NCBI RefSeq assembly: GCF_000018885.1
Contig: NC_010168.1
Span: 124,001 to 188,000, forward strand
Direction of reading: 5' to 3'
Length of the DNA: 64,000 bases
Source of the DNA: Renibacterium salmoninarum ATCC 33209
Lineage (GTDB): Bacteria; Actinomycetota; Actinomycetes; Actinomycetales; Micrococcaceae
The position numbers and the translations under genes were made by a program. Below, one piece after another: positions 1 through 64,000 of this stretch; the stretch's first letter is position 1, and every line of letters starts with the position of its first letter. A model generated the notes under the pieces. That model searched no databases. It was not told where the DNA came from and saw nothing but the letters and a program-made list of their open reading frames with translations.

Positions 1-631
1 GATCATCAGCGCGAAGATCGCCGTCGTCGAACCATTGACCCAGTTCCGCGCGCATCTGCGCCTCGGTTAGCGGGGCATCGGCAACGCCCATCAGCTGTCC
101 GGCTTGGGCCCACTCGCGCACATAGGTGTCGCCGTTGACGCGTCGACCATAGCGCTGATTTGCGGTCAAGAAGGCGTCCATGAAGGCGATGTGCACCCAG
201 CGCAGTAGCTCAGGGTCGGCGGCTGAATAGCGGCGGCTAACACCATGCCCGTCAACAAAATCGCCGCGCACAGTTTGATGAAGGCGTAGGACCCAATTGG
301 AGGCGCCCTGGGCGGTAGCGGTTGATCCGTAGCTGACGCTGAAGATCCACCGGATGGTCCCGGCTAGTCGACCCAGGGGATCTTCGCGGAAGCGCGAGTG
401 GTCCCAGACGCCAGCCAGCGCGCCAGGGTGCAGTGCCTGCATTAGTAACGCGCGCACGCCGGCAACGATGGTAATCATCGACGAATGAACTGACCAAACG
501 GTTGACGACGCCGTGAAGTAGCCCGCGTCGTCGCCGTCGGCAAGGCGCTCCACCCATTCCGGCCGTGACTCTTCCTGGCCGGTGAAGGTGCTCTTCAACT
601 CGGCCTGCCAACGACGCAGCGGATTAGCCAT
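1..631 (-). CDS. MpaB/DUF2236-type oxygenase family protein, C-terminus beyond the window
   Basis: I translated this frame by hand; it is open from ATG at 631 to the window edge, so about 210 N-terminal residues are present. The protein begins MANPLRRWQAEL and has features of the DUF2236/MpaB family: a VWSVHSS stretch, LLMQALHPGALAGVWDHS with its histidine, and later LRWVHIAFMDAFL with NQRYG. Family members are proposed haem-dependent oxygenases; a role here is inference. It begins 2 bases after the stop of the upstream lipoprotein gene, so the two are probably co-transcribed. No lesion is visible in the part present. Confidence 0.75.
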   Translation of the reverse strand, partial: MANPLRRWQAELKSTFTGQEESRPEWVERLADGDDAGYFTASSTVWSVHSSMITIVAGVRALLMQALHPGALAGVWDHSRFREDPLGRLAGTIRWIFSVSYGSTATAQGASNWVLRLHQTVRGDFVDGHGVSRRYSAADPELLRWVHIAFMDAFLTANQRYGRRVNGDTYVREWAQAGQLMGVADAPLTEAQMRAELGQWFDDGDLRADD

Positions 632-633
632 GG

Positions 634-1116
634 TCAGCTCGTTGAGTTTCCGGAGATCCAGAACCAGCGACCGTCAATTTTGACCACTTCGAGGCCAACT
701 CGGACCGGGTCCACGCCGTCCGGAAAACGCAATGCCTCGGCGCCAAAGATAAACCCTTGTTCCACCTGGACAGTGACTATCCCGTCATCGGGCATGGTGA
801 ATTTTCGGGAGGGGTTATTAGCGGGCGTCGCCTTGCTTGGGTCAATTTTGGCGTCCCGGAAGAAGTTCGTTTTGTCGCGGTACAAATCGGCGATGAACCC
901 TTCGCAGTAGCTGCCTAGAGCATTGCGCTCGGCAGGCAAAGCCAGTGCGCAGACGCCATTCCAGTTCCCAGCTAAGACCGCCTCGTAGTATTCACGCACG
1001 ACGACGGCGGCATCGCTGGCCGGGTCACTTGGCTTTGGATCAGCATTCTGCACACTGCAGCCGCTAGCCAGCAACAGCAAAGCGGTCAAAGGCACAATGC
1101 TGCGGATGATCTTCAT
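634..1116 (-). CDS. small secreted lipoprotein, function unknown
   Basis: The protein starts MKIIRSIVPLTALLLLASGC: a short basic start, a hydrophobic core and a lipobox LASGC, so it should be lipidated and anchored outside the membrane. The mature part (about 140 residues) resembles actinobacterial lipoproteins of unknown function with a small alpha+beta domain, and ends VVKIDGRWFWISGNSTS. A TTG four codons upstream at 1128 is possible, but the ATG at 1116 gives a normal signal peptide. It lies directly upstream of the MpaB-like gene on the same strand. Nothing identifies a ligand. Confidence 0.7.
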   Translation of the reverse strand: MKIIRSIVPLTALLLLASGCSVQNADPKPSDPASDAAVVVREYYEAVLAGNWNGVCALALPAERNALGSYCEGFIADLYRDKTNFFRDAKIDPSKATPANNPSRKFTMPDDGIVTVQVEQGFIFGAEALRFPDGVDPVRVGLEVVKIDGRWFWISGNSTS

Positions 1117-1150
1117 TACCCCATGCAATCACATGAAGGTGACTGCCCTC

Positions 1151-1196
1151 GATATTGGACGGAGCCGGCGAAATTTCGCCGGCTCCGTCCAATATC
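1151..1196. repeat. 46-bp perfect palindrome, copy 1 of the GATATTGGA family
   Basis: The arms GATATTGGACGGAGCCGGCG and its reverse complement meet at a central AAATTT, giving a perfect inverted repeat with no mismatch. It lies between the alpha-glucosidase 3' end and the lipoprotein gene, both on the minus strand, where it could act as a transcription terminator. Related palindromes of the same length occur at 28265-28310 and 59127-59172. Confidence 0.85.
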
Positions 1197-1212
1197 GGTG
1201 GCAATTTCGGCG

Positions 1213-2970
1213 TTAACTGTGCAACCAAAAGGTAGTTTCAGCCGGAATCACCGAATCTGAGGCCAGCACGGAATCTGGAGCCAGCCCTGGCCCGGAACAA
1301 AGTACGACGACGGCGCCCGCCAAGCCGGCGCGAATCGGCAGCTCAGTATCGCCAAAGTTAGCCAACGACCGCCAACCGTTTGGCCGCACGAACTCGATCA
1401 ACTCCGTCGATTCCGAGCTAACCCACTCGAGCGTCTCCGCAGTTTGCAAGGCACGCCGAGCGGCCAGCGCTGCGCGATACAGCGACAGCGAGGAGTCCGC
1501 GACGCCATCTTGCGCTGAAGCCGCAAACGACGCGAACCAAGACGGCTGAGGCAACCAGGGCGCGGAGCCGCCCTCGGCAGCATCGGGACCAAAGCCGTAG
1601 GAGGAGCCAGAAGCCGTCCAGGGCAGCGGGACTCGGCAACCATCACGGCCTTTGCGTTGATGGGCGGTGCCTTCCCAGACCGGGTCTTGCAAAGCGCTCA
1701 ACGGTAGATCTGCCACCTCGAACAAACCCAGTTCTTCGCCTTGATACAGGTAAGCGGAACCAGGTAATGCGAGCATTAAGAGCGTTGCTGCGCGCGCTCG
1801 CCGGGCTCCACGCTCGGCGTCTAGCGCGGGTGACAAGCCGCCAGATAACAACCAAGCATCCTGATCTGCATCGGTCATACCAGCGGGTAGCCCGTAGCGC
1901 GAGGCATGCCGGATCACATCGTGATTGGAGAAGACCCAGGTTGACGAAGAACCGGTCGCGGCCGCTTCAGCTAGGCATTTGCTGATGATCTGGCGGAATT
2001 CGCTGGCTTCGAAATCGGCCTTGAGTAGGTCGAAATTGAATGCCTGGCCTAGTTCGGTGGGACGCGCGTAGAGTGCTTGTCGTTCTGGGAACGGCACCCA
2101 GGCTTCAGCCACTGCCGTTCGAGGTGTATCGTATTCATTGAATACTGACCGCCAGGATTCAAAAACCTCGTGTACTTCGTTGCGGTCGTAAAGCGGATCC
2201 GTGCCATCGGCAACCGCCGGCGAAAAGCCTAATTTTGCGCGCAACGGTAGCGACATGTCTTTCGTCATGGCGTGCGCTACGTCAACCCGGAAGCCGTCCA
2301 CGCCGCGATCCGACCAGAATCGCAAAGTCTGCAGAAAGTCTGCGCGAATTTCCGGGTTCGCCCAGTTCCAGTCCGGCTGTTCTGGCGCAAAAAGGTGCAG
2401 ATACCATTGACCTCGGCCATTGGCGTCGACCACGGCTTCGCCGTTAGCCATTTCTGCCGTGACTCGGGTCCAGGCACCGCCGCCGAAGTGCGATTCCCAG
2501 TTCGACGGCGGTTGGTCGCCGTTCGGCCCCAGCCCGTCATAGAAGTGGTAGCGCGCTCGTTCCGCAGACCCAGGCGCTGAACGCAACGCCTGCTGGAACC
2601 AAACATGCCGATTCGAGGAGTGGTTGGGCACAATGTCCACCACGATTTTGATTCCGGCACCGTGCGCTGCGGTAACCATCGCGTCGAAGTCCGCTAGCGA
2701 ACCCAGCCGTGGATCGACGTTGCGATAGTCATCCACGTCGTAACCGCCGTCGGCAAGCGCCGAGGGGTAGAACGGGCTGAGCCAAATTGCATCGACGCCC
2801 AAGGCGGACAGGTAGGGCACGCGCGACGTTACGCCCGGAATATCGCCCAGTCCGTCAGCATTCTGATCGGCAAAGCTGCGTGGGTAGACCTGATAAACAA
2901 CGGCTTGCCGCCACCAGTCTGCGCCAGGGGTTGGCGTGCTGGGGGCGGGTGTAGCGGAATCAAGATTCAT
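1213..2970 (-). CDS. GH13 alpha-glucosidase / oligo-1,6-glucosidase
   Basis: An intact 585-residue cytoplasmic glycoside hydrolase of family 13 that should release glucose from short alpha-linked oligosaccharides. The four family regions are all present: DIVPNH at about 112-117, GFRVDVAHAM with the nucleophile Asp near 230, AEAWV with the acid/base Glu near 289, and FSNHD with the stabilising Asp near 351. The N-terminus WWRQAVVYQVYPRSF is typical. The ATG at 2970 is preceded by GAGAGGA. It follows the alpha-galactosidase gene by 13 bases, so the two form an oligosaccharide-use operon. Exact substrate preference cannot be read from the sequence. Confidence 0.92.
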   Translation of the reverse strand: MNLDSATPAPSTPTPGADWWRQAVVYQVYPRSFADQNADGLGDIPGVTSRVPYLSALGVDAIWLSPFYPSALADGGYDVDDYRNVDPRLGSLADFDAMVTAAHGAGIKIVVDIVPNHSSNRHVWFQQALRSAPGSAERARYHFYDGLGPNGDQPPSNWESHFGGGAWTRVTAEMANGEAVVDANGRGQWYLHLFAPEQPDWNWANPEIRADFLQTLRFWSDRGVDGFRVDVAHAMTKDMSLPLRAKLGFSPAVADGTDPLYDRNEVHEVFESWRSVFNEYDTPRTAVAEAWVPFPERQALYARPTELGQAFNFDLLKADFEASEFRQIISKCLAEAAATGSSSTWVFSNHDVIRHASRYGLPAGMTDADQDAWLLSGGLSPALDAERGARRARAATLLMLALPGSAYLYQGEELGLFEVADLPLSALQDPVWEGTAHQRKGRDGCRVPLPWTASGSSYGFGPDAAEGGSAPWLPQPSWFASFAASAQDGVADSSLSLYRAALAARRALQTAETLEWVSSESTELIEFVRPNGWRSLANFGDTELPIRAGLAGAVVVLCSGPGLAPDSVLASDSVIPAETTFWLHS

Positions 2971-2983
2971 GCAATGGATCCTC

Positions 2984-5162
2984 TCATGCGTGGGTCTGGG
3001 TGAACCGGATAACTACGGCGCTTTCTGGGAAGAGCACCGGCATCTGCAAACCAAGGTTGGCTAAAGCTGCACCGCTCAAACGTAGACCTGGAGTGGCAGC
3101 TGCCCAGGGCAGCGGTGAGCGGCCCGGCGAATTGTGTTCAGTGATGGGCGTGAGGAGTTCGACGGCGTAGCTCACGGCAGGGTCTAGCCCCGGGAAAGTG
3201 ACCGGTCCCGCGGGATACGTAACGGGTGCACTGCGCTGGCTGAGAACAAACACGGCTTTGCTGCGGTTCTGCGCAACGACTCCGCGCAGATCTATTGAAG
3301 CATCCGGCAGGTCAGCGTGCACACTGCGTCCTGTATGGAACAATTCACGGTGCGCCTTATGCACCGCGATCCAATGCTTCACTTCGTCCCGTTCAGCGGT
3401 GGATTCTTTCGAGATGTCCCATTCCACGCCCAAATGACCGAATAATGCCGAACTTGCGCGGAAGTCTAAGGAGTGAGTTCGGTGCGTGGAATGTGACTGT
3501 GGCCCGCCGATGTGGGCGCCCAGCATCTCGTAAGGCACTACAAGTCCGGTGTAGGCCTGATTATCCAAGCGTTCGATGGGGTCAATGCAATCGCTCGTCC
3601 AGATCCGATCAGTGTGCTCCAACACGCCCAGATCAACTCTGGCACCACCTGAGGCGCAGGATTCGATTTCTAGACCAGGGTGCGCGTGCTTTAAAGCTGC
3701 CATCAGCCGAGAGGCACCCAGCGTGCTCTCATGCACGGCGGCTACCCCGGTCAGCGGGTCTACCGGTTCTAAAAGATCACGATTATGATCCCATTTCAAA
3801 TAATCGATCGAATGCTTGGCGACGACGGCGCTGATCGCGTCGAAAAGGTATTGCCAAGCCTCCGCGTCTAAGTTCACAACCTGTTGATTGCGGGCAGCCA
3901 CCGGCCAACGAGCCTGGCCGCCTGCGGTGGGATGCAGAATCCATTCCGGATGATTTCGAGCCAGATCGCTGTCGAGATTGACCATATTCTGGCTCAAACC
4001 ACAGACCAAATTGCATCTCGGCGGCGCGAACAGCTTCCACGAGCGGACCGAGGCCGGTGGGCCAGACATCGGTGGAGACCTGCCAGTCACCTAAACCTGA
4101 GGTGTCATCGCGGCGGGAGCCGAACCAGCCGTCGTCGAGCACAAAACGCTCAATGCCTACTGAAGTGGCAGCGGCAACAATTTCCTTGAGCCGCTCAAGA
4201 TCGTGATCGAAGTAGACCGCTTCCCAGCTGTTGAGTGTGACCGGACGCGGTGCTTTGGGGTGTTGCGGACGTGCGCGTAGATCTTGATGGAAGCGGGCGG
4301 CAAGGTCATCGAGTCCAGCTCCCCACGCACCGACGGCCCAGGGCGTCTGATAGCTTTCGCCCGCTGCCAGAGTCATTTCCCCCGGCAGCAGCAATTCGGC
4401 GGCGCTGAAGAAGTTGTCCGCTTCCACGGTTCGCTCTGCACTCAGTCGATAGTTTCCGCTCCAGGCCAAATGCACCGCGTGCACAGTGCCGCGGTTGAAG
4501 CCAAAACCTGAAGTGCCGGCGGCTAGTAGCAGTGGGCCATCAGCCCCGGTGCGTCCGCGGCGTCCTTCACGAACATGAGCACCGACCGTGAGTGAGCGGC
4601 GTTGTGGGCTGCGCTCTTTGAGATGCCGCCCGGTGGTATCCAAGATTTCGGTAGCGTTCGCAGGGAAGGGAAACGTTGAGTTAAGCGCGATGACTTCGTA
4701 GCGGGATTCGCCGGTGTTTTGCACGCTGAGTCGTTGACGGAGCAGACCAGAAGCTGTCAACTCCAGTTCGACGTCTAGCAGTAGCTCGGCGTCAGAATCA
4801 ACTGCCTGAATTGCGACGTGGTTCTTGCCGACGTCGAATTTCTGCACGCGAAAATCAGGGAAGGCGGCGCGCCCTGCCCGGTGCCCCTGCAGCCCAGGTA
4901 AGTGTTGCGAGCCCTCAGATTCCTGCGGGAGCAAGCTCAGTCTGGCCGGTAGATCGATGCCGCCGGAGACGCGTTGCGGCGCACCAGCCAAAGACAGTGC
5001 TGCCAGCTCCGCGGTAGCTAGCGGTCCATTCTGATCAATGGCGGCACCCCAGTAGATAATGCGTGGCATTCGGGCGTCCGCGCATTCCACGACGACGCTA
5101 GTTCCACCTCGGTGAAATTGGGCGAATTGAGCTCCTAATGGCACGGAGTAGCTAAGACTCAT
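2984..5162 (-). pseudogene. GH36 alpha-galactosidase, broken by a +1 frameshift
   Basis: Read across two frames this is a roughly 725-residue GH36 alpha-galactosidase. The N-terminal frame (start 5162, MSLSYSVPLGAQ) holds the beta-sandwich and the barrel start, VLDDGWFGSRRDD. At about 3984-3988 the sequence reads GAATATGGTC where GAAATGGTC would give EPEMVNLDSDLA, i.e. one extra base. The catalytic half continues in the other frame with KWDHNRD (nucleophile Asp) and SDCIDPIER (acid/base Asp). The N-terminal product alone would lack both catalytic residues. Everything else is well conserved, so the lesion looks recent. It is divergent from the ROK repressor gene. Confidence 0.9.
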
Positions 5163-5247
5163 GGATTAGTTTTACAGCAAAAATAATTAGAGTGTCAAAG
5201 GTCACATCGCGAATCGCTCGGTGGATCACGGGTGCTTACACTTGAGC

Positions 5248-6408
5248 ATGCCTCAGCAGTCTGACTCCGCCGCAAAATCCGTAGTGCAGGTACCGCCGGC
5301 GGCGCGCGAATTACTCCGGGCCATCTTGGTGCACGGACCCACAACGCGCGCGGATCTGGTCTCGCGGCTAAACCTTTCGGCAGCTAGTTTGACTAGGTTG
5401 GGTGCACCGCTTTTGCGGCAAACGCTCTTAGTGGAGGGCGAGCTGATAAGCGACGGACATGTAGGCCGTCCACTCTGATTACTCGATGTGCGAGCGGATG
5501 CTGGACACTTCGCTGGCCTGAAGATTACTGGGTCAGAAATCTTCGCGGTCATCACGGATTTGCGTGCTGAACCAGTGATTTCCCAGCGAGTAAAACTGCG
5601 CGACCGCCAGGTCTGTGCGGTGGTTGAGGCGATGGAGGTCCAAACCGGAATTCAAGTCAACGGGGTAGGAATCTCGCTAGGCGGCAGCGTGGCCGACGGA
5701 GTTACGGTGCTGCGCGCGCCATTTTTGGGTTGGCGAAATGTTCAGCTAGCTGCCAAAGTGCAAGACCATTTGCACCGCCCGGTAGCTCTGGAGAACGATG
5801 TACAAGCCCTCACCGTGGCCCAGCAGTGGTTTGGTGCAGGACGGCGAACAGAAAACTTCGCGGTGCTCACCATTGGTGCCGGTGTGGGCTACGGACTGGT
5901 GCTGAATGACCGACTGATCGAATCAGCAGATTGGGGCTTAGGCCTTATTGGTCATTTCCCGATTGATCCAGGCGGCCCGCAGTGTGCTGCAGGACATCGT
6001 GGCTGTGCCCGGGCCTTTCTGACCATCGAAAGCATTTGCACATTAGCGGCCCAGGCCTATGGCGAGCCCTTGGACTACGCCGATGTTTTGCGACGTGCAG
6101 CGGATGGGCACCGGCAATTGGGCCAGCTAATCACTCAAGCGGGCCGTGCATTGGGTATTCTCGCGGCCGCTGTTGCGAATTTGACCGGGGTGAAAACCAT
6201 TGTGCTCTCGGGGGAAGGCATCGGCTTGTTTCTGGCCGTTGAACCAACTGTTCGGGCCGCTGCCGCAGAACGACGAGACCCGGAAGCGGCAGAGCTAGAT
6301 TTTGTGCCAACGCCGGACAACTTGGCCAGCAGCGACTTTGCCGAATGGGCGCGTGGGGCTGCCGCCGTCGCCATCGAACGGACGCTTTTAGGCGTCATCT
6401 CGCGTTGA
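5248..6408 (+). pseudogene. ROK-family sugar repressor with an in-frame stop
   Basis: An N-terminal winged helix (AARELLRAILVHGPTTRADL) is followed by a ROK sugar-kinase-like domain. At 5476-5478 the reading frame hits TGA just after HVGRPL, then continues without a shift as LLDVRADAGHFAGLKITG to 6408. The linker GRP-x-LDV is the normal junction of these repressors, so the TGA replaces a sense codon. The effector domain keeps LENDVQALTVAQQ and a reduced zinc motif CAAGHRGC. It is divergent from the alpha-galactosidase/alpha-glucosidase operon, which it probably controlled. Restart at the ATG at 5488 would give a protein lacking the DNA-binding domain. Confidence 0.85.
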
Positions 6409-6503
6409 CGGATGAGTGTGTCAAGATTGGTCCAAGCCGGAATACCCTTCGGCAGCGAATGCGTTCTGCGTAGTGACAAAGATCCGCGAGCAAAGGTGCC
6501 ATC

Positions 6504-6990
6504 ATGAGCAAGCTTTATGACATTCCCTTGACCCTGAACGATGGGACGCCAAGCGATTTTTCTCGTTACAAAGGCAAAACCGTGCTGGTGGTCAACGTTG
6601 CATCGCAGTGCGGATTTACGCCGCAGTATGCCGGGCTCGAGGCGCTCTATGAGAAGTACAAAGATCAGGGCTTCGAAATTTTGGGCGTGCCGTGCAATCA
6701 ATTTGCGGGTCAAGAACCCGGCACCGACGAAGACATCGCCGATTTTTGCAACAAAAACTTTCGGCGTAACCTTCGACCTGACTGCCAAGGCTGATGTCCG
6801 GGGCAAAAATCAGCACCCGCTTTATGCTGAACTGACCAAGTTCAAAAATGGGATTCTGCCCGGACTGATCAAATGGAATTTCGAAAAATTCCTGGTTAAT
6901 AACGACGGCGAGATCGTCGCTCGGTTTGCGCCCACGGTAGAGCCGGATTCTGCCGAAGTAGTTGCGGCGATCGAAAAACAGCTTGCCTAA
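6504..6990 (+). pseudogene. glutathione-peroxidase-family peroxidase, frameshifted
   Basis: The first frame from ATG 6504 reads MSKLYDIPLTLNDG, then NVASQCGFTPQY with a peroxidatic cysteine (not selenocysteine), and GVPCNQFAGQEPGTDEDI. After FCNKNF the run TTT has one base too many (about 6760-6765); the rest, GVTFDLTAKADVRG to EKQLA, is in the +1 frame and ends at 6990. Together they make the usual length of about 160 residues, including the conserved WNFEKFLV near the end. Such enzymes reduce peroxides, usually with thioredoxin in bacteria. The truncated product would keep the catalytic Cys but lose the Trp. Confidence 0.9.
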
Positions 6991-7071
6991 GTACGTAACC
7001 ATTTGGCTACAACCTGGCCTGCGCAGCGTTAATAAAGGCGCAAAATGGAATAATTTCTTTAGGCTGGTCTC

Positions 7072-7371
7072 GTGATCTTTAAAGCTGTGGGCGATTCCAA
7101 GCCCTACCCTGAACACGGATACAACACGCCTAAGGACTGGGCCGTAGTTCCGCCACGACAAGTTCGTCTCGATGAGCTCATCACCACTAAGGGCACGCTA
7201 GATCTGGAAGCGCTTCTGGCCGAAGATTCGACGTTCTTCGGTGACCTGTTTCCGCACGTCGTTCAGTTCAAAGGCGTTCTCTACTTGGAAGACGGCCTGC
7301 ACCGTGCGGTGCGAACCGCACTTCACCAGCGAACGGTCTTGCACGCCCGCGTGCTGATCCTCGATGACTGA
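7072..7371 (+). CDS. small conserved actinobacterial protein, possibly ParB/sulfiredoxin-like
   Basis: A 99-residue protein starting at GTG 7072. It has no signal peptide or membrane segment. The pattern PRQVRLDEL, then FPHVVQFKGVLYLEDGLHRA and HARVLILD resembles the ParB/sulfiredoxin fold, in which a D-G-x-H-R motif sits at the active site; that similarity is my inference. Some annotations of close relatives call such proteins VapB-type antitoxins, but no toxin gene is adjacent. It overlaps the LytR_C gene downstream by 8 bases, so translation of the two is probably coupled. Confidence 0.6.
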   Translation: MIFKAVGDSKPYPEHGYNTPKDWAVVPPRQVRLDELITTKGTLDLEALLAEDSTFFGDLFPHVVQFKGVLYLEDGLHRAVRTALHQRTVLHARVLILDD

Positions 7372-8176
7372 GCCAACTGACGCCGGGACAAGCGCCGGTG
7401 AGCAAGGCGGCGAATCGCAGCCAGCCGTGCCGCCAAAGCCGCCTCTGTCGCCCAGCGAACTCAAACGCGAGCGTGCGCGCCAAGCGAAGCTCAAGGAACT
7501 TGAAGAGCGACGCGCAGCTAAAGCTGAAGAGCAATTGCGCCGGGATGAGGCCGAGGCACGCGGGGAGGCCTATCACGGCCATCACGTGGTCGATGGCGAG
7601 GCGCTTGACGAGGTTTTCGAGGAGCAGACGCCCGAGAAAATTCGGTGGCGGCATCGACTAACTCACCGAGTGATCCTGTCGATCCTTGGTGTCATTGTTG
7701 TGGTGGCACTGGCCTTGGCGTTTTTGGTGTTAAACGGAGTAGTGAAGTTTCCGCAAGCTGCTCCATCGACCAGCAGTAGTGCGCCGGCGGACCCAACTTG
7801 CCCCGCAGATACCTTTGATTGTCAGGACAACATCGGTATTTCAGTCAGTGTATTTAACGCAACCTCGCGGGCTGGACTAGCTGGCGGTCTAGCAACCGAG
7901 TTAAAGGCGCGCGGTTATCAGGTTGGCACCATCGGAGATAAAGAGATGAAGTCTTCGAGCCCAGGCGTCATTGTTTCTGGCCTCATGGGTCAAGCTGCAG
8001 CTTTCAACCTGCAGCGAAACCTGCCTGGCTTGGAATACCGAAAGGATGATCGGGCCGATGCAACCGTGGACGTCTACCTGCTTGGCGGCTACCAAGGTCC
8101 AATGGCGGCTGACAAAGTAGATAAAACTGCCGGGAAGATCGTCTGCAAAAGCGCCGCTGGTGCGGCCAAAGGCTGA
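7364..8176 (+). CDS. membrane-anchored LytR C-terminal (LytR_C) domain protein
   Basis: A 270-residue protein with a charged cytoplasmic region rich in Lys, Glu and Arg (about 25-85, probably helical), one membrane segment around 100-122 (VILSILGVIVVVALALAF), and an external LytR_C domain from about 155 (GISVSVFNATSRAGLA through VDVYLLGGY). LytR_C domains occur in cell-envelope proteins of actinobacteria; the function alone is not established. The start overlaps the preceding small gene. A second, truncated LytR_C gene lies at 38752-39005. Confidence 0.8.
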   Translation: MTEPTDAGTSAGEQGGESQPAVPPKPPLSPSELKRERARQAKLKELEERRAAKAEEQLRRDEAEARGEAYHGHHVVDGEALDEVFEEQTPEKIRWRHRLTHRVILSILGVIVVVALALAFLVLNGVVKFPQAAPSTSSSAPADPTCPADTFDCQDNIGISVSVFNATSRAGLAGGLATELKARGYQVGTIGDKEMKSSSPGVIVSGLMGQAAAFNLQRNLPGLEYRKDDRADATVDVYLLGGYQGPMAADKVDKTAGKIVCKSAAGAAKG

Positions 8177-8322
8177 CCCTTAGGCCCAAACACTGCTGCC
8201 GGACCCTCCGAAAAAAGATTTAAAAAGAAGTTTTGTTTTTTCGCGTCACGAATCCTAGATCCAGCACACCTAGTAGTGGAAGCAGGATCTATTGGGGGCA
8301 TTCACTACGAGATGCCGAATGT

Positions 8323-8373
8323 TACGGGCCTGTCCGCTCGAAGCCTGAGAAAGGCTCAGCGGACAGGCCCGTA
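8323..8373. terminator. hairpin between convergent genes
   Basis: Perfect 16-base arms (TACGGGCCTGTCCGCT and its complement) enclose a loop that itself contains AGCCT/AGGCT. It sits between the LytR_C gene (+) and the gene at 8410-9264 (-), so a bidirectional terminator is likely. There is no long T run. The remaining intergenic sequence from 8177 is A/T-rich and shows nothing else I can name. Confidence 0.7.
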
Positions 8374-8409
8374 TTCGTTCCCGGCTCAAGTCAACGAGCT
8401 CGGCTCAAT

Positions 8410-9264
8410 TCAACGAGAAATACTGGCCAGCAGTCGGTCAATATCTTCGGAATCAGCAGGCACTGGTTCACAGTCCAGATGCGTGCGAAAGTCGGCAAAT
8501 TCTTCGGTGCTGGTCAGTGCTGCTTGGCAATTAAGCAACGCGGCAAAGAAGAGCGGAGACTTTTCGGCAACCGCGTGAATATTGTGTCCGCGAACGGTGA
8601 GCGTGGCATTTGCTGGCGCAAAGACTTCCAAGCAGATCTGACCCAATGCGGCCAGCTGCTGCCAGTCCATCACCGGTTGGATGGGGGCAGCAGAGTTCTT
8701 CGATAACGTCACGGTACCCAACACTGAGGACCCGGCCGCCGTCGAGCTAGCTAACCGGTGAATTTCAGAACTGAAGTGGCTTAAGCTGATTAGCCCCGTT
8801 GCGGGATCGGTGCAAATGAGTGATTGCCCAGATTCGGAGCCTTCGGCCCAGCCTTCTGCAAAGGCCTGAATGGCGGCGAAATTTAACGATTTGTGTGCGG
8901 CTTGGAAGAAGCAATAGAAATCACCAAGTGCTTCCGCCATGCCAATGCCTTGGCGATGCCTAGCGTTACCCAGCGACCGTGCGGCAAAGATCAGCGCTTC
9001 CACTGATTTTCCGGTTCTCGCGACAATCTCTACCTCGCTGAGCCACCAATCTTGTGGCAGACGCCAACACGTCTTGATACTGAGCGCTTGCCATTGTTGA
9101 AGGGTGCGATCAGCCGGGCCGCCCACAATTGTGAGGCCACGAAGGCTAATCAGTTCCACATGAGATAAGTGCGTTGAGGTAACCAATCGTGACGGGAAAA
9201 TCCGGAAAAGTTTTGAGGCACGGGAAATTGCGCGAGAAATTCTTGAAATAGCCCTTAGTTGCAT
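8410..9264 (-). CDS. unknown protein divergent from the ECF sigma gene
   Basis: The conserved-looking part starts at ATG 9264 (MQLRAISRISRAIS), giving about 284 residues; the frame stays open to 9417, but that would overlap the sigma gene. No signal peptide or membrane segment is seen. A stretch EGSESGQSLICTDPATGLISL resembles the D-x-x-TGL that opens GGDEF domains, but I see no GGDEF signature, so an assignment is not justified. The gene lies 55 bases from the divergent sigma-factor start and may share a control region with it. Confidence 0.5.
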   Translation of the reverse strand: MQLRAISRISRAISRASKLFRIFPSRLVTSTHLSHVELISLRGLTIVGGPADRTLQQWQALSIKTCWRLPQDWWLSEVEIVARTGKSVEALIFAARSLGNARHRQGIGMAEALGDFYCFFQAAHKSLNFAAIQAFAEGWAEGSESGQSLICTDPATGLISLSHFSSEIHRLASSTAAGSSVLGTVTLSKNSAAPIQPVMDWQQLAALGQICLEVFAPANATLTVRGHNIHAVAEKSPLFFAALLNCQAALTSTEEFADFRTHLDCEPVPADSEDIDRLLASISR

Positions 9265-9319
9265 AATGTGAAGCGAGGGCCGCAGACTGTGTGAGGGGTT
9301 TTGCCTGGGGGAGCAGGGA

Positions 9320-10909
9320 ATGGATTCGTCAATGGGTGAAGTATCGAGCCCGGAGCACGGCGGTCCTGACCAAACGAGCGACGGAGAACTGATCGCGCGG
9401 GTCAGAACTGGTGACACCGCTGCGTTTGGGCAACTTTTTGAGCGGCACCGCGACGTTGCGCTGTCCGTTGCCCGACGAAATTCGGATAGTGCTACCGATG
9501 CTGAAGACGCCGTTTCTGAGGCATTTTCCTCAATATTTCAGGCCTTGAGTGCGGGAAAAGGGCCCGATAGCTTTTTCCGAGCCTATTTACTCTCTGCGGT
9601 GACTCGGATTGCCCGGCATCGAAACGTACATGCTGGTAGATCTGGGCTAACTTCCGAGACTGAGATTTTAGACCAAGCCACTCAGGACGCCGATCCGGTG
9701 CTCCTAGAGTTCGAATCCAATACGGTCTCCCAAGCTTTTTCGATCCTGCCCGAACGTTGGCAAGCCGTGCTGTGGTACTTGGATGTAGAGCGAATGAAGC
9801 CGGCCATGGCGGCAACATATTTGGGCCTTTCACCAAATGCGGTCTCAGCCTTGGCAATCCGGGCGCGAGACGGTTTACGCAAAGCCTATTTGCAAAGCCA
9901 TGTGAGCGAGACGGTCCAGGATAACTGCGCGCCTTACGCCTCGAAACTCGGTTCCTTTGCGATGAATACCCTGCGCCGAACCGAGCGTAGAGCAGTGCAA
10001 GAGCACCTAGAGAATTGCGCGAAATGCACCGCGGTACTGTTGGAACTCACTGATGTCAGTTCGGCCATGCGTGCCGGTTTGATCCCGGTGGTGCTGGGCG
10101 CGGGAGCGCTTGGTTGGTTTGGCCTGGCGCCAGCTGGCGGCGTAGTAGCTTCTGCCGGGTTACTCGTCTGGCTACAAGGGATTGTGCGCGCAATATTCGA
10201 ATGGTTCCAACAGCTTGGCCGGACGACATTAGCTGTTTCCGGGGCGGCAGTAGTGGTGGTTGCGGTTGCCGTGGCAGCCGTTGCTAGTCAGGGTTTTGGG
10301 CTGTGGTCACCACCGCCTACCGCGCAAGCGGAACCCGCGGCGCCCACATCGAATAGCCCGCAAGTACAACCAACAGCAGAAACTTCTCCGGTAGCCTCGC
10401 CGCCACCGACTGAAGTAGGCGAAACGCCCAGCCCGTTGCCGCCAGTTGCAGTGCCCAGCCCGCTTCCGGTGCCCTCGCCAACTGCTCCACCATCGGCGAG
10501 AAACGATCCAACGCCCTCTGCAACGCCGTCGCCCGCTGTGCCGCCAACGCAAGCAGCCCAACTACTCGTGTCCGCAAGCGCTTCGGCGCGACCGCCGTCG
10601 TCGGCGCCCTTATTGCGCGTCAGCTTCAATGTTTCGGGGACCACAATGCTGGAGCCCGCCACCGTCACGCTTCGACTCAAAGGAGATTCGAGCCTAGCGT
10701 TTGGGCTTTGGGATCATCAGCCTGCCGGTTGGCAATGCGAGGTTGTTGATAAGGCGACAATACGCTGCGAGTCCAAGGCTCCGGACCGCGCTGATTTGTC
10801 CTTCAACATCTATGCGCTTGTTTCGCCAACAGCTGCAAGTGCTGTTTTGAACTACGAATATTCAAGCAGCCAGACGCGGATTTTCAGCGCAGATTACTTG
10901 TTGCGCTGA
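9320..10909 (+). CDS. ECF sigma factor fused to zinc-finger, membrane and Pro-rich external region
   Basis: A 529-residue protein with an excellent Shine-Dalgarno (GGGGGAG, AGGGA). Residues about 22-105 are sigma region 2 and 130-190 sigma region 4 (LPERWQAVLWYLDVE, then AATYLGLSPNAVSAL). A zinc-finger anti-sigma-like segment follows (EHLENCAKCTAV: H229, C233, C236), then two hydrophobic segments near 254-285 and 305-323, a Pro/Ser/Thr/Ala-rich stretch about 330-430, and a beta-rich C-terminal domain about 440-529. Sigma and anti-sigma modules are thus in one chain, as in some large actinobacterial ECF groups with C-terminal extensions. The tail would lie outside the membrane and could sense the envelope; that is inference. 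Confidence 0.88.
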   Translation: MDSSMGEVSSPEHGGPDQTSDGELIARVRTGDTAAFGQLFERHRDVALSVARRNSDSATDAEDAVSEAFSSIFQALSAGKGPDSFFRAYLLSAVTRIARHRNVHAGRSGLTSETEILDQATQDADPVLLEFESNTVSQAFSILPERWQAVLWYLDVERMKPAMAATYLGLSPNAVSALAIRARDGLRKAYLQSHVSETVQDNCAPYASKLGSFAMNTLRRTERRAVQEHLENCAKCTAVLLELTDVSSAMRAGLIPVVLGAGALGWFGLAPAGGVVASAGLLVWLQGIVRAIFEWFQQLGRTTLAVSGAAVVVVAVAVAAVASQGFGLWSPPPTAQAEPAAPTSNSPQVQPTAETSPVASPPPTEVGETPSPLPPVAVPSPLPVPSPTAPPSARNDPTPSATPSPAVPPTQAAQLLVSASASARPPSSAPLLRVSFNVSGTTMLEPATVTLRLKGDSSLAFGLWDHQPAGWQCEVVDKATIRCESKAPDRADLSFNIYALVSPTAASAVLNYEYSSSQTRIFSADYLLR

Positions 10910-10911
10910 GC

Positions 10912-11556
10912 CTAAGCGGCGCCGCTGATCAATCGGATGGGCCGGCCAGTTTCGTCGAAGTGTGCCCCGGCGCCTGCTTGGATAAATTGCACGGTAGTTT
11001 CGATGCGCTCTTGGAGTGCAGCATCTTCGGCGTCGGTGCTGCGTGAAGCGCTCGCAGTCAACGAGCCATGAATGAGGTGTGCCAAATCGGCTACCTCAGT
11101 GGGTGGCAAGTAGCCTTCAGTAACCGCGCGCGCCAAAATATCCTGAAGTAGCTTACTGAGCTCGCCCACGTGTACGGATAGCTTGGCGAATGAGTCAGCT
11201 GAAAGCACTGAACGCATTGCGGGTCCTGGCGGAAGGTGACGTTTGGACAGGTCTTCAATCTGTGCGCGAACGTAACAAGCAAGCTGGTCCACAGGATTGG
11301 CTAAAGCAGAAAGTTCCGACTTTAGATCAGCTAAGAATCGGCCGGTTTCATCGAGGGCATACGCGACGAGGAGCTGTTCCAAGTCCGCGAAGTAGTTATA
11401 GACCGCGGTCCGGCCCACCCCGGCGCGTCGAGCCACATCGGTCATGGTGAGTCCGGGCAGGCCGTGTGAGAAGAGCAGCTCGCCGAACGCGTCAAGGACT
11501 TTGCGCTGTGTGAGCTCGCGCTGTTCGGCGTTGCTGGAGGCGACTATGCGGGGCAT
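10912..11556 (-). CDS. TetR/AcrR-family transcriptional regulator
   Basis: 214 residues. The N-terminal helix-turn-helix reads LTMTDVARRAGVGRTAVYNYF, followed by DLEQLLVAYA, the usual TetR layout. The all-helical C-terminal part, which would bind an inducer, is not assignable to a ligand. Its stop lies 2 bases from the end of the convergent sigma-factor gene. The start at 11556 (MPRIVASSNAEQ) leaves the usual short arm before the helix-turn-helix. The upstream region holds no neighbour on the opposite strand, so the target is unclear. Confidence 0.85.
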   Translation of the reverse strand: MPRIVASSNAEQRELTQRKVLDAFGELLFSHGLPGLTMTDVARRAGVGRTAVYNYFADLEQLLVAYALDETGRFLADLKSELSALANPVDQLACYVRAQIEDLSKRHLPPGPAMRSVLSADSFAKLSVHVGELSKLLQDILARAVTEGYLPPTEVADLAHLIHGSLTASASRSTDAEDAALQERIETTVQFIQAGAGAHFDETGRPIRLISGAA

Positions 11557-11623
11557 GTAGACATATTAGCTGATTTTGTCAGTAAACGCTGAGTCTCGAC
11601 TATTTCGCCCCCTGAGAACCAGC

Positions 11624-11702
11624 CTTCTCTCCGTTGAGGGGTCGCGTGATGACGCTAAGCGAAGCGCTTAGCGTCATCACGCGACCCCTCAACGGAGAGA
11701 AG
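11624..11702. repeat. 79-bp near-perfect palindrome, 38-base arms and 3-base loop
   Basis: Arms 11624-11661 and 11665-11702 pair without a mismatch around a 3-base loop. The right arm overlaps the last 14 bases of the oxidoreductase gene that ends at 11689. Position downstream of that minus-strand gene suggests a terminator, although the stem is far longer than termination needs. Confidence 0.85.
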
Positions 11703-12852
11703 CGGTAGAAGCCGAAGGAACTGGGATGGAGATACCGTTTTCCGCTGACGATCGAGCTATCGTTTCCAGCACTTGTTGAACTTGCAGACCTTCCGCGAAT
11801 GACGGCGACGGCGTTTCGCCACCTTCGATGCAAAGCAAGAAGTCACGGACTTGGTGCGTGAAGCTGTGCTCCCAGCCGATGATGTGACCTTGCGGCCACC
11901 ACGCTGCTAGATAAGGATGCTCTGGTTCGGTGACCAAAATTCGTCGGAATCCCTGTTCAGCGATTGAATCTGTGGAGTCCAAGAATTCCAACTCGTTGAG
12001 CCGCTCGAGGTCGAATTTCAATGCTCCCTCGCTGCCATAGATCTCCAGCTGAAGCGCATTTTTACGGCCGGTAGCCACCCGGGATGCATCCAGACTGGCG
12101 ACCGCGCCAGATCCCAATACCAAGTTGGCCCAGACCGCGTCATCAACCGTGACTTCTTCGAGCTGGCCGGAGGGCCCTGGGCGTTTTGCCACAAAGGTCT
12201 TCAGCGGGCCAGAGGTAGCGGCTACTTTGTCTGCGAGCACAAACTGCACCAAGTCGACGGCGTGGCTAGCGATGTCTCCCAACGCGCCAGATCCGGCGGT
12301 CTCAGCACGTAAACGCCAGGTCATAGGTGATTGCTCATCGCTAAGCCAATCCTGGAGGTAGGACGCTCTGACTTGCCGAATAGCGACAAGTCGCCCGGAG
12401 GTTACCAAGTTTCGGGCAAGCGCTAGCGCGGGAATTCGACGATAGTTAAAGCCCACTATCGAGAAAACGCCGCGGCTCGTTGCCTCGGCTGCTGCGGCAA
12501 CCATCGCCTCTGCCTCGGCGACCGAATTGGCCAATGACTTTTCTACGATCACGTGTTTTCCAGCTTGCAAGGCGGCAATCGCGATTTCGGCGTGCGTCCA
12601 GCCGGGTGTTCAAATGTCCACAATCTGGATGTCATCGCGCTCAAGAACGCGTCGCCAATCCGTCTCAGTTTCTTGCCAGCCGAATTGGGCTGCGGCGGCA
12701 GCGAGTTCGGTTGAGGAGCGCCCGACCAATACCTGCTGCTGATAATGAGGTAACGCAAATGCCGCACGCGCATTCCGCCAAGCCGCCGAATGCGCGCGGC
12801 CCATGAACCCGTAGCCGATCGCGGCAATGCCTAGCGTGGTGGTGCTAGCCAT
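11689..12852 (-). pseudogene. Gfo/Idh/MocA-family oxidoreductase with internal TGA
   Basis: From ATG 12852 (MASTTTLGIAAIGYGFMGRAH, with the NAD(P)-binding G-x-G-x-x-G) the frame runs to TGA at 12607-12609 in IQIVDI-stop-TPGWTHAE and continues in the same frame to 11689. Relatives have VDICTPGW, so a Cys codon (TGC/TGT) probably became TGA. Downstream, AGKHVIVEKSLANS is the conserved EKP-type motif region. Full length is about 387 residues. The gene begins 2 bases after the stop of the next Gfo/Idh gene. It would oxidise a sugar or inositol derivative; the substrate is unknown. Confidence 0.85.
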
Positions 12853-12854
12853 GG

Positions 12855-13961
12855 TCAGCCGCCCAGTGTAGCGCCGAACGGATTCCAATCCGCTGGTAGC
12901 GCCTTCGTTGCTGGGGCAGTGGAAGTTACTTCAACAAACTCGCCGCGCTCGCCGGACTCCGTTATTGAGGCCATCGCATCGACCACGTGGAAGGCTTGCT
13001 CGCCGGTTGCCCGGTGCGGCACACCGGCCCGAATCGACCGGGCCATATCCAAGGCGCCAACGCCGCGTCCGGTGACTTCCCCTTCACAAGGAACAGTGGT
13101 CCACTCATCGCTGCCAGCTCGGCAGATTTTGATCTCGCCGTCGAAATTATTCGGGTCTGGCAACGCGATAGTCGCCTCGGTTCCGGTGATTTCCACCACG
13201 CCTACTCGTACCTTCGGCGAGTCGAAGCTAAAGATGCTCTGCCCGGAGCCGCCGTCGGCGAACTGCAAAAGTGCGCCAAAATGCGTAGGGACCTGGACGT
13301 CGAACACTTCGTTTTCTTTAGGGCCGGAGCCGATGACGCGTTGAGCCTTGGCTTGTGAACTGAGAGCTGCAACGCGTGAAATTGAGCCAAAAGTTTGCAC
13401 TAGCGCGGTCAAATAGTACGGGCCAATATCGAAGAGCGGCCCGGCACCTTGCTGAAACAAGAACGCGGGGTTCGGGTGCCATGATTCGGGGCCAGGGGAC
13501 TGAAACACCGAGAGGGCGGTCAGCGGTTGGCCAATGTCGCCGCGTTCGATCATCCGGCGCGCCGTCTGCAGGCCAGGCCCCAGGAAAGTATCCGGTGCGC
13601 AACCGAGCCGCAAGCCAGCTCGGTTAGCCGCCTCAAGCAGGCCACGGCCGCTTTCCCGGTCTAGGGAAAATGGCTTTTCGCTCCAGACGTGTTTGCCCGC
13701 TGCGACGGCGGCTTCAGCCACTTCAACGTGCGCGGCCGGAATGGTCAGATTGACCACGATTTCGACGTCGGGGTGGCTGAGCGCCGCCTCTACGCCGCCG
13801 TGAGTTTCGATGTTGAATTCCTTGGCACGGTCAGCAGTAACTTGTTCAAAGACGTCCGCAACTACATGAACTTTGACATCGGGAAACTTCGCGAGGTTTT
13901 CCAGATACTGCTTACTAATGACGCCAGCGCCAATGAGCGCAATTCCTACTGGGGCGCTCAT
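12855..13961 (-). CDS. Gfo/Idh/MocA-family NAD(P)-dependent sugar dehydrogenase
   Basis: 368 residues, apparently intact. The Rossmann start is VGIALIGAGVISKQYLENL, and the conserved AGKHVWSEKPFSLD carries the catalytic EKP lysine. The C-terminal alpha/beta domain includes LFDIGPYYLTALV. Its 3' end abuts the second oxidoreductase and its 5' end overlaps the epimerase gene by 4 bases, so these three form a translationally coupled catabolic operon. Comparable sets act on inositol-like or keto-sugar substrates in actinobacteria; which one applies here cannot be read from sequence. Confidence 0.9.
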   Translation of the reverse strand: MSAPVGIALIGAGVISKQYLENLAKFPDVKVHVVADVFEQVTADRAKEFNIETHGGVEAALSHPDVEIVVNLTIPAAHVEVAEAAVAAGKHVWSEKPFSLDRESGRGLLEAANRAGLRLGCAPDTFLGPGLQTARRMIERGDIGQPLTALSVFQSPGPESWHPNPAFLFQQGAGPLFDIGPYYLTALVQTFGSISRVAALSSQAKAQRVIGSGPKENEVFDVQVPTHFGALLQFADGGSGQSIFSFDSPKVRVGVVEITGTEATIALPDPNNFDGEIKICRAGSDEWTTVPCEGEVTGRGVGALDMARSIRAGVPHRATGEQAFHVVDAMASITESGERGEFVEVTSTAPATKALPADWNPFGATLGG

Positions 13962-14727
13962 GCGTTAGCACCCTGAGCGTCTGCGAGGCCGTTCAAATAA
14001 GCCAGGCTTCCGGCTAGGCCATCGAAAATATCGCCACGGTAGTCGTCAAACTCGATTACGCCAGCTTCCAACTGCGGCGCGGCGGCCAAAATAGCGGGAA
14101 TATCCACTTTTCCTTCACCAACGGGTAGTTGGTCCAGTGGCTCGGTAGTCAGCGGTCCATCTTTTAGGTGAACGAACTTAACTCGGTTACCTAAGCGATG
14201 CAAAAGTTCGGCGGGGTTTTCACCAGCCACTGCGGCCCAGTAAGTGTCAACTTCGAGCCCTACGGCGTCGTCTAGGCGGTCGGCGAGCTGCTCCAAGGCG
14301 CTGCGGCCCTCGAGTTTGGTTTCCAGTTCCCACCAGTGGTTGTGATAGCCCACGGTGATGCCGTATTCGGCGCCCTTGGCGGCCGCAGCATTGAGCGCCT
14401 GAGCAGTTTTCTCAATTTCTTCGAGGCGTTTCCATTGCTCTTCGGGGATAAATGGGTCGATCACCGTGCCAATGCCCAGTGCTTTAGCGGCGGCAAAAAT
14501 TTCGTCCTGATCGCTTTTCAGCAGTGGCGCATGTCCGCTTGGCGCCTTGAGGCCTTGAGGCCATGAGTACTGAGTGCTACAGCAAGCTCTTTCGCCGTGG
14601 CAGCAAAGTTATAAGGTTCGACGGCGGTGAATCCGAGTTCCGCAATCTTGGCTACCGTGCCGGAAAGGTCTTCTTCAAGCTGGCGGCGCACCGAGTAGAG
14701 CTGGACCGAAAGCAATGGCTTGGGCAT
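13958..14727 (-). pseudogene. sugar phosphate isomerase/epimerase (TIM barrel), broken by an 8-bp duplication
   Basis: The protein begins MPKPLLSVQLYSVRRQLEED and ends with the barrel sequence FDDYRGDIFDGLAGSL. The two halves are in different frames. At the junction the plus strand has TTGAGGCC twice in tandem (14547-14554 and 14555-14562). Removing one copy restores LKAPSGHAPLLKSDQDEIF and one open frame of about 254 residues. Metal-binding residues of the xylose-isomerase-like fold appear later (VGYHNHWWE, EVDTYW, KFVHLKD). The gene heads the operon with the two Gfo/Idh dehydrogenases. Confidence 0.88.
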
Positions 14728-14851
14728 GCTGCTCCTTGTGGAGAGAAATGAGCTGAATAGCATCAACTCTATTCAACTTATGTCGATCGTCAAGCAAAAG
14801 ATGCCATTTTTATGACAATACTCGAGAAGGTTCAACAATTTTCCGGTCAGA

Positions 14852-14869
14852 ATTGCCCTAGTTGGCAAT
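14852..14869. promoter_or_regulatory. possible operator between epimerase and ROK genes
   Basis: ATTGCC and GGCAAT form an inverted repeat with a 6-base spacer in the divergent region. The place and size suit the binding site of the adjacent ROK regulator, but only one site is seen. Confidence 0.35.
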
Positions 14870-14921
14870 AGTTTCGCTCTGAACAGGACATTTGTCCTCG
14901 GACCGTGCTATCACTGGATCC

Positions 14922-16142
14922 ATGTCAATGCTCCAAAGCACCGCAAATGGCCTTTCTAATGGCGCGCTCAACGCCGCCAGTTCGCTGACTCGAGCGGGGG
15001 AGCTATTCCAGATCTTTCGAGATGGCCAAGCGCGTACCCGCGCTGAGCTGGCCGAGCTCACTGGTCTGGCGAGGTCAACCGTTGCCGCCAGGCTCGATGC
15101 GCTGACCGCCCTTGGCCTGATCGGTCCCGCGGGTGAGGCTGTCTCTTCGGGTGGGCGGCCGCCGTCGCGCGTAGCCTTCAACCCCACTGCCAGGATTGTG
15201 TTTGCCGTCGACGTCGGAGCGACGCACTTATTGGTCGCGCTGACCGATCTCGGTGGGCGGCTGTTGGGTGAGCGGAAAGTCGCGGCAGACGTATCTGACG
15301 GGCCCGAAAAAGTGCTCGATCTAGTCATTCGACAATGTCAAGAATTACTCGCAGAGTCCGGCCGGTCAGCTAAAGAGCTTGCCGGAATAGGCATTGGAGT
15401 TCCTGGGCCAGTCGAGCACAGCAGTGGAAAACCAGCCAGTCCGCCGATCATGCCTGGTTGGGATCGCTTTGATATTCCGAGCTATATCCAGCGAGTCTTT
15501 GACACAGATGTGTTGGTAGACAACGACGTCAACATCATGGCGCTAGGTGAACGCGCGGCCCATTGGCGCGAAGCGCAGGACCTGCTATTTATCAAGGTCG
15601 CCACTGGCATTGGCTCCGGCATTATCAGCGGAGGTTTACTGCAACGTGGCGCGGATGGCACTGCGGGCGATCTGGGTCATGTGCGGGTGGCTAGGGGTGA
15701 AGGCATTATTTGTCGCTGCGGCAATGAAGGTTGCCTGGAGGCGATTGCTTCGGGGCCGGCCATTGCGCGTGCGTTGACCGAGTCCGGGGTGCCCGCCAAT
15801 AACGGCGAAGAAATCTTGGCACTCGTTCGTGCTGGAAATGTTCAGGCGATCCAGGTGTTTCGGCAGGCCGGACGCGATGTTGGCGATGTTTTGGCCACCT
15901 GCGTCAGCATGCTGAACCCAGCGGTGGTAGTCATCGGCGGTTCACTCTCCGCGGCAGGCGAGCACTTGCTAGCAGGCGTTCGAGAGGTGGTCTATGCGCG
16001 CTCGCTGCCCCTTGCTACCTCACGATTGAGTATTGTGCAATCCAAGGCGGGGGCGGAGGCCGGCGTCCTGGGCGCTAGTCGAATGGTCACCGACCACGTG
16101 CTTTCCGCTAGTCGAATTGATGCGGCGCTCGCGCTGCTCTAA
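14922..16142 (+). CDS. ROK-family transcriptional regulator, intact
   Basis: About 406 residues from ATG 14922; a TTG at 14892 is a weaker alternative. The N-terminal winged helix is RTRAELAELTGLARSTVAARL. The ROK domain has FAVDVGATHLLVAL (phosphate-1-like motif), DNDVNIMALGE, a glycine-rich GIGSGIISGG, and an intact zinc motif CRCGNEGCLE. It lies between the divergent epimerase/dehydrogenase operon and the ABC importer genes, so it likely represses both in the absence of the sugar. In contrast to the ROK gene at 5248 it shows no lesion. Confidence 0.9.
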   Translation: MSMLQSTANGLSNGALNAASSLTRAGELFQIFRDGQARTRAELAELTGLARSTVAARLDALTALGLIGPAGEAVSSGGRPPSRVAFNPTARIVFAVDVGATHLLVALTDLGGRLLGERKVAADVSDGPEKVLDLVIRQCQELLAESGRSAKELAGIGIGVPGPVEHSSGKPASPPIMPGWDRFDIPSYIQRVFDTDVLVDNDVNIMALGERAAHWREAQDLLFIKVATGIGSGIISGGLLQRGADGTAGDLGHVRVARGEGIICRCGNEGCLEAIASGPAIARALTESGVPANNGEEILALVRAGNVQAIQVFRQAGRDVGDVLATCVSMLNPAVVVIGGSLSAAGEHLLAGVREVVYARSLPLATSRLSIVQSKAGAEAGVLGASRMVTDHVLSASRIDAALALL

Positions 16143-16414
16143 ATCTGGGCGGTAGCAGGTTTGACGTTCAACTTTTAGGTCTGATGCTTACTTTTTGGTG
16201 CGGGCTTTTCGGCATGCCATCGCCTTCTGAGCGCCGATACTCGATCCTTTCGCACCGTTCGCAAGTCATTTGCTTTGATGCAAACAAGAATAACCAATTT
16301 ACTGCGCACTTTTGATTAACCTCCGGCATAAGTTGCTCTAGGTTTGAGATAACCATTGTGGGACGGGTCACATTTCAGTGATCTGCTTCGGTTCAACCGA
16401 CAAGGAAGTCTTCC

Positions 16415-17719
16415 GTGAAAGTTCGCAAACTCGTAGCAATTGCGGCGCTCAGCACGCTCGCACTCAGCACTGCCGCCTGCGGGGGCGGCGGCAGTAATTC
16501 GAATAGCTCAGGTGGTGGCACTCTGACCTATTGGGCCTCGAACCAGGGCGCCAGCCTGGACAATGACAAACAGAATCTGACGCCGTTGCTGGACAAATTC
16601 CAGCAACAAACCGGCGTAAAAGTGAACCTAGAAGTCATCGGTTGGAATGACTTGCAGACCCGAATCCAAACCGCTGTCACTTCTGGTCAGGCGCCCGACG
16701 TCGTCAATATTGGCAATACTTGGGCGTCCTCGCTGCAGGCCACTGGCGCGTTTATGCCCTATTGCGATGAAGAGATGAAGGCGACCGGCGGCGCGGACAA
16801 ATTCGTCAAAACCGCTTTGGACACCGGTGGAGCGCCCGGACAGACTGCCACTTCAGTGCCGCTTTACGGTCTGGCCTATGGGCTCTACTACAACAAGACG
16901 ATGTTTACCGCTGCCGGGCTACAGCCTCCCACAACGTGGGAAGACATGGTTTCTGCGGCGAAAAAACTCACTACCGGTGGCGTTCATGGCTTCGCCTTGG
17001 CCGCGGGCAGCTACACCGAAAACGCGCACTTTGCCTTCATAAACTCCGCCCAAAACGGTGCAGAGCTATTCGACAAAGACGCTAAGCCGACCTTCGACTC
17101 GGACGGCGTGGTGGACGGTGTGAAGCGCTACCTCGATTTGATGCAGACGGACAAAGTTGTTGACGTGGCTAATGCGCAATACGACAACGGGACCAAGGCA
17201 GTCAAAGACTTTGCTTCCGGCAAGGTCGGCATGATTTTGACGCAGAACAACGCCGATAATTCGATTTCAAGCAACGGAATGAAAAGCGACGCATACGGCG
17301 TGGTTCCCTTCCCAGCTCCGCAGAATGCGAAGGAGAAGATTGCCAGCTTTGTTGCCGGCATCAATCTCTCGATCTTCAAAAACACCAAAAATAAGGACGC
17401 CGCGCTCAAATTCGTGAACTTTATGACCAGCCCGGATACCCAAACGACCTTGGGTAAGCCGTTTTCTTCCTTGCCGGTGCTCAAAGATGCAAAGGCGGTC
17501 TTTACCGATAACGAGGCGGAGGCAAAAACCTTCAGCGATATTTACGCGAACATGTCCAAGCCATTGCCGCTGACGCCCAATGAGGATCAGTTTGAAAACA
17601 CCGTAGGTAAGGCGATGAACCAGTTCTTTGCCACCATTGCCTCTGGCGGAACGGTGAGCGCCGACGATATTCGTAAGGCCTTCAAAGCAACTCAGGAGCA
17701 AGTAGCAGCAGCCGGATAG
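16415..17719 (+). CDS. family 1 extracellular sugar-binding lipoprotein of an ABC importer
   Basis: 434 residues from GTG 16415, preceded by AAGGAAG. The signal peptide ends in lipobox LSTAAC followed by a Gly/Ser linker. The mature protein has TYWASNQGASLDND, SGQAPDVVNIGNTWASSL and GLAYGLYYNKTMF, typical of carbohydrate-binding SBP_bac_1 proteins of the CUT1 type. Two permease genes follow. The 270 bases upstream (16143-16414) hold no gene; they should include the promoter, but I see no certain operator. Confidence 0.92.
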   Translation: MKVRKLVAIAALSTLALSTAACGGGGSNSNSSGGGTLTYWASNQGASLDNDKQNLTPLLDKFQQQTGVKVNLEVIGWNDLQTRIQTAVTSGQAPDVVNIGNTWASSLQATGAFMPYCDEEMKATGGADKFVKTALDTGGAPGQTATSVPLYGLAYGLYYNKTMFTAAGLQPPTTWEDMVSAAKKLTTGGVHGFALAAGSYTENAHFAFINSAQNGAELFDKDAKPTFDSDGVVDGVKRYLDLMQTDKVVDVANAQYDNGTKAVKDFASGKVGMILTQNNADNSISSNGMKSDAYGVVPFPAPQNAKEKIASFVAGINLSIFKNTKNKDAALKFVNFMTSPDTQTTLGKPFSSLPVLKDAKAVFTDNEAEAKTFSDIYANMSKPLPLTPNEDQFENTVGKAMNQFFATIASGGTVSADDIRKAFKATQEQVAAAG

Positions 17720-17806
17720 TCGACGACGGCGGGGTCGCAGTAGCGCGGCCCCGCAACGAAATTCGCCTGCCAGGATCTTGGCAGGTTGGACCTGGAAGGG
17801 AAAAAC

Positions 17807-18776
17807 GTGTCCGTCTTGACTCGCGCCGAGAGTCCCGCAGAGCCTCCGGTAGCCCGCAATAAAACTCGCGTCAAAAAGCGCAAACCGGTGGGTCGCTGGT
17901 TGCCATATGCCTTGTTGGCACCCGCAGTAATTTTTGAACTACTCATTCACGTCGTCCCCATGGTGTTTGGCATTTGGGTTAGCTTTTTCAAGCTGACCAA
18001 GGTGTTCATTGCGAATTGGAGCAGCGCGCCCTTTATTGGGCTTGGCAACTACCAAATTGCCATTGACTTCAACGGGGCTGTTGGGCAGGGCTTACTCCGT
18101 TCGTTTTTAGTCACCTGCGGATTCACCATCTTGGTGGTGGGTATTTCCTGGTCCTTCGGAATGGCAGGCGCTGTGGCGCTGCAGCGCAAATTCTTTGGTC
18201 GCGGATTCTTGCGGACGCTTTGCCTGATCCCCTACGCGTTGCCAACCTATGCTGCGGTTATCACCTGGAAATTTATGTTCCAGAAGGATACAGGCGCGAT
18301 TAACTTTTTCCTTTACGACGTACTGCACTTGCCCGGGGACAAGCCGTTCTGGCTCATTGGTGACAACTCCTTTGTGGCGTTGGTTGTGGTGGCGATCTGG
18401 AAGATGTGGCCGCTCGCTTTCCTGATGCTGATGGCTGGCCTGCAATCAGTTCCGCAGGATGTTTATGAAGCCTCGGCAGTTGACGGCGCAAAGCCGTTCC
18501 GGCAGTGGCAGTCCATTACTTTACCCATGATGCGTCCGGTCAACACCGTGCTGCTTTTGGTGATGTTTCTCTTGACTTTCAACGATTTCAATACGCCCTT
18601 TGTGTTGTTTGGCAGCGCGCAACCGCCGCTGGGCGATCTGATCTCATTCCACATCTACAACGCCTCGTTCTTGACCTGGAACTTTGGCTCGGGTTCGGCA
18701 ATGTCAGTGCTCTTGCTGCTGTTCCTGTTAGTGGTCAGCGGCATCTATCTTCTGATTTTGAATAGGAAGTCTAAGC

Positions 18777-18784
<8 letters not shown>
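17807..18784 (+). CDS. CUT1 sugar ABC transporter permease, MalF type
   Basis: The likely start is GTG 17807 (VSVLTRAESP), placed 6 bases after GGAAGGG; this gives 325 residues. Six membrane segments are visible, beginning PYALLAPAVIFELLIHVVP. The EAA loop that contacts the ATPase is EASAVDGAKPFRQWQSITLP. It overlaps the second permease by 8 bases. No ATPase gene is present in the locus; CUT1 systems of actinobacteria often share one MsiK-type ATPase encoded elsewhere. Confidence 0.92.
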
Positions 18785-19640
<856 letters not shown>

Positions 19641-19663
19641 CCGTCACTCCGTACTGCCGTCAC

Positions 19664-19750
19664 CCCGTACTTGGATGCATTTTCGGCACACGGATGCGCC
19701 TTAAGCGGTCTAAGGAGTATCCGTGTGCCGAAAATGCATCCAAGTACGGG
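19664..19750. terminator. very long hairpin between convergent genes
   Basis: Perfect 32-base arms (19664-19695 and 19719-19750) flank a 23-base loop that contains a further CCTTA/TAAGG pair. It lies between the end of the importer operon (19640) and the convergent DsbA-like gene (ends 19789), where it would stop transcription from both sides. Confidence 0.8.
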
Positions 19751-19788
19751 AGGGGGTGGGGCGAGATGGGATCTGGTGTCGAAGTGCG

Positions 19789-20514
19789 TCAGATGGCGCA
19801 GCCATCTGGTCCACAGGCTTCGGCGTCGTTGGTCCCGCTCATGATCAGCGGGTGGCTTTCGGCCCAGGCTTCGTTGAGCGTCTGGCTGAAGACTTCGGGG
19901 CTCTGTGCGCCGGAGATGCCGTACTTTCGATCAACAACGAAAAACGGCACGCCCTGAATGCCTAGCGCATGCGCCTCGGCAATGTCTTGATCAACTGCGG
20001 CTTCAAAATCCCGCTCGGTGAGTGCGGCGCGAGCTGCCTCGCCGTCTAAACCAAGTTCGACGGCGACCGCAACCAGCGTGTCCAGGTTGCCAATGTCTGT
20101 GCCCTGTTCAAAGTGTTGTTTAAGCAGGGTTTCTTTGGCCAGATCTTGCTTGCCGTGCTCGGCGGCAAAGTGGATTAGTTCGTGACCGAGGTGGCTGTTT
20201 GCAACGGTGAGGGCGTCATAGTCGAAGGCCAAGCCCTCGCCGGCAGCTTGGTCGAACACGTGGGCAAACATCTGCTTCACCTGTTCTACCGGCATGCCTT
20301 TGCGTTGGCTGATGTACTCAACCTCGGTGCCGTCGTAGTGGTTGGGCAAGCTGGGGTCCAGTTGGAAGCTCTTCCATTGCACCTCAACTTGATCCTTATG
20401 TGGGAAAGCCGCCAGTGCGGTTTCGAAGCGGCGCTTTCCCATGTAGCACCAAGGGCAAGCGATATCTGACCAGATTTGAATCCTCACGCATTTGGCAACG
20501 CCTTCATGCTGCAC
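19789..20514 (-). CDS. DsbA-family (FrnE-like) oxidoreductase
   Basis: 241 residues from ATG 20514; a GTG at 20487 (VRIQIWSDIACPWC) would match relatives better, and neither start has a clear Shine-Dalgarno. The thioredoxin fold carries the active site CPWC near residue 20. IQGVPFFVVDRKYGISGAQ supplies the cis-proline (GVPFF). There is no signal peptide, so it acts in the cytoplasm, as FrnE-type proteins do. The C-terminus has CGPDGCAI, a further Cys pair. Its partner is unknown. Confidence 0.88.
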   Translation of the reverse strand: MQHEGVAKCVRIQIWSDIACPWCYMGKRRFETALAAFPHKDQVEVQWKSFQLDPSLPNHYDGTEVEYISQRKGMPVEQVKQMFAHVFDQAAGEGLAFDYDALTVANSHLGHELIHFAAEHGKQDLAKETLLKQHFEQGTDIGNLDTLVAVAVELGLDGEAARAALTERDFEAAVDQDIAEAHALGIQGVPFFVVDRKYGISGAQSPEVFSQTLNEAWAESHPLIMSGTNDAEACGPDGCAI

Positions 20515-20558
20515 AGAATTCCCGTGGCCGGTTAGGCCACTTGATAATATGAATTCAA

Positions 20559-20595
20559 CTTATGTCTCCGCTTGACGGCAATCGCGGGGACATAA
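20559..20595. repeat. TTATGTC...GGGGACATAA palindrome, copy 1
   Basis: Arms CTTATGTCTCCGC and GCGGGGACATAA (one mismatch) around CTTGACGGCAAT. Just downstream of the FAD monooxygenase gene on the minus strand, so it may be its terminator. The flank GACATA-x-CTC-x-GG-x-GACTATT recurs beside copy 2. Confidence 0.7.
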
Positions 20596-20604
20596 CTCGG
20601 GTGA

Positions 20605-21930
20605 CTATTTTGTGGAGTCTCGTTCCTCAAACATCTTCGCGGCGAGCTTCTTCTTGATAAACGGGATCACGTTAACTACTCGCATCCCGGTGCGCATCAT
20701 CGCGGTGGCGAACCAGCCGGCTAGCCCTGATTTGTAGACCGGATCAGTCGCATTGAAGCGTTCCAGAGATTCTTTAACCCGTTTCCAGGCGTAGCCGTGC
20801 ATTTGCCGTTCATAATCGGCTACCGCGTCGACGACGGTCATGCCAGCGGCCAGGTTAGCCGCGAGGATCTGGGCGTCCTGTAGCGCAGTATTAGCGCCGA
20901 CGCCGAGCCCTGGCGTCATGGTGTGCACGGCGTCGCCAATGAGAGTGATGTTACTGCTATCCCAGGGTTCCATTCGCTCAGTGGTGCGGATATTGACCGG
21001 AAAACAGGTGTCGGCATCGGCCAGACGGTACATTTCACGCAAGTCGGGGTGCCAGCTTTTAGTGTGTTCCAGAAGGAGCGCGTGAACTGCCGCTCCGTCA
21101 AGCTGCATAAAGTTTTCCGGCAAGTTTTTACGGTTTCCACCGAAGCCGAGCATGATGTAGTCCCGAGTGTTGTCGAAAGTTAGGCCGGGCCAGCTTTTGA
21201 GTAGCTCGGCGTCGGTGCTTCCGGCACCTGCCTTCGGCGCGCCGTCGGCATCCCAGGGGAACTCCATGACGTGAATGATGGTGCTGTCACCGCCGGGCGC
21301 GCTGATCATGTTCACGCCACGGAGCATCTTCGGCTTGAGATACTTTCGTGTTTCATCATTGAGTGGCAACTTTGCGGTGGCGCCGTAGAGCCCAGTGTCT
21401 TTCAAAACCGCATGCGGAAGATACTGATTCCGCACCTTGGAACTGGAGCCATCCGCGCCAACCAGCAGATCGGCGGTGGCTTCGGTGCCGTCCGCGAAGA
21501 TCGCTGTGACGGTTCCGTCCTCATTATTGCGGTATTGGCTGAACTTTTTGTCGAAGTGCACAATGTCTTCAAGCCCGGTGAGCAGTACTTGCCGAAGGGT
21601 CATCCGGCTGACGCTGCGCTCAGCGCCCGGATCGTTCGGGTTCGCCTCGTCAAAGCCGCTAATGCTGAGCAGCTCTTTGAGTTGCTCGGTAAACATATTG
21701 AAGCGGCCGGGGGCGATGGCCGTTGTGGCTTTGAAAACCTCGAACAGATTGGCGGGCAGCACTTCAGCCAAGGCGTGTGAGCCATCCGGCGAAATGCCCA
21801 CTCGGAAGCCGAAGAGCCCATCGCTACGCGTGTGATCCCGTTCGTAGACTTCGACGTCGATGGCGGACTTTTTGAGTGATTGTGCCAGGGCGAGCCCGCC
21901 AGTGCCGGCACCAATGATGATGACTTTCAT
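20605..21930 (-). CDS. FAD-dependent monooxygenase
   Basis: 441 residues, intact, with AGGAG before ATG 21930. The N-terminus MKVIIIGAGTGGLALAQSL is the FAD-binding G-x-G-x-x-G. DLLVGADGSSSKVR is the conserved DG motif, and LIGDAVHTMTPGLGVGANTAL the GD motif that contacts the flavin ribityl chain. It belongs to the PHBH/UbiH-like class of NAD(P)H-dependent aromatic or tetracycline-type hydroxylases; the substrate is unknown. It is divergent from a PadR regulator with a clear operator between them, so induction by a substrate-like compound is likely. Confidence 0.9.
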   Translation of the reverse strand: MKVIIIGAGTGGLALAQSLKKSAIDVEVYERDHTRSDGLFGFRVGISPDGSHALAEVLPANLFEVFKATTAIAPGRFNMFTEQLKELLSISGFDEANPNDPGAERSVSRMTLRQVLLTGLEDIVHFDKKFSQYRNNEDGTVTAIFADGTEATADLLVGADGSSSKVRNQYLPHAVLKDTGLYGATAKLPLNDETRKYLKPKMLRGVNMISAPGGDSTIIHVMEFPWDADGAPKAGAGSTDAELLKSWPGLTFDNTRDYIMLGFGGNRKNLPENFMQLDGAAVHALLLEHTKSWHPDLREMYRLADADTCFPVNIRTTERMEPWDSSNITLIGDAVHTMTPGLGVGANTALQDAQILAANLAAGMTVVDAVADYERQMHGYAWKRVKESLERFNATDPVYKSGLAGWFATAMMRTGMRVVNVIPFIKKKLAAKMFEERDSTK

Positions 21931-21943
21931 GAGAATTCTCCTG

Positions 21944-21975
21944 TTATGCGACTATTGAAATTAATAGTCGCATAA
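21944..21975. promoter_or_regulatory. PadR-type operator in the monooxygenase/padR divergon
   Basis: TTATGCGACTATT and AATAGTCGCATAA are perfect 13-base arms around GAAATT. The site lies 14 bases from the monooxygenase start and 36 bases from the padR start. PadR regulators bind such dyads, so autoregulation and control of the monooxygenase is expected. A weaker repeat of CTAGT lies at 21978-22000. Confidence 0.75.
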
Positions 21976-22011
21976 GGACTAGTGTATTTGCAGCTAGTAT
22001 ACGATTAGCCT

Positions 22012-22596
22012 ATGTCTGAAGCTGCCGCATTCAAACCTTCGCCGCTTGCGCTGGCGATTCTGGGATTGTTAGAAATTGAACCGATGCACCCTTATAAGAT
22101 CCAGCAGCTCATCAAGCTCTGGGGTAAGGATGAGTTCATCAATGTGGGGCAGCGCGCGAGTCTTTATAAAATGATCGCCAGGCTCAAGGACGCTGGATTG
22201 ATTGCCGAAGAGCAAACCAGTAGAGACTCTTCGTATCCGGAAAAAACCAGCTACACCGTGACCGCGGCAGGCAGTGCAGCTTCGAAGGCCTGGGTTCTCG
22301 AGATGCTCTCAATGCCACGCAATGAGTACCCGGAGTTTCCGGCCGCTTTGTCTTTCATGATGATTTTGAACCCTGGGCAGGTTGCGGAGGCGTTGCGTGC
22401 GCGCCGAGTTGCAGTGCAGGGTTTGGTAGAAAAATTCGATCGAAATTTGGCCGCGGTGCACGAGATCCCGGTGGCTGCACGGGCGGCGTTGATCGAAAGC
22501 GAATTCGCTCGGGTGTTAGCTGTCGCTGAACGTGACTGGCTCGACGTCGTGATCGCTGACTTTGCTGCTGACAAAATCCTCTGGCCGCAGATCTGA
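22012..22596 (+). CDS. PadR-family transcriptional regulator
   Basis: 194 residues. The N-terminal winged helix begins SPLALAILGLLEIEPMHPYKIQQLI and includes the YKMIARLKDAGLI recognition region and the wing TSYTVTAAG. The C-terminal half is helical, as in the Vir_act_alpha_C type used for dimerisation. There is no Shine-Dalgarno before ATG 22012 and a TATA-like -10 lies close, so a leaderless transcript is possible. It is divergent from the FAD monooxygenase. Confidence 0.88.
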   Translation: MSEAAAFKPSPLALAILGLLEIEPMHPYKIQQLIKLWGKDEFINVGQRASLYKMIARLKDAGLIAEEQTSRDSSYPEKTSYTVTAAGSAASKAWVLEMLSMPRNEYPEFPAALSFMMILNPGQVAEALRARRVAVQGLVEKFDRNLAAVHEIPVAARAALIESEFARVLAVAERDWLDVVIADFAADKILWPQI

Positions 22597-22597
22597 C

Positions 22598-22634
22598 CTT
22601 ATGTCCCCGACTTGACCGTTAAGCCGGGGACATA
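22598..22634. repeat. TTATGTCCCC...GGGGACATA palindrome, copy 2
   Basis: CTTATGTCCCCG and CGGGGACATAG enclose ACTTGACCGTTAAGC. It lies between the convergent padR and ArsR-AHSA1 genes and shares the flank CTC-x-GG-x-GACTATT with copy 1, including the stop codon of the downstream minus-strand gene. Confidence 0.75.
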
Positions 22635-22644
22635 GCTCAGGAGA

Positions 22645-23538
22645 CTATTCTGTTGGCAGTGCTTGGCCGGTCTCCAAGAGTGTCTTGAGGCTGGAAAGGA
22701 TTGGCTGCCAGCCTTGCGAAACTCCGGCGCGCAGCTCACTGTCGGCGGGGAAGCCCGTGTGAATCAAGGTGAGTTTAACGACGTCGCCTTGTTGCTCCAG
22801 CTCGAAAGTCGCAGTTGAGCGCTTCTCGGCGGCCATATCGGCCACTTCTTGCGGGTCCGCGTTGATAGCCTTGCCGAACTCTTCGCTCACGGTGTGCCAA
22901 GTGAAGCTCAGCCGGTGCGGTTTGTCGGCCACCAAAACGACTTGCTCGGGGTCTGAAATTACGACGCCGGCAACGTGCCAGTCGATGGTAGAATCGACCT
23001 TCCAGTCCGAGATTAATTCAATTCCCCAGTACTGCTTGATGAACGCTGGCTCGGTGAGCGCCTGCCAGAGTTTTTCTGGCGTGGTTTTGATGTAGGTGAT
23101 GTAGACGAAATCTTCGTCGGTGCCGTTGTTATCCATGGGCGATTGCTCCAATGCGGTCTTGAGGTCGGCAAGTGCTTTGGCGCGCTGCCGGTCATATTGA
23201 CTGAGCCATCGATCGGCGATGGCGTTAATGGGCGCGGCGTTGAGGTAATGGAGTTTCTCGCGGCCGTGTTTTGTGGTGCTGATCAGGTTTGCGGCTGCCA
23301 AAATTGCCAAGTGTTTACTGACGGATTGCCGAGTCATCGCTAAGCCAGCACAGAGTTCGCCGAGTGTTTGGCCGTTGCGCCGATTCAAATCGTCAAGCAG
23401 CCTGCGCCGACTCGGGTCTGAGAGAGCGCGGAAGACGTAATCCACGAAAATAGAATAGGCAGCCAAATGGTTGCATGTCAAGGATTGCCGCTCGACGTCG
23501 AAACTTATGTCCCTTGCTAGTGCTCTGGGTGGGGACAT
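22645..23538 (-). CDS. ArsR-type helix-turn-helix fused to AHSA1/SRPBCC domain
   Basis: The conserved part begins near residue 32 with VDYVFRALSDPSRRRLLDDL; a GTG there (23445) would give 267 residues, and the earlier start at 23538 would place coding sequence inside a palindromic repeat, so the start is uncertain. The ArsR winged helix (MTRQSVSKHLAILAAANLI) is followed by an AHSA1 lipid/ligand-binding domain (TTPEKLWQALTEPAFIKQYWG to GWQPILSSLKTLLE). Such fusions are common in actinobacteria and presumably sense a hydrophobic ligand. No target gene is evident. Confidence 0.85.
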   Translation of the reverse strand: MSPPRALARDISFDVERQSLTCNHLAAYSIFVDYVFRALSDPSRRRLLDDLNRRNGQTLGELCAGLAMTRQSVSKHLAILAAANLISTTKHGREKLHYLNAAPINAIADRWLSQYDRQRAKALADLKTALEQSPMDNNGTDEDFVYITYIKTTPEKLWQALTEPAFIKQYWGIELISDWKVDSTIDWHVAGVVISDPEQVVLVADKPHRLSFTWHTVSEEFGKAINADPQEVADMAAEKRSTATFELEQQGDVVKLTLIHTGFPADSELRAGVSQGWQPILSSLKTLLETGQALPTE

Positions 23539-23583
23539 GCCTACTTATGTCCCCACCCAGAGCACTAAACGGGGACATAAGTA
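23503..23583. repeat. double TTATGTCCC/GGGACATAA palindrome, copies 3 and 4
   Basis: Two elements lie in opposite orientation. TAGTGCTCTGGGTGGGGACAT (21 bases, given as 23518-23538) is mirrored at 23548-23568. Outer ACTTATGTCCC and GGGGACATAAGT arms add a second layer. It sits at the 5' end of the ArsR-AHSA1 gene, upstream of the conserved start. Confidence 0.75.
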
Positions 23584-23588
23584 GGCAC

Positions 23589-23627
23589 GTGAAAGGGCAC
23601 CCCCGCTGAGCAGGGATGCCCTTTCAC
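23589..23627. terminator. hairpin downstream of aceB
   Basis: GTGAAAGGGCA and TGCCCTTTCAC enclose a loop with CCCCC/GGG pairing. It lies about 80 bases after the aceB stop on the minus strand and is a good terminator candidate. Confidence 0.7.
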
Positions 23628-23707
23628 ATGTGGCCTACGCGTCTGGCCCGGATTTCGGGCTGTCTGAGGCGGCGACGACGACGGTCGGCCAAGTGTTGTG
23701 TGTCGAC

Positions 23708-25358
23708 TTAAGCTGCGCTCAACTCCGATTCACGTGCCTCGTGCAAGAACCGAGCGTAGGCCGGAACCGTCAGGAAGGTGGGGAAAGCCTCACCTAAGGC
23801 GACCTCTTCGAAGATCTCCCGGGCGTCGTCGAACCTGTCACCTTCGGTGCGCTCCAACTTGCCGAACTCTTAGTCGGTCAGCTCACGCACCCAGTTTTCC
23901 GAGATAATCTCGCCCTGATCAGTGATGGCCTCGGCGTAGATCCACTGCCAGATTTGCGAGCGCGAGATCTCTGCGGTGGCAGCGTCTTCCATCAGGTTAT
24001 GGATCGCAGCCGCACCATTTCCACACAACCAAGACTCGATGTACCGAATACCCACCTCAATGTTCATTCGGATGCCGGATTCGGTGATTGAGCCCTCGGT
24101 CGCGGTGACATTCAGCAGCGCCTTGTCATCGGGAACCACGTCTTCACGCAGCTTGTCGATCTGATTCGCGCGCTCGCCCAGAACGCCGTTGAAAACCTCC
24201 ATAGCCACCGGAACCAAATCCGGGTGCGCTACCCAGGAGCCATCAAAGCCATCAGTTGCTTCACGAGTCTTATCCGCACGAACCTTGCCGAACGCGATTT
24301 CATTAGCTTCGGGATCCCGGCGATTCGGAATGAAAGCAGCCATACTGCCAATGGCCATCGCGCCACGTCGGTGACAAGCCCGAACAAGCTGCTCGGTGTA
24401 AGCCCGCATGAATGGCGCCGTCATGGTGATCTCATTGCGGTCCGGCAACACGAAGCGTGGGCCACGGGTGCGGAAGTTCTTGATCACGGAGAATAGGTAA
24501 TCCCAGCGGCCCGCGTTCAAACCCGAGGCGTGATCGCGCAGTTCGTACAGAATCTCTTCCATCTCGAAGGCTGCGGTAATGGTTTCGATCAGTACGGTAG
24601 CTCGGATGGTGCCCTGCGGAATGCCGAGAAAATCCTGCGCCAAAATGAAGATGTCGTTCCACAACCGGGCTTCCAGATGGTTTTCAATCTTCGGCAAGTA
24701 GAAGTAAGGACCCTTCCCCTGCGCAATGAGCCGCTTGGCGTTGTGGAAGAAGTAGAGACCAAAATCGACCAGTCCACCCGCGATTGGTTTGTTGTTGATC
24801 AGCATGTGCTTTTCCGGCAAGTGCCAGCCGCGCGGCCGAACCACGATCGTCGGATTCTCGGCGCCGAGTTTGTACTCTATTACTCACGCCGTTGGCCGTT
24901 GAGGTGAAATCGATGCGGCGTTCCAGCGCGTCGATCAAGTTGATCTGGCCTTGGATGACGTTTCGCCAGCTGGGCGTTGAGGAATCTTCCATGTCTGCAA
25001 GCCAGACTTTCGCGCCAGAGTTCAGCGCGTTGATGGTCATCTTGCGGTCAACCGGCCCAGTGATTTCAACTCGACGATCTACTAGAACTGGTGCTGGCGG
25101 AGCAACTCGCCAATTCGGATCTTCGCGGATGGTGGAAGTTTCGCGCAGGAAACGCGGGTCCACGCCATTGCCGATTTGCTGACGGCGGGTCTGCCGATCC
25201 TGCAAGAGCTCCTGGCGTCGGCCAGAGGTGGCCCGATGCAGCGCCGCGATGAAATCCAAGGCCTCAGGGGTCAGGATTTCTTCTTGACGGTGGATGGGTT
25301 GGGCAGTCAACGTAATGCCGTTGAAGGTGATTCCGTTCAGGCTGTTCGTCGAGTTCAT
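23708..25358 (-). pseudogene. aceB: malate synthase, frameshift plus nonsense
   Basis: ATG 25358 (MNSTNSLNGITFNG) is preceded by GGAGAACC. The first part, to GVSNRV, carries KMTINALNSGAKVWLADMED. At about 24880 one extra base (GAGTAATAGAGTAC) shifts the frame, and the protein resumes as [20 protein letters not shown]. The main domain is well kept ([45 protein letters not shown]). TAA at 23870-23872 interrupts RELTD-stop-EFGKLE, where relatives have a Glu, and the frame then stays open to 23708. Intact length would be about 550 residues, the usual size of the A isoform. The enzyme joins glyoxylate and acetyl-CoA. Confidence 0.9.
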
Positions 25359-25384
25359 GATGGTTCTCCAAGTCTGCGGTACCG

Positions 25385-25445
25385 AACGCTGCACCACTTT
25401 TGGTCGTTATGAGGGCTCTATAGCGACCAAAAGTGGTGCAGCGTT
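25385..25445 (-). terminator. intercistronic hairpin between aceA and aceB
   Basis: Perfect 22-base arms 25385-25406 and 25424-25445 (AACGCTGCACCACTTTTGG and complement) with a 17-base loop. It lies between the aceA stop and the aceB start on the transcribed minus strand, so it could attenuate read-through or protect the aceA transcript end. Confidence 0.75.
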
Positions 25446-25453
25446 TGCGGGTG

Positions 25454-26596
25454 TTAGTGGAATTGCTGGGCTTCAGTTGAGCCAGCCAAGGCGAGCGTGC
25501 TGCCGCTGGGGTTCAGGGCGGCCGCGACCAGATCGAAGTAGCCAGTGCCCACTTCGCGTTGGTGCTTGGTTGCGGTGTAGCCGCGGTCTTCGGAGGCGAA
25601 TTCTTTTTCTTGCAATTCGACGTAAGCACTCATGCCATCACGGGCGTAACCGTGAGCCAAGTCAAACATTGAGTAATTCAGGGCGTGGAAGCCAGCCAGG
25701 GTAATGAACTGGAACTTGAAGCCCATTGCGCCGAGCTCCCGCTGGAACTTCGCGATCGTGGCGTCGTCCAAATGCTTCTTCCAGTTGAACGACGGTGAGC
25801 AGTTGTAAGCCAGCATCTGATCCGCGTACGGGGCATAAGCCTTGGCCATTGCAATACACGGTTCAATGCCGTTGCGTACTTTGTAGAAACCCTCGGCAGT
25901 GCGCTCGCCGGTGGTGAACTCTTGGTCACGCTCGTCGACGTCGGCCGCGAGCCGGGCCGCGTTGAGCGTGCGGACGTGCTGCTGGTTGGGAATGAGCACC
26001 TTGCCACCCAAGTGACCGCACTTCTTTTCCGAGGCGAGCTGATCTTCCCAGTGCACGCCCGAAGCGCCAGCTTGGATCATTGACTTCATCAGTTCGTAAG
26101 CGTTGAGCGGGCCGCCAAAGCCAGCTTCGGCGTCGGCCACGATCGGGACCAGCCAATCTTCAACGGACTGCTTGCCTTCGGAGAATTCAATCTGATCCGC
26201 GCGAAGTAGTGCGTTGTTGATCCGACGAACCACGGTGGGAACTGAGTTCACCGGGTAGAGCGACTGGTCCGGGTACGTGTTGCCGGAAGTGTTTGCATCA
26301 GCAGCAACCTGCCAGCCGGAGAGGTAAATGGCTTTGAGTCCGGCCTTGACCTGTTGTGCGGCCTGGTTGCCGGTCAGTGCGCCAAGTGAGTTAGTGTAGC
26401 CTTCCGGGCCGGCATTGCGCAGTTGATCCCAGAGCTTCTCTGATCCGCGGCGGGCTAGTGTGGCCTCTTCTTGCACGCGTCCGGCGAGCTTGACGGCGTC
26501 GGCTGCCGAGTAATCGCGCTGCACGCCTTCCCAACGGGGATTGGCTGCCCACTCCAGCTCCAGCGCCTCTGCTGTTTTCTGCTGATTCTCCTACAT
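25454..26596 (-). pseudogene. aceA: isocitrate lyase, start lost and two internal deletions
   Basis: The natural start ATG 26596 (GGAGC upstream) is followed at once by TAG, then the frame continues [20 protein letters not shown] as in intact homologues. Translation could only begin internally, for example at GTG 26524. The signature KKCGHLGGK is intact. Compared with the M. tuberculosis enzyme as I remember it, the segment with ARTDAEA is missing at AADV/DERDQ and the segment with WMETGTP is missing at [11 protein letters not shown], about 22 and 27 residues. Both are in frame and lie between short direct repeats (GACGTC in the first). The lost pieces hold active-site Arg and Glu residues, so the product should be inactive. 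Confidence 0.85.
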
Positions 26597-28250
26597 GATG
26601 TCTTGCTCCTTGATTGGGCCTCCCGGAAGTGATTCCGAGCTGAACTTCTGTTGTTTCTCTTTCCAGTTCTTACTTTTCACCTATTTCAAGGCACTTTCTA
26701 GAAAATATTCCGGAAAGATTTGCGTTTCTTCACGTATTCATCAAGAAATCACGAGTCCAACGTGGCAAAGGCCCGCTCCTGGCACAGAGCGTGCGGCTAG
26801 TAACGACGAAATCGATGTAATTAGCCTTGGTAGGCGGGTGCGTCACTTACGCAAAAGTGCCAATATGACGCTCGATGACTTGGGCCTCATGGTGGATGCG
26901 GCACCGTCCCAGCTGAGCATGATCGAAAACGGTAAACGCGAGCCGAAACTGAGCTTGTTGAATTCGCTCGCGAAGTCACTGGGCGTCAGCATTGAACAGC
27001 TGCTTGGCTCCGAGCCGCCAAGCCGTCGAGCTGCATTAGAAATTGAGCTGGAACGCGCGCAGCGTGGAGCGCTCTATGAGTCGCTTGGACTGCCCAAGGT
27101 CCGCGTATCTTCGCGGCTTTCGATGGATGCGTTAGAGGCGTTAGTTGGCCTACAAGCTGAGCTGGAACGTCGGCTAAACGAGCAGGTCGCTACCCCCGAG
27201 GAGGCGCGTCGAGCAAACACCGCACTGCGGTTGCAAATGCGCGAGCGGAACAACTATTTTGGCGAGTACGAAGCCGAGGCTGCGAAGGTACTTTCCGGCG
27301 TCGGCTATTCGGGTGGACCGCTGTCTCAACACGTGATTGCGGACATCGCAAACCACCTCGGATTCACACTTCATCACGTGTCTGATTTACCGCATTCAAC
27401 CCGCAGCGTCACCGATTTGAAGAATCACCGAATTGATCTAACCCAGTCCGGGCGTAGCGAACACGACCCCCGTTCAGTGCTGCTGCAAGCTCTGGGGCAC
27501 TATGTTTTGGGGCACCAAACACCAACTAGCTACGGTGAATTTCTTTCGCAGCGAGTGGCGACTAACTATTTCGCGGCGGCCTTGTTGCTGCCAGAAAAGC
27601 AGACCGTGGAATTTCTACAGCGCGCCAAGGCGGCCAAGAGCATCGCGGTAGAAGATGTCCGGGATGCCTTTGCCGTGTCTTATGAAACAGCGGCGCACCG
27701 TTTCACCAATCTCGCCACCGAGCATTTGGGCATCCTGACGCATTTTCAGAAGGTGCATGAGAGTGGCATCGTCTACAAGGCTTATGAGAACGACGGCGTA
27801 ACTTTCCCTACCGATCACACTGGCGCCATCGAAGGTCAGCCGATCTGTAAATACTGGACTTCGCGCGAAGTGTTTGACGTGAGCGATAAGTTCAGCGCCT
27901 ACAACCAGTACACGGATACGCCGGCCGGCACTTACTGGTGCACTGCTCGGACTGAGCGTTCAACCGGCGGCGAATTCTCACTCAGCATTGGCGTGCCCTA
28001 CGCGCATGTGAAGTGGTTTCGTGGCCGGGATACCCAAGAGCGGTCGAAGTCACGTTGCCCGGATGAGTCCTGCTGTAAACGACCACCAGCCGCGCTAGCG
28101 GGGGAGCGGAGCGGCAATGCTTGGCCCAGTGCTCGTGCGCATTCGCATCTACTCGCCGCGATGCCGCCCGGCGTCTTCCCCGGCGTTGACGAAACCGAGG
28201 TGTACTCGTTCTTAGCCGCGCACGCTCCGGAAGCTGGGCCGGCGTCGTAA
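26595..28250 (+). CDS. ramB: RamB-like XRE/ImmA-IrrE regulator of acetate genes
   Basis: The family-like sequence starts near residue 70 (ISLGRRVRHLRKSANMTLDDL, helix-turn-helix of XRE type), so translation probably begins around 26760-26810 rather than at 26595; I see no convincing start codon. A central ImmA/IrrE-like domain (LLQALGHYVLGHQ; the HExxH metal motif is degraded) is followed by a DUF2083-type C-terminal domain with ICKYWTSREVFD, YWCTARTE and Cys-rich CPDESCCKRP. RamB represses aceA and aceB and other acetate genes in corynebacteria and mycobacteria. It is divergent from aceA here and appears unbroken although its targets are destroyed. Confidence 0.8.
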   Translation: MMSCSLIGPPGSDSELNFCCFSFQFLLFTYFKALSRKYSGKICVSSRIHQEITSPTWQRPAPGTERAASNDEIDVISLGRRVRHLRKSANMTLDDLGLMVDAAPSQLSMIENGKREPKLSLLNSLAKSLGVSIEQLLGSEPPSRRAALEIELERAQRGALYESLGLPKVRVSSRLSMDALEALVGLQAELERRLNEQVATPEEARRANTALRLQMRERNNYFGEYEAEAAKVLSGVGYSGGPLSQHVIADIANHLGFTLHHVSDLPHSTRSVTDLKNHRIDLTQSGRSEHDPRSVLLQALGHYVLGHQTPTSYGEFLSQRVATNYFAAALLLPEKQTVEFLQRAKAAKSIAVEDVRDAFAVSYETAAHRFTNLATEHLGILTHFQKVHESGIVYKAYENDGVTFPTDHTGAIEGQPICKYWTSREVFDVSDKFSAYNQYTDTPAGTYWCTARTERSTGGEFSLSIGVPYAHVKWFRGRDTQERSKSRCPDESCCKRPPAALAGERSGNAWPSARAHSHLLAAMPPGVFPGVDETEVYSFLAAHAPEAGPAS

Positions 28251-28264
28251 CTCATTTCGCCCCC

Positions 28265-28310
28265 GATATTGGATTGAGCCGCTGAAATTTCTCCGGCTCA
28301 ATCCAATATC
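28265..28310. repeat. GATATTGGA-family palindrome, copy 2
   Basis: Arms GATATTGGATTGAGCCG and CGGCTCAATCCAATATC (17 bases, perfect) around CTGAAATTTCTC, total 46 bases. It lies between the convergent ramB-like gene and the CPBP protease gene, so it may end transcription from both sides. Confidence 0.85.
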
Positions 28311-29055
28311 AGTGGCGAATTCGTGGCCGATTAGCCGAGGTGAGCATCAAGGCGCCCCAACTGATGTTGAACACCGCGATGGCGATCTGAAAGTAGAGCG
28401 GGGCAGCACCTGGCGAGTTAATCTGCATCCAGTCATTGAGAGCGTGCACAAAGGCTAACGGCCAGATTGAATTGAGCAAGAACCTTCCCGCGCCCCAACA
28501 AAATCCAGCCGCGCCGGCGGTAAATACCTGCCACAGTGCGTCCTCAAGGCTGCTGCCAAAAAGTAGCCAATTGCCCAGATGCCCCAGGCCGAAGACCGCA
28601 GCCAGCACAATCGCGGCCTTCCACCGCCCAGCTGGCTCAGCCGCAGCCAGACCTACGCCTCGGCCGGCTAACTCTTCAGAGATTCCGACGGCGACTAGCG
28701 CACCAGCGCTGCTGAGCAAAAGTTCCGGCGTGCCAGCGATACCGGGAACTCCGTTGGTGCTGATCAAACCGTAGCTGAGGTCCACCGCGACTAAGGGAGC
28801 AAGCCACCAATAGCGCCGAAGGCTCCCCAGTCCGAGTGCAGAACGTGGCAGCAATCTGAGCCATGCACCAATACCCAGCACCACGGCCGCCCCCACCGCG
28901 TTAACCAGCAGCGCGCCTAGGCCTGGAAACCAGGCAGGACTCGAAAACGGCACTGAGCCTAATCCGTACACCACCAGCTGCCAACTCACCATGATCGCGG
29001 CACCAAGTAGCAAGGGATGCTTGCTGGCTAGGGATGGAGCCGTCGTCTGCTTCAC
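28309..29055 (-). CDS. CPBP-family intramembrane metalloprotease (CAAX/Abi type)
   Basis: 248 residues with about seven hydrophobic segments. The three CPBP motifs are visible: SEELAGRG (Glu-Glu...Arg), FGLGHLGNW (His) and FVHALNDWM (His-x-x-x-Asn/Asp). These residues place the active site within the membrane. Bacterial members range from prenyl-protein processing to bacteriocin self-immunity; nothing nearby selects among these. The stop overlaps the end of the palindrome at 28265-28310. The acyl-CoA dehydrogenase gene upstream is separated by its own terminator. Confidence 0.85.
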   Translation of the reverse strand: MKQTTAPSLASKHPLLLGAAIMVSWQLVVYGLGSVPFSSPAWFPGLGALLVNAVGAAVVLGIGAWLRLLPRSALGLGSLRRYWWLAPLVAVDLSYGLISTNGVPGIAGTPELLLSSAGALVAVGISEELAGRGVGLAAAEPAGRWKAAIVLAAVFGLGHLGNWLLFGSSLEDALWQVFTAGAAGFCWGAGRFLLNSIWPLAFVHALNDWMQINSPGAAPLYFQIAIAVFNISWGALMLTSANRPRIRH

Positions 29056-29093
29056 ACGCTAACGGTATCTTGACGGTTGCTTGCTTGGACGTG

Positions 29094-29157
29094 AAAAGGC
29101 CCTTGCGCTGCGAAATCGGTGTACAAATATGCCGACGTTGCAGCCCAAAGGCCTTTC
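29094..29157 (-). terminator. imperfect hairpin after the acyl-CoA dehydrogenase gene
   Basis: On the minus strand AAAGGCCTTTGGGCTGC pairs imperfectly with GCAGCGCAAGGGCCTTTT, ending in a short T run. It lies about 20 bases beyond the stop at 29179. Confidence 0.6.
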
Positions 29158-29178
29158 CGGATCAAGCCTGAGCGTGGT

Positions 29179-30375
29179 TTAGATGAAAGCGCTGATCCCG
29201 GTGATGTTCTTGCCGACGATCAGGGTGTTCATTTCCCGCGAGCCCTCGAAGGAGTAAATGGCTTCGGCATCAGAGAACAGCTTGGCGATTTCGTAGTCCA
29301 GCACAATCCCGTTACCGCCAAAAAGATCGCGGCCGTAGGCGACAGTTTCACGCATCTTTGAGGTGCAGAATGCCTTCGCCAAGGCAGCCTGCTCCGGAGT
29401 GTCACGCAGCTCTTCGCTCAGCTGGGCCAACCGGGTCACCATGCCGAACATCGCCGAGATATTACCCAACATTTTGACCAGCAGATCTTGGATCATTTGG
29501 AAAGAGGCAATGGGCTTACCAAACTGAACGCGAGTGGTTGCGTAATCCCGGGCCAGTTCATAAGCGCGAATCGAGACACCAAGTGCCTGCCAAGCTACGC
29601 CGCCGCGAGTAGCGCGCAGCACCTCAGCGGTGTCGCGGAAGCTATTGATATTCTGCAGCCGATTTGCCTCGGGTACTCGAACGTTGTCAAAGCTCAGATC
29701 CGCATTCTGCACGGTACACAGCGCAATCTTTCCCTCGATCTTTGCCGAGCTGAATCCGGGCATATCCTTCTCAACCACAAAGCCCTTCACTTGGTTGTCA
29801 GCCTCGTCGCGAGCCCACACGATCGCTAGATCGGCAAAGGTGCCGTTACCAATCCAACGCTTGGCGCCGTTAATGATCCAGGTGTCACCCTCACGGCGCG
29901 CGGTGGTACGCATGCCGCCAGAAACATCCGAGCCACCTTCAGGCTCAGTCAAGGCGAAAGCACCGATCTTCTTCCAAGCGATCATGTCCGGCAGCCAGCG
30001 CTGGCGTTGCTCCTCATCGCCGCCACCGAAGATTGAGCCCATCGCCAAGCCGGTGTGTACACCGGAGAATACTGCCAGTGACGGGTCCATCCGGTTGAGC
30101 TCGATGCTCAAGAAACCGGTCATCAGGGCGCGGCGTTGTTTTCCGGCGGAGGCGAAGCCGGGGAACTGGTCATCGGCCAGATTTAGTTCGGCGAATTTTT
30201 CGATGACCTCAAAGGGGAACTCGGTCTTATCCCAGGCATCCTGGGTCAGCGGCTTGATCTCCTTAGTGAGGAATTCTCGGATTCGGACGAGTTCGCTGCG
30301 CTCTTCATCGGTGAGCAACTCTTCGAAGCCGAAGTAGTCGGGATTGGTATTTGCTGGTCTTGCCATGGGTATCAC
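29179..30375 (-). CDS. acyl-CoA dehydrogenase, glutaryl-CoA dehydrogenase-like
   Basis: 398 residues, intact. The middle domain has GAFALTEPEGGSDVSGGMRT for substrate and FAD binding. The C-terminal domain has RVQFGKPIASFQMIQDLL, FGGNGI and AIYSFEGSREMNTLIVGK, where the Glu of YSFEGS is at the catalytic-base position of glutaryl-CoA dehydrogenases and relatives. It is the last gene of a CoA-ester operon. Enzymes of this group oxidise short, often charged acyl-CoAs; the true substrate here is unknown. ATG at 30375 or at 30366 (MARPANTN) are both possible. Confidence 0.9.
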   Translation of the reverse strand: MIPMARPANTNPDYFGFEELLTDEERSELVRIREFLTKEIKPLTQDAWDKTEFPFEVIEKFAELNLADDQFPGFASAGKQRRALMTGFLSIELNRMDPSLAVFSGVHTGLAMGSIFGGGDEEQRQRWLPDMIAWKKIGAFALTEPEGGSDVSGGMRTTARREGDTWIINGAKRWIGNGTFADLAIVWARDEADNQVKGFVVEKDMPGFSSAKIEGKIALCTVQNADLSFDNVRVPEANRLQNINSFRDTAEVLRATRGGVAWQALGVSIRAYELARDYATTRVQFGKPIASFQMIQDLLVKMLGNISAMFGMVTRLAQLSEELRDTPEQAALAKAFCTSKMRETVAYGRDLFGGNGIVLDYEIAKLFSDAEAIYSFEGSREMNTLIVGKNITGISAFI

Positions 30376-30397
30376 GTGCTTTCTTGAATCGAAAAGA

Positions 30398-31308
30398 TTA
30401 GTTGTTTACTGCCGCGTTGACGGCTAGCTGCTTGCGATCGCGTTCCGCGGTGAGGCTTGCGTAGGCTTCTGGGCCGGCGCCATAGGTGCGCTCGACGTCG
30501 GCAATAAGACGCTCGACGTCGGCCTCGGTTACGCCAGAATCGCCACCGGTGAGGTTCGCGCCGAGGTGCTCAAACATGTGCCGAATGCCGCCGGGCCCGC
30601 CACCCAGGTGATAGCTTTCGAACGGCCCGATGGTTGCCCAGCGTGCGCCGAGCGAAGCTTTCATCGCTGTGTCGAGTTCTTCGACCGAGACCACGCCTTG
30701 CAAAACCAGGCTAAAAGCTTCTTTGAGCACTACTGCCTGTAGACGATTGGCGACAAAACCCTGGATCTCCTTGTGCTCGCGGACCGGAACTTTGCCCAGC
30801 TCGCGGTAGAAGTCGATCGCCAATACGGTCGAGGCTTTCAGCAGTGCGCTCGCCAGGCACAATCTCCACCAGCGGCATTAGCTGTGGTGGGTTGAAGGGG
30901 TGCGCAATCAGCATCCGGGCGGCAGCTTCGTCGTCAAGCTTTTCGGCGATGAGCGTGGCCACAATGCCGGAGCTAGAGGAGGCAAGTAGCGCGTGGGCTG
31001 GCGCTGCGGCAGCGATGTCGGCAAAGAGTTGCTGCTTGAATTCAAGCCTTTCCGGGCCACTTTCCTGCACCAGGTCAGCATTTGCCACAGCGTCAGCTAA
31101 GGACGAGGAGATCGTTATTTTGGCGAGCAGCTTTTCAGCCGTGCTGCCCAATGAGGCGGCAAGCTCCGGCATCGAGTCGCGGACGACGTCGGCCAGAATC
31201 GGGCCGGGGATCACTCACCGTGACGTCTAGACCGGCGTTAGCGAAGAGCGCCGTCCACGATAGTCCGATGGTGCCAGCACCAACGACCGCAATATTATTA
31301 ATGCTCAT
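30398..31308 (-). pseudogene. 3-hydroxyacyl-CoA dehydrogenase, two frameshifts
   Basis: ATG 31308 begins SINNIAVVGAGTIGLSWTAL, the NAD-binding Rossmann start. One extra T near 31213 (GATTCTGG for GATCTGG) shifts the frame before LADVVRDSMPELAASLG. The second frame runs through AHPFNPPQLMPLVEIVPGERTAESL; then at about 30830-30850 the frame changes again into LLKASTVLAIDFYRELGK. There the sequence lacks what could be one copy of an 11-base tandem GCTGAAAGCCT, an inferred deletion. The rest (REHKEIQGFVANRLQ) is typical. Intact length would be about 310 residues, like single-domain or carnitine-type dehydrogenases. Its ATG overlaps the upstream stop (ATGA). Confidence 0.88.
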
Positions 31309-32063
31309 TTTGATGATCCTTGCGAGTTGTTGGCCAGGTAGTCGAAGACCGGAACCGCCGAGGCCAGGGTTAGATCGGTATTGATGTGGCTTGCTGAAAC
31401 AATTTACAGCACTGGAAGGTCCGCGAGTGGAGCCAATACATGCTGGAATAATTGCAATCTAGCCGGGCCGGTGTACGCCTCTTTAACCGTGATGTTGCTG
31501 ATCTCAGTGCGGACGAGTTTGGCCGAAAGTTGGCTGCCATCCAAGTCCGGGATGATCTTAAGCATGAAGGTTGGCACGGTGATCTGTGCCTTAGCTTCTT
31601 CGAAATCCAAGGGGCGGAACTTGTAGCCCATGGTCGCGGTGGCAACTCGGACGGAACCGTAGTCCAGCGTGCCTAGCAATGCGCCGTTGTCGACCGTCAG
31701 TGCAGGACTACCCATCACTTTGGGGTAGGCGTTCACTTCGCGACCCGCTGCGGTGGCGGCAAAGTTGTCTAAATACATGGCGTGTAGGTACTCGCCTTTT
31801 TCGCCGTTGAAGGAGACTTGAATCGCTTGCCCGGCTTCAACGTACGGCCCATACGCGGTGGCGTCGCCCATTTTCATAATTTCGAATCGAACCAGCGGTT
31901 CGTCAATTTCTAACGGCTCCGGAACGACGGCGCGCAAGGCTGCAGCATCCGTTCGGTAAACAATATTGAGGTACTCGCGATTAGTGAATCGGGAGCCAAC
32001 CGCGGGATAGGCCGGGCTGCTTAGCGGCGTGGTGATCTGTTGACGTACTTCTGAGATTTTCAT
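31305..32063 (-). pseudogene. acetoacetate-decarboxylase-family protein, truncated by nonsense
   Basis: From ATG 32063 the protein (MKISEVRQQITTPLSSPAYP) has the ADC fold with VRFEIMKM, EYLHAMYLDNFAATAAGRE and YPKVMGSPALT; the Lys of the PKVMG region would be the Schiff-base position. TAA at 31404-31406 ends the frame after LADLPVL, but the same frame continues IVSASHINTDLTLASAVPVF to TGA at 31305-31307, where it overlaps the next gene's ATG. Relatives continue through SASHI-x-TDLTL, so the stop is a lesion removing about 33 residues. The truncated protein might still fold. Confidence 0.85.
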
Positions 32064-32078
32064 TGCGTTTCCGTTCCA

Positions 32079-32864
32079 CTATTTCCCAAGCCATTGCGGG
32101 GCGCGGCGCTCGGTGAAGGCTTGGATGCCTTCGGCGACGTCAGCGGACTTCATGAGCTTATTGATTTGCGCGGCTTGCGCGGCGAATGCTTCCGGTTCCG
32201 GTTGGGAATCGGCAATTCTGGTGACTTCTTTGACCGCAGCCAAGGCTAGCGGAGCGTTTTGAGCCACGACGGCGGCCAGCTCCAGTGCGGCGGCTAGCGC
32301 TTGACCTGCAGGGGCAACGCGATTGGCTAGACCTAGCTCGTGAGCGCGAGCTGCATCAATGCCAGCACCGGTGAGGAGTATTTCCATCGCCAAGTGATGC
32401 GGGATTCGTTTGGGCAACCGGATCACACCGCCGCCACCTGCGATCAGGCCGCGGGTTACTTCTGGTAAGCCGAGCGTTGCGCCTTCGGCGGCGACAATCA
32501 AATCGCAATTGAGTGCAATTTCCAGGCCTCCGCCAAGCGCATAGCCTTCGATAGCTGCGATGAGTGGCTTGCTAACCTTCGCCTCGACGAAGCCAGCGAA
32601 GCCCTTACCCGGTACGCTGACGGTTTCGCCCGCAGCAGCTGCACGCAGATCCATGCCAGCGCAGAAAGTTCCGTTTGCCCCGGTCACGACGCCGACGCGC
32701 AGCTCGGCGTCGTTTTCCAGCTGATCTAGTGCGGCTACCAGTCCAAGGGCGACCTCGCCGTTGACAGCGTTGCGTGCCTTGGGCCGGTTGATGGTGATCA
32801 CTAGCGTGTTGCCAACAACTTCGGTCAGAACTACTTCCGTCGTGGCTTCTGCTGTATTGCTCAT
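32079..32864 (-). CDS. enoyl-CoA hydratase/isomerase (crotonase family)
   Basis: 261 residues, intact. NTLVITINRPKARNAVNGEV starts the crotonase fold, NGTFCAGMDLRA forms the oxyanion-hole region, and IEGYALGGGLEIALNCDL supplies the second backbone amide. Position 140 onward GLPEVTRGLIAGGGG contains a Glu at the usual acid/base site. It overlaps the CoA-transferase gene by 4 bases (ATGA) and is followed at 15 bases by the decarboxylase-like gene. In this operon it would hydrate an enoyl-CoA made by the dehydrogenase or CoA transferase; the order resembles carnitine/crotonobetaine sets, but this is inference. Confidence 0.9.
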   Translation of the reverse strand: MSNTAEATTEVVLTEVVGNTLVITINRPKARNAVNGEVALGLVAALDQLENDAELRVGVVTGANGTFCAGMDLRAAAAGETVSVPGKGFAGFVEAKVSKPLIAAIEGYALGGGLEIALNCDLIVAAEGATLGLPEVTRGLIAGGGGVIRLPKRIPHHLAMEILLTGAGIDAARAHELGLANRVAPAGQALAAALELAAVVAQNAPLALAAVKEVTRIADSQPEPEAFAAQAAQINKLMKSADVAEGIQAFTERRAPQWLGK

Positions 32865-34093
32865 GCCAGGGCTCCTGCCAATTCTTCGGTCTGTAGCAAT
32901 GCCTTTTCCGCTGCGAGTTCGGTGAGTACTTCTTCGGTGTCAGCACCAGGCAAGGGGACGTGTCGGCGGATCGACGCCGGCGTGGCGGAGAACTGCATTG
33001 GAACGCCGATCATCCGGATCGGGCCTTCACTGGGATGTTCGGCAACGTCGAGCAAATGTCAGCCCTGGACGTATTCGTCGTCCATCGCATCATCGAGTCG
33101 AAGCACCGGACCAAAGGGGATGCTCTTGCTAAGGCAAACCTCGGCCCACTCTTCAGCGCTCAGCAGCGGAACTACCTCATCTAAGAGTGCGGAAAGGTCG
33201 TTGCCATCGGCGCGAACATCGATGAATTCGTTGTTGACGCGCGGATCGGCAGCTAGCTCAGGGCGACCAGCGGCCACAAACAGATCGCGGAAGTTCTGCG
33301 GTCCGTAAGGGATGACCATCACCAGGCCGCCGTCTTTCGTCGGGCGAGCGTAGTGGCCCTTCATGAGCGAGTTGGGGAATCCGGTCTGGCTCAATGCGGG
33401 GACGAAGGCTTGGCCCTGCAAGTGCTCGACCAGGTTGAAAGCAAGCATAGTGTCTGTCATTGGCACTTCTACTTTTTGGCCTTGACCAGTTTTTTGTTGA
33501 TGGACCAAAGCTGCCATTGCGCTGTAGGCCATGGTCAGACCGGAAACTTTGTCTGCCAAGATGGTGGGCAGCACCGCCGGTTTTTCAATGTCGGCAGCTC
33601 GTTGAGCGATATCCAGCAAACCAGAAGCGGCCTGTACGGTCTCGTCGTAAGCGGCCAGTCCAGCGCGATCGGAATCTGGTCGAAAGCCCTGGGCGTGTAC
33701 GTAAATCAGTTTCGGGAATTTTGCACTCAGGCTCTCGTAATCCATGCCTAGGCGACGCAGCGCATCGATGCGCATAGTGGAAATCAGAATATCCGCGGAA
33801 CCGATTAGATCCATTGCGGCGGCATGGCCTTCCTAAGACTTGAGGTTCAGGGCGATGCTGCGCTTGTTCCGGTTGACGTTCAAATGCAGCGAAGTCATTC
33901 CCGGCGTCTTGGTGAACAGACCTGAGCGGATGGTGTCGTTGGGCGACTCGATTTTGATCACGTCGGCGCCTAGGTCGCCAAGGACCTGCGCTGCGTATGG
34001 TCCCATCACTACGGTCGCCATGTCGACGACGCGAATTCCTGCCAGCGGACCAGCATTAGTGCTGGAAAGTGTGGCAACTTTTTGGTCGGGCAT
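32861..34093 (-). pseudogene. CaiB/BaiF-type CoA transferase with two in-frame stops
   Basis: ATG 34093 (MPDQKVATLSS) follows GAGGAT. The frame never shifts but is cut by TAG at 33833-33835 (ALNLKS-stop-EGHAAAMDLIG) and TGA at 33059-33061 (EYVQG-stop-HLLDVAEH). The class III CoA-transferase features are present: LAGIRVVDMATVVMGPYAA, LGADVIKIESPN, and an RNKRSIALNLKS segment. The catalytic Asp expected near residue 170 falls in the second piece. Full length would be about 411 residues. It heads the five-gene CoA-ester operon, which would therefore lack its activating enzyme. Confidence 0.9.
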
Positions 34094-34287
34094 TAGTACA
34101 ATCCTCACAGTAGCTAAATCGAATTAATGTTTCATATTCGATGGGTCGCTTTCTTTGGGCTCGTTTTCCATAGTAGTTCGCCCAGGCAATCAAAATCCAG
34201 TTAGTTTTGACACCATTGCGCGGACACTATTATGACCACAGTGTTCATGGTAAATATCCCCTAGATTTAGGGGTTTATGGACTATTT

Positions 34288-35193
34288 TTAGTGGGATTCG
34301 GCAAAGGCTTCTCGGAGCGCAGTAATTAGTTCGAACAGGTCACTACCTTCTTCGGCGCGGTCTGTTCGCCAAATTATTCCGGTTGCCAATTCTGGGTTGA
34401 AATCGCTAAAAGGAAGGGCAATGACTTCTTCCGCATTGCGTGAATTTGCGGAAATATCTTGATCCAAAATGGTCAATGAAAAGGAATTACCGTTCGAAAC
34501 AACTTCGGCCGGGCTGGCAAAATCTCCGGAGCTAAGGACCGCGCGCTTGTGCACACCAGCGGCCGACATTCGCACTTCTAGCTGATCGTAATAGGTTGGC
34601 TGGGTTCCCTTAGCAGTCTTGATATAGGTGAAATCAACCAGATCGGTCAAAGACACTGAATCTCTTCCAATAAACTGGCGCGCCGGTAATACTGCGCCGA
34701 GTTCCTCGCGAAAAATTTCGTGGCTTGAGATTCCCGGCATCTGCGCAGGTAAATGCACCAGCGCGAAGGCGAATTTGCCCTGATGCACCGCCGTAAGCAG
34801 CTCCCGGCTGCCGGCAGACCAGCGATTGAGTTGGTAGTGATCCGCTACCTGAAGGCCAAAATCTGCCAAGGTGCTACGGATCGATGGATGTAGCCAGGGT
34901 GCAACGCCAATGCAATAGGAAATCTGCTCTGGGTTGGCGGCGCTATTGAGTCGCAGTGGGATGTCATCGAATTTTCGGATCACTTCTTGAGCGAGCGGCA
35001 GCAGTGCAGCGCCACTCGCGCTCAGGCTCACACTGCGCGAATCTCGTTCGAAGAGCACCGTGCCTAATTCTCGTTCAAGGTCGCGAACTCGTTGGCTCAG
35101 CGGTGAGGTGGCCATATGCAGAGTACGCGCAGCCTTGGAGAAACTTAGCTGCTCGGCAACAGCTACGAAGTATCGCAAATGAAAGAGTTCCAT
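34288..35193 (-). CDS. LysR-family regulator upstream of the CoA-ester operon
   Basis: From ATG 35193 (MELFHLRYFVAVAEQLSFSK) the protein has about 301 residues; an earlier start at 35226 would add an atypical leader. The helix-turn-helix is SFSKAARTLHMATSPLSQRVRDLE, followed by the effector domain. The gene is on the same strand as and 195 bases before the CoA transferase gene, so it is a candidate regulator of that operon. The gap 34094-34287 is A/T-rich (GTTTCATATTCG region) and probably holds the operon promoter. No lesion is seen although its likely targets are decayed. Confidence 0.87.
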   Translation of the reverse strand: MELFHLRYFVAVAEQLSFSKAARTLHMATSPLSQRVRDLERELGTVLFERDSRSVSLSASGAALLPLAQEVIRKFDDIPLRLNSAANPEQISYCIGVAPWLHPSIRSTLADFGLQVADHYQLNRWSAGSRELLTAVHQGKFAFALVHLPAQMPGISSHEIFREELGAVLPARQFIGRDSVSLTDLVDFTYIKTAKGTQPTYYDQLEVRMSAAGVHKRAVLSSGDFASPAEVVSNGNSFSLTILDQDISANSRNAEEVIALPFSDFNPELATGIIWRTDRAEEGSDLFELITALREAFAESH

Positions 35194-35326
35194 CAAGGGA
35201 AACAGTACCTGGCCAAACTGGGCCAAGCTGATTGCTTACTAATCGTGACCCTAGAGTGATCGCCTTGCGGGTTTCGCCGGGCCTATGGTGTTAGTACGTT
35301 AGCTAATCTGTTGAGAGAAGAACGCG

Positions 35327-36580
35327 ATGCGATTTCAAACAACGATTCCGACGATAGCGGTGGTCGCGGTGCTGTGGCTGCTGCTGAGTGGTTGCGGAAG
35401 CCAGCCGCCCAGTTCGAGCCGCGCGGCCGACGTCGAGCGGATTGTGGTGAGCCCAGATCAGGCGAAAGAGGCGGTACTGCAGGTCTCGCAGGCCGCGCTC
35501 ACCCTGGGCGTAAAGCTTGCCGCGGAGGCCGGAAACGATGCGGTAGTCTCACCAGCCAGTGCGCTGATTGCGCTGAGTATGCTCCGTGAGGGTGCCTCAG
35601 AAGAGGGTGCGCAAGAGATGGATTCGGTGCTTGGTTGGGGCTCGGACCGGCAGCGCGGTATCAACGCGGTGTTGGCTGAACTGCAAAAGTACGACGGCGA
35701 TCCCGCCTCAGTAGATAAGGCTAATCCGCCAGAAAAGCCGGCGGCAAAAACTAGCAATGGCATCTTCGTGCAAAAATCGGCTCCGATTGGCCCGGGCTTT
35801 TTGACGGTGCTGGCAAAGCACTACGGTACCGGGGTCTACCCGGTCAATTTCGCTGGTGATGCAAAAGACAAGATCAACGCCTGGGTCAAAGAAAACATCG
35901 GCGGACTCATTGAGAAAGCGCCGTTGGAAAGCTCAGCAGACACAAAATTGAGCCTGCTGAACGCGCTATTTTTTGCTGCTCGTTGGCAGCAACCGTTTAA
36001 TCCAGAGTCAACTTTGGATGCACCATTTCATGCGGCCTCCTGGCAGCTCAACGTGCCGATGATGCACGCCACTCAGAAGCTGACCTATGCCGAGGGGCCC
36101 GGCTGGCAGGCCATTGATTTGCCCTACGGCCGATGCTTCGTGATGCGACTCTATCTGCCTGCGGCAGAAGGCAAACCGCTACCAGGCGCTGCGCAGCTGG
36201 CCGCCGTCGGAAGCTCCTTGAGCTCGGCGCAAAAGCAACTCATTGGGCTGGGTTTGCCCAGCTGGGACAAGATGTCGAATTTGGATTTGATGGAACCGCT
36301 GCGCAAGATTGGCCTACGCAAGACCTTCGACGACGGCGGTTTTGACGCGATTCTGCCTGGCGCTCTGATCGGTGGTGCTGCACAAACGGCCGTGGTCAAC
36401 GTTGCCGAAAAGGGCACCGTCGCGGCTGCCTTGACGCAAATTAACGTTGAAACTTCGGTCGATTTGGTCACGGAGACACCACGTCAACTGGATTTTGATC
36501 GGCCGTTTAGCTATCAAATCATCCAGCTAGAAACTGGATTGCCACTATTCCTAGGCGTCGTGGATAACCCGAAGGCTTAA
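35327..36580 (+). CDS. lipoprotein serpin (serine protease inhibitor)
   Basis: 417 residues, with GAGAGAAG before ATG 35327. The signal peptide ends LLLSGC, a lipobox, so the protein should be anchored on the outside of the membrane. The serpin fold is recognisable: VVSPASALIALSMLREGASE, the NGIFVQ strand, DAKDKINAWVKENIGGLIE, LLNALFFAARWQQPF, and near the end FDRPFSYQII with PLFLGVVDNP. The reactive-centre hinge reads VNVAEKGTVAAALTQI, close to the inhibitory consensus with small residues, so it may trap serine proteases. It ends at a strong terminator. Whether it targets host or own proteases cannot be told from sequence. Confidence 0.88.
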   Translation: MRFQTTIPTIAVVAVLWLLLSGCGSQPPSSSRAADVERIVVSPDQAKEAVLQVSQAALTLGVKLAAEAGNDAVVSPASALIALSMLREGASEEGAQEMDSVLGWGSDRQRGINAVLAELQKYDGDPASVDKANPPEKPAAKTSNGIFVQKSAPIGPGFLTVLAKHYGTGVYPVNFAGDAKDKINAWVKENIGGLIEKAPLESSADTKLSLLNALFFAARWQQPFNPESTLDAPFHAASWQLNVPMMHATQKLTYAEGPGWQAIDLPYGRCFVMRLYLPAAEGKPLPGAAQLAAVGSSLSSAQKQLIGLGLPSWDKMSNLDLMEPLRKIGLRKTFDDGGFDAILPGALIGGAAQTAVVNVAEKGTVAAALTQINVETSVDLVTETPRQLDFDRPFSYQIIQLETGLPLFLGVVDNPKA

Positions 36581-36583
36581 AGC

Positions 36584-36636
36584 AAAACGTCCCCGGGTTG
36601 CGATGCCAAGTGGCTTCGCGTCCCGGGGACGTTTTT
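36584..36636. terminator. intrinsic terminator of the serpin gene
   Basis: AAAACGTCCCCGGG and CCCGGGGACGTTTT are perfect 14-base arms with a 24-base loop, ending in TTTTT on the plus strand. The mirrored A run could also serve the convergent fragment. Confidence 0.88.
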
Positions 36637-36665
36637 AGCGAACTAGCTTGAAACTAGCGGCTGGT

Positions 36666-37404
36666 TTAGAACGGCCAGAGCGAATACATCTGCAGCTTCG
36701 AGGTGGCGCTCGCGCCATTGGAGTCCGTTACCACTACCGGGTAACTGCCGGATTTGGTGGTGAATGGTACCCAAACGAAGGCGTAAGCCTTGCCGTCTTT
36801 GCCAACCTTCTGGCTGCCGACAGTTTTTCCGTCGAGGGTGAAGGTTGCAGTGCTATCCGGAGTTAGTCCGGAAGCGCTTGCGAAGGTGAAGCCGCCCGCA
36901 AAGGTCCAGGGCAGCGTCAACGACAGCTTCGTCACGCCTACTGAAACCGGCACAACTTCAGCCTTCTTGCCGCCGTCGCCCTTTGCGCTTAGATCGCCAG
37001 TCGCGTTCTGCAGGTGCAGGAAGAGCGCTTTAGCGTCTTTTGCTCCTGGGCCGGCATGGATGTTCAAGCCAGAATCCGGCTTATCGAAGAACAACTGACT
37101 TGCAGTGCCATCTTCGAACCATAGCGCGGGGTTAACCGGGTCGTATTGTTTCGGCTCGGTCTGGTCAACCGGAACCAAAAGGCCGTCTTTTGCCTTGTAG
37201 TTCGAGTAGGTCGCTACCCGGTAGGTGAACGGTGCGGCCTTGGTCACATCGAGACCCAGCGCAGCGGCTTGAACTGGCAAGACCATCACATTGGTATCCA
37301 TGGTGTTCGAATCCAAAGCGCCGTTCAGACCATTGAGCGGACGCGGGTTACCCACTGCGTTGAGCTTGCCGTCAGCCTTGACAAACGAGCCATTTGGCAA
37401 AGCA
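36666..37404 (-). pseudogene. C-terminal remnant of an S8 subtilisin-like peptidase, cut by the IS
   Basis: About 240 residues remain. NTMDTNVMVLPVQAAALGLD and the following PFTYRVATYSNY match the C-terminal region found after the catalytic domain in large secreted S8 peptidases, and the last part (FTLDGKTVGSQKVGKDGKAY to MYSLWPF) looks like an Ig-like repeat. No catalytic Asp, His or Ser region is present. The frame runs into the end of the insertion element at 37405, so the rest of the gene is missing from this place. Assignment to S8 rests on memory of the family's C-terminal pattern. Confidence 0.65.
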
Positions 37405-37434
37405 TGAATCGCTCCGGTGTGTCCGGAGGGTTTC

Positions 37435-38325
37435 TCAGACGATGAGCCTGTCGGCGGCTGCCGTGCTCTGGTAGTGATTGTAGTAGTGGTTTTCTAGCTC
37501 TACTGGTGGGATGTCTCCGCAGTACTGGTAGAGCCTTCGGTGGTTGTACCAATCGGCCCATTCAGCGGTGCCGATTTCGACTTCTTCTAGAGTCCGCCAG
37601 GGCTTGCCGGGTTTGATCAGCTCGGTCTTATAAAGCCCGTTGATGGTTTCCGCCAAGGCGTTGTCGTAACTATCACCCACAGAACCGATCGAGGGGCGGA
37701 TACCGGCCTGGGCCAGGCGTTCGGTGAAGGCCAAGGAGGCGTATTGAGCCCCGGCATCGTGATGATGAATCACCCCGGAAATCTCAGCCCCGGCCCGTTC
37801 ACGACTCCAGATTGCCTGATTAACTGCGTTGAGCACTAGCACGGTGTTCATAGAAGCACTCGCTGACCAGCCCAGGATCCTCCGAGAGTAAGCATCGATC
37901 ACGAAGGCAACATAGACCCACCCGGACCAGGTCGAAACATAGGTGAAATCATCTACCCATAGCCGATCCGGTGCCGTTGGTGTGAAATCACGGCGGACCA
38001 AGTCCTTCGCTCGGGCCGCCTTCGAGTCTTTGATCGTGGTGCGTTTGACCTTGCCACGGACCACACCCTGTATGCCAAGTAACCCCATGAGCCGTTCTAC
38101 CGTGCACCTGGCCACCGGCACACCTTCACGGTTCATCGCCAACCAGACTTTCCTGGTGCCGTAAACCCCATAATTAGCGGCATACACCTTCTGGATCACG
38201 GGCTTGAGCACCTCATCACGTTGTTCTCGGTGAGATCGTGTTTTATCCACCCATTCGTAGTACGTGGACGGGGTGGTCTTCACCCCGTCCCAGTAAGCAC
38301 CTGGCAGATCGACTCGACACCCCAC
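37435..38325 (-). CDS. IS3-family transposase OrfB (DDE integrase domain)
   Basis: 296 residues are readable from GTG 38325. The HTH_21 region KTTPSTYYEWVDKTRSH is followed by an rve integrase domain. Catalytic residues: Asp in LWVDDFTYV, Asp in IHHHDAGAQY, and Glu in YDNALAETINGLYKTE. The frame is the same as OrfA, separated by a TAA, but sequence matching the OrfB N-terminus (IVKYIKDHAGHRENNGLRW) is in another frame between them. That could reflect programmed frameshifting, normal for IS3, or decay of this copy; which of the two is not decided here. Confidence 0.85.
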   Translation of the reverse strand: MGCRVDLPGAYWDGVKTTPSTYYEWVDKTRSHREQRDEVLKPVIQKVYAANYGVYGTRKVWLAMNREGVPVARCTVERLMGLLGIQGVVRGKVKRTTIKDSKAARAKDLVRRDFTPTAPDRLWVDDFTYVSTWSGWVYVAFVIDAYSRRILGWSASASMNTVLVLNAVNQAIWSRERAGAEISGVIHHHDAGAQYASLAFTERLAQAGIRPSIGSVGDSYDNALAETINGLYKTELIKPGKPWRTLEEVEIGTAEWADWYNHRRLYQYCGDIPPVELENHYYNHYQSTAAADRLIV

Positions 38326-38334
38326 CGCAATCCA

Positions 38335-38700
38335 TTATTCTCGCGGTGACCGGCATGGTCCTTGATGTATTTCACGATCAGTGTTGTGGCGGTCGAGTTC
38401 GACCGCGAAAAAAGCTGAAGCACTCCGAAGGATCGCGTTCGCCCGTTTCAGCTCAGCGTTCTCACGCCGTAACCGTTTCAGCTCGGCCGATTCCGTGCTC
38501 GTTGTTCCAGTTCTAGTACCAACATCGATCTCGGCTTGCCGGACCCATTTACGCACCGTTTCCGGCACACCCACACCCAAAAGCTGGGCAACTTTTTGCA
38601 TCGCCGCCCACTCCGAAGATGCACCCTCCATCTCCGCCACCATGCGCACCGTATGATCCTTCAACTCCTGCGGATACCGTGTCGTAGTTTTCCCTGCCAT
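38335..38700 (-). CDS. IS3-family transposase OrfA (helix-turn-helix)
   Basis: 121 residues: MAGKTTTRYPQELKDHTVRM, then the helix-turn-helix (MQKVAQLLGVGVPETVRKWV) and a leucine-zipper-like stretch (ELKRLRRENAELKRANAILR), as in OrfA proteins that bind the IS ends. A GCTTTTTTC run near the end is a plausible slippery site. The last residues after AFFAVELD are not typical of OrfA and may be read only when no frameshift occurs. Confidence 0.85.
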   Translation of the reverse strand: MAGKTTTRYPQELKDHTVRMVAEMEGASSEWAAMQKVAQLLGVGVPETVRKWVRQAEIDVGTRTGTTSTESAELKRLRRENAELKRANAILRSASAFFAVELDRHNTDREIHQGPCRSPRE

Positions 38701-38750
38701 GTCCTGATCCTCTCAAACAAGAAAGTCTCCGGACACGCCGGGGCGATTCA

Positions 38751-39005
38751 TTGTGCCGCAGTCTTGGCCGCAAGCCCACTGGATTGAGTCGCGTTATAGA
38801 CGTTGACCGAACCGCTCTCGATGGTCGCTGGTTTTATTTTGTCGGTAGGGCAATCGACGGCAGCCGTTGCGCTGACTGGTATCAACTTACTCAGACCAAA
38901 GCCGATGCCGGCAGCGAGCAGCCCGCCAACAAGTACCGCCGATGCCAAGAAGATCAAAAATTTTCCGGTGCCCCCTGACTGCTCGTCATAGTCGCTTGCC
39001 CGCAT
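38751..39005 (-). pseudogene. LytR_C-domain membrane protein, truncated by the IS
   Basis: The first 84 residues remain: a short cytoplasmic start (MRASDYDEQSGGTG), one membrane segment (FLIFLASAVLVGGLLAAGIGF) and the beginning of a LytR_C domain (SVNVYNATQSSGLA). The frame then enters the insertion element and stops within a few codons. Architecture matches the intact protein at 7364-8176. Its start overlaps the end of the upstream carboxypeptidase gene by 52 bases, suggesting they were one operon. Confidence 0.8.
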
Positions 39006-39928
39006 GGTTCGGCACCGCCATTTGGTGCAGTTTTGATTTCTTCGTTGAAAGGGCTGATTGAGCCAAGCATCTGCCCGGCGGCGGCGATCGCATCTTTAGC
39101 ACTGTTACCGTCGCCCTGGACCGCGCCGACAAAAATGACATCGAGGCCCTCAACCACAGCGCGTGCAACGAAGAGGAAGACGCCGCCAGCCTGCGGAGTG
39201 GTCCCGGTTTTCAAGCCGATAAGACCGTGTTGGCCCAGTAGATTATTGGTGTTGACCAACTTGCCCATGGTTCCGCCGTCGACTGCGGCAAGACCAAGAA
39301 TGTCTGCAATGACCGGGTTTCGCATCGCTGCGGCGGCTAGGACGGCGAGGTCGGTGGCGGTGCTTTGCGTGGACGGATCGTATCCGCTCGCATCGATGCC
39401 GATGGTGGTTTTGGTCAGTCCCAGCTCACGAATGAAATCTTGTGCCGATTGTCGGTAGTCCTCTAACGATCCGAAAGACCAACGGGCAAGTGAGTCAGCT
39501 AAGTTATTAGCGGAAGGTAGCAGCATTGCTTCCAGAATCTGATGCTGGCTAATCTCCATGCCCTCGTAGACCGGCACTACCGTGCCGTTTGCCTCACGAT
39601 AAGCTTCGTAACTTTTGACGTCTATACGTCCCAGCTTGATCGTGGGCCCGTCATCGCCAATTTTGAGTGGATTTTCCTTCAGCACGGTGAGGGCCGTGAT
39701 GATCTTTGCCGTGCTGGCGGTCGGGGCCGGTTGCTGGGCAGGCTGGTTAGTCAGCGGGGTTTTACCGTCAACCAACATGATGCTCGCGGGCGATTGTGGC
39801 CAATTGACGCTATAGCCCGCCACCGGATCACTAGTGACCGTTGGGCCTATGGTGGCGGTGGCACAAGCAGTGACGAGCAGGATAATTGAGGTGGCGGCTA
39901 AGAGTAGTTTCGCCCAGAATCTGAACAT
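38954..39928 (-). CDS. D-alanyl-D-alanine carboxypeptidase (S11-type penicillin-binding protein)
   Basis: 324 residues. The signal sequence LLLAATSIILLVTACATA contains a lipobox-like VTAC, so it may be lipidated. The three active-site motifs of S11 peptidases are present: STAK (PTASTAKIITAL), SAN (LLPSANNLADSL) and KTG (IGLKTGTTPQAG). It should trim the terminal D-Ala of peptidoglycan stem peptides at the outer face of the membrane. It overlaps the truncated LytR_C gene. Length is short for the family and no C-terminal amphipathic anchor is seen. Confidence 0.9.
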   Translation of the reverse strand: MFRFWAKLLLAATSIILLVTACATATIGPTVTSDPVAGYSVNWPQSPASIMLVDGKTPLTNQPAQQPAPTASTAKIITALTVLKENPLKIGDDGPTIKLGRIDVKSYEAYREANGTVVPVYEGMEISQHQILEAMLLPSANNLADSLARWSFGSLEDYRQSAQDFIRELGLTKTTIGIDASGYDPSTQSTATDLAVLAAAAMRNPVIADILGLAAVDGGTMGKLVNTNNLLGQHGLIGLKTGTTPQAGGVFLFVARAVVEGLDVIFVGAVQGDGNSAKDAIAAAGQMLGSISPFNEEIKTAPNGGAEPCGQATMTSSQGAPENF

Positions 39929-39984
39929 GCATCCAGGCTATGAAGCCGATGTCCTGGTTTAGCTGCGGCTATGTCACCGTCGTG

Positions 39985-41484
39985 CTACAGCTGTGAATCT
40001 GTTCTGCTGCGAACCGGCAGCTCGACGATGAAAACGGTAGCACCCGGCGTGCTTTGCACCGTGATATTGCCGCCCAACAGCGCACAGTTTTCCGCGACTA
40101 GCGCGAGGCCCAAGCCAGTGCCGTCCGCGCTGCGCGAGGAATCAGCCTTGAAGAACCGATCGAAGATATGCAGCTGATCTTCGGCGGGAATTCCAGGGCC
40201 GGCGTCCTGCACCTCGAGCTGAAAAATATCGTTAACAATCCGGGCATCAACCACCACCGGCGCTGAACCATGCTTTAGCGCGTTAGCCACCAAATTGCCC
40301 ACGATCACATCCCAACGCCTCGGATCTGTCATGATCTGCAGCGGTTCGGTGGCTTTGAGCGTGACGGTCTCCGGCCAGTGGCGTGCGGCGGTTAGGTCCA
40401 AGAACCGCGCGGTCGCATCGAAGGGCGCTACTTGAACTGAGGCATGCCCGGCATCGAAGCGTGAAATTTCCAAAAGATCATCAGTTAATTTGGCCAATCG
40501 CCGGGCTGAGGAGCTGGTCAGTCTGGCGGCTTCACGGGCATCTGCCCTGGAAGCTGCCGGATTCTCTAGCACCTCGGCAGAGGCCACCATGGCCGCGAGT
40601 GGGGTGCGTAACTCGTGTGAGACATCGGCAACGAAGCGGCGTGCCCTGGATTCGGACTCAGTGAGCTCAGACATCGTCGTGCAGTTGTGCCGAGGTCGTA
40701 TTGAAGCTCTCGATCAAGCCACCCAGTTCGCTAATGCCCTTGGACGTTAGCGGTGCGGCTTCGCCGGTGCTGCCAAGATCCTGAACCGCGAGCCGCAACG
40801 ACTTTACTGGTCGAACTAGCTGGCGGGCCAGAATCACGCCAACAGCGGCAGCGCCGATGCCGACGACGACGGTCAGCCAGATGGCTGAGCTGGTCAGCGA
40901 GTCCAGTTGAGCCTGTTGGCTGTAGAGCGAGGAAGAAGAGAATGAGGACAACGTCAATAACTGCGCCGTCGACGTTGCCAGAGTGGAGTTCAGCTGGCAA
41001 TAAATCTGGCTGCGTAATTCGAATTGACTTGGTCTGCGCGATGATGAAATTCGGGACGCCAGCTTCCTGGGTTCGAATATATATATTGTGGGCCGAACTG
41101 TTGTTTGTCTTTGTCAATGGTGTTCAGGAAATCCGCCGGAATATTGGCAGGACCGGCGTAATCAGTGCTGTCTCCGGTGCTGGCGATGCGCAATGTCAGC
41201 CCTGGACTGCTCTGCAGCCCGCCCAGCAGTAAACCTGCTATTTCGCGGCCGGTGGCGGGGCCAGAGGGGGCAAAGAACGTGCCTATATCGAGTTGTGCTG
41301 GGAGTTTCTCAAAATTGGTCTTGAAGTTGGCGAAGAGGCGGTCTTGTTCAGCCCGAAGAATGTTGTCGCGAGATGACCAAAACAACACAGCGCCAGTTGC
41401 CGCCGCAGAGATCATCGCGATGAGGGCAAACCCGGCCGCCAACCTGACACCGAGGGTGCCAAGCAGCCTGCGGAACTTCATCAT
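39985..41484 (-). pseudogene. sensor histidine kinase with two or more frameshifts
   Basis: The N-terminal piece (from 41484, MMKFRRLLGTLGVRLAAGFA) has the first membrane segment and sensor domain. The middle piece (SLYSQQAQLDSLTSS then IWLTVVVGIGAAAVGVILAR) has the second membrane segment and HAMP domain in another frame. The C-terminal piece (from about 40674) carries ADVSHELRTPLAAMV with the phosphorylated His, the N box NLVANALKHG, and DAGPGIP and GTGLGLALV. The last junction lacks two bases in GATGTC(TC)TGAG. Near the ATATATATAT run at 41080 and near 40930 the likely frame also changes, so three lesions are probable. Overlaps the response regulator gene by 4 bases. Confidence 0.87.
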
Positions 41485-42176
41485 TTTTGCTGATCGAATC
41501 GATACCCAAAGCCGCGCACGGTCACCACGATCTGCGGGTTCGACGGATCATCTTCGTTTTTGCTGCGCAACCGCTGAATCGAAGCGTCAACCATCCGCGA
41601 GTCAAGAAGGTATTCCGCACCCCAGACCGAGCGTAGTAACTGTTCCCGGCTACGGACCTGGCCAGGGTGTTGTAACAACTCCAGCAACAGCCTAATTTCA
41701 GTCGGTGATAGTGGCAGTGGCGCATTATTTTTACTGACCGACAAGGCGCTACGGTCGATGCGCAACGCACCATTGATCACGACGTCGGCCTTGTCTGCTG
41801 CTTCGCCCTCAAAGTTGTTGCGGCGCAACACGGCGAGAATTCGGGCATCCAAAATGGCTGGATCCACTGGTTTGACCACATAGTCGTCGGCACCAGCCTC
41901 TAGCCCCACCACGATGTCCGCATCGTCGCTGCGGGCAGTCATCATAATGATCGGCACCAGGCTCGTTTGTCGGATTGCTCGGCAAACGCTGAAACCGTCG
42001 AGGTCCGGCAACATCAAATCGAGCACGATCAGTTCAGGTGGATTTTGACTCCGCGCGGCGATGACTCCTTCAGCACCCAAAAAACAGCCTTCAACCTGGG
42101 GCCCACGTTGCGACAATGCCAACTTGAATGCGGCATTGATATTCGGGTCGTCCTCGACGATCAGGATCTTTGCCAT
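41481..42176 (-). CDS. OmpR-family response regulator
   Basis: About 231 residues from ATG 42176 (MAKILIVEDDPNINAAF); a longer frame begins at 42227. The receiver domain has the acidic pair EDD, the phosphoacceptor Asp in LIVLDLMLPDLDG, Thr in MMTARSD and Lys in VVKPVD. The C-terminal winged helix is LSPTEIRLLLELLQHPGQV to TVRGFGYRF. It is followed by the histidine kinase gene with a 4-base overlap. As the kinase gene is broken, its activation must depend on another kinase or small phosphodonors, if it is still used. Confidence 0.92.
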   Translation of the reverse strand: MAKILIVEDDPNINAAFKLALSQRGPQVEGCFLGAEGVIAARSQNPPELIVLDLMLPDLDGFSVCRAIRQTSLVPIIMMTARSDDADIVVGLEAGADDYVVKPVDPAILDARILAVLRRNNFEGEAADKADVVINGALRIDRSALSVSKNNAPLPLSPTEIRLLLELLQHPGQVRSREQLLRSVWGAEYLLDSRMVDASIQRLRSKNEDDPSNPQIVVTVRGFGYRFDQQK

Positions 42177-42229
42177 CGTGCTCCCTCCGAGCGCGCTGCC
42201 CCGATGGCGCAACCCTTTGGCTCCCAAGG

Positions 42230-42529
42230 CTAATGCAGCCTCATGCGGCTCTCCAAGTGCGATTCCTGTTTCAGCCGGAAGTCAGTAGCTAATATTCCAC
42301 TGAAAATGTGGAAAGTGAAGCCGAACCAACCGAGGAAAAGCGAAGCCAGCAATAGCAGTGTCGAGCCGAGAATTGCCGGCCAGCCCCGGAGCTTTCTGCG
42401 AAGCAAATTCCAGAGTGCTGGGAGTGTGCCTAAAGCGCCAAGCAGGGTCAATACTTGCACCACGCGCGTAACGGCGGGAAAGTTGGCGGCGATGGGAAAG
42501 AATACGTTCCAGGCCAGCGCCGAAATCAA
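42230..42529 (-). CDS. small membrane protein or remnant of a larger one
   Basis: About 99 residues with three hydrophobic stretches (AWNVFFPIAANF, VVQVLTLLGALGTLPALW, ILGSTLLLLASLFLGWFGF). The sequence resembles the C-terminal membrane region of some actinobacterial beta-lactamase-like serine hydrolases, and the frame extends upstream as LEYQAVSWLACL without a start, so it may be the tail of a deleted gene. No catalytic region is present nearby. It lies between the response regulator and the divergent MarR gene. Confidence 0.4.
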   Translation of the reverse strand: MISALAWNVFFPIAANFPAVTRVVQVLTLLGALGTLPALWNLLRRKLRGWPAILGSTLLLLASLFLGWFGFTFHIFSGILATDFRLKQESHLESRMRLH

Positions 42530-42651
42530 GCAAGCCAGCCAACTTACCGCCTGATACTCCAGTGGATAAGCCAGACAAATTGATTAGTTATCCAAAGCAT
42601 ATGTTTTAAGATATAGTTGCTTGAAGCAAACAATAATTCGAAAGAAGAGCC

Positions 42652-43143
42652 ATGTCGGTAGGACCAGATGTAGCCCAACTACTCGTCAGCCGGATTACAG
42701 ATTTTCAGCGCTCAACCAAATGCCTTGTCTCGGCTAAATCGAGCTCCCTTGATCCGGGTGTCGCTTTACTGGGAGTGCTCCGGATCATTGATGGCTTTGG
42801 CGAAGCTCGCGCCTCAGATGTGGCTGCACATTTAGGTGTAGGGCCGTCAGCGCTCAGCCGGCATATTGCCGACCTGCACGAAATCGGCTTTATCCAACGG
42901 CGAGCTGACCCATTGGACGGCAGAGCGCAGCTGGTCGCCCTCTCGGAAAAAGGCCGAAAAGAACTAGACGCAGCGCATCATCGGCAGGCCGAGATCGTGG
43001 CAAAGGCGTTAGCCGGCTGGGATGAACAACGCGCCAGTGAAGCGATTGAGCTCCTAGCAGACCTATCCAGCACTTTTATTGAAGCTTCCCGGGCAAAGGC
43101 GACCGGAAAAATCCACACTGAACCCCACAGAGGAACCAACTAA
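42652..43143 (+). CDS. MarR-family regulator of the adjacent exporter
   Basis: 163 residues. The winged helix is ARASDVAAHLGVGPSALSRH, with recognition helix and wing IQRRADPLDGRAQLVALSEKG (the conserved D-x-R). AAGAAGAGCC precedes ATG 42652. Its stop overlaps the ATG of the DHA2 exporter (TAATG), so translation is coupled and the regulator probably controls its own operon in response to an exported compound. The upstream A/T-rich region near 42580-42640 is the likely promoter and operator area, but no clear dyad stands out. Confidence 0.9.
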   Translation: MSVGPDVAQLLVSRITDFQRSTKCLVSAKSSSLDPGVALLGVLRIIDGFGEARASDVAAHLGVGPSALSRHIADLHEIGFIQRRADPLDGRAQLVALSEKGRKELDAAHHRQAEIVAKALAGWDEQRASEAIELLADLSSTFIEASRAKATGKIHTEPHRGTN

Positions 43144-45086
43144 TGGCCAGCCATTCGGCCCAAACTTCCTTACCGGTAGCAGACACAGCGCCTATGTCGC
43201 ACCGACAAATAATGGAAGCCCTCACCGGGCTGTTGGCGGCATTCTTTACCGCGATTTTGAGCAGCACCATTGTGGCCAATGCCTTGCCCACCATCATGTC
43301 CGACCTCAAAGGCACCCAAACAGACTTCGCCTGGGTGGTTACTGCGGCGTTGCTCGCTAATGCCGCGACGACGCCTATTTGGGGCAAGCTTTCTGATCTT
43401 TTCAACAAGAAGCTTCTCGTCCAGCTAAGCATTGTGATCTTTGTTACCGGCTCGGTCGTGGCAGGGCTTAGCCAAAGCATTCCGATGTTGCTCACCGCAA
43501 GAGTTATCCAAGGCGTGGCGCTCGGTGGTCTCACCGCATTGGCACAGGCAATTATTGGCACCATGATCGCGCCGCGTGAGCGTGGACGGTATTCCGGCTA
43601 CATGGGCGCGGTCATGGCCGTTGGCACCGCGGGCGGGCCGCTTTTGGGCGGCGTCATTGTGGATAGCCCCTTGGGCTGGCGCTGGACGTTCTATATCTGT
43701 GTACCGCTTGCCGTCATCGCCCTGGTTTTGCTGCAAAAAACCCTCAAGATCGTGCACGTGCGAAAGGCCGCGAAGATCGACTGGGCTGGTTCAATTTTGT
43801 TGACCGCAGGCGTATCTTTGATTCTTATTTGGATCTCTTTTGCTGGAAAAGCTGGCTACTACGACTGGATCTCATGGCAGAGCGCCTTGATGGCTGGTGG
43901 CGGGTTGCTGCTCTTGGTCGTCATGCTGTTCGTGGAGTCTAAAGTGAGTGAGCCAATCATTCCGCTCAAGATCATTTCGCAGCGCACCACCGCTCTGGCC
44001 ATCTTGGCTTCGGTTGCCGTCGGCGTCGCACTTTTCGGATCTTCAACTTTCCTTGGTCAGTATTTCCAGATCTCCCGTGGCGCGACGCCAACCGAGGCTG
44101 GGCTGCTCATGTTGCCGCTAATCGCAGGAAACCTAATTGGCTCGGTACTTTCGGGTCAGCTCATTAGTCGATTTGGCAAGTGGACGCGCTTTTTGGTCGC
44201 CGGTGCAATCTTGCTGATCGGTGGCTTGGGCTTTGCCGGACGCATCGACCACACCACGAATCTGACCCTAGTTGGCTTGTTTATCTTCATCATGGGACTG
44301 GGCCTTGGCTTGATGTTGCAGAACCTGGTGTTCGCGGTACAGAACACGGTTCGAGTCGAAGACATCGGCTCGGCAAGTTCCTCAGTTGCCTTCTTCCGGT
44401 CCTTTGGCGGTGCGATTGGCGTCTCGGTGCTTGGTGCAGTGTTGGCAAACCGAGTTACCTCGCTGTCTTCGGATGGCCTGACTAAATTGGGTGTTCCGTC
44501 CTCCGCCCAGCAGTCCGGTGGCAGCCTCGACTTGGCGGATATGCCAGCGCCGATTCGAGATGTGATCTGGGCAGCTTACGGTGATGCGACCTCACTCATT
44601 TTCACGATTTCGGCGATTATCGCCGTCGTAGCGCTTATTGCGGTGTTGTTCATCAAGGAACGTGCGCTGCGTACCACCGTTGAGCTCAAGGAACCGGTTG
44701 CTGATGCACCGTTAGTTCAGCAGAGCGAGCCCGAGCTTGACCTTGATCAAGAGTTTGCTGAGGTCCTCAGCGCAACAGGCTCGATTCCAAAGGTGGGACC
44801 AACACGTTTTGCGGAAGCTACGCAACCCGGAAAACGAGTGCTACTCATCGAGGAACCAGTGGCGCAAAAGCTCGCTGACACTCAGCAGCAACTGCAGCTC
44901 AGCACTGCTATGTCTGAGGTGCATCGGATATCGGCAGAACAACAGGCCTTGCAATCACAGCAGGCGCAAACTGCTCGAGGGCTTATTGAATTGGAACGGC
45001 AGCTAGCTGCCGAACGGCGAATTCAGCAAGCGGCAGCACATTATCTGGCTAGCCGGGCAGGCCGGGAGGACGGCCAGCTAGGCTGA
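43143..45086 (+). CDS. DHA2-family (EmrB/QacA-type) drug exporter with long C-terminal tail
   Basis: 647 residues. Fourteen membrane segments fit the first 510 residues, with the DHA2 motifs TIVANALPTI, GKLSDLFNKK (motif A), LLTARVIQGVALGG (motif B) and MAVGTAGGPLLGGVI (motif C). After the last segment (AIIAVVALIAVLFIKE) comes a cytoplasmic tail of about 140 residues that is acidic at first and ends in a Gln/Glu/Ala-rich likely coiled coil (ADTQQQLQLSTAMSEVHRIS onward). Exporters of this class remove antibiotics or dyes with proton exchange. The tail is unusual. Confidence 0.9.
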   Translation: MASHSAQTSLPVADTAPMSHRQIMEALTGLLAAFFTAILSSTIVANALPTIMSDLKGTQTDFAWVVTAALLANAATTPIWGKLSDLFNKKLLVQLSIVIFVTGSVVAGLSQSIPMLLTARVIQGVALGGLTALAQAIIGTMIAPRERGRYSGYMGAVMAVGTAGGPLLGGVIVDSPLGWRWTFYICVPLAVIALVLLQKTLKIVHVRKAAKIDWAGSILLTAGVSLILIWISFAGKAGYYDWISWQSALMAGGGLLLLVVMLFVESKVSEPIIPLKIISQRTTALAILASVAVGVALFGSSTFLGQYFQISRGATPTEAGLLMLPLIAGNLIGSVLSGQLISRFGKWTRFLVAGAILLIGGLGFAGRIDHTTNLTLVGLFIFIMGLGLGLMLQNLVFAVQNTVRVEDIGSASSSVAFFRSFGGAIGVSVLGAVLANRVTSLSSDGLTKLGVPSSAQQSGGSLDLADMPAPIRDVIWAAYGDATSLIFTISAIIAVVALIAVLFIKERALRTTVELKEPVADAPLVQQSEPELDLDQEFAEVLSATGSIPKVGPTRFAEATQPGKRVLLIEEPVAQKLADTQQQLQLSTAMSEVHRISAEQQALQSQQAQTARGLIELERQLAAERRIQQAAAHYLASRAGREDGQLG

Positions 45087-45091
45087 GTTCC

Positions 45092-45537
45092 ATGGCTGAC
45101 CGATACTTCATATCCCGTACCCGTCTTATCCCGGCGATGCCGGAGCAAGTCTTCGACTTACTTGCCCACCCCGCGATGCACGAAGTTATCGCGGCTCCGA
45201 CACCGTCAAAGGAGTGCAACCTAACGGTCCGGAACAGCTCAGCGCCGGAGCCAGTTTCGGCATGGATATGAAAATGAAGGCTTCCTACAAGATCATGAAT
45301 CACGTGGTTGAGTTTGAAGAAGGTCGTCGGATCGCTTGGCGGCATTTTTATGGTCACATTTGGCGCTACATTTTGGAGCCGGCCCAGGGCGGAACTCTCG
45401 TGACTGAACAGTGGGATGCGCGTAATATGCGCGGAAAACTGGGTTTGCGATTGACTGGGTTTACTCGCAGACACCCAGGAAATATTGAGCGCACCTTGCT
45501 ACAAATGGCTGAGTATTTTGGTCAGGAAACCGCGTGA
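45092..45537 (+). pseudogene. SRPBCC-family protein, 1-bp deletion
   Basis: ATG 45092 begins MADRYFISRTRLIPAMPEQVFDLL, the typical polyketide-cyclase/dehydrase start. At about 45191 the sequence ATCGCGGCTCC lacks the A needed for ATCGACGGCTCC, and the protein continues in the next frame as GSDTVKGVQPNGPEQLSAGA to YFGQETA. Together about 148 residues. The end overlaps the next gene (GTGA). Downstream restart would remove the first strand and helix of the fold. Confidence 0.85.
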
Positions 45538-46637
45538 ATGTTCGTAATGTTGAAGTAGAGTCTTTGGCGCAGTTGCACGAACTTCTGGCGGCTAAGCCGA
45601 CGTCCATCAAGGGTTGGCATGTGCAGTCATTGGATCTGCGTGGGCTGAACTTTGACGGAGTTGACGTCTCCGGTGCGGTATTTCTGGGTTGTCGGTTCAG
45701 CCCAGAGGCTGAGGCTCGATTTCGTTCGCAAGGTGCGCTGATTTTCCCGATTATCCCGGACGTGCCATTTGACGCGTATCGAGCTCGGCTTTACTCGGGT
45801 TCTGAGCTTTACACCGGCCTGCGCGATGGGTACGAACAAAGCGTCGATGGCCAGATATATCAGTGGACGCTGACTTCTGAACGCAGTTTAGATTCCACGC
45901 TAGCCACGGCAATGCACGACCACGCGATAAGCGATGCCCTTGATGATCTACTCACGAGCGTTAACGCCGATGGCGCAGGGCTGGGTGAAAAAGTGGTTGG
46001 CGTGATGGGCGGGCATGAAGCAGCCCGGGGGAGCGCTGCTTATCGCACCGCGGCAGAGTTGGGTGCCCGCCTTTCGCTGGCCGGGTTTACGGTAGCCACT
46101 GGTGGCGGACCCGGCGCAATGGAAGCTGCAAATCTAGGCGCTTGGCTGGCCAACGAGTCGGCAAGTTCACTCGAATGGGCAGTGCAGCATCTCAGCACCG
46201 TACCGGACTTTCGCCCCTCGGTTGCGCGCTGGGCGCGCACGGCCCTAGACGTCGTCGAACGTTTCCCCGGTGGCCCGATCAATTTAGGAGTTCCGACCTG
46301 GTTCTACGGACACGAGCCGCCAAATGTCTTTGCCAGCAGCATTGCAAAATACTTTACGAATTCGGTCCGCGAAGCGGTGCTTTTAGAGCGTTGCCGGGCC
46401 GGAATCCTGTTCTCGCCTGGTGCCGCTGGAACCGTACAGGAGATCTTCCAAGACGCATGTGAAAACTACTATGCCGCGGCCGAGCCGGTGCCGATGGTGC
46501 TCTTAGGCAAGCGCTATTGGACCGAAGAACTGCCCGTTTGGCAGTTGCTTCAGCGCCTTGCCTCTGATCGCGGTATGGCTGAGCGAATCTTGCTCACTGA
46601 TGATCAGCAAGCGGCTGTCGATTTCTTGGGCCAATAG
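45534..46637 (+). CDS. LOG-family (lysine-decarboxylase-like) Rossmann protein, long form
   Basis: 367 residues from GTG 45534. The C-terminal two thirds form the LOG domain: VVGVMGGHEAARGSAAY, the FTVATGGGPGAMEAANLGA motif (GGGPG-A-ME) and LFSPGAAGTVQEIFQD, where family members usually have PGG-x-GT-x-x-E; the Gly to Ala change keeps the Glu. LOG enzymes cleave nucleoside monophosphates such as cytokinin ribotides. An added N-terminal domain of about 150 residues, starting with a pentapeptide-like LRGLNFDGVDVSGAVFLGC, is longer than in typical LOG proteins. Its role is unknown. Confidence 0.82.
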   Translation: MNVRNVEVESLAQLHELLAAKPTSIKGWHVQSLDLRGLNFDGVDVSGAVFLGCRFSPEAEARFRSQGALIFPIIPDVPFDAYRARLYSGSELYTGLRDGYEQSVDGQIYQWTLTSERSLDSTLATAMHDHAISDALDDLLTSVNADGAGLGEKVVGVMGGHEAARGSAAYRTAAELGARLSLAGFTVATGGGPGAMEAANLGAWLANESASSLEWAVQHLSTVPDFRPSVARWARTALDVVERFPGGPINLGVPTWFYGHEPPNVFASSIAKYFTNSVREAVLLERCRAGILFSPGAAGTVQEIFQDACENYYAAAEPVPMVLLGKRYWTEELPVWQLLQRLASDRGMAERILLTDDQQAAVDFLGQ

Positions 46638-46657
46638 CTAGCCTTGGCGGCCGGGTA

Positions 46658-47749
46658 TCAACCGGTAACAGTGCCGAAAAGCAGCCCCAGCAGATAGGTG
46701 GCAATTGCTGCACCAAAGCCGATCAGCAACTGCCGAACTCCGCGCGCCAGCGGCGGTGCGCCAGAAAGCAAACCGACTACTGCGCCCGTTGCTAGCAGCG
46801 CCAACCCAACCAGAACTGCCGCCACCAGAATCGCGCCGATTCCGGTCATGCCGAAGATGTATGGCAGCACCGGGATAATTGCCCCCGAGGCGAAGAAGCA
46901 GAAGCTAGAAATCGCGGCGCCAAATGCGGTGCCAATAGTCTCATGATCCGGTGCAGCAGATTCCAGATCGGGCTGGAGCGAGAAACTCGGATTGCAGTCG
47001 CACTCGAATTTACCCATCCGTTCGGCGGCCCGGTGTTCGGCCTCCTCTTGACTCATGCCGCGGGCGCGATAGGCCAGTACCAACTCATTTGCGTCAATGT
47101 CCAAGGCTTTCGCCGCCGAGAGTGTGATCTGGGTTGGCCGCGAGGCGTCGAGCAGCTCGCGCTGCGAACGCACTGACACGTATTCTCCCGCGCCCATGGA
47201 CAACGCGCCGGCAAGTAAGCCAGCAATGCCAGCGAGCAGCATAATATTCGGTTCGGCGCCCGCTCCGGCCATGCCCATCAGTAGCGACAGATTGCTGACC
47301 AGTCCGTCGTTAGCGCCGAAGACTGCGGCGCGGAACGTGCCGGAGAGACGATTGCGGCCGCGCGTTGCCAGGCCCCGAACAACTTCTTCGTGGATTGCCT
47401 CATCAGCTGCCATGGCGGCAGTGGCATCGTGGTCTTTTGAATACGGCGAATGGGACTCGGATCGTTGGGCCAGTGCCAGCACGAACACTGAGCCGAAGTG
47501 CCTAGCGAGGAAGCCTAGGATTCGGTTGTTGAGCGAGGCTTTCCGCTTCTTGTCAGCGTGTTCGCCAAGTAATTTGAGCCAGTGCGATTCATGCCGTTTT
47601 TCCGCTTCGGCAAGGGCCAGCAGAATATCGCGCTCCTCGCCGTCGCGCTTTGTTGCCAGGGCGCGGTATACCGAAGCTTCGGCACGCTCGTCGGCCAAGT
47701 ACGTCTGCCAACGTTTTATTTGTGCTGTGGTGGGGGCGGTCTCAGCCAC
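46658..47749 (-). CDS. ferritin-like/VIT1 fusion, putative metal transporter (MbfA-like)
   Basis: About 363 residues from GTG 47749, preceded by GAGGAG. Residues 1-130 are a rubrerythrin/ferritin-like helical domain with metal-ligand patterns (LADERAEASVYRALA, EAEKRHESHW, AADEAIHEEVVRGL). The rest is a VIT1/CCC1-type transporter with five membrane segments (GTFRAAVFGANDGLVSNLSL is the characteristic first segment). Such fusions export or sequester iron or manganese. An internal Cys pair (FECDCNPSF) lies in the loop region. It is monocistronic. Confidence 0.9.
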   Translation of the reverse strand: MAETAPTTAQIKRWQTYLADERAEASVYRALATKRDGEERDILLALAEAEKRHESHWLKLLGEHADKKRKASLNNRILGFLARHFGSVFVLALAQRSESHSPYSKDHDATAAMAADEAIHEEVVRGLATRGRNRLSGTFRAAVFGANDGLVSNLSLLMGMAGAGAEPNIMLLAGIAGLLAGALSMGAGEYVSVRSQRELLDASRPTQITLSAAKALDIDANELVLAYRARGMSQEEAEHRAAERMGKFECDCNPSFSLQPDLESAAPDHETIGTAFGAAISSFCFFASGAIIPVLPYIFGMTGIGAILVAAVLVGLALLATGAVVGLLSGAPPLARGVRQLLIGFGAAIATYLLGLLFGTVTG

Positions 47750-47858
47750 GTTATCTCCTCGGGTCAGCCCCAACTTTAGCTGTTATTTCCGGGGATTTTC
47801 GGCTGGGATTCCTTAGTTTGGAGCTTCGGTGCACCTCAACCTTCAACGAAGGTTTGGC

Positions 47859-47926
47859 GATAGCCAGCCGACTTTGCGATAGCAAGAAGACCGGCTTCCT
47901 TGCTATCGCAAAGTCGGCTGGCTATC
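47859..47926. repeat. perfect hairpin with 28-base arms
   Basis: Arms 47859-47886 and 47899-47926 (GATAGCCAGCCGACTTTGCG... and complement) flank a 12-base loop. The right arm overlaps the last codons of the gene ending at 47903. Likely a terminator for that minus-strand gene, upstream of the VIT1 promoter. Confidence 0.8.
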
Positions 47927-48253
47927 CTGAGTCGGTGCCAAGCTGAATTCCATTTCCTGACCATTGCGCAGGCCGGTTCGAGCCACCGTCACGGTCAGCG
48001 TGAGCCGTTCGCCGTCCCAGCGACTTGGTCGCACAGCATTGGCTAGTGCGTTGAGCAATGAAGTGGGTTTGGCGACCCAGAAACTGCGCCATTCGCCGTC
48101 GTAAAGGAACGCAACGGTGCCGAGATTGACCTCGACGGCGGGGAGAACAAAACGAATGCCAGACACGGGCGTGCCTTCCGGGAGTGCTCTTACCCGCCGG
48201 GTTTGTCTCGTGGCCCGCCAGGTCGCTTCCTCATCCGAGCCACCCTTGAACAT
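47903..48253 (-). CDS. hypothetical protein
   Basis: 116 residues from ATG 48253 (MFKGGSDEEATWRATRQ). It is predicted soluble with several beta strands (EVNLGTVAFLYDGEWRSFWV, RLTLTVTVARTGL) and no signal peptide. In-frame codons upstream of the ATG (SSDWPHANP) read plausibly as protein but no start codon precedes them before a stop, so the N-terminus may have been lost. I do not recognise a family. Confidence 0.45.
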   Translation of the reverse strand: MFKGGSDEEATWRATRQTRRVRALPEGTPVSGIRFVLPAVEVNLGTVAFLYDGEWRSFWVAKPTSLLNALANAVRPSRWDGERLTLTVTVARTGLRNGQEMEFSLAPTQDSQPTLR

Positions 48254-48354
48254 GGGGTTGGCGTGCGGCCAGTCGGAGCTGTGCTGTGACAGAGCGACCG
48301 CAACTCATGAAGCACTCCCACTCTAAACCCGGGAACGGGTAGCACCGCGTAATA

Positions 48355-49847
48355 TTACGCAGTCTCCTTTTCTCGTGCTGAGTCCGGAGTCACCGCGCCT
48401 TTGACGCGCGAATTCCAAATGCTCATCGTGGCAGCTGAGGTTCGCGGCGTCGCAAGTGAGACCACCAGGTAAACCAGCAAGGATGACCCCAGGCCAAAGT
48501 AAATTGGTTCATTCGCGTAAATACCGTCTTCGCTGGCAATAGCGCCGGTGCTGAACAAAATGAGAAGCAGCACGGTAACGACGGCGCCCACCGCCATCGA
48601 GGCTGCCGCAGCGATCCCGGTCCCGCGTTTCCAGACCAGGCCGCCGATGATCGCGACGAGCAGCCCGCCGACCAAGATGTCTTAAGCGATAGTCAGCGCG
48701 GCAACCACGTCCTTGACTGAGATTGCGACCAGAATGGCAACTACACCCAGGCCAAGTACCCACAAGCGGTTTGCGCGCACATCGTGTTCTGGATTGTCAC
48801 TGTCTTGGGTATTGGCGACTTTGCCAAACCAGCTGGCGATAAATGGCAATACGTCTGCTCGCGCCACCGCAGCTGCCAACACCAGTCCGCCGAGTCCGAT
48901 GGGCAGCAGATTCGCGGCAACTTCGGCGTAGACGGCATCTTTGCCGCCGGTCGCAATATCGATATTTGGCATCGCCACTCGAGCTGCTATGCCGATCAAA
49001 GCACCGGCAACGCCATACAGAATGCAGTAAATACCAGCGGTCGTGCCGCCCCAGCGGGCTACCTTCGGCGATTTTGCCGTGAAGACGCGCTGCCAGATAT
49101 CCTGACCGATCAGCAAGCCGAGCGTGTAGACGACAAAGTAGGTGATGATCGTTTGCACGCCGATGCCATCGATCTGGAAAAAGCTTTCTTTGACGCGGTC
49201 CTTGATCGAATCAAAGCCACCCTGGTTTCCCGCGGCAACTAGCGCAAACGGCAACATCAGGCCAAAGACGCCCAAGGTCTTAACGACGAACTGGGCCATA
49301 TCGGCCAAAGTAATCGACCACATGCCGCCGATGGTTGAGTAAACCAGCACGATGGCTCCACCCAGGGCAATGGAAACCCAGCACTCCCAACCAAACAACA
49401 CCACACAAATAGTGGCGTAGGCGCGAGTCGAAGTAGTACAGAGCATCACGGTGTAGGCCAGCATCACGATAGAAGAGGTTTGGGTCGCTGTGTGTCCGTA
49501 ACGCAAGCTCAGCATTTGCGAGACGGTGTAGATCTTCAGCCGCTGGATAGTGCCGGCAAAAGCCAGACTGAGCACTAACACGCCAACGCCAATTGCCAAT
49601 TGCCACCACGAGCCACAGCCCGGAGAGGCCTTTGCTATAACCCAGGCCGACGCCACCAACGGTAGATGCACCGCCAAGTACGACGGCGGCCATGGTGCCG
49701 GTGTTATAGCGCAGGGCCTAGCCGTCTGCCCGCCACCAGGAAATCGGAGTTGTTCTTGGTTCTGCTCTTTCCCCAGAAGCCGAAACCAAGCATTGCAACA
49801 AGATAGGCAACAACAATGGCAATATTGACGATGTTTTGTGCGTCCAT
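48355..49847 (-). pseudogene. sodium:solute symporter (SSS family), three lesions
   Basis: ATG 49847 (MDAQNIVNIAIVVAYLVAML) starts a typical SSS transporter. An extra A near 49715 breaks LGPALYTGTMAAVVLGGAS. Near 49595-49615 a 7-bp tandem duplication (AATTGGC twice) breaks GLWLVVAIG/GVGVLVLSLAFAG. TAA at 48682-48684 interrupts VAALTIA-stop-DILVGGLLVAIIGG, where a Tyr codon is likely ancestral. Once these are ignored, about 495 residues and 13 membrane segments are readable, including QMLSLRYGH and YSTIGGMWSITLAD. Solute unknown; it is divergent from an XRE-cupin regulator. Confidence 0.88.
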
Positions 49848-50002
49848 CTGGAGGCCCCCGGAGAATGGCATATAGGCCAAATAAATTGCCTATTTAAGGA
49901 AACTAATGTTGCTTGGTAGGCTATTGTGTGATCGAGGTAACAGTCAAACGTTACGCGGGTCATAGGATTTGTGTAGACGGATGAAAGCGAGAGTGAAGCT
50001 AC

Positions 50003-50578
50003 ATGAAGGCGCTGCCGGCAGAGCCGAATCAAGGTCCAGTGCAGATCGGCTCTCGAATTCGAGCCGCCCGCCAAGCTCAGCGACTCACCATTGAGCATGT
50101 GGCTGAAGCAACCGGTCTGACTAAGGGATTCTTGAGCCGGGTAGAGCGCGATTTTACCTCTCCCTCGGTCGCCTCATTGGTGACTTTGTGCGAGGTACTC
50201 GCCATTTCCATCGGCGACCTTTTTGTTGCGCCCAGTACGCACTTGGTGCGTGCCGCTGAAGGCCCGCGTGTTTCGCTGGGTGGCGAGGGGATCATCGAAA
50301 GATTACTCACCGAACGGTCAGAACGTCGTTTGCAGGTGTTGCACGCTGAGATTAAGCCCTTTGGCAAGGGTGAAGACGAGTTGTACACCGTTGATTGCGA
50401 AGTTGACGTTTTGCACATCATCGAGGGTGAGCTCACCTTGCGGTTCACCAGTGAAAGCTACGAACTTTCCACCGGAGACACGCTGTCTTTTCCGGGGCGC
50501 GAACCACATTCCTGGACAAATTACAGCGACAAAATCGTCCGAGTGCTCTGGATACTTACTCCGGCAGCTTCGCACTAG
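50003..50578 (+). CDS. XRE-cupin transcriptional regulator
   Basis: 191 residues: helix-turn-helix RLTIEHVAEATGLTKGFLSR followed by a C-terminal cupin domain (VDVLHIIEGELTLRF, LSTGDTLSFPGREPHSWTNY). Regulators of this build (PuuR/SinR-cupin) often control amine or amino-acid uptake and use, with the cupin binding the effector. It is divergent from the broken symporter, with 155 bases between; that gap contains a likely -10 near TAGGCTATT and no clear dyad. The agmatinase gene lies 9 kb away, too far to call a target. Confidence 0.87.
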   Translation: MKALPAEPNQGPVQIGSRIRAARQAQRLTIEHVAEATGLTKGFLSRVERDFTSPSVASLVTLCEVLAISIGDLFVAPSTHLVRAAEGPRVSLGGEGIIERLLTERSERRLQVLHAEIKPFGKGEDELYTVDCEVDVLHIIEGELTLRFTSESYELSTGDTLSFPGREPHSWTNYSDKIVRVLWILTPAASH

Positions 50579-50608
50579 CGGTCAAGATGTGATGCTCAAC
50601 CGATGGCC

Positions 50609-51540
50609 TCAAGCATCGCCTTGCTCATTTGGATCGGTGCTTACCGCCCGGCTCAGGATTGCTAAGGTAACCGGAGGTTTAGCTTTCCGGAAGATCACGC
50701 CAACGTCGTTCAGCGTGCCGTAGCTGCCGCTGCCAGTCTTATCCGCGAGCTCGGCTTCTTTTGGAATTCCAGCGCCCATTTTTTGAGCCGAGGTGGTGTT
50801 TCGAAGCATCCAGCCGCGCAACATGCTCTGCCCGAGTGCGCCAAGGGCATCGCCAAGTAGCAACGCGGAATAGATTCCGGCAAGATCTGCAGCCGTTGAC
50901 GTATCCCGCGCATCGCCCGCTTTGCTTTCATTCAAATCTGGCTCAGTTCGATCGAGTCGAGTGTTTTTGAAGCCGAGATCTGCGGCAAAGAACGTCAAAG
51001 CAGGCGGACCGCCTAACTGCTCGAGCAAAAGGTTCGCGGCAGTGTTATCGCTGTAGCGCAGCGTTGCATCACATAAATCCGCGATCGGCATCGGGCGACC
51101 GGCAAATGGCTGTGTGATCGGGGCGTACGAGAGGACTTTTGCCGGATCGATCATGACTTGGGTTGCCCAATAACTATCGTCGCGTGCATGTTTGCTGAGC
51201 AGCACTCCCACCAGAATTGCTTTAAAAGTTGAGCACATTGCCAACGGTTCAGTAGCGCGATATTCAAGTCGCTGGCCGCCTTGAACGGAGGCGCATACCG
51301 CAAGAGTTATCTCGGCATCCTGTTCTAGTTTTGTCAGCTTTCCGTCCAAGCGGCAGAACTGCTTGAGCTCGGCGAAGCTGTCGATGTCGCGGTCGCTGAT
51401 GTCGGCTGGCCAAAGCAGCCGCTCAGCGAGAGCGTGCCTGCACCCACTAAACCCAGCCCGGCAAGCAAACTGCTGCGCCTGCTGAATTGGTGGCTCAACG
51501 GTGTTTGCTGGTCTGCCTGCTCTGCTGTGCTTTTCATTTG
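50609..51540 (-). pseudogene. class A beta-lactamase with Tat-lipoprotein signal, frameshifted
   Basis: ATG 51540 (MKSTAEQADQQTPLSHQFSR) leads into SRRSSLLAGLG and a lipobox SLSGC, suggesting a twin-arginine-exported lipoprotein, then a Ser/Thr/Ala linker. In the linker at about 51345-51350 one base is gained or lost: the first frame ends SSAAWTES-stop and the enzyme continues DGKLTKLEQDAEITL. All class A motifs are there in the second frame: STFK, SDN (RYSDNTA), EPDLNE with the general-base Glu, and KTG (ADKTGSGSYG). The enzyme should have hydrolysed beta-lactams at the cell surface; as found, it cannot be exported with its signal. Confidence 0.88.
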
Positions 51541-51628
51541 TCTAGAATCCAATAACGCCTTTGATGTATTAAAAGCACAAATCAATCCAATTCATGCGAT
51601 TTATGCATGAATGAAATATGCTCGACTT

Positions 51629-52540
51629 ATGGACCTACTCGCGGGATGTCGATGTTTTGTTAAGGTCAGCGACCGGGGTTCATTTACGGGGGCAGCGGCA
51701 GCGCTAAACATCGTCCAACCAGTAGTGAGCCGCCGCGTCGCCGCGCTAGAGCGTCATTTGGGTGGTGCGCTGTTTTATCGATCGACCAGGAACGTGGTGC
51801 TGACCCAACTGGGTGTCACGATGCTCGCTAAAGCCCGCAGGCTATGTGCGATGGCTGACGAGTTGGCCTTGCAGGCGGCAGAGCAACGCGCACAACCGAT
51901 TCGACTCTGTGTTCCGGAACAATGTGATCTCCCTGAACTGGCCTCGGTGGTCGCGGTTGCACACCGTTTGGGCTACGACGTTAGAATCTGCCGCTGTGAC
52001 GTGCGAAGTGCCGCCCGCGCTTTCCGGGCACTCGACGTCGACATGTTGGTGGAGTCAGCGCCGGAACGGGAAGCGCAATGGTCGGCAGAACTAGGCGTCG
52101 CGAGTCAGCTAGACAATGGGGCGAGACGATTCTTCCTAGATTCCCTGCGCACCGCATCGAATCCGGCTGCTAACCGGGCCGCTACCCTTTGGTTGCAGGA
52201 AATTGACGACGTACCGGCAATTCGGGACGCGCTCTTTCGCGCAGGAGATCGTTCGGCCTTGGCCCGCGGCCAACTACGGGTGGCCGCACATCTGACCGAA
52301 TGGATTTCACCGGTCAGTTTCCACGGTGCACAGTTACTGTGCACCGTGGAGGAAGCTGAACGGTACGGCCTATTCTGGCGCAAGCTGGGAGATCTGAACG
52401 TGCATCGGTATTTGCGCATGACTGCGCGGGAAGGCGCCCCAGAGTTGACCGGCTCTATCGACTTTGGCCGCGCAATGGCCAAGGCGCTTGGTCTTGCTGC
52501 TGCGCCAACCCAGCGCGTCCCAGAAAGCACCCAACTATGA
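51629..52540 (+). CDS. LysR-family regulator between two beta-lactamase-type genes
   Basis: From ATG 51629 (MDLLAGCRCFVKVSDRGSF) about 303 residues; an ATG at 51611 adds six. The helix-turn-helix is SFTGAAAALNIVQPVVSRRV. The effector domain is less conserved. It is divergent from the broken class A beta-lactamase and overlaps the following beta-lactamase-like gene by 4 bases (ATGA), the AmpR-like arrangement for lactamase regulators. Within the gene, 52320-52350 is a perfect 14-base-arm hairpin that the coding sequence tolerates. Confidence 0.87.
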   Translation: MDLLAGCRCFVKVSDRGSFTGAAAALNIVQPVVSRRVAALERHLGGALFYRSTRNVVLTQLGVTMLAKARRLCAMADELALQAAEQRAQPIRLCVPEQCDLPELASVVAVAHRLGYDVRICRCDVRSAARAFRALDVDMLVESAPEREAQWSAELGVASQLDNGARRFFLDSLRTASNPAANRAATLWLQEIDDVPAIRDALFRAGDRSALARGQLRVAAHLTEWISPVSFHGAQLLCTVEEAERYGLFWRKLGDLNVHRYLRMTAREGAPELTGSIDFGRAMAKALGLAAAPTQRVPESTQL

Positions 52541-53457
52541 ACAGTGCTGATCAGTTAAACAGCAGTGCCACGGCAGCCATTTTTCGGGCAAAAGCGCACC
52601 TGTCCACCGCCGGGTTAGCTGCTGGGATATTGGTGCGAGATTTGGGTTCGGGAGCCGAGATTGGCATCGATACCGAGCGACGCTTCCCTTTGGCATCGTT
52701 GGTCAAGGTTCCGCTCGCGCTCGCCGTGTTGCAAGACATCGAGATCGGTCGGCTCGATCCCGACCAACTGATAATGAGCGAACCACACCAACGCCTGGCC
52801 GGCCCCACCGGTCTTAGTCGATTTCGTGGACCGGTGCAGATCACCCTGCCAGATTTGGTCTTTATGGCGGTCACGATGAGCGACAACGCCGCCGGTGAGC
52901 TGCTTTTTAGCTTTTGCCCGCCGGAGCGGATCAACCAGGTGTTGGGCGAGTACGGTGTCTCCGACGTCGTCGTGCGGCACACTCTTGCTGAGCTGCAAAG
53001 CAGCATCGCCAATATTCTCGATGAAGAGCAGCCCGGATTGGTGCTCGAACTGGCGATCAATAGCGAAACCAGTGGGCAAGGTCATGTGATTCGTCCACTG
53101 GATATTAATCATGCCAATATCGGATCCGCGCGTTCGGTGAGCAACCTTCTGCAAATGATTCACTCCGACGGCGGCGCCATCGGTAGCCAGCTGATGAAAA
53201 TGCTTCGAGACAATGCGCTTCGTCGCAGGCTAGCGCCGCATTTTGAGTCGGATGCCACGTCGTGGAGTTCTAAAAACGGAACCTTTTTGAACTTGCGCCA
53301 TGAAGCTGGGATTGCGAAGCCAGAGGGGCATCCGGGATTTGTGGTTACCGTGCTGAGTGCTTCATCGATTCCGGCCTACATTCAACCGCTGGCCGAACAC
53401 GCCTTGGGCTTGGCTGCGCGCGAACTCTACGATTATTTGCGTGCCAGGACAGCCTGA
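52537..53457 (+). CDS. class A beta-lactamase-like serine hydrolase without signal peptide
   Basis: 306 residues. Motifs of the penicillin-recognising fold are present: SLVK (FPLASLVKVPLAL), SDN (AVTMSDNAAGEL) and KNG (SWSSKNGTF) in place of KTG. The Glu of the omega loop is not obvious (ILDEEQPGLVLE is a candidate region). The N-terminus (MNSADQLNSSATAAIFRAKA) shows no signal peptide or lipobox, so it seems cytoplasmic. It is translationally coupled to the LysR gene before it. It may be a lactam- or peptide-amide hydrolase rather than a resistance enzyme. Confidence 0.8.
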   Translation: MNSADQLNSSATAAIFRAKAHLSTAGLAAGILVRDLGSGAEIGIDTERRFPLASLVKVPLALAVLQDIEIGRLDPDQLIMSEPHQRLAGPTGLSRFRGPVQITLPDLVFMAVTMSDNAAGELLFSFCPPERINQVLGEYGVSDVVVRHTLAELQSSIANILDEEQPGLVLELAINSETSGQGHVIRPLDINHANIGSARSVSNLLQMIHSDGGAIGSQLMKMLRDNALRRRLAPHFESDATSWSSKNGTFLNLRHEAGIAKPEGHPGFVVTVLSASSIPAYIQPLAEHALGLAARELYDYLRARTA

Positions 53458-53470
53458 CTGCCCACGTTTG

Positions 53471-54388
53471 TCAGAGTGCAGTTCGTCGCTGTTTGAGGCT
53501 GAAGAGTTCGGTTCGTAGCGCTTTCGCGGCCGGGGAGGCAGCATTACCCATCGGCATCGCAAAGTCGATCCGGCGCGAGAGCGAAATGTCGGCTACTGCG
53601 CGGTACCAGACGCCGTCCGGATTTGAACGTTGCTCTTGCACTGCGAGGTTCTCTGGCACAAAACCTAGGCCAGCATTATTGGCGATCAGGTCTGGAGCTA
53701 ACGCCCAGTCGTTGACCTCGGCAACCTGCTTACGTTTCGAGCCTGAATCTTGGAAGAGCGCATCGAGGCGGGAACGTGCTGCCCAGGAGCTCGGCATCTC
53801 GATAAAGCCGTACCCGTCAAGATCTTTGCGGTGAATCTCTGCTTGATGTTGAAGCGGGTGACTCCGGTGGCCAAGCAGCACATAAGGCTCTTCGGCCAGG
53901 GTTTCGAAGCTCATACCGGGCATCGATTTCTCCACGTTCGAGGTGATCGCGCAGTCCAAGTTTCCGGCGGCGAGCATCTGGACCATATCGTCGGAAGCGA
54001 ATTGAGTGAGTCTCACCTGCAGGCCGGGATATCTACCGATGAGACGGGCGAGCGCGCCAGAAATTGGTATAAGATGTTCAACATGGGTAAAAGTGCCGAC
54101 GTCGAGCCGGCCAACTAAACGCTCGTTGACGGCGTTCACGGCCTGGTAAGTAGCTTCAACCGCCCGGACAGCCGAGCGAGCCACCGGAAGCAGCGCCTTT
54201 CCTTCCGCCGTTAGCCGCAGCATTCGGGTTCCTTTGACATAAAGCTGCACGCCAAGGTCATTTTCTAGGGCCTTGATAGAGGAAGACAGTCCCGACTGCA
54301 CGATTGACTCACGTCGAGCGGCCTGGATGAAACCGCCTTCCTCGACCAAGGCGAGAAAGTGCCGAAGCTGTCGAATTTCCATAATCAA
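53471..54388 (-). CDS. LysR-family regulator divergent from an MFS exporter
   Basis: 305 residues (MIMEIRQLRHFLALVEEGGF). The helix-turn-helix is FIQAARRESIVQSGLSSSIK. The effector domain begins LVGRLDVGTFTHVEHLIPIS. Divergence from the MFS gene with 132 bases between, containing ATTAGATATCTGATTCTGCTAAT, suggests it controls that exporter; GATATC-centred dyads fit the LysR T-N11-A rule. It converges with the beta-lactamase-like gene, their stops being 14 bases apart. Confidence 0.88.
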   Translation of the reverse strand: MIMEIRQLRHFLALVEEGGFIQAARRESIVQSGLSSSIKALENDLGVQLYVKGTRMLRLTAEGKALLPVARSAVRAVEATYQAVNAVNERLVGRLDVGTFTHVEHLIPISGALARLIGRYPGLQVRLTQFASDDMVQMLAAGNLDCAITSNVEKSMPGMSFETLAEEPYVLLGHRSHPLQHQAEIHRKDLDGYGFIEMPSSWAARSRLDALFQDSGSKRKQVAEVNDWALAPDLIANNAGLGFVPENLAVQEQRSNPDGVWYRAVADISLSRRIDFAMPMGNAASPAAKALRTELFSLKQRRTAL

Positions 54389-54520
54389 TCTCTCCAGCAG
54401 ATATTAGATATCTGATTCTGCTAATCCAAAGATATTACTTCCTTGAAATGATTGCTAGGAGGCACCTTTTCGAGCTTTCAAACCCACGGCTTAATGACTA
54501 AAGAGAAATGAAATAGCGCA

Positions 54521-55768
54521 ATGACTAACTACCCGGCGACGGTCGAAACTGAAGCATCCAGTCCTCAGGCGGCGCGCACTCCAGGACATTTACCGCACGC
54601 AATCGGCTTCTGGGTAGTTGCGGTCGCCTACGCAGCTTTGAGCGCATTTGGTACTGCGCTGACGCCGTTGTGGCCGCTGTATCAGGAGCGGGACGGCTTT
54701 GGCGCGCTGATGGTTACGGTTGCTTTCGCGGCGCTGGTTGCTGGTATCGCTGCCGCACTCGGCGCAGCCGGGCACCTTTCTGACCGGTTTGGCCGGCGTC
54801 GAATCATCGTGCCGGCGCTCATCGTGGGCATTGCGGCGACCTTTGTGCTGATCGCCTGGCCACAACTCCCCGGCCTCCTCATCGGCCGGTTCCTGACCGG
54901 CGTCGCCATCGGTCTGATGTCTGCGACCGCAACCACCTATCTTGCTGATTTAGATCAACAAGCCCGGCCCCATATCAATGCGCCCCTTCGGCCCGGCATG
55001 GTTGCTGCTGGGGCAAGTCTTGGCGGCTTGGCACTGGGGCCGATCATTGCGGGAGCCACTGCTGAATGGTTACCGGATGCACTTTTGTTGCCCTATGTAG
55101 TCTTTGGTCTCATTCTGCTGGGAATTTTAGTTTTTGTGCTCGTCACGCCGGAAACCGTGGATATCAGTGACCAACCCGAATTTAGGGTCCGTCGCGTACA
55201 TATTCAGGATGGAAAGCGTACGATCTTCATCGGTGCATCAGTTTTAGGCTTCACGGCGTTTGGTGTGACTGGGCTTTTTTCTGCGCTTGGCTCGCCAATA
55301 ATCCGTTATGACCTCGGCATCCGAGATGTGTTTCTTGGTGGCCTAGGCACCTTCGCGGTCTGTGCCGCCTCGGCTGCGGCCCAATTCACTGCTGGGCGGC
55401 TAAGACCCAAGACACTTTCCGGCTTAGGCCTGATTTTTTATTTGCTGGGGTTTGCGCTGACGCTTTTTGCGATTGCGCACCATTCGTTGGGCGTGTTTCT
55501 TGCTGCAGCCGCCGTGGTGGGCGCGGGCGCCGGGCTAACCTTTAAGGCCGGACTCAGCCAAGCCGCGATGTCAGCGGTACCGGCTTCCCGTGCCGGCGTG
55601 CTCTCGATCTTCTTTATTGCAGCCTTTCTGGGCATGGGAATCTCCGCCATTGTGCTGGGTTTGATGGTTGGCGCCTTGGGTACCTTTGCGTCGATGCTGG
55701 TCATCGCTTGCGTACTGACGGCCGTCTTGGTTAGCGGAATCGTGCTCACAAGTCGGCACCGGAGTTAG
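54521..55768 (+). CDS. MFS transporter
   Basis: 415 residues with twelve membrane segments. Motif A is GHLSDRFGRRR and the fifth segment has RPGMVAAGASLGGLALGPII. The central loop (TPETVDISDQPEFRVRRVHI) is short. The drug/sugar specificity cannot be read. It is divergent from the LysR gene and probably under its control. Translation may begin at ATG 54521 (MTNYPATVETEASS), although the Shine-Dalgarno is poor. Confidence 0.87.
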   Translation: MTNYPATVETEASSPQAARTPGHLPHAIGFWVVAVAYAALSAFGTALTPLWPLYQERDGFGALMVTVAFAALVAGIAAALGAAGHLSDRFGRRRIIVPALIVGIAATFVLIAWPQLPGLLIGRFLTGVAIGLMSATATTYLADLDQQARPHINAPLRPGMVAAGASLGGLALGPIIAGATAEWLPDALLLPYVVFGLILLGILVFVLVTPETVDISDQPEFRVRRVHIQDGKRTIFIGASVLGFTAFGVTGLFSALGSPIIRYDLGIRDVFLGGLGTFAVCAASAAAQFTAGRLRPKTLSGLGLIFYLLGFALTLFAIAHHSLGVFLAAAAVVGAGAGLTFKAGLSQAAMSAVPASRAGVLSIFFIAAFLGMGISAIVLGLMVGALGTFASMLVIACVLTAVLVSGIVLTSRHRS

Positions 55769-55854
55769 CTCGTTCCCGGTGCTGTGTCGGTGAGCCTTCC
55801 GATGGGGTTTGCGCTTAACAGAAGCCGGGGTTGCCCTGAATAAGCAAGGTGCCA

Positions 55855-56012
55855 CTCGATAGCTGAGGCTCCTTCGCGGACACAAGCCAGCGATCCCAAA
55901 CGTCGAGAGACGCCCCGGATCAGGACAGACCACCCCGGCCTAAGGGGTGATCCCGATTGGCTCCCAGCGGATTCCGCCGGGTTACGACGCGAAGTGCCAA
56001 AGGTCTGACGAG
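55855..56012 (+). promoter_or_regulatory. M-box (ykoK) magnesium riboswitch upstream of mgtA
   Basis: The hallmark blocks of the M-box aptamer occur in order: GCTGAGGCTCC with GGACACAAGCC, then GTCGAGAGACGCC, AGGACAGACC with a CACCCC/GGGGTG stem, GATTGGCTCCC, and GTGCCAAAGGTCTGACGAG. CTCG at 55855 and CGAG at 56009-56012 can close the P1 stem. M-box RNAs bind Mg2+ and switch off expression of magnesium transporters when Mg2+ is high. The 86 bases from 55769 to 55854 hold nothing else recognisable and should include the promoter. Confidence 0.88.
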
Positions 56013-56053
56013 GAGGGGCAATCATCGGCAAGAAGCCGAACCTCTCTTGTTTT
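56009..56053 (+). terminator. terminator-like expression platform of the M-box
   Basis: CGGC-AAGAA-GCCG is flanked by GAGG...CCTC and followed by TTGTTTT. The left side shares bases with the 3' strand of the aptamer P1 stem, as needed for a switch. The outer stem is uneven, so strength is uncertain. Confidence 0.55.
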
Positions 56054-56121
56054 GCGGTCATGAATCTGTCATTGAATCCGCAAGAAACATCGCGCCGCGC
56101 CGAACGAGAGGGAGTTGAACC

Positions 56122-56172
56122 ATGAGTTCTGGTCATCAACCCTGTCCCGTTCGCCGTCGACCAATCAACTGA
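56122..56172 (+). CDS. mgtA leader peptide, 16 codons, Pro/Arg-rich
   Basis: ATG 56122 follows GAGAGGGAG with a 7-base gap, the best ribosome site in the region. The peptide is MSSGHQPCPVRRRPIN and stops at TGA 56170-56172. It lies between two terminator-like hairpins in the mgtA leader. Salmonella mgtA has a leader peptide MgtL with prolines followed by three arginines, whose translation couples Mg2+ and proline levels to transcription; here PCPVRRRP shows the same Pro-x-Pro...Arg-Arg-Arg pattern. Homology is not claimed; similar selection is the inference. A 6-bp hairpin (TTCGCG/CGCGAA, 56180-56195) follows at once. Confidence 0.65.
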   Translation: MSSGHQPCPVRRRPIN

Positions 56173-56234
56173 TTTTCAGTTCGCGTTTTCGCGAATAGAT
56201 TGCGCCGTCGCGTTCGGGACATAACATCGCCACC

Positions 56235-56254
56235 GCCGAAATTTCGGCATTTTT
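56235..56254 (+). terminator. second terminator-like hairpin in the mgtA leader
   Basis: GCCGAAATTTCGGC is a perfect palindrome followed by ATTTTT, about 60 bases after the leader peptide stop and 104 bases before the mgtA start. The GC part of the stem is short (4 bp), so it may act only with a changed upstream fold. Confidence 0.5.
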
Positions 56255-56357
56255 CGCCGTATTCTGGCGTGCCCAAAATCAGTCGTGACCGGCCTTTGCG
56301 CGCCCAATTTCGGCTGCCTCGCACCCTTCGCTAGCCACAAATTTCAGGAGCAGTACC

Positions 56358-59108
56358 ATGCAGACCACATCACCTCGCACCCTTACTCCGCCGGGCACGC
56401 CGGCTCCCAACTCCGAGCAGAACGCGCAAAATCGCCGTCGTACCGCGAAAGCCGCTCGGCAAAATTCGCGACTCAAGGCGAAACTTGCGGAGCGTTCTGA
56501 ATCGATGGCGGTGGCGGCCGTCAAGCCCGCCGATCAGCTTCTGGAGCGCTTAGGTTCCGGAGTTAATGGGCTCGATCAGCTCAAAGTCCAAGTCCGCCAG
56601 GAGCGCTACGGCCGCAACGAGGTCAATCACGACCGGCCCGCGCGGGCCTGGTTGCAGTTGCTCTCAGAATTCAACAACCCGTTTGTGTTGATCTTGTGCT
56701 TCCTCGCCGTGGTGATGGCCTTCACCGATATTGTCTTTGCAGACCCAGAGGACGGCCCGTCCTTCAAAGGCGTTATCACTTTGGGCATCATGGTGCTGGT
56801 GTCGGTAGGTATGCGATTTTGGCAGGAATGCCGCTCGGGCAAAGCAGCTCAGGCTCTGCAATCAATGGTGCAGACGACGGCGGCAGTCACCCGGAAAAAT
56901 GACCTTGGCGAGCCAGTAACACGCGAGATTCCGATTGAAGACATCGTTCCGGGTGACCTGATTGAACTTGCCGCGGGGGACATGATCCCGGCCGATGTGC
57001 GCTTCTTGCGCACTAAAGATCTCCAGATCAACGAGGGCATGTTGACGGGGGAGTCGCTGCCGAATGAGAAGTCCTCGGTAACCACGCAAGAGATCACTGC
57101 GAGCAATTTACTAGAAGCCGAAAGCCTTGGATTTATGGGCACCTCAGTGATTTCCGGCAGCGGTACTGCTGTTGTGGTGCACACCGGATCCGAGACCTAC
57201 TTCGGCGCAATGAGCGCGCAGCTCGCCGGCAAGCGACCCGAGACCAGCTTTGATCAAGGGGTGAAGAAGGTCAGCTTCTTGCTGATTAAGTTCATGCTCG
57301 TCATGGTGCCGTTGGTCTTCATCGTCAACGGAATCACTAAAGATTGGACTAGCGCGTTCCTTTTCGGTCTGGTAACCGCCGTCGGTTTGACCCCAGAAAT
57401 GCTGCCAATGATTGTCACAGCAAACCTTGCCCGCGGTGCAGTGAAGATGTCTAAGCATCAAGTAATTGTGAAGCGGCTCAACGCGATCCAAAACCTGGGC
57501 GCGATGGACGTGCTCTGCACTGATAAAACGGGCACGCTCACTGAAGACCGGATCGTGCTGGAGCGGCACCTGGACGTCAACGGAACCTCAAGCCTCAAAG
57601 TACTGCGGATGGCTGCGGCCAACTCTCGGTTTCAGACGGGTCTGCGCAATCTGCTTGATCGGGCGGTGCTCGATGCAGCTGGGCCGGAGATCTTGGCTGA
57701 GATGGATGGCGCATACCGGCTCATTGACGAGGTCCCTTTTGACTTCTCGCGCCGTCGGATGACGGTAGTGCTCGACGGCGGAACCGCGCCGCTGATGATC
57801 ACTAAGGGCGCTGTGGAGGAGGTGCTGGAAGTTTGCACCACCGTTATGGTGAAAGGCCACCCGCACCCGCTGACCGCAGAACGCCGGGCCGAGCTAAGCG
57901 AGCTGGTCGCGGGGAAAAACTCGGAAGGGATGCGAGTACTGGCGCTTGCTACCGCGCCAGGATCTCAGCGTGATGATTACTCGGTGGCAGATGAAAAAGA
58001 AATGACGCTGCTTGGCTTCTTGTCCTTCCTGGATCCGCCCAAGGCGTCCGCCGCCTCGGCAATCAAGGCCTTACGCCAGCATGGAACCGCGGTGAAAGTC
58101 ATCACCGGCGACAACGAGTTGGTCGCTCGGACGGTGTGCAAGCAAGTTGGCATTGATACCAATGTTCCTGGCTCGCTACTTACCGGAGCTGAGGTGGAAG
58201 CGCTAGATGATGCACAGCTATCCGCGGCAGTGGAAGGTGCCGACGTCTTCGCCAAGGTTAACCCGATGCAGAAAGCGCGCATTGTGGAACAGCTCCAAGC
58301 GAACGGCCATACCGTCGGATTTATGGGCGATGGCATCAATGATGCCGCTGCCTTGCGTACCGCCGATGTTGGTATATCAGTGGACACTGCCGTTGATATT
58401 GCACGGGAATCTGCGGATATCATCTTGCTGCAAAAAGACTTGATGGTCTTAGAAGCCGGTATTCAAGAGGGTCGCCGGACCTTTGGCAACATCATCAAGT
58501 ACATCAAGATGACCGCGAGCTCCAACTTTGGCAACATGTTTTCAGTCCTGGTGGCCTCGGCCTTACTACCGTTCATCCCGATGATTCCAGTGGTAGTGCT
58601 GTTGCAGAACCTGGTCTACGACCTCTCGATGCTTTCGTTGCCCTGGGACAATGTGGACAAAGAATATGTGGAGAAGCCGCAAAAGTGGGAGACCAAGGGT
58701 CTGGCGAGGTTTATGGTGACCATCGGGCCAATCTCCTCGGTCTTTGACCTGACGACATTCGCGCTGATGTGGTTCGTCTTCGGTGCCAATTCGCCGGATC
58801 AAGCGGCCCTTTTCCAGTCCGGTTGGTTTATTGAATCGCTGATCTCGCAGACGCTGATTGTGCACATGATCCGCACTGGCAAGATTCCGTTTGTACAGTC
58901 CCGTGCTTCCTGGCCGGTACTGCTGCTGACCGGTTCCGCCTGTGTTTTCGCTCTGGTGTTGCCGTTCAGCGGCTTCGGTCAGTCGCTTGGCCTGGTCGCC
59001 TTGCCCTGGACCTACTTCCCGTGGCTGGTCGGTACTTTGGCGGCGTACTGCTTGCTGACTCAAGGCATCAAGACGCTGTACATCCGCCGTTTCGGTCGCT
59101 GGCTGTAA
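56358..59108 (+). CDS. mgtA: magnesium-translocating P-type ATPase
   Basis: 916 residues; AGGAG lies 7 bases before ATG 56358. The first 50 residues are Pro- and Arg-rich (LTPPGTPAPNSEQ, then NRRRTAKAARQN). P-type motifs: MLTGESLPNEKS (actuator TGES), CTDKTGTLTED with the phosphorylated Asp near 388, VPFDFSRRRMTVV in the nucleotide domain, and GDGINDAAALRTADVGI. Membrane segment 4 reads AVGLTPEMLPMIV, and segment 6 NLVYDLSMLSLPWDNVD, both typical of MgtA/MgtB (P3B class). It imports Mg2+ into the cytoplasm. The M-box and the leader peptide before it suggest induction at low Mg2+. Confidence 0.95.
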   Translation: MQTTSPRTLTPPGTPAPNSEQNAQNRRRTAKAARQNSRLKAKLAERSESMAVAAVKPADQLLERLGSGVNGLDQLKVQVRQERYGRNEVNHDRPARAWLQLLSEFNNPFVLILCFLAVVMAFTDIVFADPEDGPSFKGVITLGIMVLVSVGMRFWQECRSGKAAQALQSMVQTTAAVTRKNDLGEPVTREIPIEDIVPGDLIELAAGDMIPADVRFLRTKDLQINEGMLTGESLPNEKSSVTTQEITASNLLEAESLGFMGTSVISGSGTAVVVHTGSETYFGAMSAQLAGKRPETSFDQGVKKVSFLLIKFMLVMVPLVFIVNGITKDWTSAFLFGLVTAVGLTPEMLPMIVTANLARGAVKMSKHQVIVKRLNAIQNLGAMDVLCTDKTGTLTEDRIVLERHLDVNGTSSLKVLRMAAANSRFQTGLRNLLDRAVLDAAGPEILAEMDGAYRLIDEVPFDFSRRRMTVVLDGGTAPLMITKGAVEEVLEVCTTVMVKGHPHPLTAERRAELSELVAGKNSEGMRVLALATAPGSQRDDYSVADEKEMTLLGFLSFLDPPKASAASAIKALRQHGTAVKVITGDNELVARTVCKQVGIDTNVPGSLLTGAEVEALDDAQLSAAVEGADVFAKVNPMQKARIVEQLQANGHTVGFMGDGINDAAALRTADVGISVDTAVDIARESADIILLQKDLMVLEAGIQEGRRTFGNIIKYIKMTASSNFGNMFSVLVASALLPFIPMIPVVVLLQNLVYDLSMLSLPWDNVDKEYVEKPQKWETKGLARFMVTIGPISSVFDLTTFALMWFVFGANSPDQAALFQSGWFIESLISQTLIVHMIRTGKIPFVQSRASWPVLLLTGSACVFALVLPFSGFGQSLGLVALPWTYFPWLVGTLAAYCLLTQGIKTLYIRRFGRWL

Positions 59109-59120
59109 CTCCTTGCAAAT

Positions 59121-59178
59121 GACCCCGATATTGGATTGAGCCGCCAAAATTTCTACGGCTCAATCCAATATCGGGGTC
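59121..59178. repeat. GATATTGGA-family palindrome, copy 3, extended
   Basis: The arms run 59121-59143 and 59156-59178 (23 bases, perfect), the family core being 59127-59172. The centre CCAAAATTTCTA keeps AAATTTC. It follows the mgtA stop by 12 bases and is probably its terminator. Confidence 0.85.
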
Positions 59179-59236
59179 AAACCCTATTACGCATAGAACA
59201 ACTTTTGATTCACATAAGGCAACTTGACGTTGTAGC

Positions 59237-60262
59237 ATGGGTCACATGAATGAGCTGCGCATCGAGGCGAATGGAAACCTCGGACCAATCGATTCTTCCC
59301 GTATTCCACGTTACGCCGGCGCAGCCACTTTTGCGCGACTGCCGCGACTTGACCAGGTGGCCCGGGCCGACGTCGCCGTCGTTGGCGTGCCGTTCGACAC
59401 TGGCGTCTCCTACCGCCCGGGCGCGCGCTTTGGCGCTAATCATGTGCGCGAATCCTCGCGCTTGCTGCGTCCTTACAATCCGGCGCAAGACATCTCACCT
59501 TTTGAACTGGCGCAAGTCGCTGACGCCGGTGATATGGCGGTCAATCCGTTCAATATCAACGAGGCGATCGAGGAGATCCAGCACAATGCGCTTGAGCTCA
59601 CTGCGCCGGATGCGGAGGGGCGTAGCGCCAAGCTGCTGACGCTCGGCGGAGATCACACGATTGCCTTGCCGTTGTTGCGCGCAGCCTCCGAACGGGCCGG
59701 CGCACCGGTTGCACTGTTGCACTTCGATGCGCACTTGGACACCTGGGATACCTACTTTGGTGCCGAATACACGCACGGAACGCCTTTCCGCCGCGCGGTC
59801 GAAGAAGGAATCTTGGACACCGAGGCAATCAGCCACGTTGGTACCCGTGGCCCGCTTTATGGCAAAAAGGACCTGGAAGACGATAAGCGATTTGGCTTTG
59901 GCATCGTCACTTCCTCGGACGTCTTCCGGCAAGGCGTCGACGAAGTTGTGCACAAATTGCGGGACCGAATCGGCAATCGGCCGCTGTACGTTTCCATCGA
60001 TATTGACGTGCTGGACCCTGCACACGCGCCGGGTACCGGCACTCCGGAGGCTGGCGGCATTACCAGCCGCGAGCTGCTCGAGATCTTGCGCGGACTACGT
60101 GGCATGAACTTGATTGGTGCTGACGTCGTTGAGGTCGCGCCGGCTTATGATCATGCGGAAATCACTGGCGTTGCGGCTTCGCATGTCGCCTATGACTTGG
60201 TATCCCTATTGGCCGACGGCGTAAATCGCGATCGTCTGAAGACTGAAGAGAGCAGCCGATGA
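59237..60262 (+). CDS. speB: agmatinase/ureohydrolase family enzyme
   Basis: 341 residues (an internal ATG at 59246, [11 protein letters not shown], is also possible). Metal-binding motifs of the arginase superfamily are complete: [24 protein letters not shown] and [19 protein letters not shown]. The enzyme should split urea from a guanidino compound using two Mn2+ ions. Agmatine is the usual substrate, but guanidinobutyrate or guanidinopropionate are possible, as family members are hard to separate. It overlaps the TPP enzyme gene by 4 bases, a pairing that suggests a shared catabolic pathway. Confidence 0.88.
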
Positions 60263-61926
60263 GCGACGCAAGAGCGGAAAACGTAGAGCGCGATGTGCGC
60301 AACGGTGGCGATCTGGTGGTGGAGACCCTGCATGCGCTTGGCGCAAAGACCGTCTTTGGCATCCCGGGCCAGCATGCCCTGGGTCTCTTCGACGCGTTGA
60401 GCCGTTCGGAATTGGAATTCGTCTCCTCGCGAGTGGAAAACAACTCGGCCTTCGCCGCTGATGGCTACGCTCGTGCCACCAATGAAGTGGGCGTACTGTT
60501 TCTCTCCACCGGTCCTGGCGCATTAACTTCACTTGCTGGCCTGCAAGAGGCCTACGCCACGGGCGTGCCGATGATCGTGATCGCCTCGCAAATTCCGCTT
60601 GATGGACTAGGCGCTCGCCGTAAGGGCATGCTGCACCAGCTGGATGATCAAAAGGCCTCGGCAGCCAATGTCACCAAGAGTCAGCGCCTTATTCAACATG
60701 CCTCAGGAATTCCCAGTGCCATCCAGGATGCTTGGACCGAAGCGGTGTCTTCACCACAGGGACCAGTGTGGATCGAAATCCCGCAAAACGTCTTGTTGGA
60801 TCCGATTCTGGTGCCTCGGGTGGAGGATGCCCTCGCAGAACCGTTCGATAACCCGCCGCGCGTGGAGCTGGTACGCGAAGCGGTCAAATGGCTCTCCGCA
60901 GCGAAGCGTCTGGTGATTGTGGCCGGTGGTGGCACCCGTCGTGGCCACGCCGAATCGTGGCTGCTCTCGGTTGCGGAGAAGTTGCAGGCTCTGGTAGTTT
61001 CTTCGCCCGGCGGCAATGGCGCCTTCCCCTGGACGCATCCGTTGTCGTTGCAATCCTGGGTTGAAGACCGTTACGTCACTGAGGTTTTGGAGGATGCCGA
61101 TGTGCTCGTCGTCGTCGGCTCTTCGCTCGGTGAGGTTACCAGCAACTCCTTCACGTTGGAGCCGCGCGGTCGAATCATTCAGATTGACGCGGAGCCGCGT
61201 GTTCTTGAATCAAACCGACCAGCCTTGGGTATTCGGGCCGACGCCGGTCAAGCACTAGAGGCAATTGACGCGGCGCTTAGCGCTGAGGTGCTGGCAGGTC
61301 ATGCCGTTGATTGGCATGGCGCTACGCCGGTGGAACTTGTCGCGAGCGTGTTGGCGAAAGTTGAGGGCCGGCTCGATGAGCAGGACCTAGCCAAAGAGCG
61401 TCAGTTTATGGCGGACATTCGCGCTGCGGTGCCGGATGACATGCAGACTTTCTGGGATATGACCATTGCCGCTTATTGGGGCTGGAGCTGTTGGGACGCT
61501 CGCAGCGGCCAATTCCATTCAGCACAAGGCGCGGGCGGTTTGGGTTACGGCTTCCCGGCTGCAATCGGTGGCGCGGTAGGCCTCAAGCAGCGTGTTTTGG
61601 CTGTTTCCGGCGATGGCTCGTCAATGTACTCGATCGCGGAGCTGGCCACCGCAAGGCAGCACAATGTTCCGGTGACTTGGCTGATTGTCGACGACGGCGG
61701 TTATGGCATCCTGCGCGAATACATGGAAGGCGCCTTTGGCAAGGCAACGCACACCGAATTGGCACGACCAGATTTTGTGGCGCTTGCCGAGTCATTTGGT
61801 GTGCCCGCAAGGCGAGTGGCTCCAGAAGATGTAAAAGCCGCGCTCACCGAAGGCTTTGCTGCTGACGGTCCTAACGTAGTTGTGGTGGAGACGCTGCTGA
61901 AGATGTTCGCACCGACACATCTCTAA
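60259..61926 (+). CDS. thiamine-diphosphate-dependent enzyme (acetolactate synthase-like)
   Basis: 555 residues. The N-terminal PYR domain has [14 protein letters not shown] and the catalytic Glu in [19 protein letters not shown]. The C-terminal PP domain has the ThDP motif [19 protein letters not shown], with [14 protein letters not shown] after it. The middle domain is of the Rossmann type. Members decarboxylate 2-oxo acids or join them; the true substrate is unknown. Translational coupling to the ureohydrolase suggests it acts on a product of guanidino-compound breakdown, which is inference. Confidence 0.88.
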
Positions 61927-61988
61927 GTAGGCCCACGTTGTTTTGGTGCAGAAATAATCCAAAAATGAAGACTTCTGCTCTTTATGGA

Positions 61989-62029
61989 CTGGATTCGGTC
62001 ATATAGTGTCTAAATATGACCGAATCCAG
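61989..62029. promoter_or_regulatory. inverted repeat covering the start codon of the DUF5107 gene
   Basis: CTGGATTCGGTCATAT (61989-62004) and ATATGACCGAATCCAG (62014-62029) are perfect 16-base arms with a 9-base gap. The second arm includes ATG 62016. It could be an operator or an RNA hairpin hiding the start codon. If it is an operator, translation may start at ATG 62061 instead. Confidence 0.65.
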
Positions 62030-63942
62030 CTCTCTTACCGTAGTTACCGAATCACTTGTGATGGCGAATCTTGCTGCCGAGAACCCACTGCCCAATATCG
62101 GCAAGCCGCTGGAGAGTCCCTACAGCATTAGTGGTGACATTCCGGCAGAAATTATTGCCAACTCAACGTACGGTCATCCAAGCACATTGCACCCGTATCA
62201 ACTTCAAGATCAGTTCGATCGCGAGCTTCAAGAGGTTGAGTGCACGGTAGTCGTGCTCGAAAACAGGCACCTGCGTGCACGCTTCTTGCCTGGACTGGGT
62301 GGCAGGCTTTGGGAACTCATTGATAAGGCAACTGGCAAGAATTTGTTGCATACTCCGGAGCAAATCCAATTTGGCAACTTGGCGCTACGCAACGCCTGGT
62401 TTGCTGGCGGAATTGAGTGGAACATTGGTACCCGGGGCCATTCGCCCAGCACCTGCTCGCCGTTGCACGCCGCCGTCGTCGAGCTAGCGGACGGTTCGCA
62501 GGCGCTACGGATGTGGGAATTTGATCGACTACGAGAAGTGGTTTTTCAAGTTGATGCGTGGCTTCCGGATGATTCGGCTGTACTCAACGTAGCAATCCGG
62601 ATCAGCAACCCGAATGACCATGAGGTGCCCATCTATTGGTGGTCCAATGCTGCTGCGCCACAAACGGACCAGACCCGAGTGATTGCACCTGCGTCTAGTG
62701 CCTTTGCTAGCGACTATGAAAATGGCATCAAGCGGCAAACACCGCATGAGCTGGACGGCGTCGATTGCACTTGGCCCAGCAAAAATCAGCACGCGGCAGA
62801 CTACTTCTTCGACATTGCTGCGGAACAGCGACGCTGGATTGTTGCCGCTGACGCCGACGGCGACGGCTTGGCGATGCTTTCAACCGAGCGATTGCGGGGC
62901 CGGAAGCTTTTTGTCTGGGGCGAAGGTGCTGGTGGCCAACGATGGCAGCAATGGCTCAGCCCGGACGGTGGAAAATACGCCGAAATTCAGGCTGGCCTGG
63001 CGCAAACCCAGTTTGAAAACTTGCCGCTACCTGCTGGTGACTCCTGGTCCTGGCTTGAATGCTATGGCAACGCTCAAGTTGGTCCGGCTACCGCTCATGC
63101 TGCATGGCCGGAAGCCGTTGAAGGTGTTGGGCGGTGGGTTGAGGGACTACTCCCCGCCGCTCAGCTTGAAGCCACTTTTCGCAGTTGGCAAGAGTGGGCA
63201 GATCAAGCGCCTGCTCGATCCATTCAGCAGGGTTCCGGTTGGGGAGCTTTGGAACTACTGGCTCGGCGAACTACCAGCTCGGAGTGGAGCTACTCGGGAA
63301 TACCCTTCGATGAGTCGACGCTTGGCACCGCCCAGCAGCCTTGGCTTGCTCTTTTACGCGAGGGCACGTTCGAGGGCTCGGAAGGCTTTGTCAACGGGGC
63401 CAAGTGGAACGTTGCCTTAGCTCAGGCAACTGGTGACGGTGCAGAAATTGCTTTTCATCAGGGCACGTTGGCGCAGGCAGCTGGCCAGGATGCCGAAGCG
63501 GCCGAACAATACCGGCGTTGCCTTGAGTTGGCTGGCGAATCAACAAGCTCGACTTTACGTGCGTTTCGCTTACCGTGGATTGGCGATCGCGGAGTCAGAT
63601 CCTAGTCACTATGTGCAGGCATGCCAGAGCGATCCTGGAAATCGAGCCATCGTAGTTGAGGCGGCTACTGCATTGTTGGCGGCAAGCCGGCCAGAGGAAG
63701 CCTTTGCAGCACTGGAAGCACTAGCCAAATTCTCGGCTGGCGCTCGGGGCGGCAGGGTTGAGTTCCTCCGAGTGCAAGCGCTCGCGGCACTTGGACGAAC
63801 TGTTGAAGCTGCCGAAGCGCTCAAAGCTGGGATAACCGTTCCGGATCTACATGAGGGTGAAAACTCTTTGGCGGCGTTATGGCAGCAAGTCTGTCCGGGA
63901 GCTGACATTCCGGCTGCGTACCAATTCGGGATGAGCGACTAA
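62016..63942 (+). pseudogene. DUF5107/TPR protein, frameshifted near the 3' end
   Basis: The first frame (from 62016, or ATG 62061 MANLAAENPLP) has a long beta-sandwich DUF5107 region: VVLENRHLRARFLPGLGGRL, NAWFAGGIEWNIGTRGHSP, and YYWWSN-like VPIYWWSNAAAPQTDQTRVI. TPR-like helices begin near GQDAEAAEQYRRCLELAGES. At about 63540-63560 the frame changes, and the TPR part continues to 63942 (ARLYVRFAYRGLAIAESDPS through LLAASRPEEAFAALEALAK). Total about 640 residues, shorter than the 1,000 or so of many relatives, so deletion may also have occurred. DUF5107 genes usually accompany sugar-uptake loci; no such locus is seen up to the window end. Confidence 0.78.
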
Positions 63943-64000
63943 TTTAGCTCGAGCTGCCAGCGGTCGTTGTCATCACGACGACCGAAATGATGGCGGCGTT
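63939..64000 (-). CDS. possible C-terminal end of a gene entering from the right
   Basis: On the minus strand a frame open at the window edge reads RRHHFGRRDDNDRWQLELN and stops at TAG 63939-63941, overlapping the convergent stop of the DUF5107 gene. The sequence looks like protein, but 19 codons are too few to be sure. The inverted CGGTCGT/ACGACCG inside could instead be a terminator. Confidence 0.3.
   Translation of the reverse strand, partial: RRHHFGRRDDNDRWQLELN

What the first reader, a model, noticed from the sequence alone, without database searches (positions are those of the whole stretch)
55855..56357. mgtA leader combines an M-box riboswitch with an MgtL-like Pro/Arg leader peptide
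Seen: M-box hallmark blocks at 55855-56012, a hairpin with T-rich tail, then a 16-codon ORF (MSSGHQPCPVRRRPIN) with a near-ideal Shine-Dalgarno, a 6-bp hairpin right after its stop, and GCCGAAATTTCGGC-ATTTTT before mgtA. Known: Salmonella mgtA is controlled by its leader RNA and by translation of the proline-containing peptide MgtL; M-boxes control Mg2+ transporters in many bacteria. Inference: this actinobacterial mgtA uses both an aptamer and translation-coupled attenuation in series, with Pro codons or the RRR run as the sensor. I do not know of this pairing being described in this group.
Basis: partly seen in the sequence, partly recalled or inferred. Interest (0 to 1): 0.8.

Follow-up and report, generated by a model that had tools for sequence, protein, structure and literature searches.

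The report
Magnesium riboswitch controlling a leader peptide
A magnesium-sensing RNA switch sits in front of a bacterial magnesium pump gene and is followed by a tiny conserved reading frame, an arrangement recently described in tuberculosis bacteria and here found in several other families of actinobacteria.

Summary
The M-box is real: RF00380, window 55848-56022, 115.5 bits, cut-off 44, upstream of an MgtA-type Mg2+ ATPase. The 16-codon ORF is real and its N-terminus is conserved. Of 92 M-box leaders from family and class samples, 65 have a short ORF with an 8-nt Shine-Dalgarno match, against 0.1 in shuffles. The N-terminus, roughly M-S-[S/P]-G-[D/H]-x-P-x-P, is under codon-level selection (pN/pS 0.30-0.39). 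It occurs in Micrococcaceae, mycobacteria and further actinomycete families, ahead of unrelated Mg2+ transporter genes.

The combination is not new in kind: PMC12810186 (2026) describes an M-box with a translational platform and conserved uORF in M. tuberculosis, but calls the peptide mycobacteria-specific. That now looks too narrow.

RRR is absent from 5 of 5 other same-genus uORFs and lies beyond a point where the window stops matching its nearest relative. The terminator-like hairpin is at chance level. The "hairpin with T-tail" is the SD1:anti-SD stem. Most likely the M-box gates uORF translation, which gates mgtA; how is not shown.

The parts
55848..56022 (+). M-box (ykoK-type) Mg2+ riboswitch aptamer
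   Evidence: RF00380, 115.5 bits, E 2.7e-26, model 1-169 of 169
55830..56149 (+). Stretch shared with the leader of a same-genus NRAMP operon (G114), 90.6% identity over 320 nt, ending after uORF codon 9
   Evidence: blastn of window 55701-56700 against L220
56010..56018 (+). SD1-like GAGGAGGGG at the aptamer 3' end; GAGGGG (56013-56018) is the 3' strand of aptamer stem P1 and the proposed anti-anti-SD
   Evidence: P1 columns read from the cmscan alignment; invariant in the aligned relatives
56013..56046 (+). Hairpin SD1:anti-SD (56013-56018 with 56041-56046; apical stem 56025-56029 with 56035-56039)
   Evidence: 7 sequences, 77 of 77 cells paired, 3 pairs changed on both sides, covariation 0.351 against 0.174 shuffled (0 of 500 as high) and at most 0.177 slid; single-sequence fold z -1.56
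56041..56046 (+). Anti-SD CCTCTC, exact complement of GAGAGG at 56106-56111
   Evidence: sequence; generic duplex test across relatives shows no excess for anti-SD:SD2
56106..56114 (+). SD2 GAGAGGGAG of the uORF
   Evidence: sequence; 4-nt exact match to the ideal SD, spacing 7
56122..56172 (+). uORF, 16 codons, MSSGHQPCPVRRRPIN
   Evidence: N-terminus conserved across families
56095..56160 (+). Predicted hairpin of the SD2 region with codons of its own uORF
   Evidence: fold -28.7 kcal/mol for 56095-56180, z -2.61, 4 of 200 shuffles as good
56180..56195 (+). 6-bp hairpin after the uORF stop (not seen in three aligned relatives)
   Evidence: sequence, alignment
56235..56254 (+). Terminator-like GCCGAAATTTCGGC-ATTTTT (chance level, not seen in three aligned relatives)
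56358..59108 (+). mgtA, Mg2+-translocating P-type ATPase, 916 aa
   Evidence: TIGR01524 1205.9 bits, cut-off 610.75; NF011702 1239.6 bits, cut-off 975

Best explanation
The mgtA leader is an M-box OFF-switch with a translational expression platform, whose first target is a conserved short leader ORF rather than mgtA itself. In high Mg2+ the aptamer closes P1, which uses SD1 (56013-56018). The anti-SD CCTCTC (56041-56046) is then free to mask SD2 (56106-56111), the uORF stays silent, and transcription of the untranslated stretch before mgtA ends early, probably by Rho. In low Mg2+ P1 opens, SD1 pairs with the anti-SD, SD2 is free, the uORF is translated and mgtA is expressed. Shown here: the aptamer; SD1 inside P1; covariation for the SD1:anti-SD hairpin (in its apical stem); conservation of the uORF, its SD in most leaders, and its N-terminal codons; its tie to the M-box rather than to one downstream gene. 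Inferred from the M. tuberculosis work and not tested here: Mg2+ response, masking of SD2, Rho, and how uORF translation is passed on to mgtA.
For: Aptamer 115.5 bits. SD1:anti-SD hairpin: 77 of 77 cells paired in 7 sequences, covariation 0.351, 0 of 500 shuffles as high, slid controls lower. The same stretch folds better than shuffles in the mycobacterial group, mean z -2.28, 20 of 26 below -1.65. uORF: a choice by SD alone gives a short ORF with an SD match of 6 nt or more in 72 of 92 leaders against 1.4 expected, 8 nt in 65 against 0.1. Codon phase: amino-acid identity between groups 0.305 against 0.164 after column shuffling, 0 of 400 as high; pN/pS 0.30 (own genus), 0.36 (g7), 0.39 (mycobacterial group). 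A search for the uORF start pattern alone gave 18 hits in 394 genomes, none for the reversed pattern; 17 of 18 lie just downstream of an RF00380 hit, and the 18th follows what looks by eye like a decayed M-box. Downstream genes differ: MgtA, NRAMP, MgtE, CorA, ABC permease, MgtC. Experimental precedent: PMC12810186 (parts 1-4 of 6 of the text read).
Against: A generic duplex test finds no excess of anti-SD:SD2 pairing over shuffles (mean z 0.02 over 64 leaders; own genus -0.08, n=4; 3 of 64 in the best 5%, about the chance number) and a weak excess at most for SD1 with the region (mean z -0.38, 4 of 64; g7 -1.54). In the own genus and g7 the SD1 hairpin folds only slightly better than shuffles (mean z -0.92, 0 of 4; -0.79, 1 of 13), and SD2 is predicted to pair with its own coding sequence (fraction 0.69 and 0.89), so SD2 may be masked in both states. 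In one search two of five measures are not unusual against shuffles (pairs with changes on both sides, 65 of 500 as high; pair types, 300 of 500); the compensated pairs are all in the apical stem; and the tested structure came from a consensus fold of the same sequences, which favours it over slid versions. The same kind of consensus fold did not recover the hairpin for all Micrococcaceae leaders or for mycobacterial leaders. The window's SD2 is weak. The main gene follows directly in 9 of 46 family leaders, so the uORF is not obligatory.
Confidence: 0.62

Rival explanations
1. The uORF peptide is itself a second Mg2+ or translation sensor: ribosomes pause or drop off in the conserved N-terminal region (D/H-x-P-x-P), in the manner of MgtL or MgtQ, and this decides transcription or translation of mgtA.
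For: Selection on codons 2-9 with variable C-termini and lengths of 11-47 aa; Pro 7 and Pro 9 in all six own-genus uORFs; a rare codon nearly fixed, AGT in 44 of 48 Ser at codon 6 against 4.3% of Ser codons in downstream open frames. Precedents: MgtL (PMC11282234, passages), MgtQ (PMC8092293, outline only).
Against: The window peptide has no acidic residue; Pro 7 is present in only 40 of 79 short uORFs; RRR is not conserved; the fixed AGT does not hold in the own genus; no arrest motif was recognised.
Confidence: 0.15
2. The uORF encodes a small trans-acting peptide, co-regulated with Mg2+ transporters, such as a transporter subunit or regulator.
For: Peptide-level conservation. PMC12810186 reports a homologue outside an M-box context in M. 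tuberculosis and favours a peptide function.
Against: Main genes are unrelated transporters in different clades; mainly the first ~9 residues are conserved; the one copy without an RF00380 hit among the 18 looks by eye as if it follows an M-box remnant.
Confidence: 0.13
3. An ordinary M-box with a transcriptional platform: the hairpin at 56013-56046 with its T-tail, or the one at 56235-56248, is an intrinsic terminator.
For: Hairpins followed by T-rich stretches are present in the window; B. subtilis ykoK precedent.
Against: The first hairpin competes with aptamer P1, so it would form at low Mg2+, the wrong polarity; its T-tail is not kept in three aligned relatives and the terminator scan does not list it. 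The second hairpin is at chance level (1 found, 1.0 expected) and not seen in the same three relatives.
Confidence: 0.08
4. The short ORF is a chance ORF.
For: Short ORFs are common; the window's own SD is weak.
Against: 72 of 92 against 1.4 expected for SD of 6 nt or more; codon-phase signal; a strict N-terminal pattern fits 40 of 78 uORFs against 0.005% of 22,159 other start codons (the pattern was written after seeing the peptides).
Confidence: 0.02

Closest known systems
M. tuberculosis pe20 and rv1535 M-box leaders with uORF2 (Rv1805A), PMC12810186
   Same: M-box; SD1 at the aptamer 3' end; pyrimidine-rich anti-SD; SD2; conserved short uORF with Pro at position 7; main gene further downstream
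   Different: Here the genome belongs to another actinobacterial family and the gene is mgtA; the uORF has 16 codons (24-29 in mycobacterial leaders seen here); SD2 is weaker and predicted to pair with its own codons; no evidence on Rho or Mg2+ response. The paper calls the peptide specific for mycobacteria; here it is found in other families too.
Salmonella/E. coli mgtA leader with MgtL
   Same: Short Pro-containing leader ORF upstream of mgtA in an Mg2+-responsive leader
   Different: The enteric leader is a mechanistically distinct element, not an M-box (PMC4072509, passage); MgtL acts through EPDP, and its full translation lowers mgtA; here the window peptide has no acidic residue and the expected polarity is the opposite
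B. subtilis ykoK (mgtE) M-box
   Same: Aptamer fold and class of regulated gene
   Different: ykoK uses an intrinsic terminator; no conserved one is supported here

Membership tests
M-box riboswitch (RF00380) | Covariance-model score above the gathering score over the whole model | tested here: met
   115.5 bits against 44, model 1-169 of 169
M-box riboswitch (RF00380) | Upstream of an Mg2+ transport gene | tested here: met
   mgtA, TIGR01524 1205.9 bits against 610.75
M-box riboswitch (RF00380) | Mg2+-dependent folding and control | not testable with these tools
   needs in-line probing or reporters
Translational M-box with uORF (M. tuberculosis pe20 type) | SD1 within the aptamer 3' strand, able to pair with an anti-SD | tested here: met
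   77 of 77 cells paired, 3 compensated pairs, all in the apical stem
Translational M-box with uORF (M. tuberculosis pe20 type) | Anti-SD can mask SD2 of the uORF | tested here: inconclusive
   exact 6-nt complement in the window; no excess over shuffles across 64 leaders
Translational M-box with uORF (M. tuberculosis pe20 type) | Conserved uORF with Pro at position 7 | tested here: met
   MSSGHQPCP in the window; conserved N-terminus across families
Translational M-box with uORF (M. tuberculosis pe20 type) | Rho-dependent premature termination | not testable with these tools
   only composition seen: window 56173-56357 has 59 C and 43 G
MgtL-type leader peptide | N-terminal acidic-Pro destabilising motif (EPDP) | tested here: not met
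   window peptide has no acidic residue; motif from PMC11282234 passages
MgtL-type leader peptide | Arg run of the peptide kept in relatives | tested here: not met
   RRR in 0 of 5 other same-genus uORFs; that MgtL carries such a run is recalled, not from a call
Transcriptional M-box (ykoK type) | Intrinsic terminator formed in the Mg2+-bound state | tested here: not met
   one terminator-like site, 1.0 expected, not seen in three aligned relatives

The most novel reading that the evidence does not exclude
Two Mg2+ sensors in series across a bacterial class: the M-box decides whether ribosomes start on a conserved leader peptide, and the ribosome making its N-terminus (S-G-D/H-x-P-x-P, with near-fixed rare codons in most groups) is a second checkpoint that decides expression of whichever Mg2+ transporter lies downstream.
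Probability: 0.14. Interest if true: 0.85.

Novelty: new member of a known kind. Interest (0 to 1): 0.6.

Why it matters
The one experimental study of M-box uORFs that my searches found (PMC12810186) treats the peptide as specific to mycobacteria and suggests that it may work with the PE20-PPE31 complex or be part of a transporter. Finding the same N-terminus behind M-boxes in Micrococcaceae and further actinomycete families, ahead of mgtA, NRAMP, mgtE and corA genes, points instead to a cis-acting leader peptide that belongs to the riboswitch. The question can now be tested in harmless actinobacteria. It also suggests that translational M-boxes may be common among the M-boxes of this class.

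Tried and rejected
MgtL kinship: rejected as membership (no acidic residue; RRR not conserved). Terminator at 56235-56248: rejected (chance level). First hairpin as terminator: rejected on polarity and on the lost T-tail. Generic SD1/anti-SD/SD2 duplex test: mostly negative; the hairpin claim rests on covariation and on the mycobacterial fold scores. Consensus folds of all Micrococcaceae leaders together, or of mycobacterial leaders, did not recover that hairpin. Nucleotide differences show no excess at third codon positions (0.635, 0.55, 0.62), partly because of the fixed AGT codon. Outside the class the best-ranked candidate is a short ORF with an SD of 6 nt or more in 5 of 18 leaders, and in 2 of 11 leaders from other families of the order (my reading, which prints up to three candidates each); by eye none fits the strict motif. 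I first took the Renibacterium sp. MAG (L001) as a relative that lost the M-box; its contig begins inside an NRAMP gene, so the leader lies off the contig and that argument is withdrawn.

The L115 uORF was set by hand because of an SD tie. L147 and L148 were added by hand and L140, which reads 75 aa across a masked stretch, was counted as short. Genus groups were assigned by hand from the labels. L126 and L035 are the same leader. Of the 12 RF00380 aptamers that failed a crude motif check none was dropped, because all exceed the gathering score. 'Mycobacterial' for group f11/g49 is inferred from PE/PPE-like genes seen by eye; two named mycobacteria, L002 and L003, have the same kind of uORF. 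The identity of these uORFs with Rv1805A rests on position, Pro 7 and context, not on a sequence look-up. The organism name Renibacterium salmoninarum is recalled from the genome size.

Full report
What is there. The window lies in a 3,155,250-base single-contig genome, probably Renibacterium salmoninarum (name recalled from size). RF00380 matches window 55848-56022 with 115.5 bits over the whole model; a second M-box lies at C1:746842-747026, directly upstream of an MgtC-family gene. The gene at 56358-59108 is an MgtA-type Mg2+ ATPase. Between aptamer and mgtA lies the ORF at 56122-56172, MSSGHQPCPVRRRPIN.

Is the uORF more than chance? I collected all 46 M-box places listed for 295 family genomes (33 genomes with a match, the window's own included) and the 46 places, besides the own two, listed for 394 class genomes (26 with a match, own included). 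Without using any peptide motif, I scanned for start codons with a Shine-Dalgarno match after each aptamer. Of 92 leaders, 72 have a short ORF (8-50 aa) with an SD match of at least 6 nt against 1.4 expected from dinucleotide shuffles, and 65 have 8 nt against 0.1. Counting weaker SDs and the cases set by hand, 37 of 46 family leaders and 42 of 46 class leaders have a short uORF. In the other 9 family leaders the main gene comes directly: 5 MgtC-like (two checked in Pfam, L081 and L083; three by N-terminal likeness), 1 MgtE (L090) and 3 without a Pfam match (L099, L106, L114). In 4 of 46 class leaders, all in the mycobacterial group, a uORF-like stretch has no standard start codon.

Is the peptide conserved? 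The N-terminus is M-S-[S/P]-[G/S]-[D/H]-S-P in many groups: MSSGDSSPSPHTC in genus g7; MSSGHQPCP, MSSGHQPYP, MSSGDKPSP and MSSGHRPSP in the own genus; MSPGDSPYP in the mycobacterial group; MSSGSSPQP in family f24; MSPGHSPRL in f25. Some leaders have other N-termini, e.g. MKPGPHS, MKSRSPR, MDEGPDR or MRRRSSM. A strict pattern M[SPA][SPDC]G[DH], written after seeing the peptides, fits 40 of 78 uORFs against 0.005% of 22,159 other start codons. Amino-acid identity between groups over codons 2-9 is 0.305 against 0.164 when alignment columns are shuffled (0 of 400 as high), and pN/pS within groups is 0.30-0.39. These sequences are related, so the figures are descriptive. There is also nucleotide-level constraint: AGT makes up 44 of 48 Ser codons at codon 6, against 4.3% of 1,373 Ser codons in downstream open frames; this does not hold in the own genus, where codon 6 is CAA, AAA or AGA.

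Does it belong to the M-box? A pattern for the uORF start alone, derived from the uORFs above but searched without regard to M-boxes, gave 18 hits in 394 genomes and none for the reversed pattern. Comparison with the places puts 17 of 18 directly downstream of an RF00380 hit. The 18th (L187) lies behind what looks by eye like a decayed M-box and ahead of a protein with ion-channel and TrkA-N domains. The main genes differ between clades: MgtA, NRAMP, MgtE, CorA, ABC permease, MgtC and PE/PPE-like proteins (by eye). So the uORF travels with the riboswitch, not with one transporter.

A same-genus comparison. In G114 the leader is followed by an NRAMP gene, a gene for a PRC/MgtE_N/CBS protein and then mgtA (domains shown on the L001 copy and on L116). 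The Renibacterium sp. MAG L001 shows the last two of these genes and part of the first before its contig ends. The window matches the G114 leader at 90.6% over 55830-56149, that is up to uORF codon 9, then shows no match to L220 until just before mgtA (matches resume at 56341 and 56423). No NRAMP relative was found in the window's genome (the tool warns that an empty answer alone shows little), and the best match of the PRC/MgtE_N/CBS protein there is only 31% identical, elsewhere. So the leader and mgtA probably came to lie side by side in this lineage by a rearrangement, or the two genes were inserted in the other; G026, G054 and Acaricomes also have mgtA directly behind the leader. Either way the Arg run lies beyond the shared part, which further weakens it as a functional element.

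How it probably works. SD1 (56010-56018) is part of aptamer stem P1 and can instead pair with CCTCTC at 56041-56046. In 7 relatives (the window among them) all 77 cells of this hairpin pair, with 3 compensated pairs, all in the apical stem; covariation exceeds all 500 shuffles, although two of five measures do not stand out. CCTCTC is also the exact complement of GAGAGG in SD2. This is the SD1/anti-SD/SD2 layout that PMC12810186 describes and tests for the M. tuberculosis pe20 leader, with Rho-dependent termination (parts 1-4 of 6 read). The inferred order is: high Mg2+, P1 closed, anti-SD on SD2, uORF off, mgtA off; low Mg2+, the reverse. Against a simple copy of that model: a general duplex test shows no excess of anti-SD:SD2 pairing, and in the own genus and g7 SD2 is predicted to pair with its own codons. 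The region after the uORF is richer in C than in G in the own genus and g7 (0.33/0.25 and 0.44/0.27), hardly in the mycobacterial group (0.31/0.29), and not in f25, f27 or f11b, so Rho action is possible but not shown.

The Arg run is not kept: 0 of 5 other same-genus uORFs. The terminator-like site is at chance level and not seen in three aligned relatives. MgtL resemblance is superficial: the window peptide lacks acidic residues, and expected polarity is reversed. The Shine-Dalgarno of the window is weak. None of the titles and abstracts listed in my ten searches reports it in Micrococcaceae; the library lacks most subscription journals.

Limits. No expression, Mg2+ or ribosome data exist here. 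Only 33 of 295 family genomes carry an M-box, so the system is patchy. Outside the class most M-box leaders lack such a uORF. By contrast Mycolicibacter icosiumassiliensis (L003) shows the same order M-box, uORF MSSGDSPGPNPP, mgtA.

Noticed in passing
L081 (window genome C1:746842-747026): Second M-box of the same genome, directly upstream of an MgtC-family gene and without a uORF; same layout in L083, L085, L091, L092 of the genus.
   Followed up: partly
window 56150-56340 against L220 (reverse strand): A same-genus genome has NRAMP and PRC/MgtE_N/CBS genes between the M-box-uORF leader and mgtA; the window lacks both there and matches that genome only up to uORF codon 9 and again just before mgtA.
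   Followed up: partly
uORF codons 6 and 8 in 64 unique leaders: Ser at codon 6 is almost always the rare codon AGT (44 of 48), and Tyr at codon 8 is always TAT (15 of 15); reason unknown.
   Followed up: partly
L187 1437-1520, reverse strand: uORF copy without an RF00380 hit, behind what looks like a decayed M-box, ahead of a protein with ion-channel and TrkA-N domains.
   Followed up: partly
L099, L106, L114: M-box directly upstream of a 144-176 aa protein without a Pfam match.
   Followed up: partly
L088, L096, L103, L104, L147: M-box and uORF upstream of an ABC-type permease family (Pfam BPD_transp_1 for L088 and L147; the others by likeness); a possible unrecognised Mg2+-linked importer.
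   Followed up: no
L153, L158, L166, L172: Mycobacterial M-box leaders whose uORF-like stretch lacks a standard start codon.
   Followed up: partly
L193, L195: Outside the class, M-box leaders with a 44-aa ORF starting MESDPG behind an 8-nt Shine-Dalgarno match; unrelated N-terminus, similar design.
   Followed up: no
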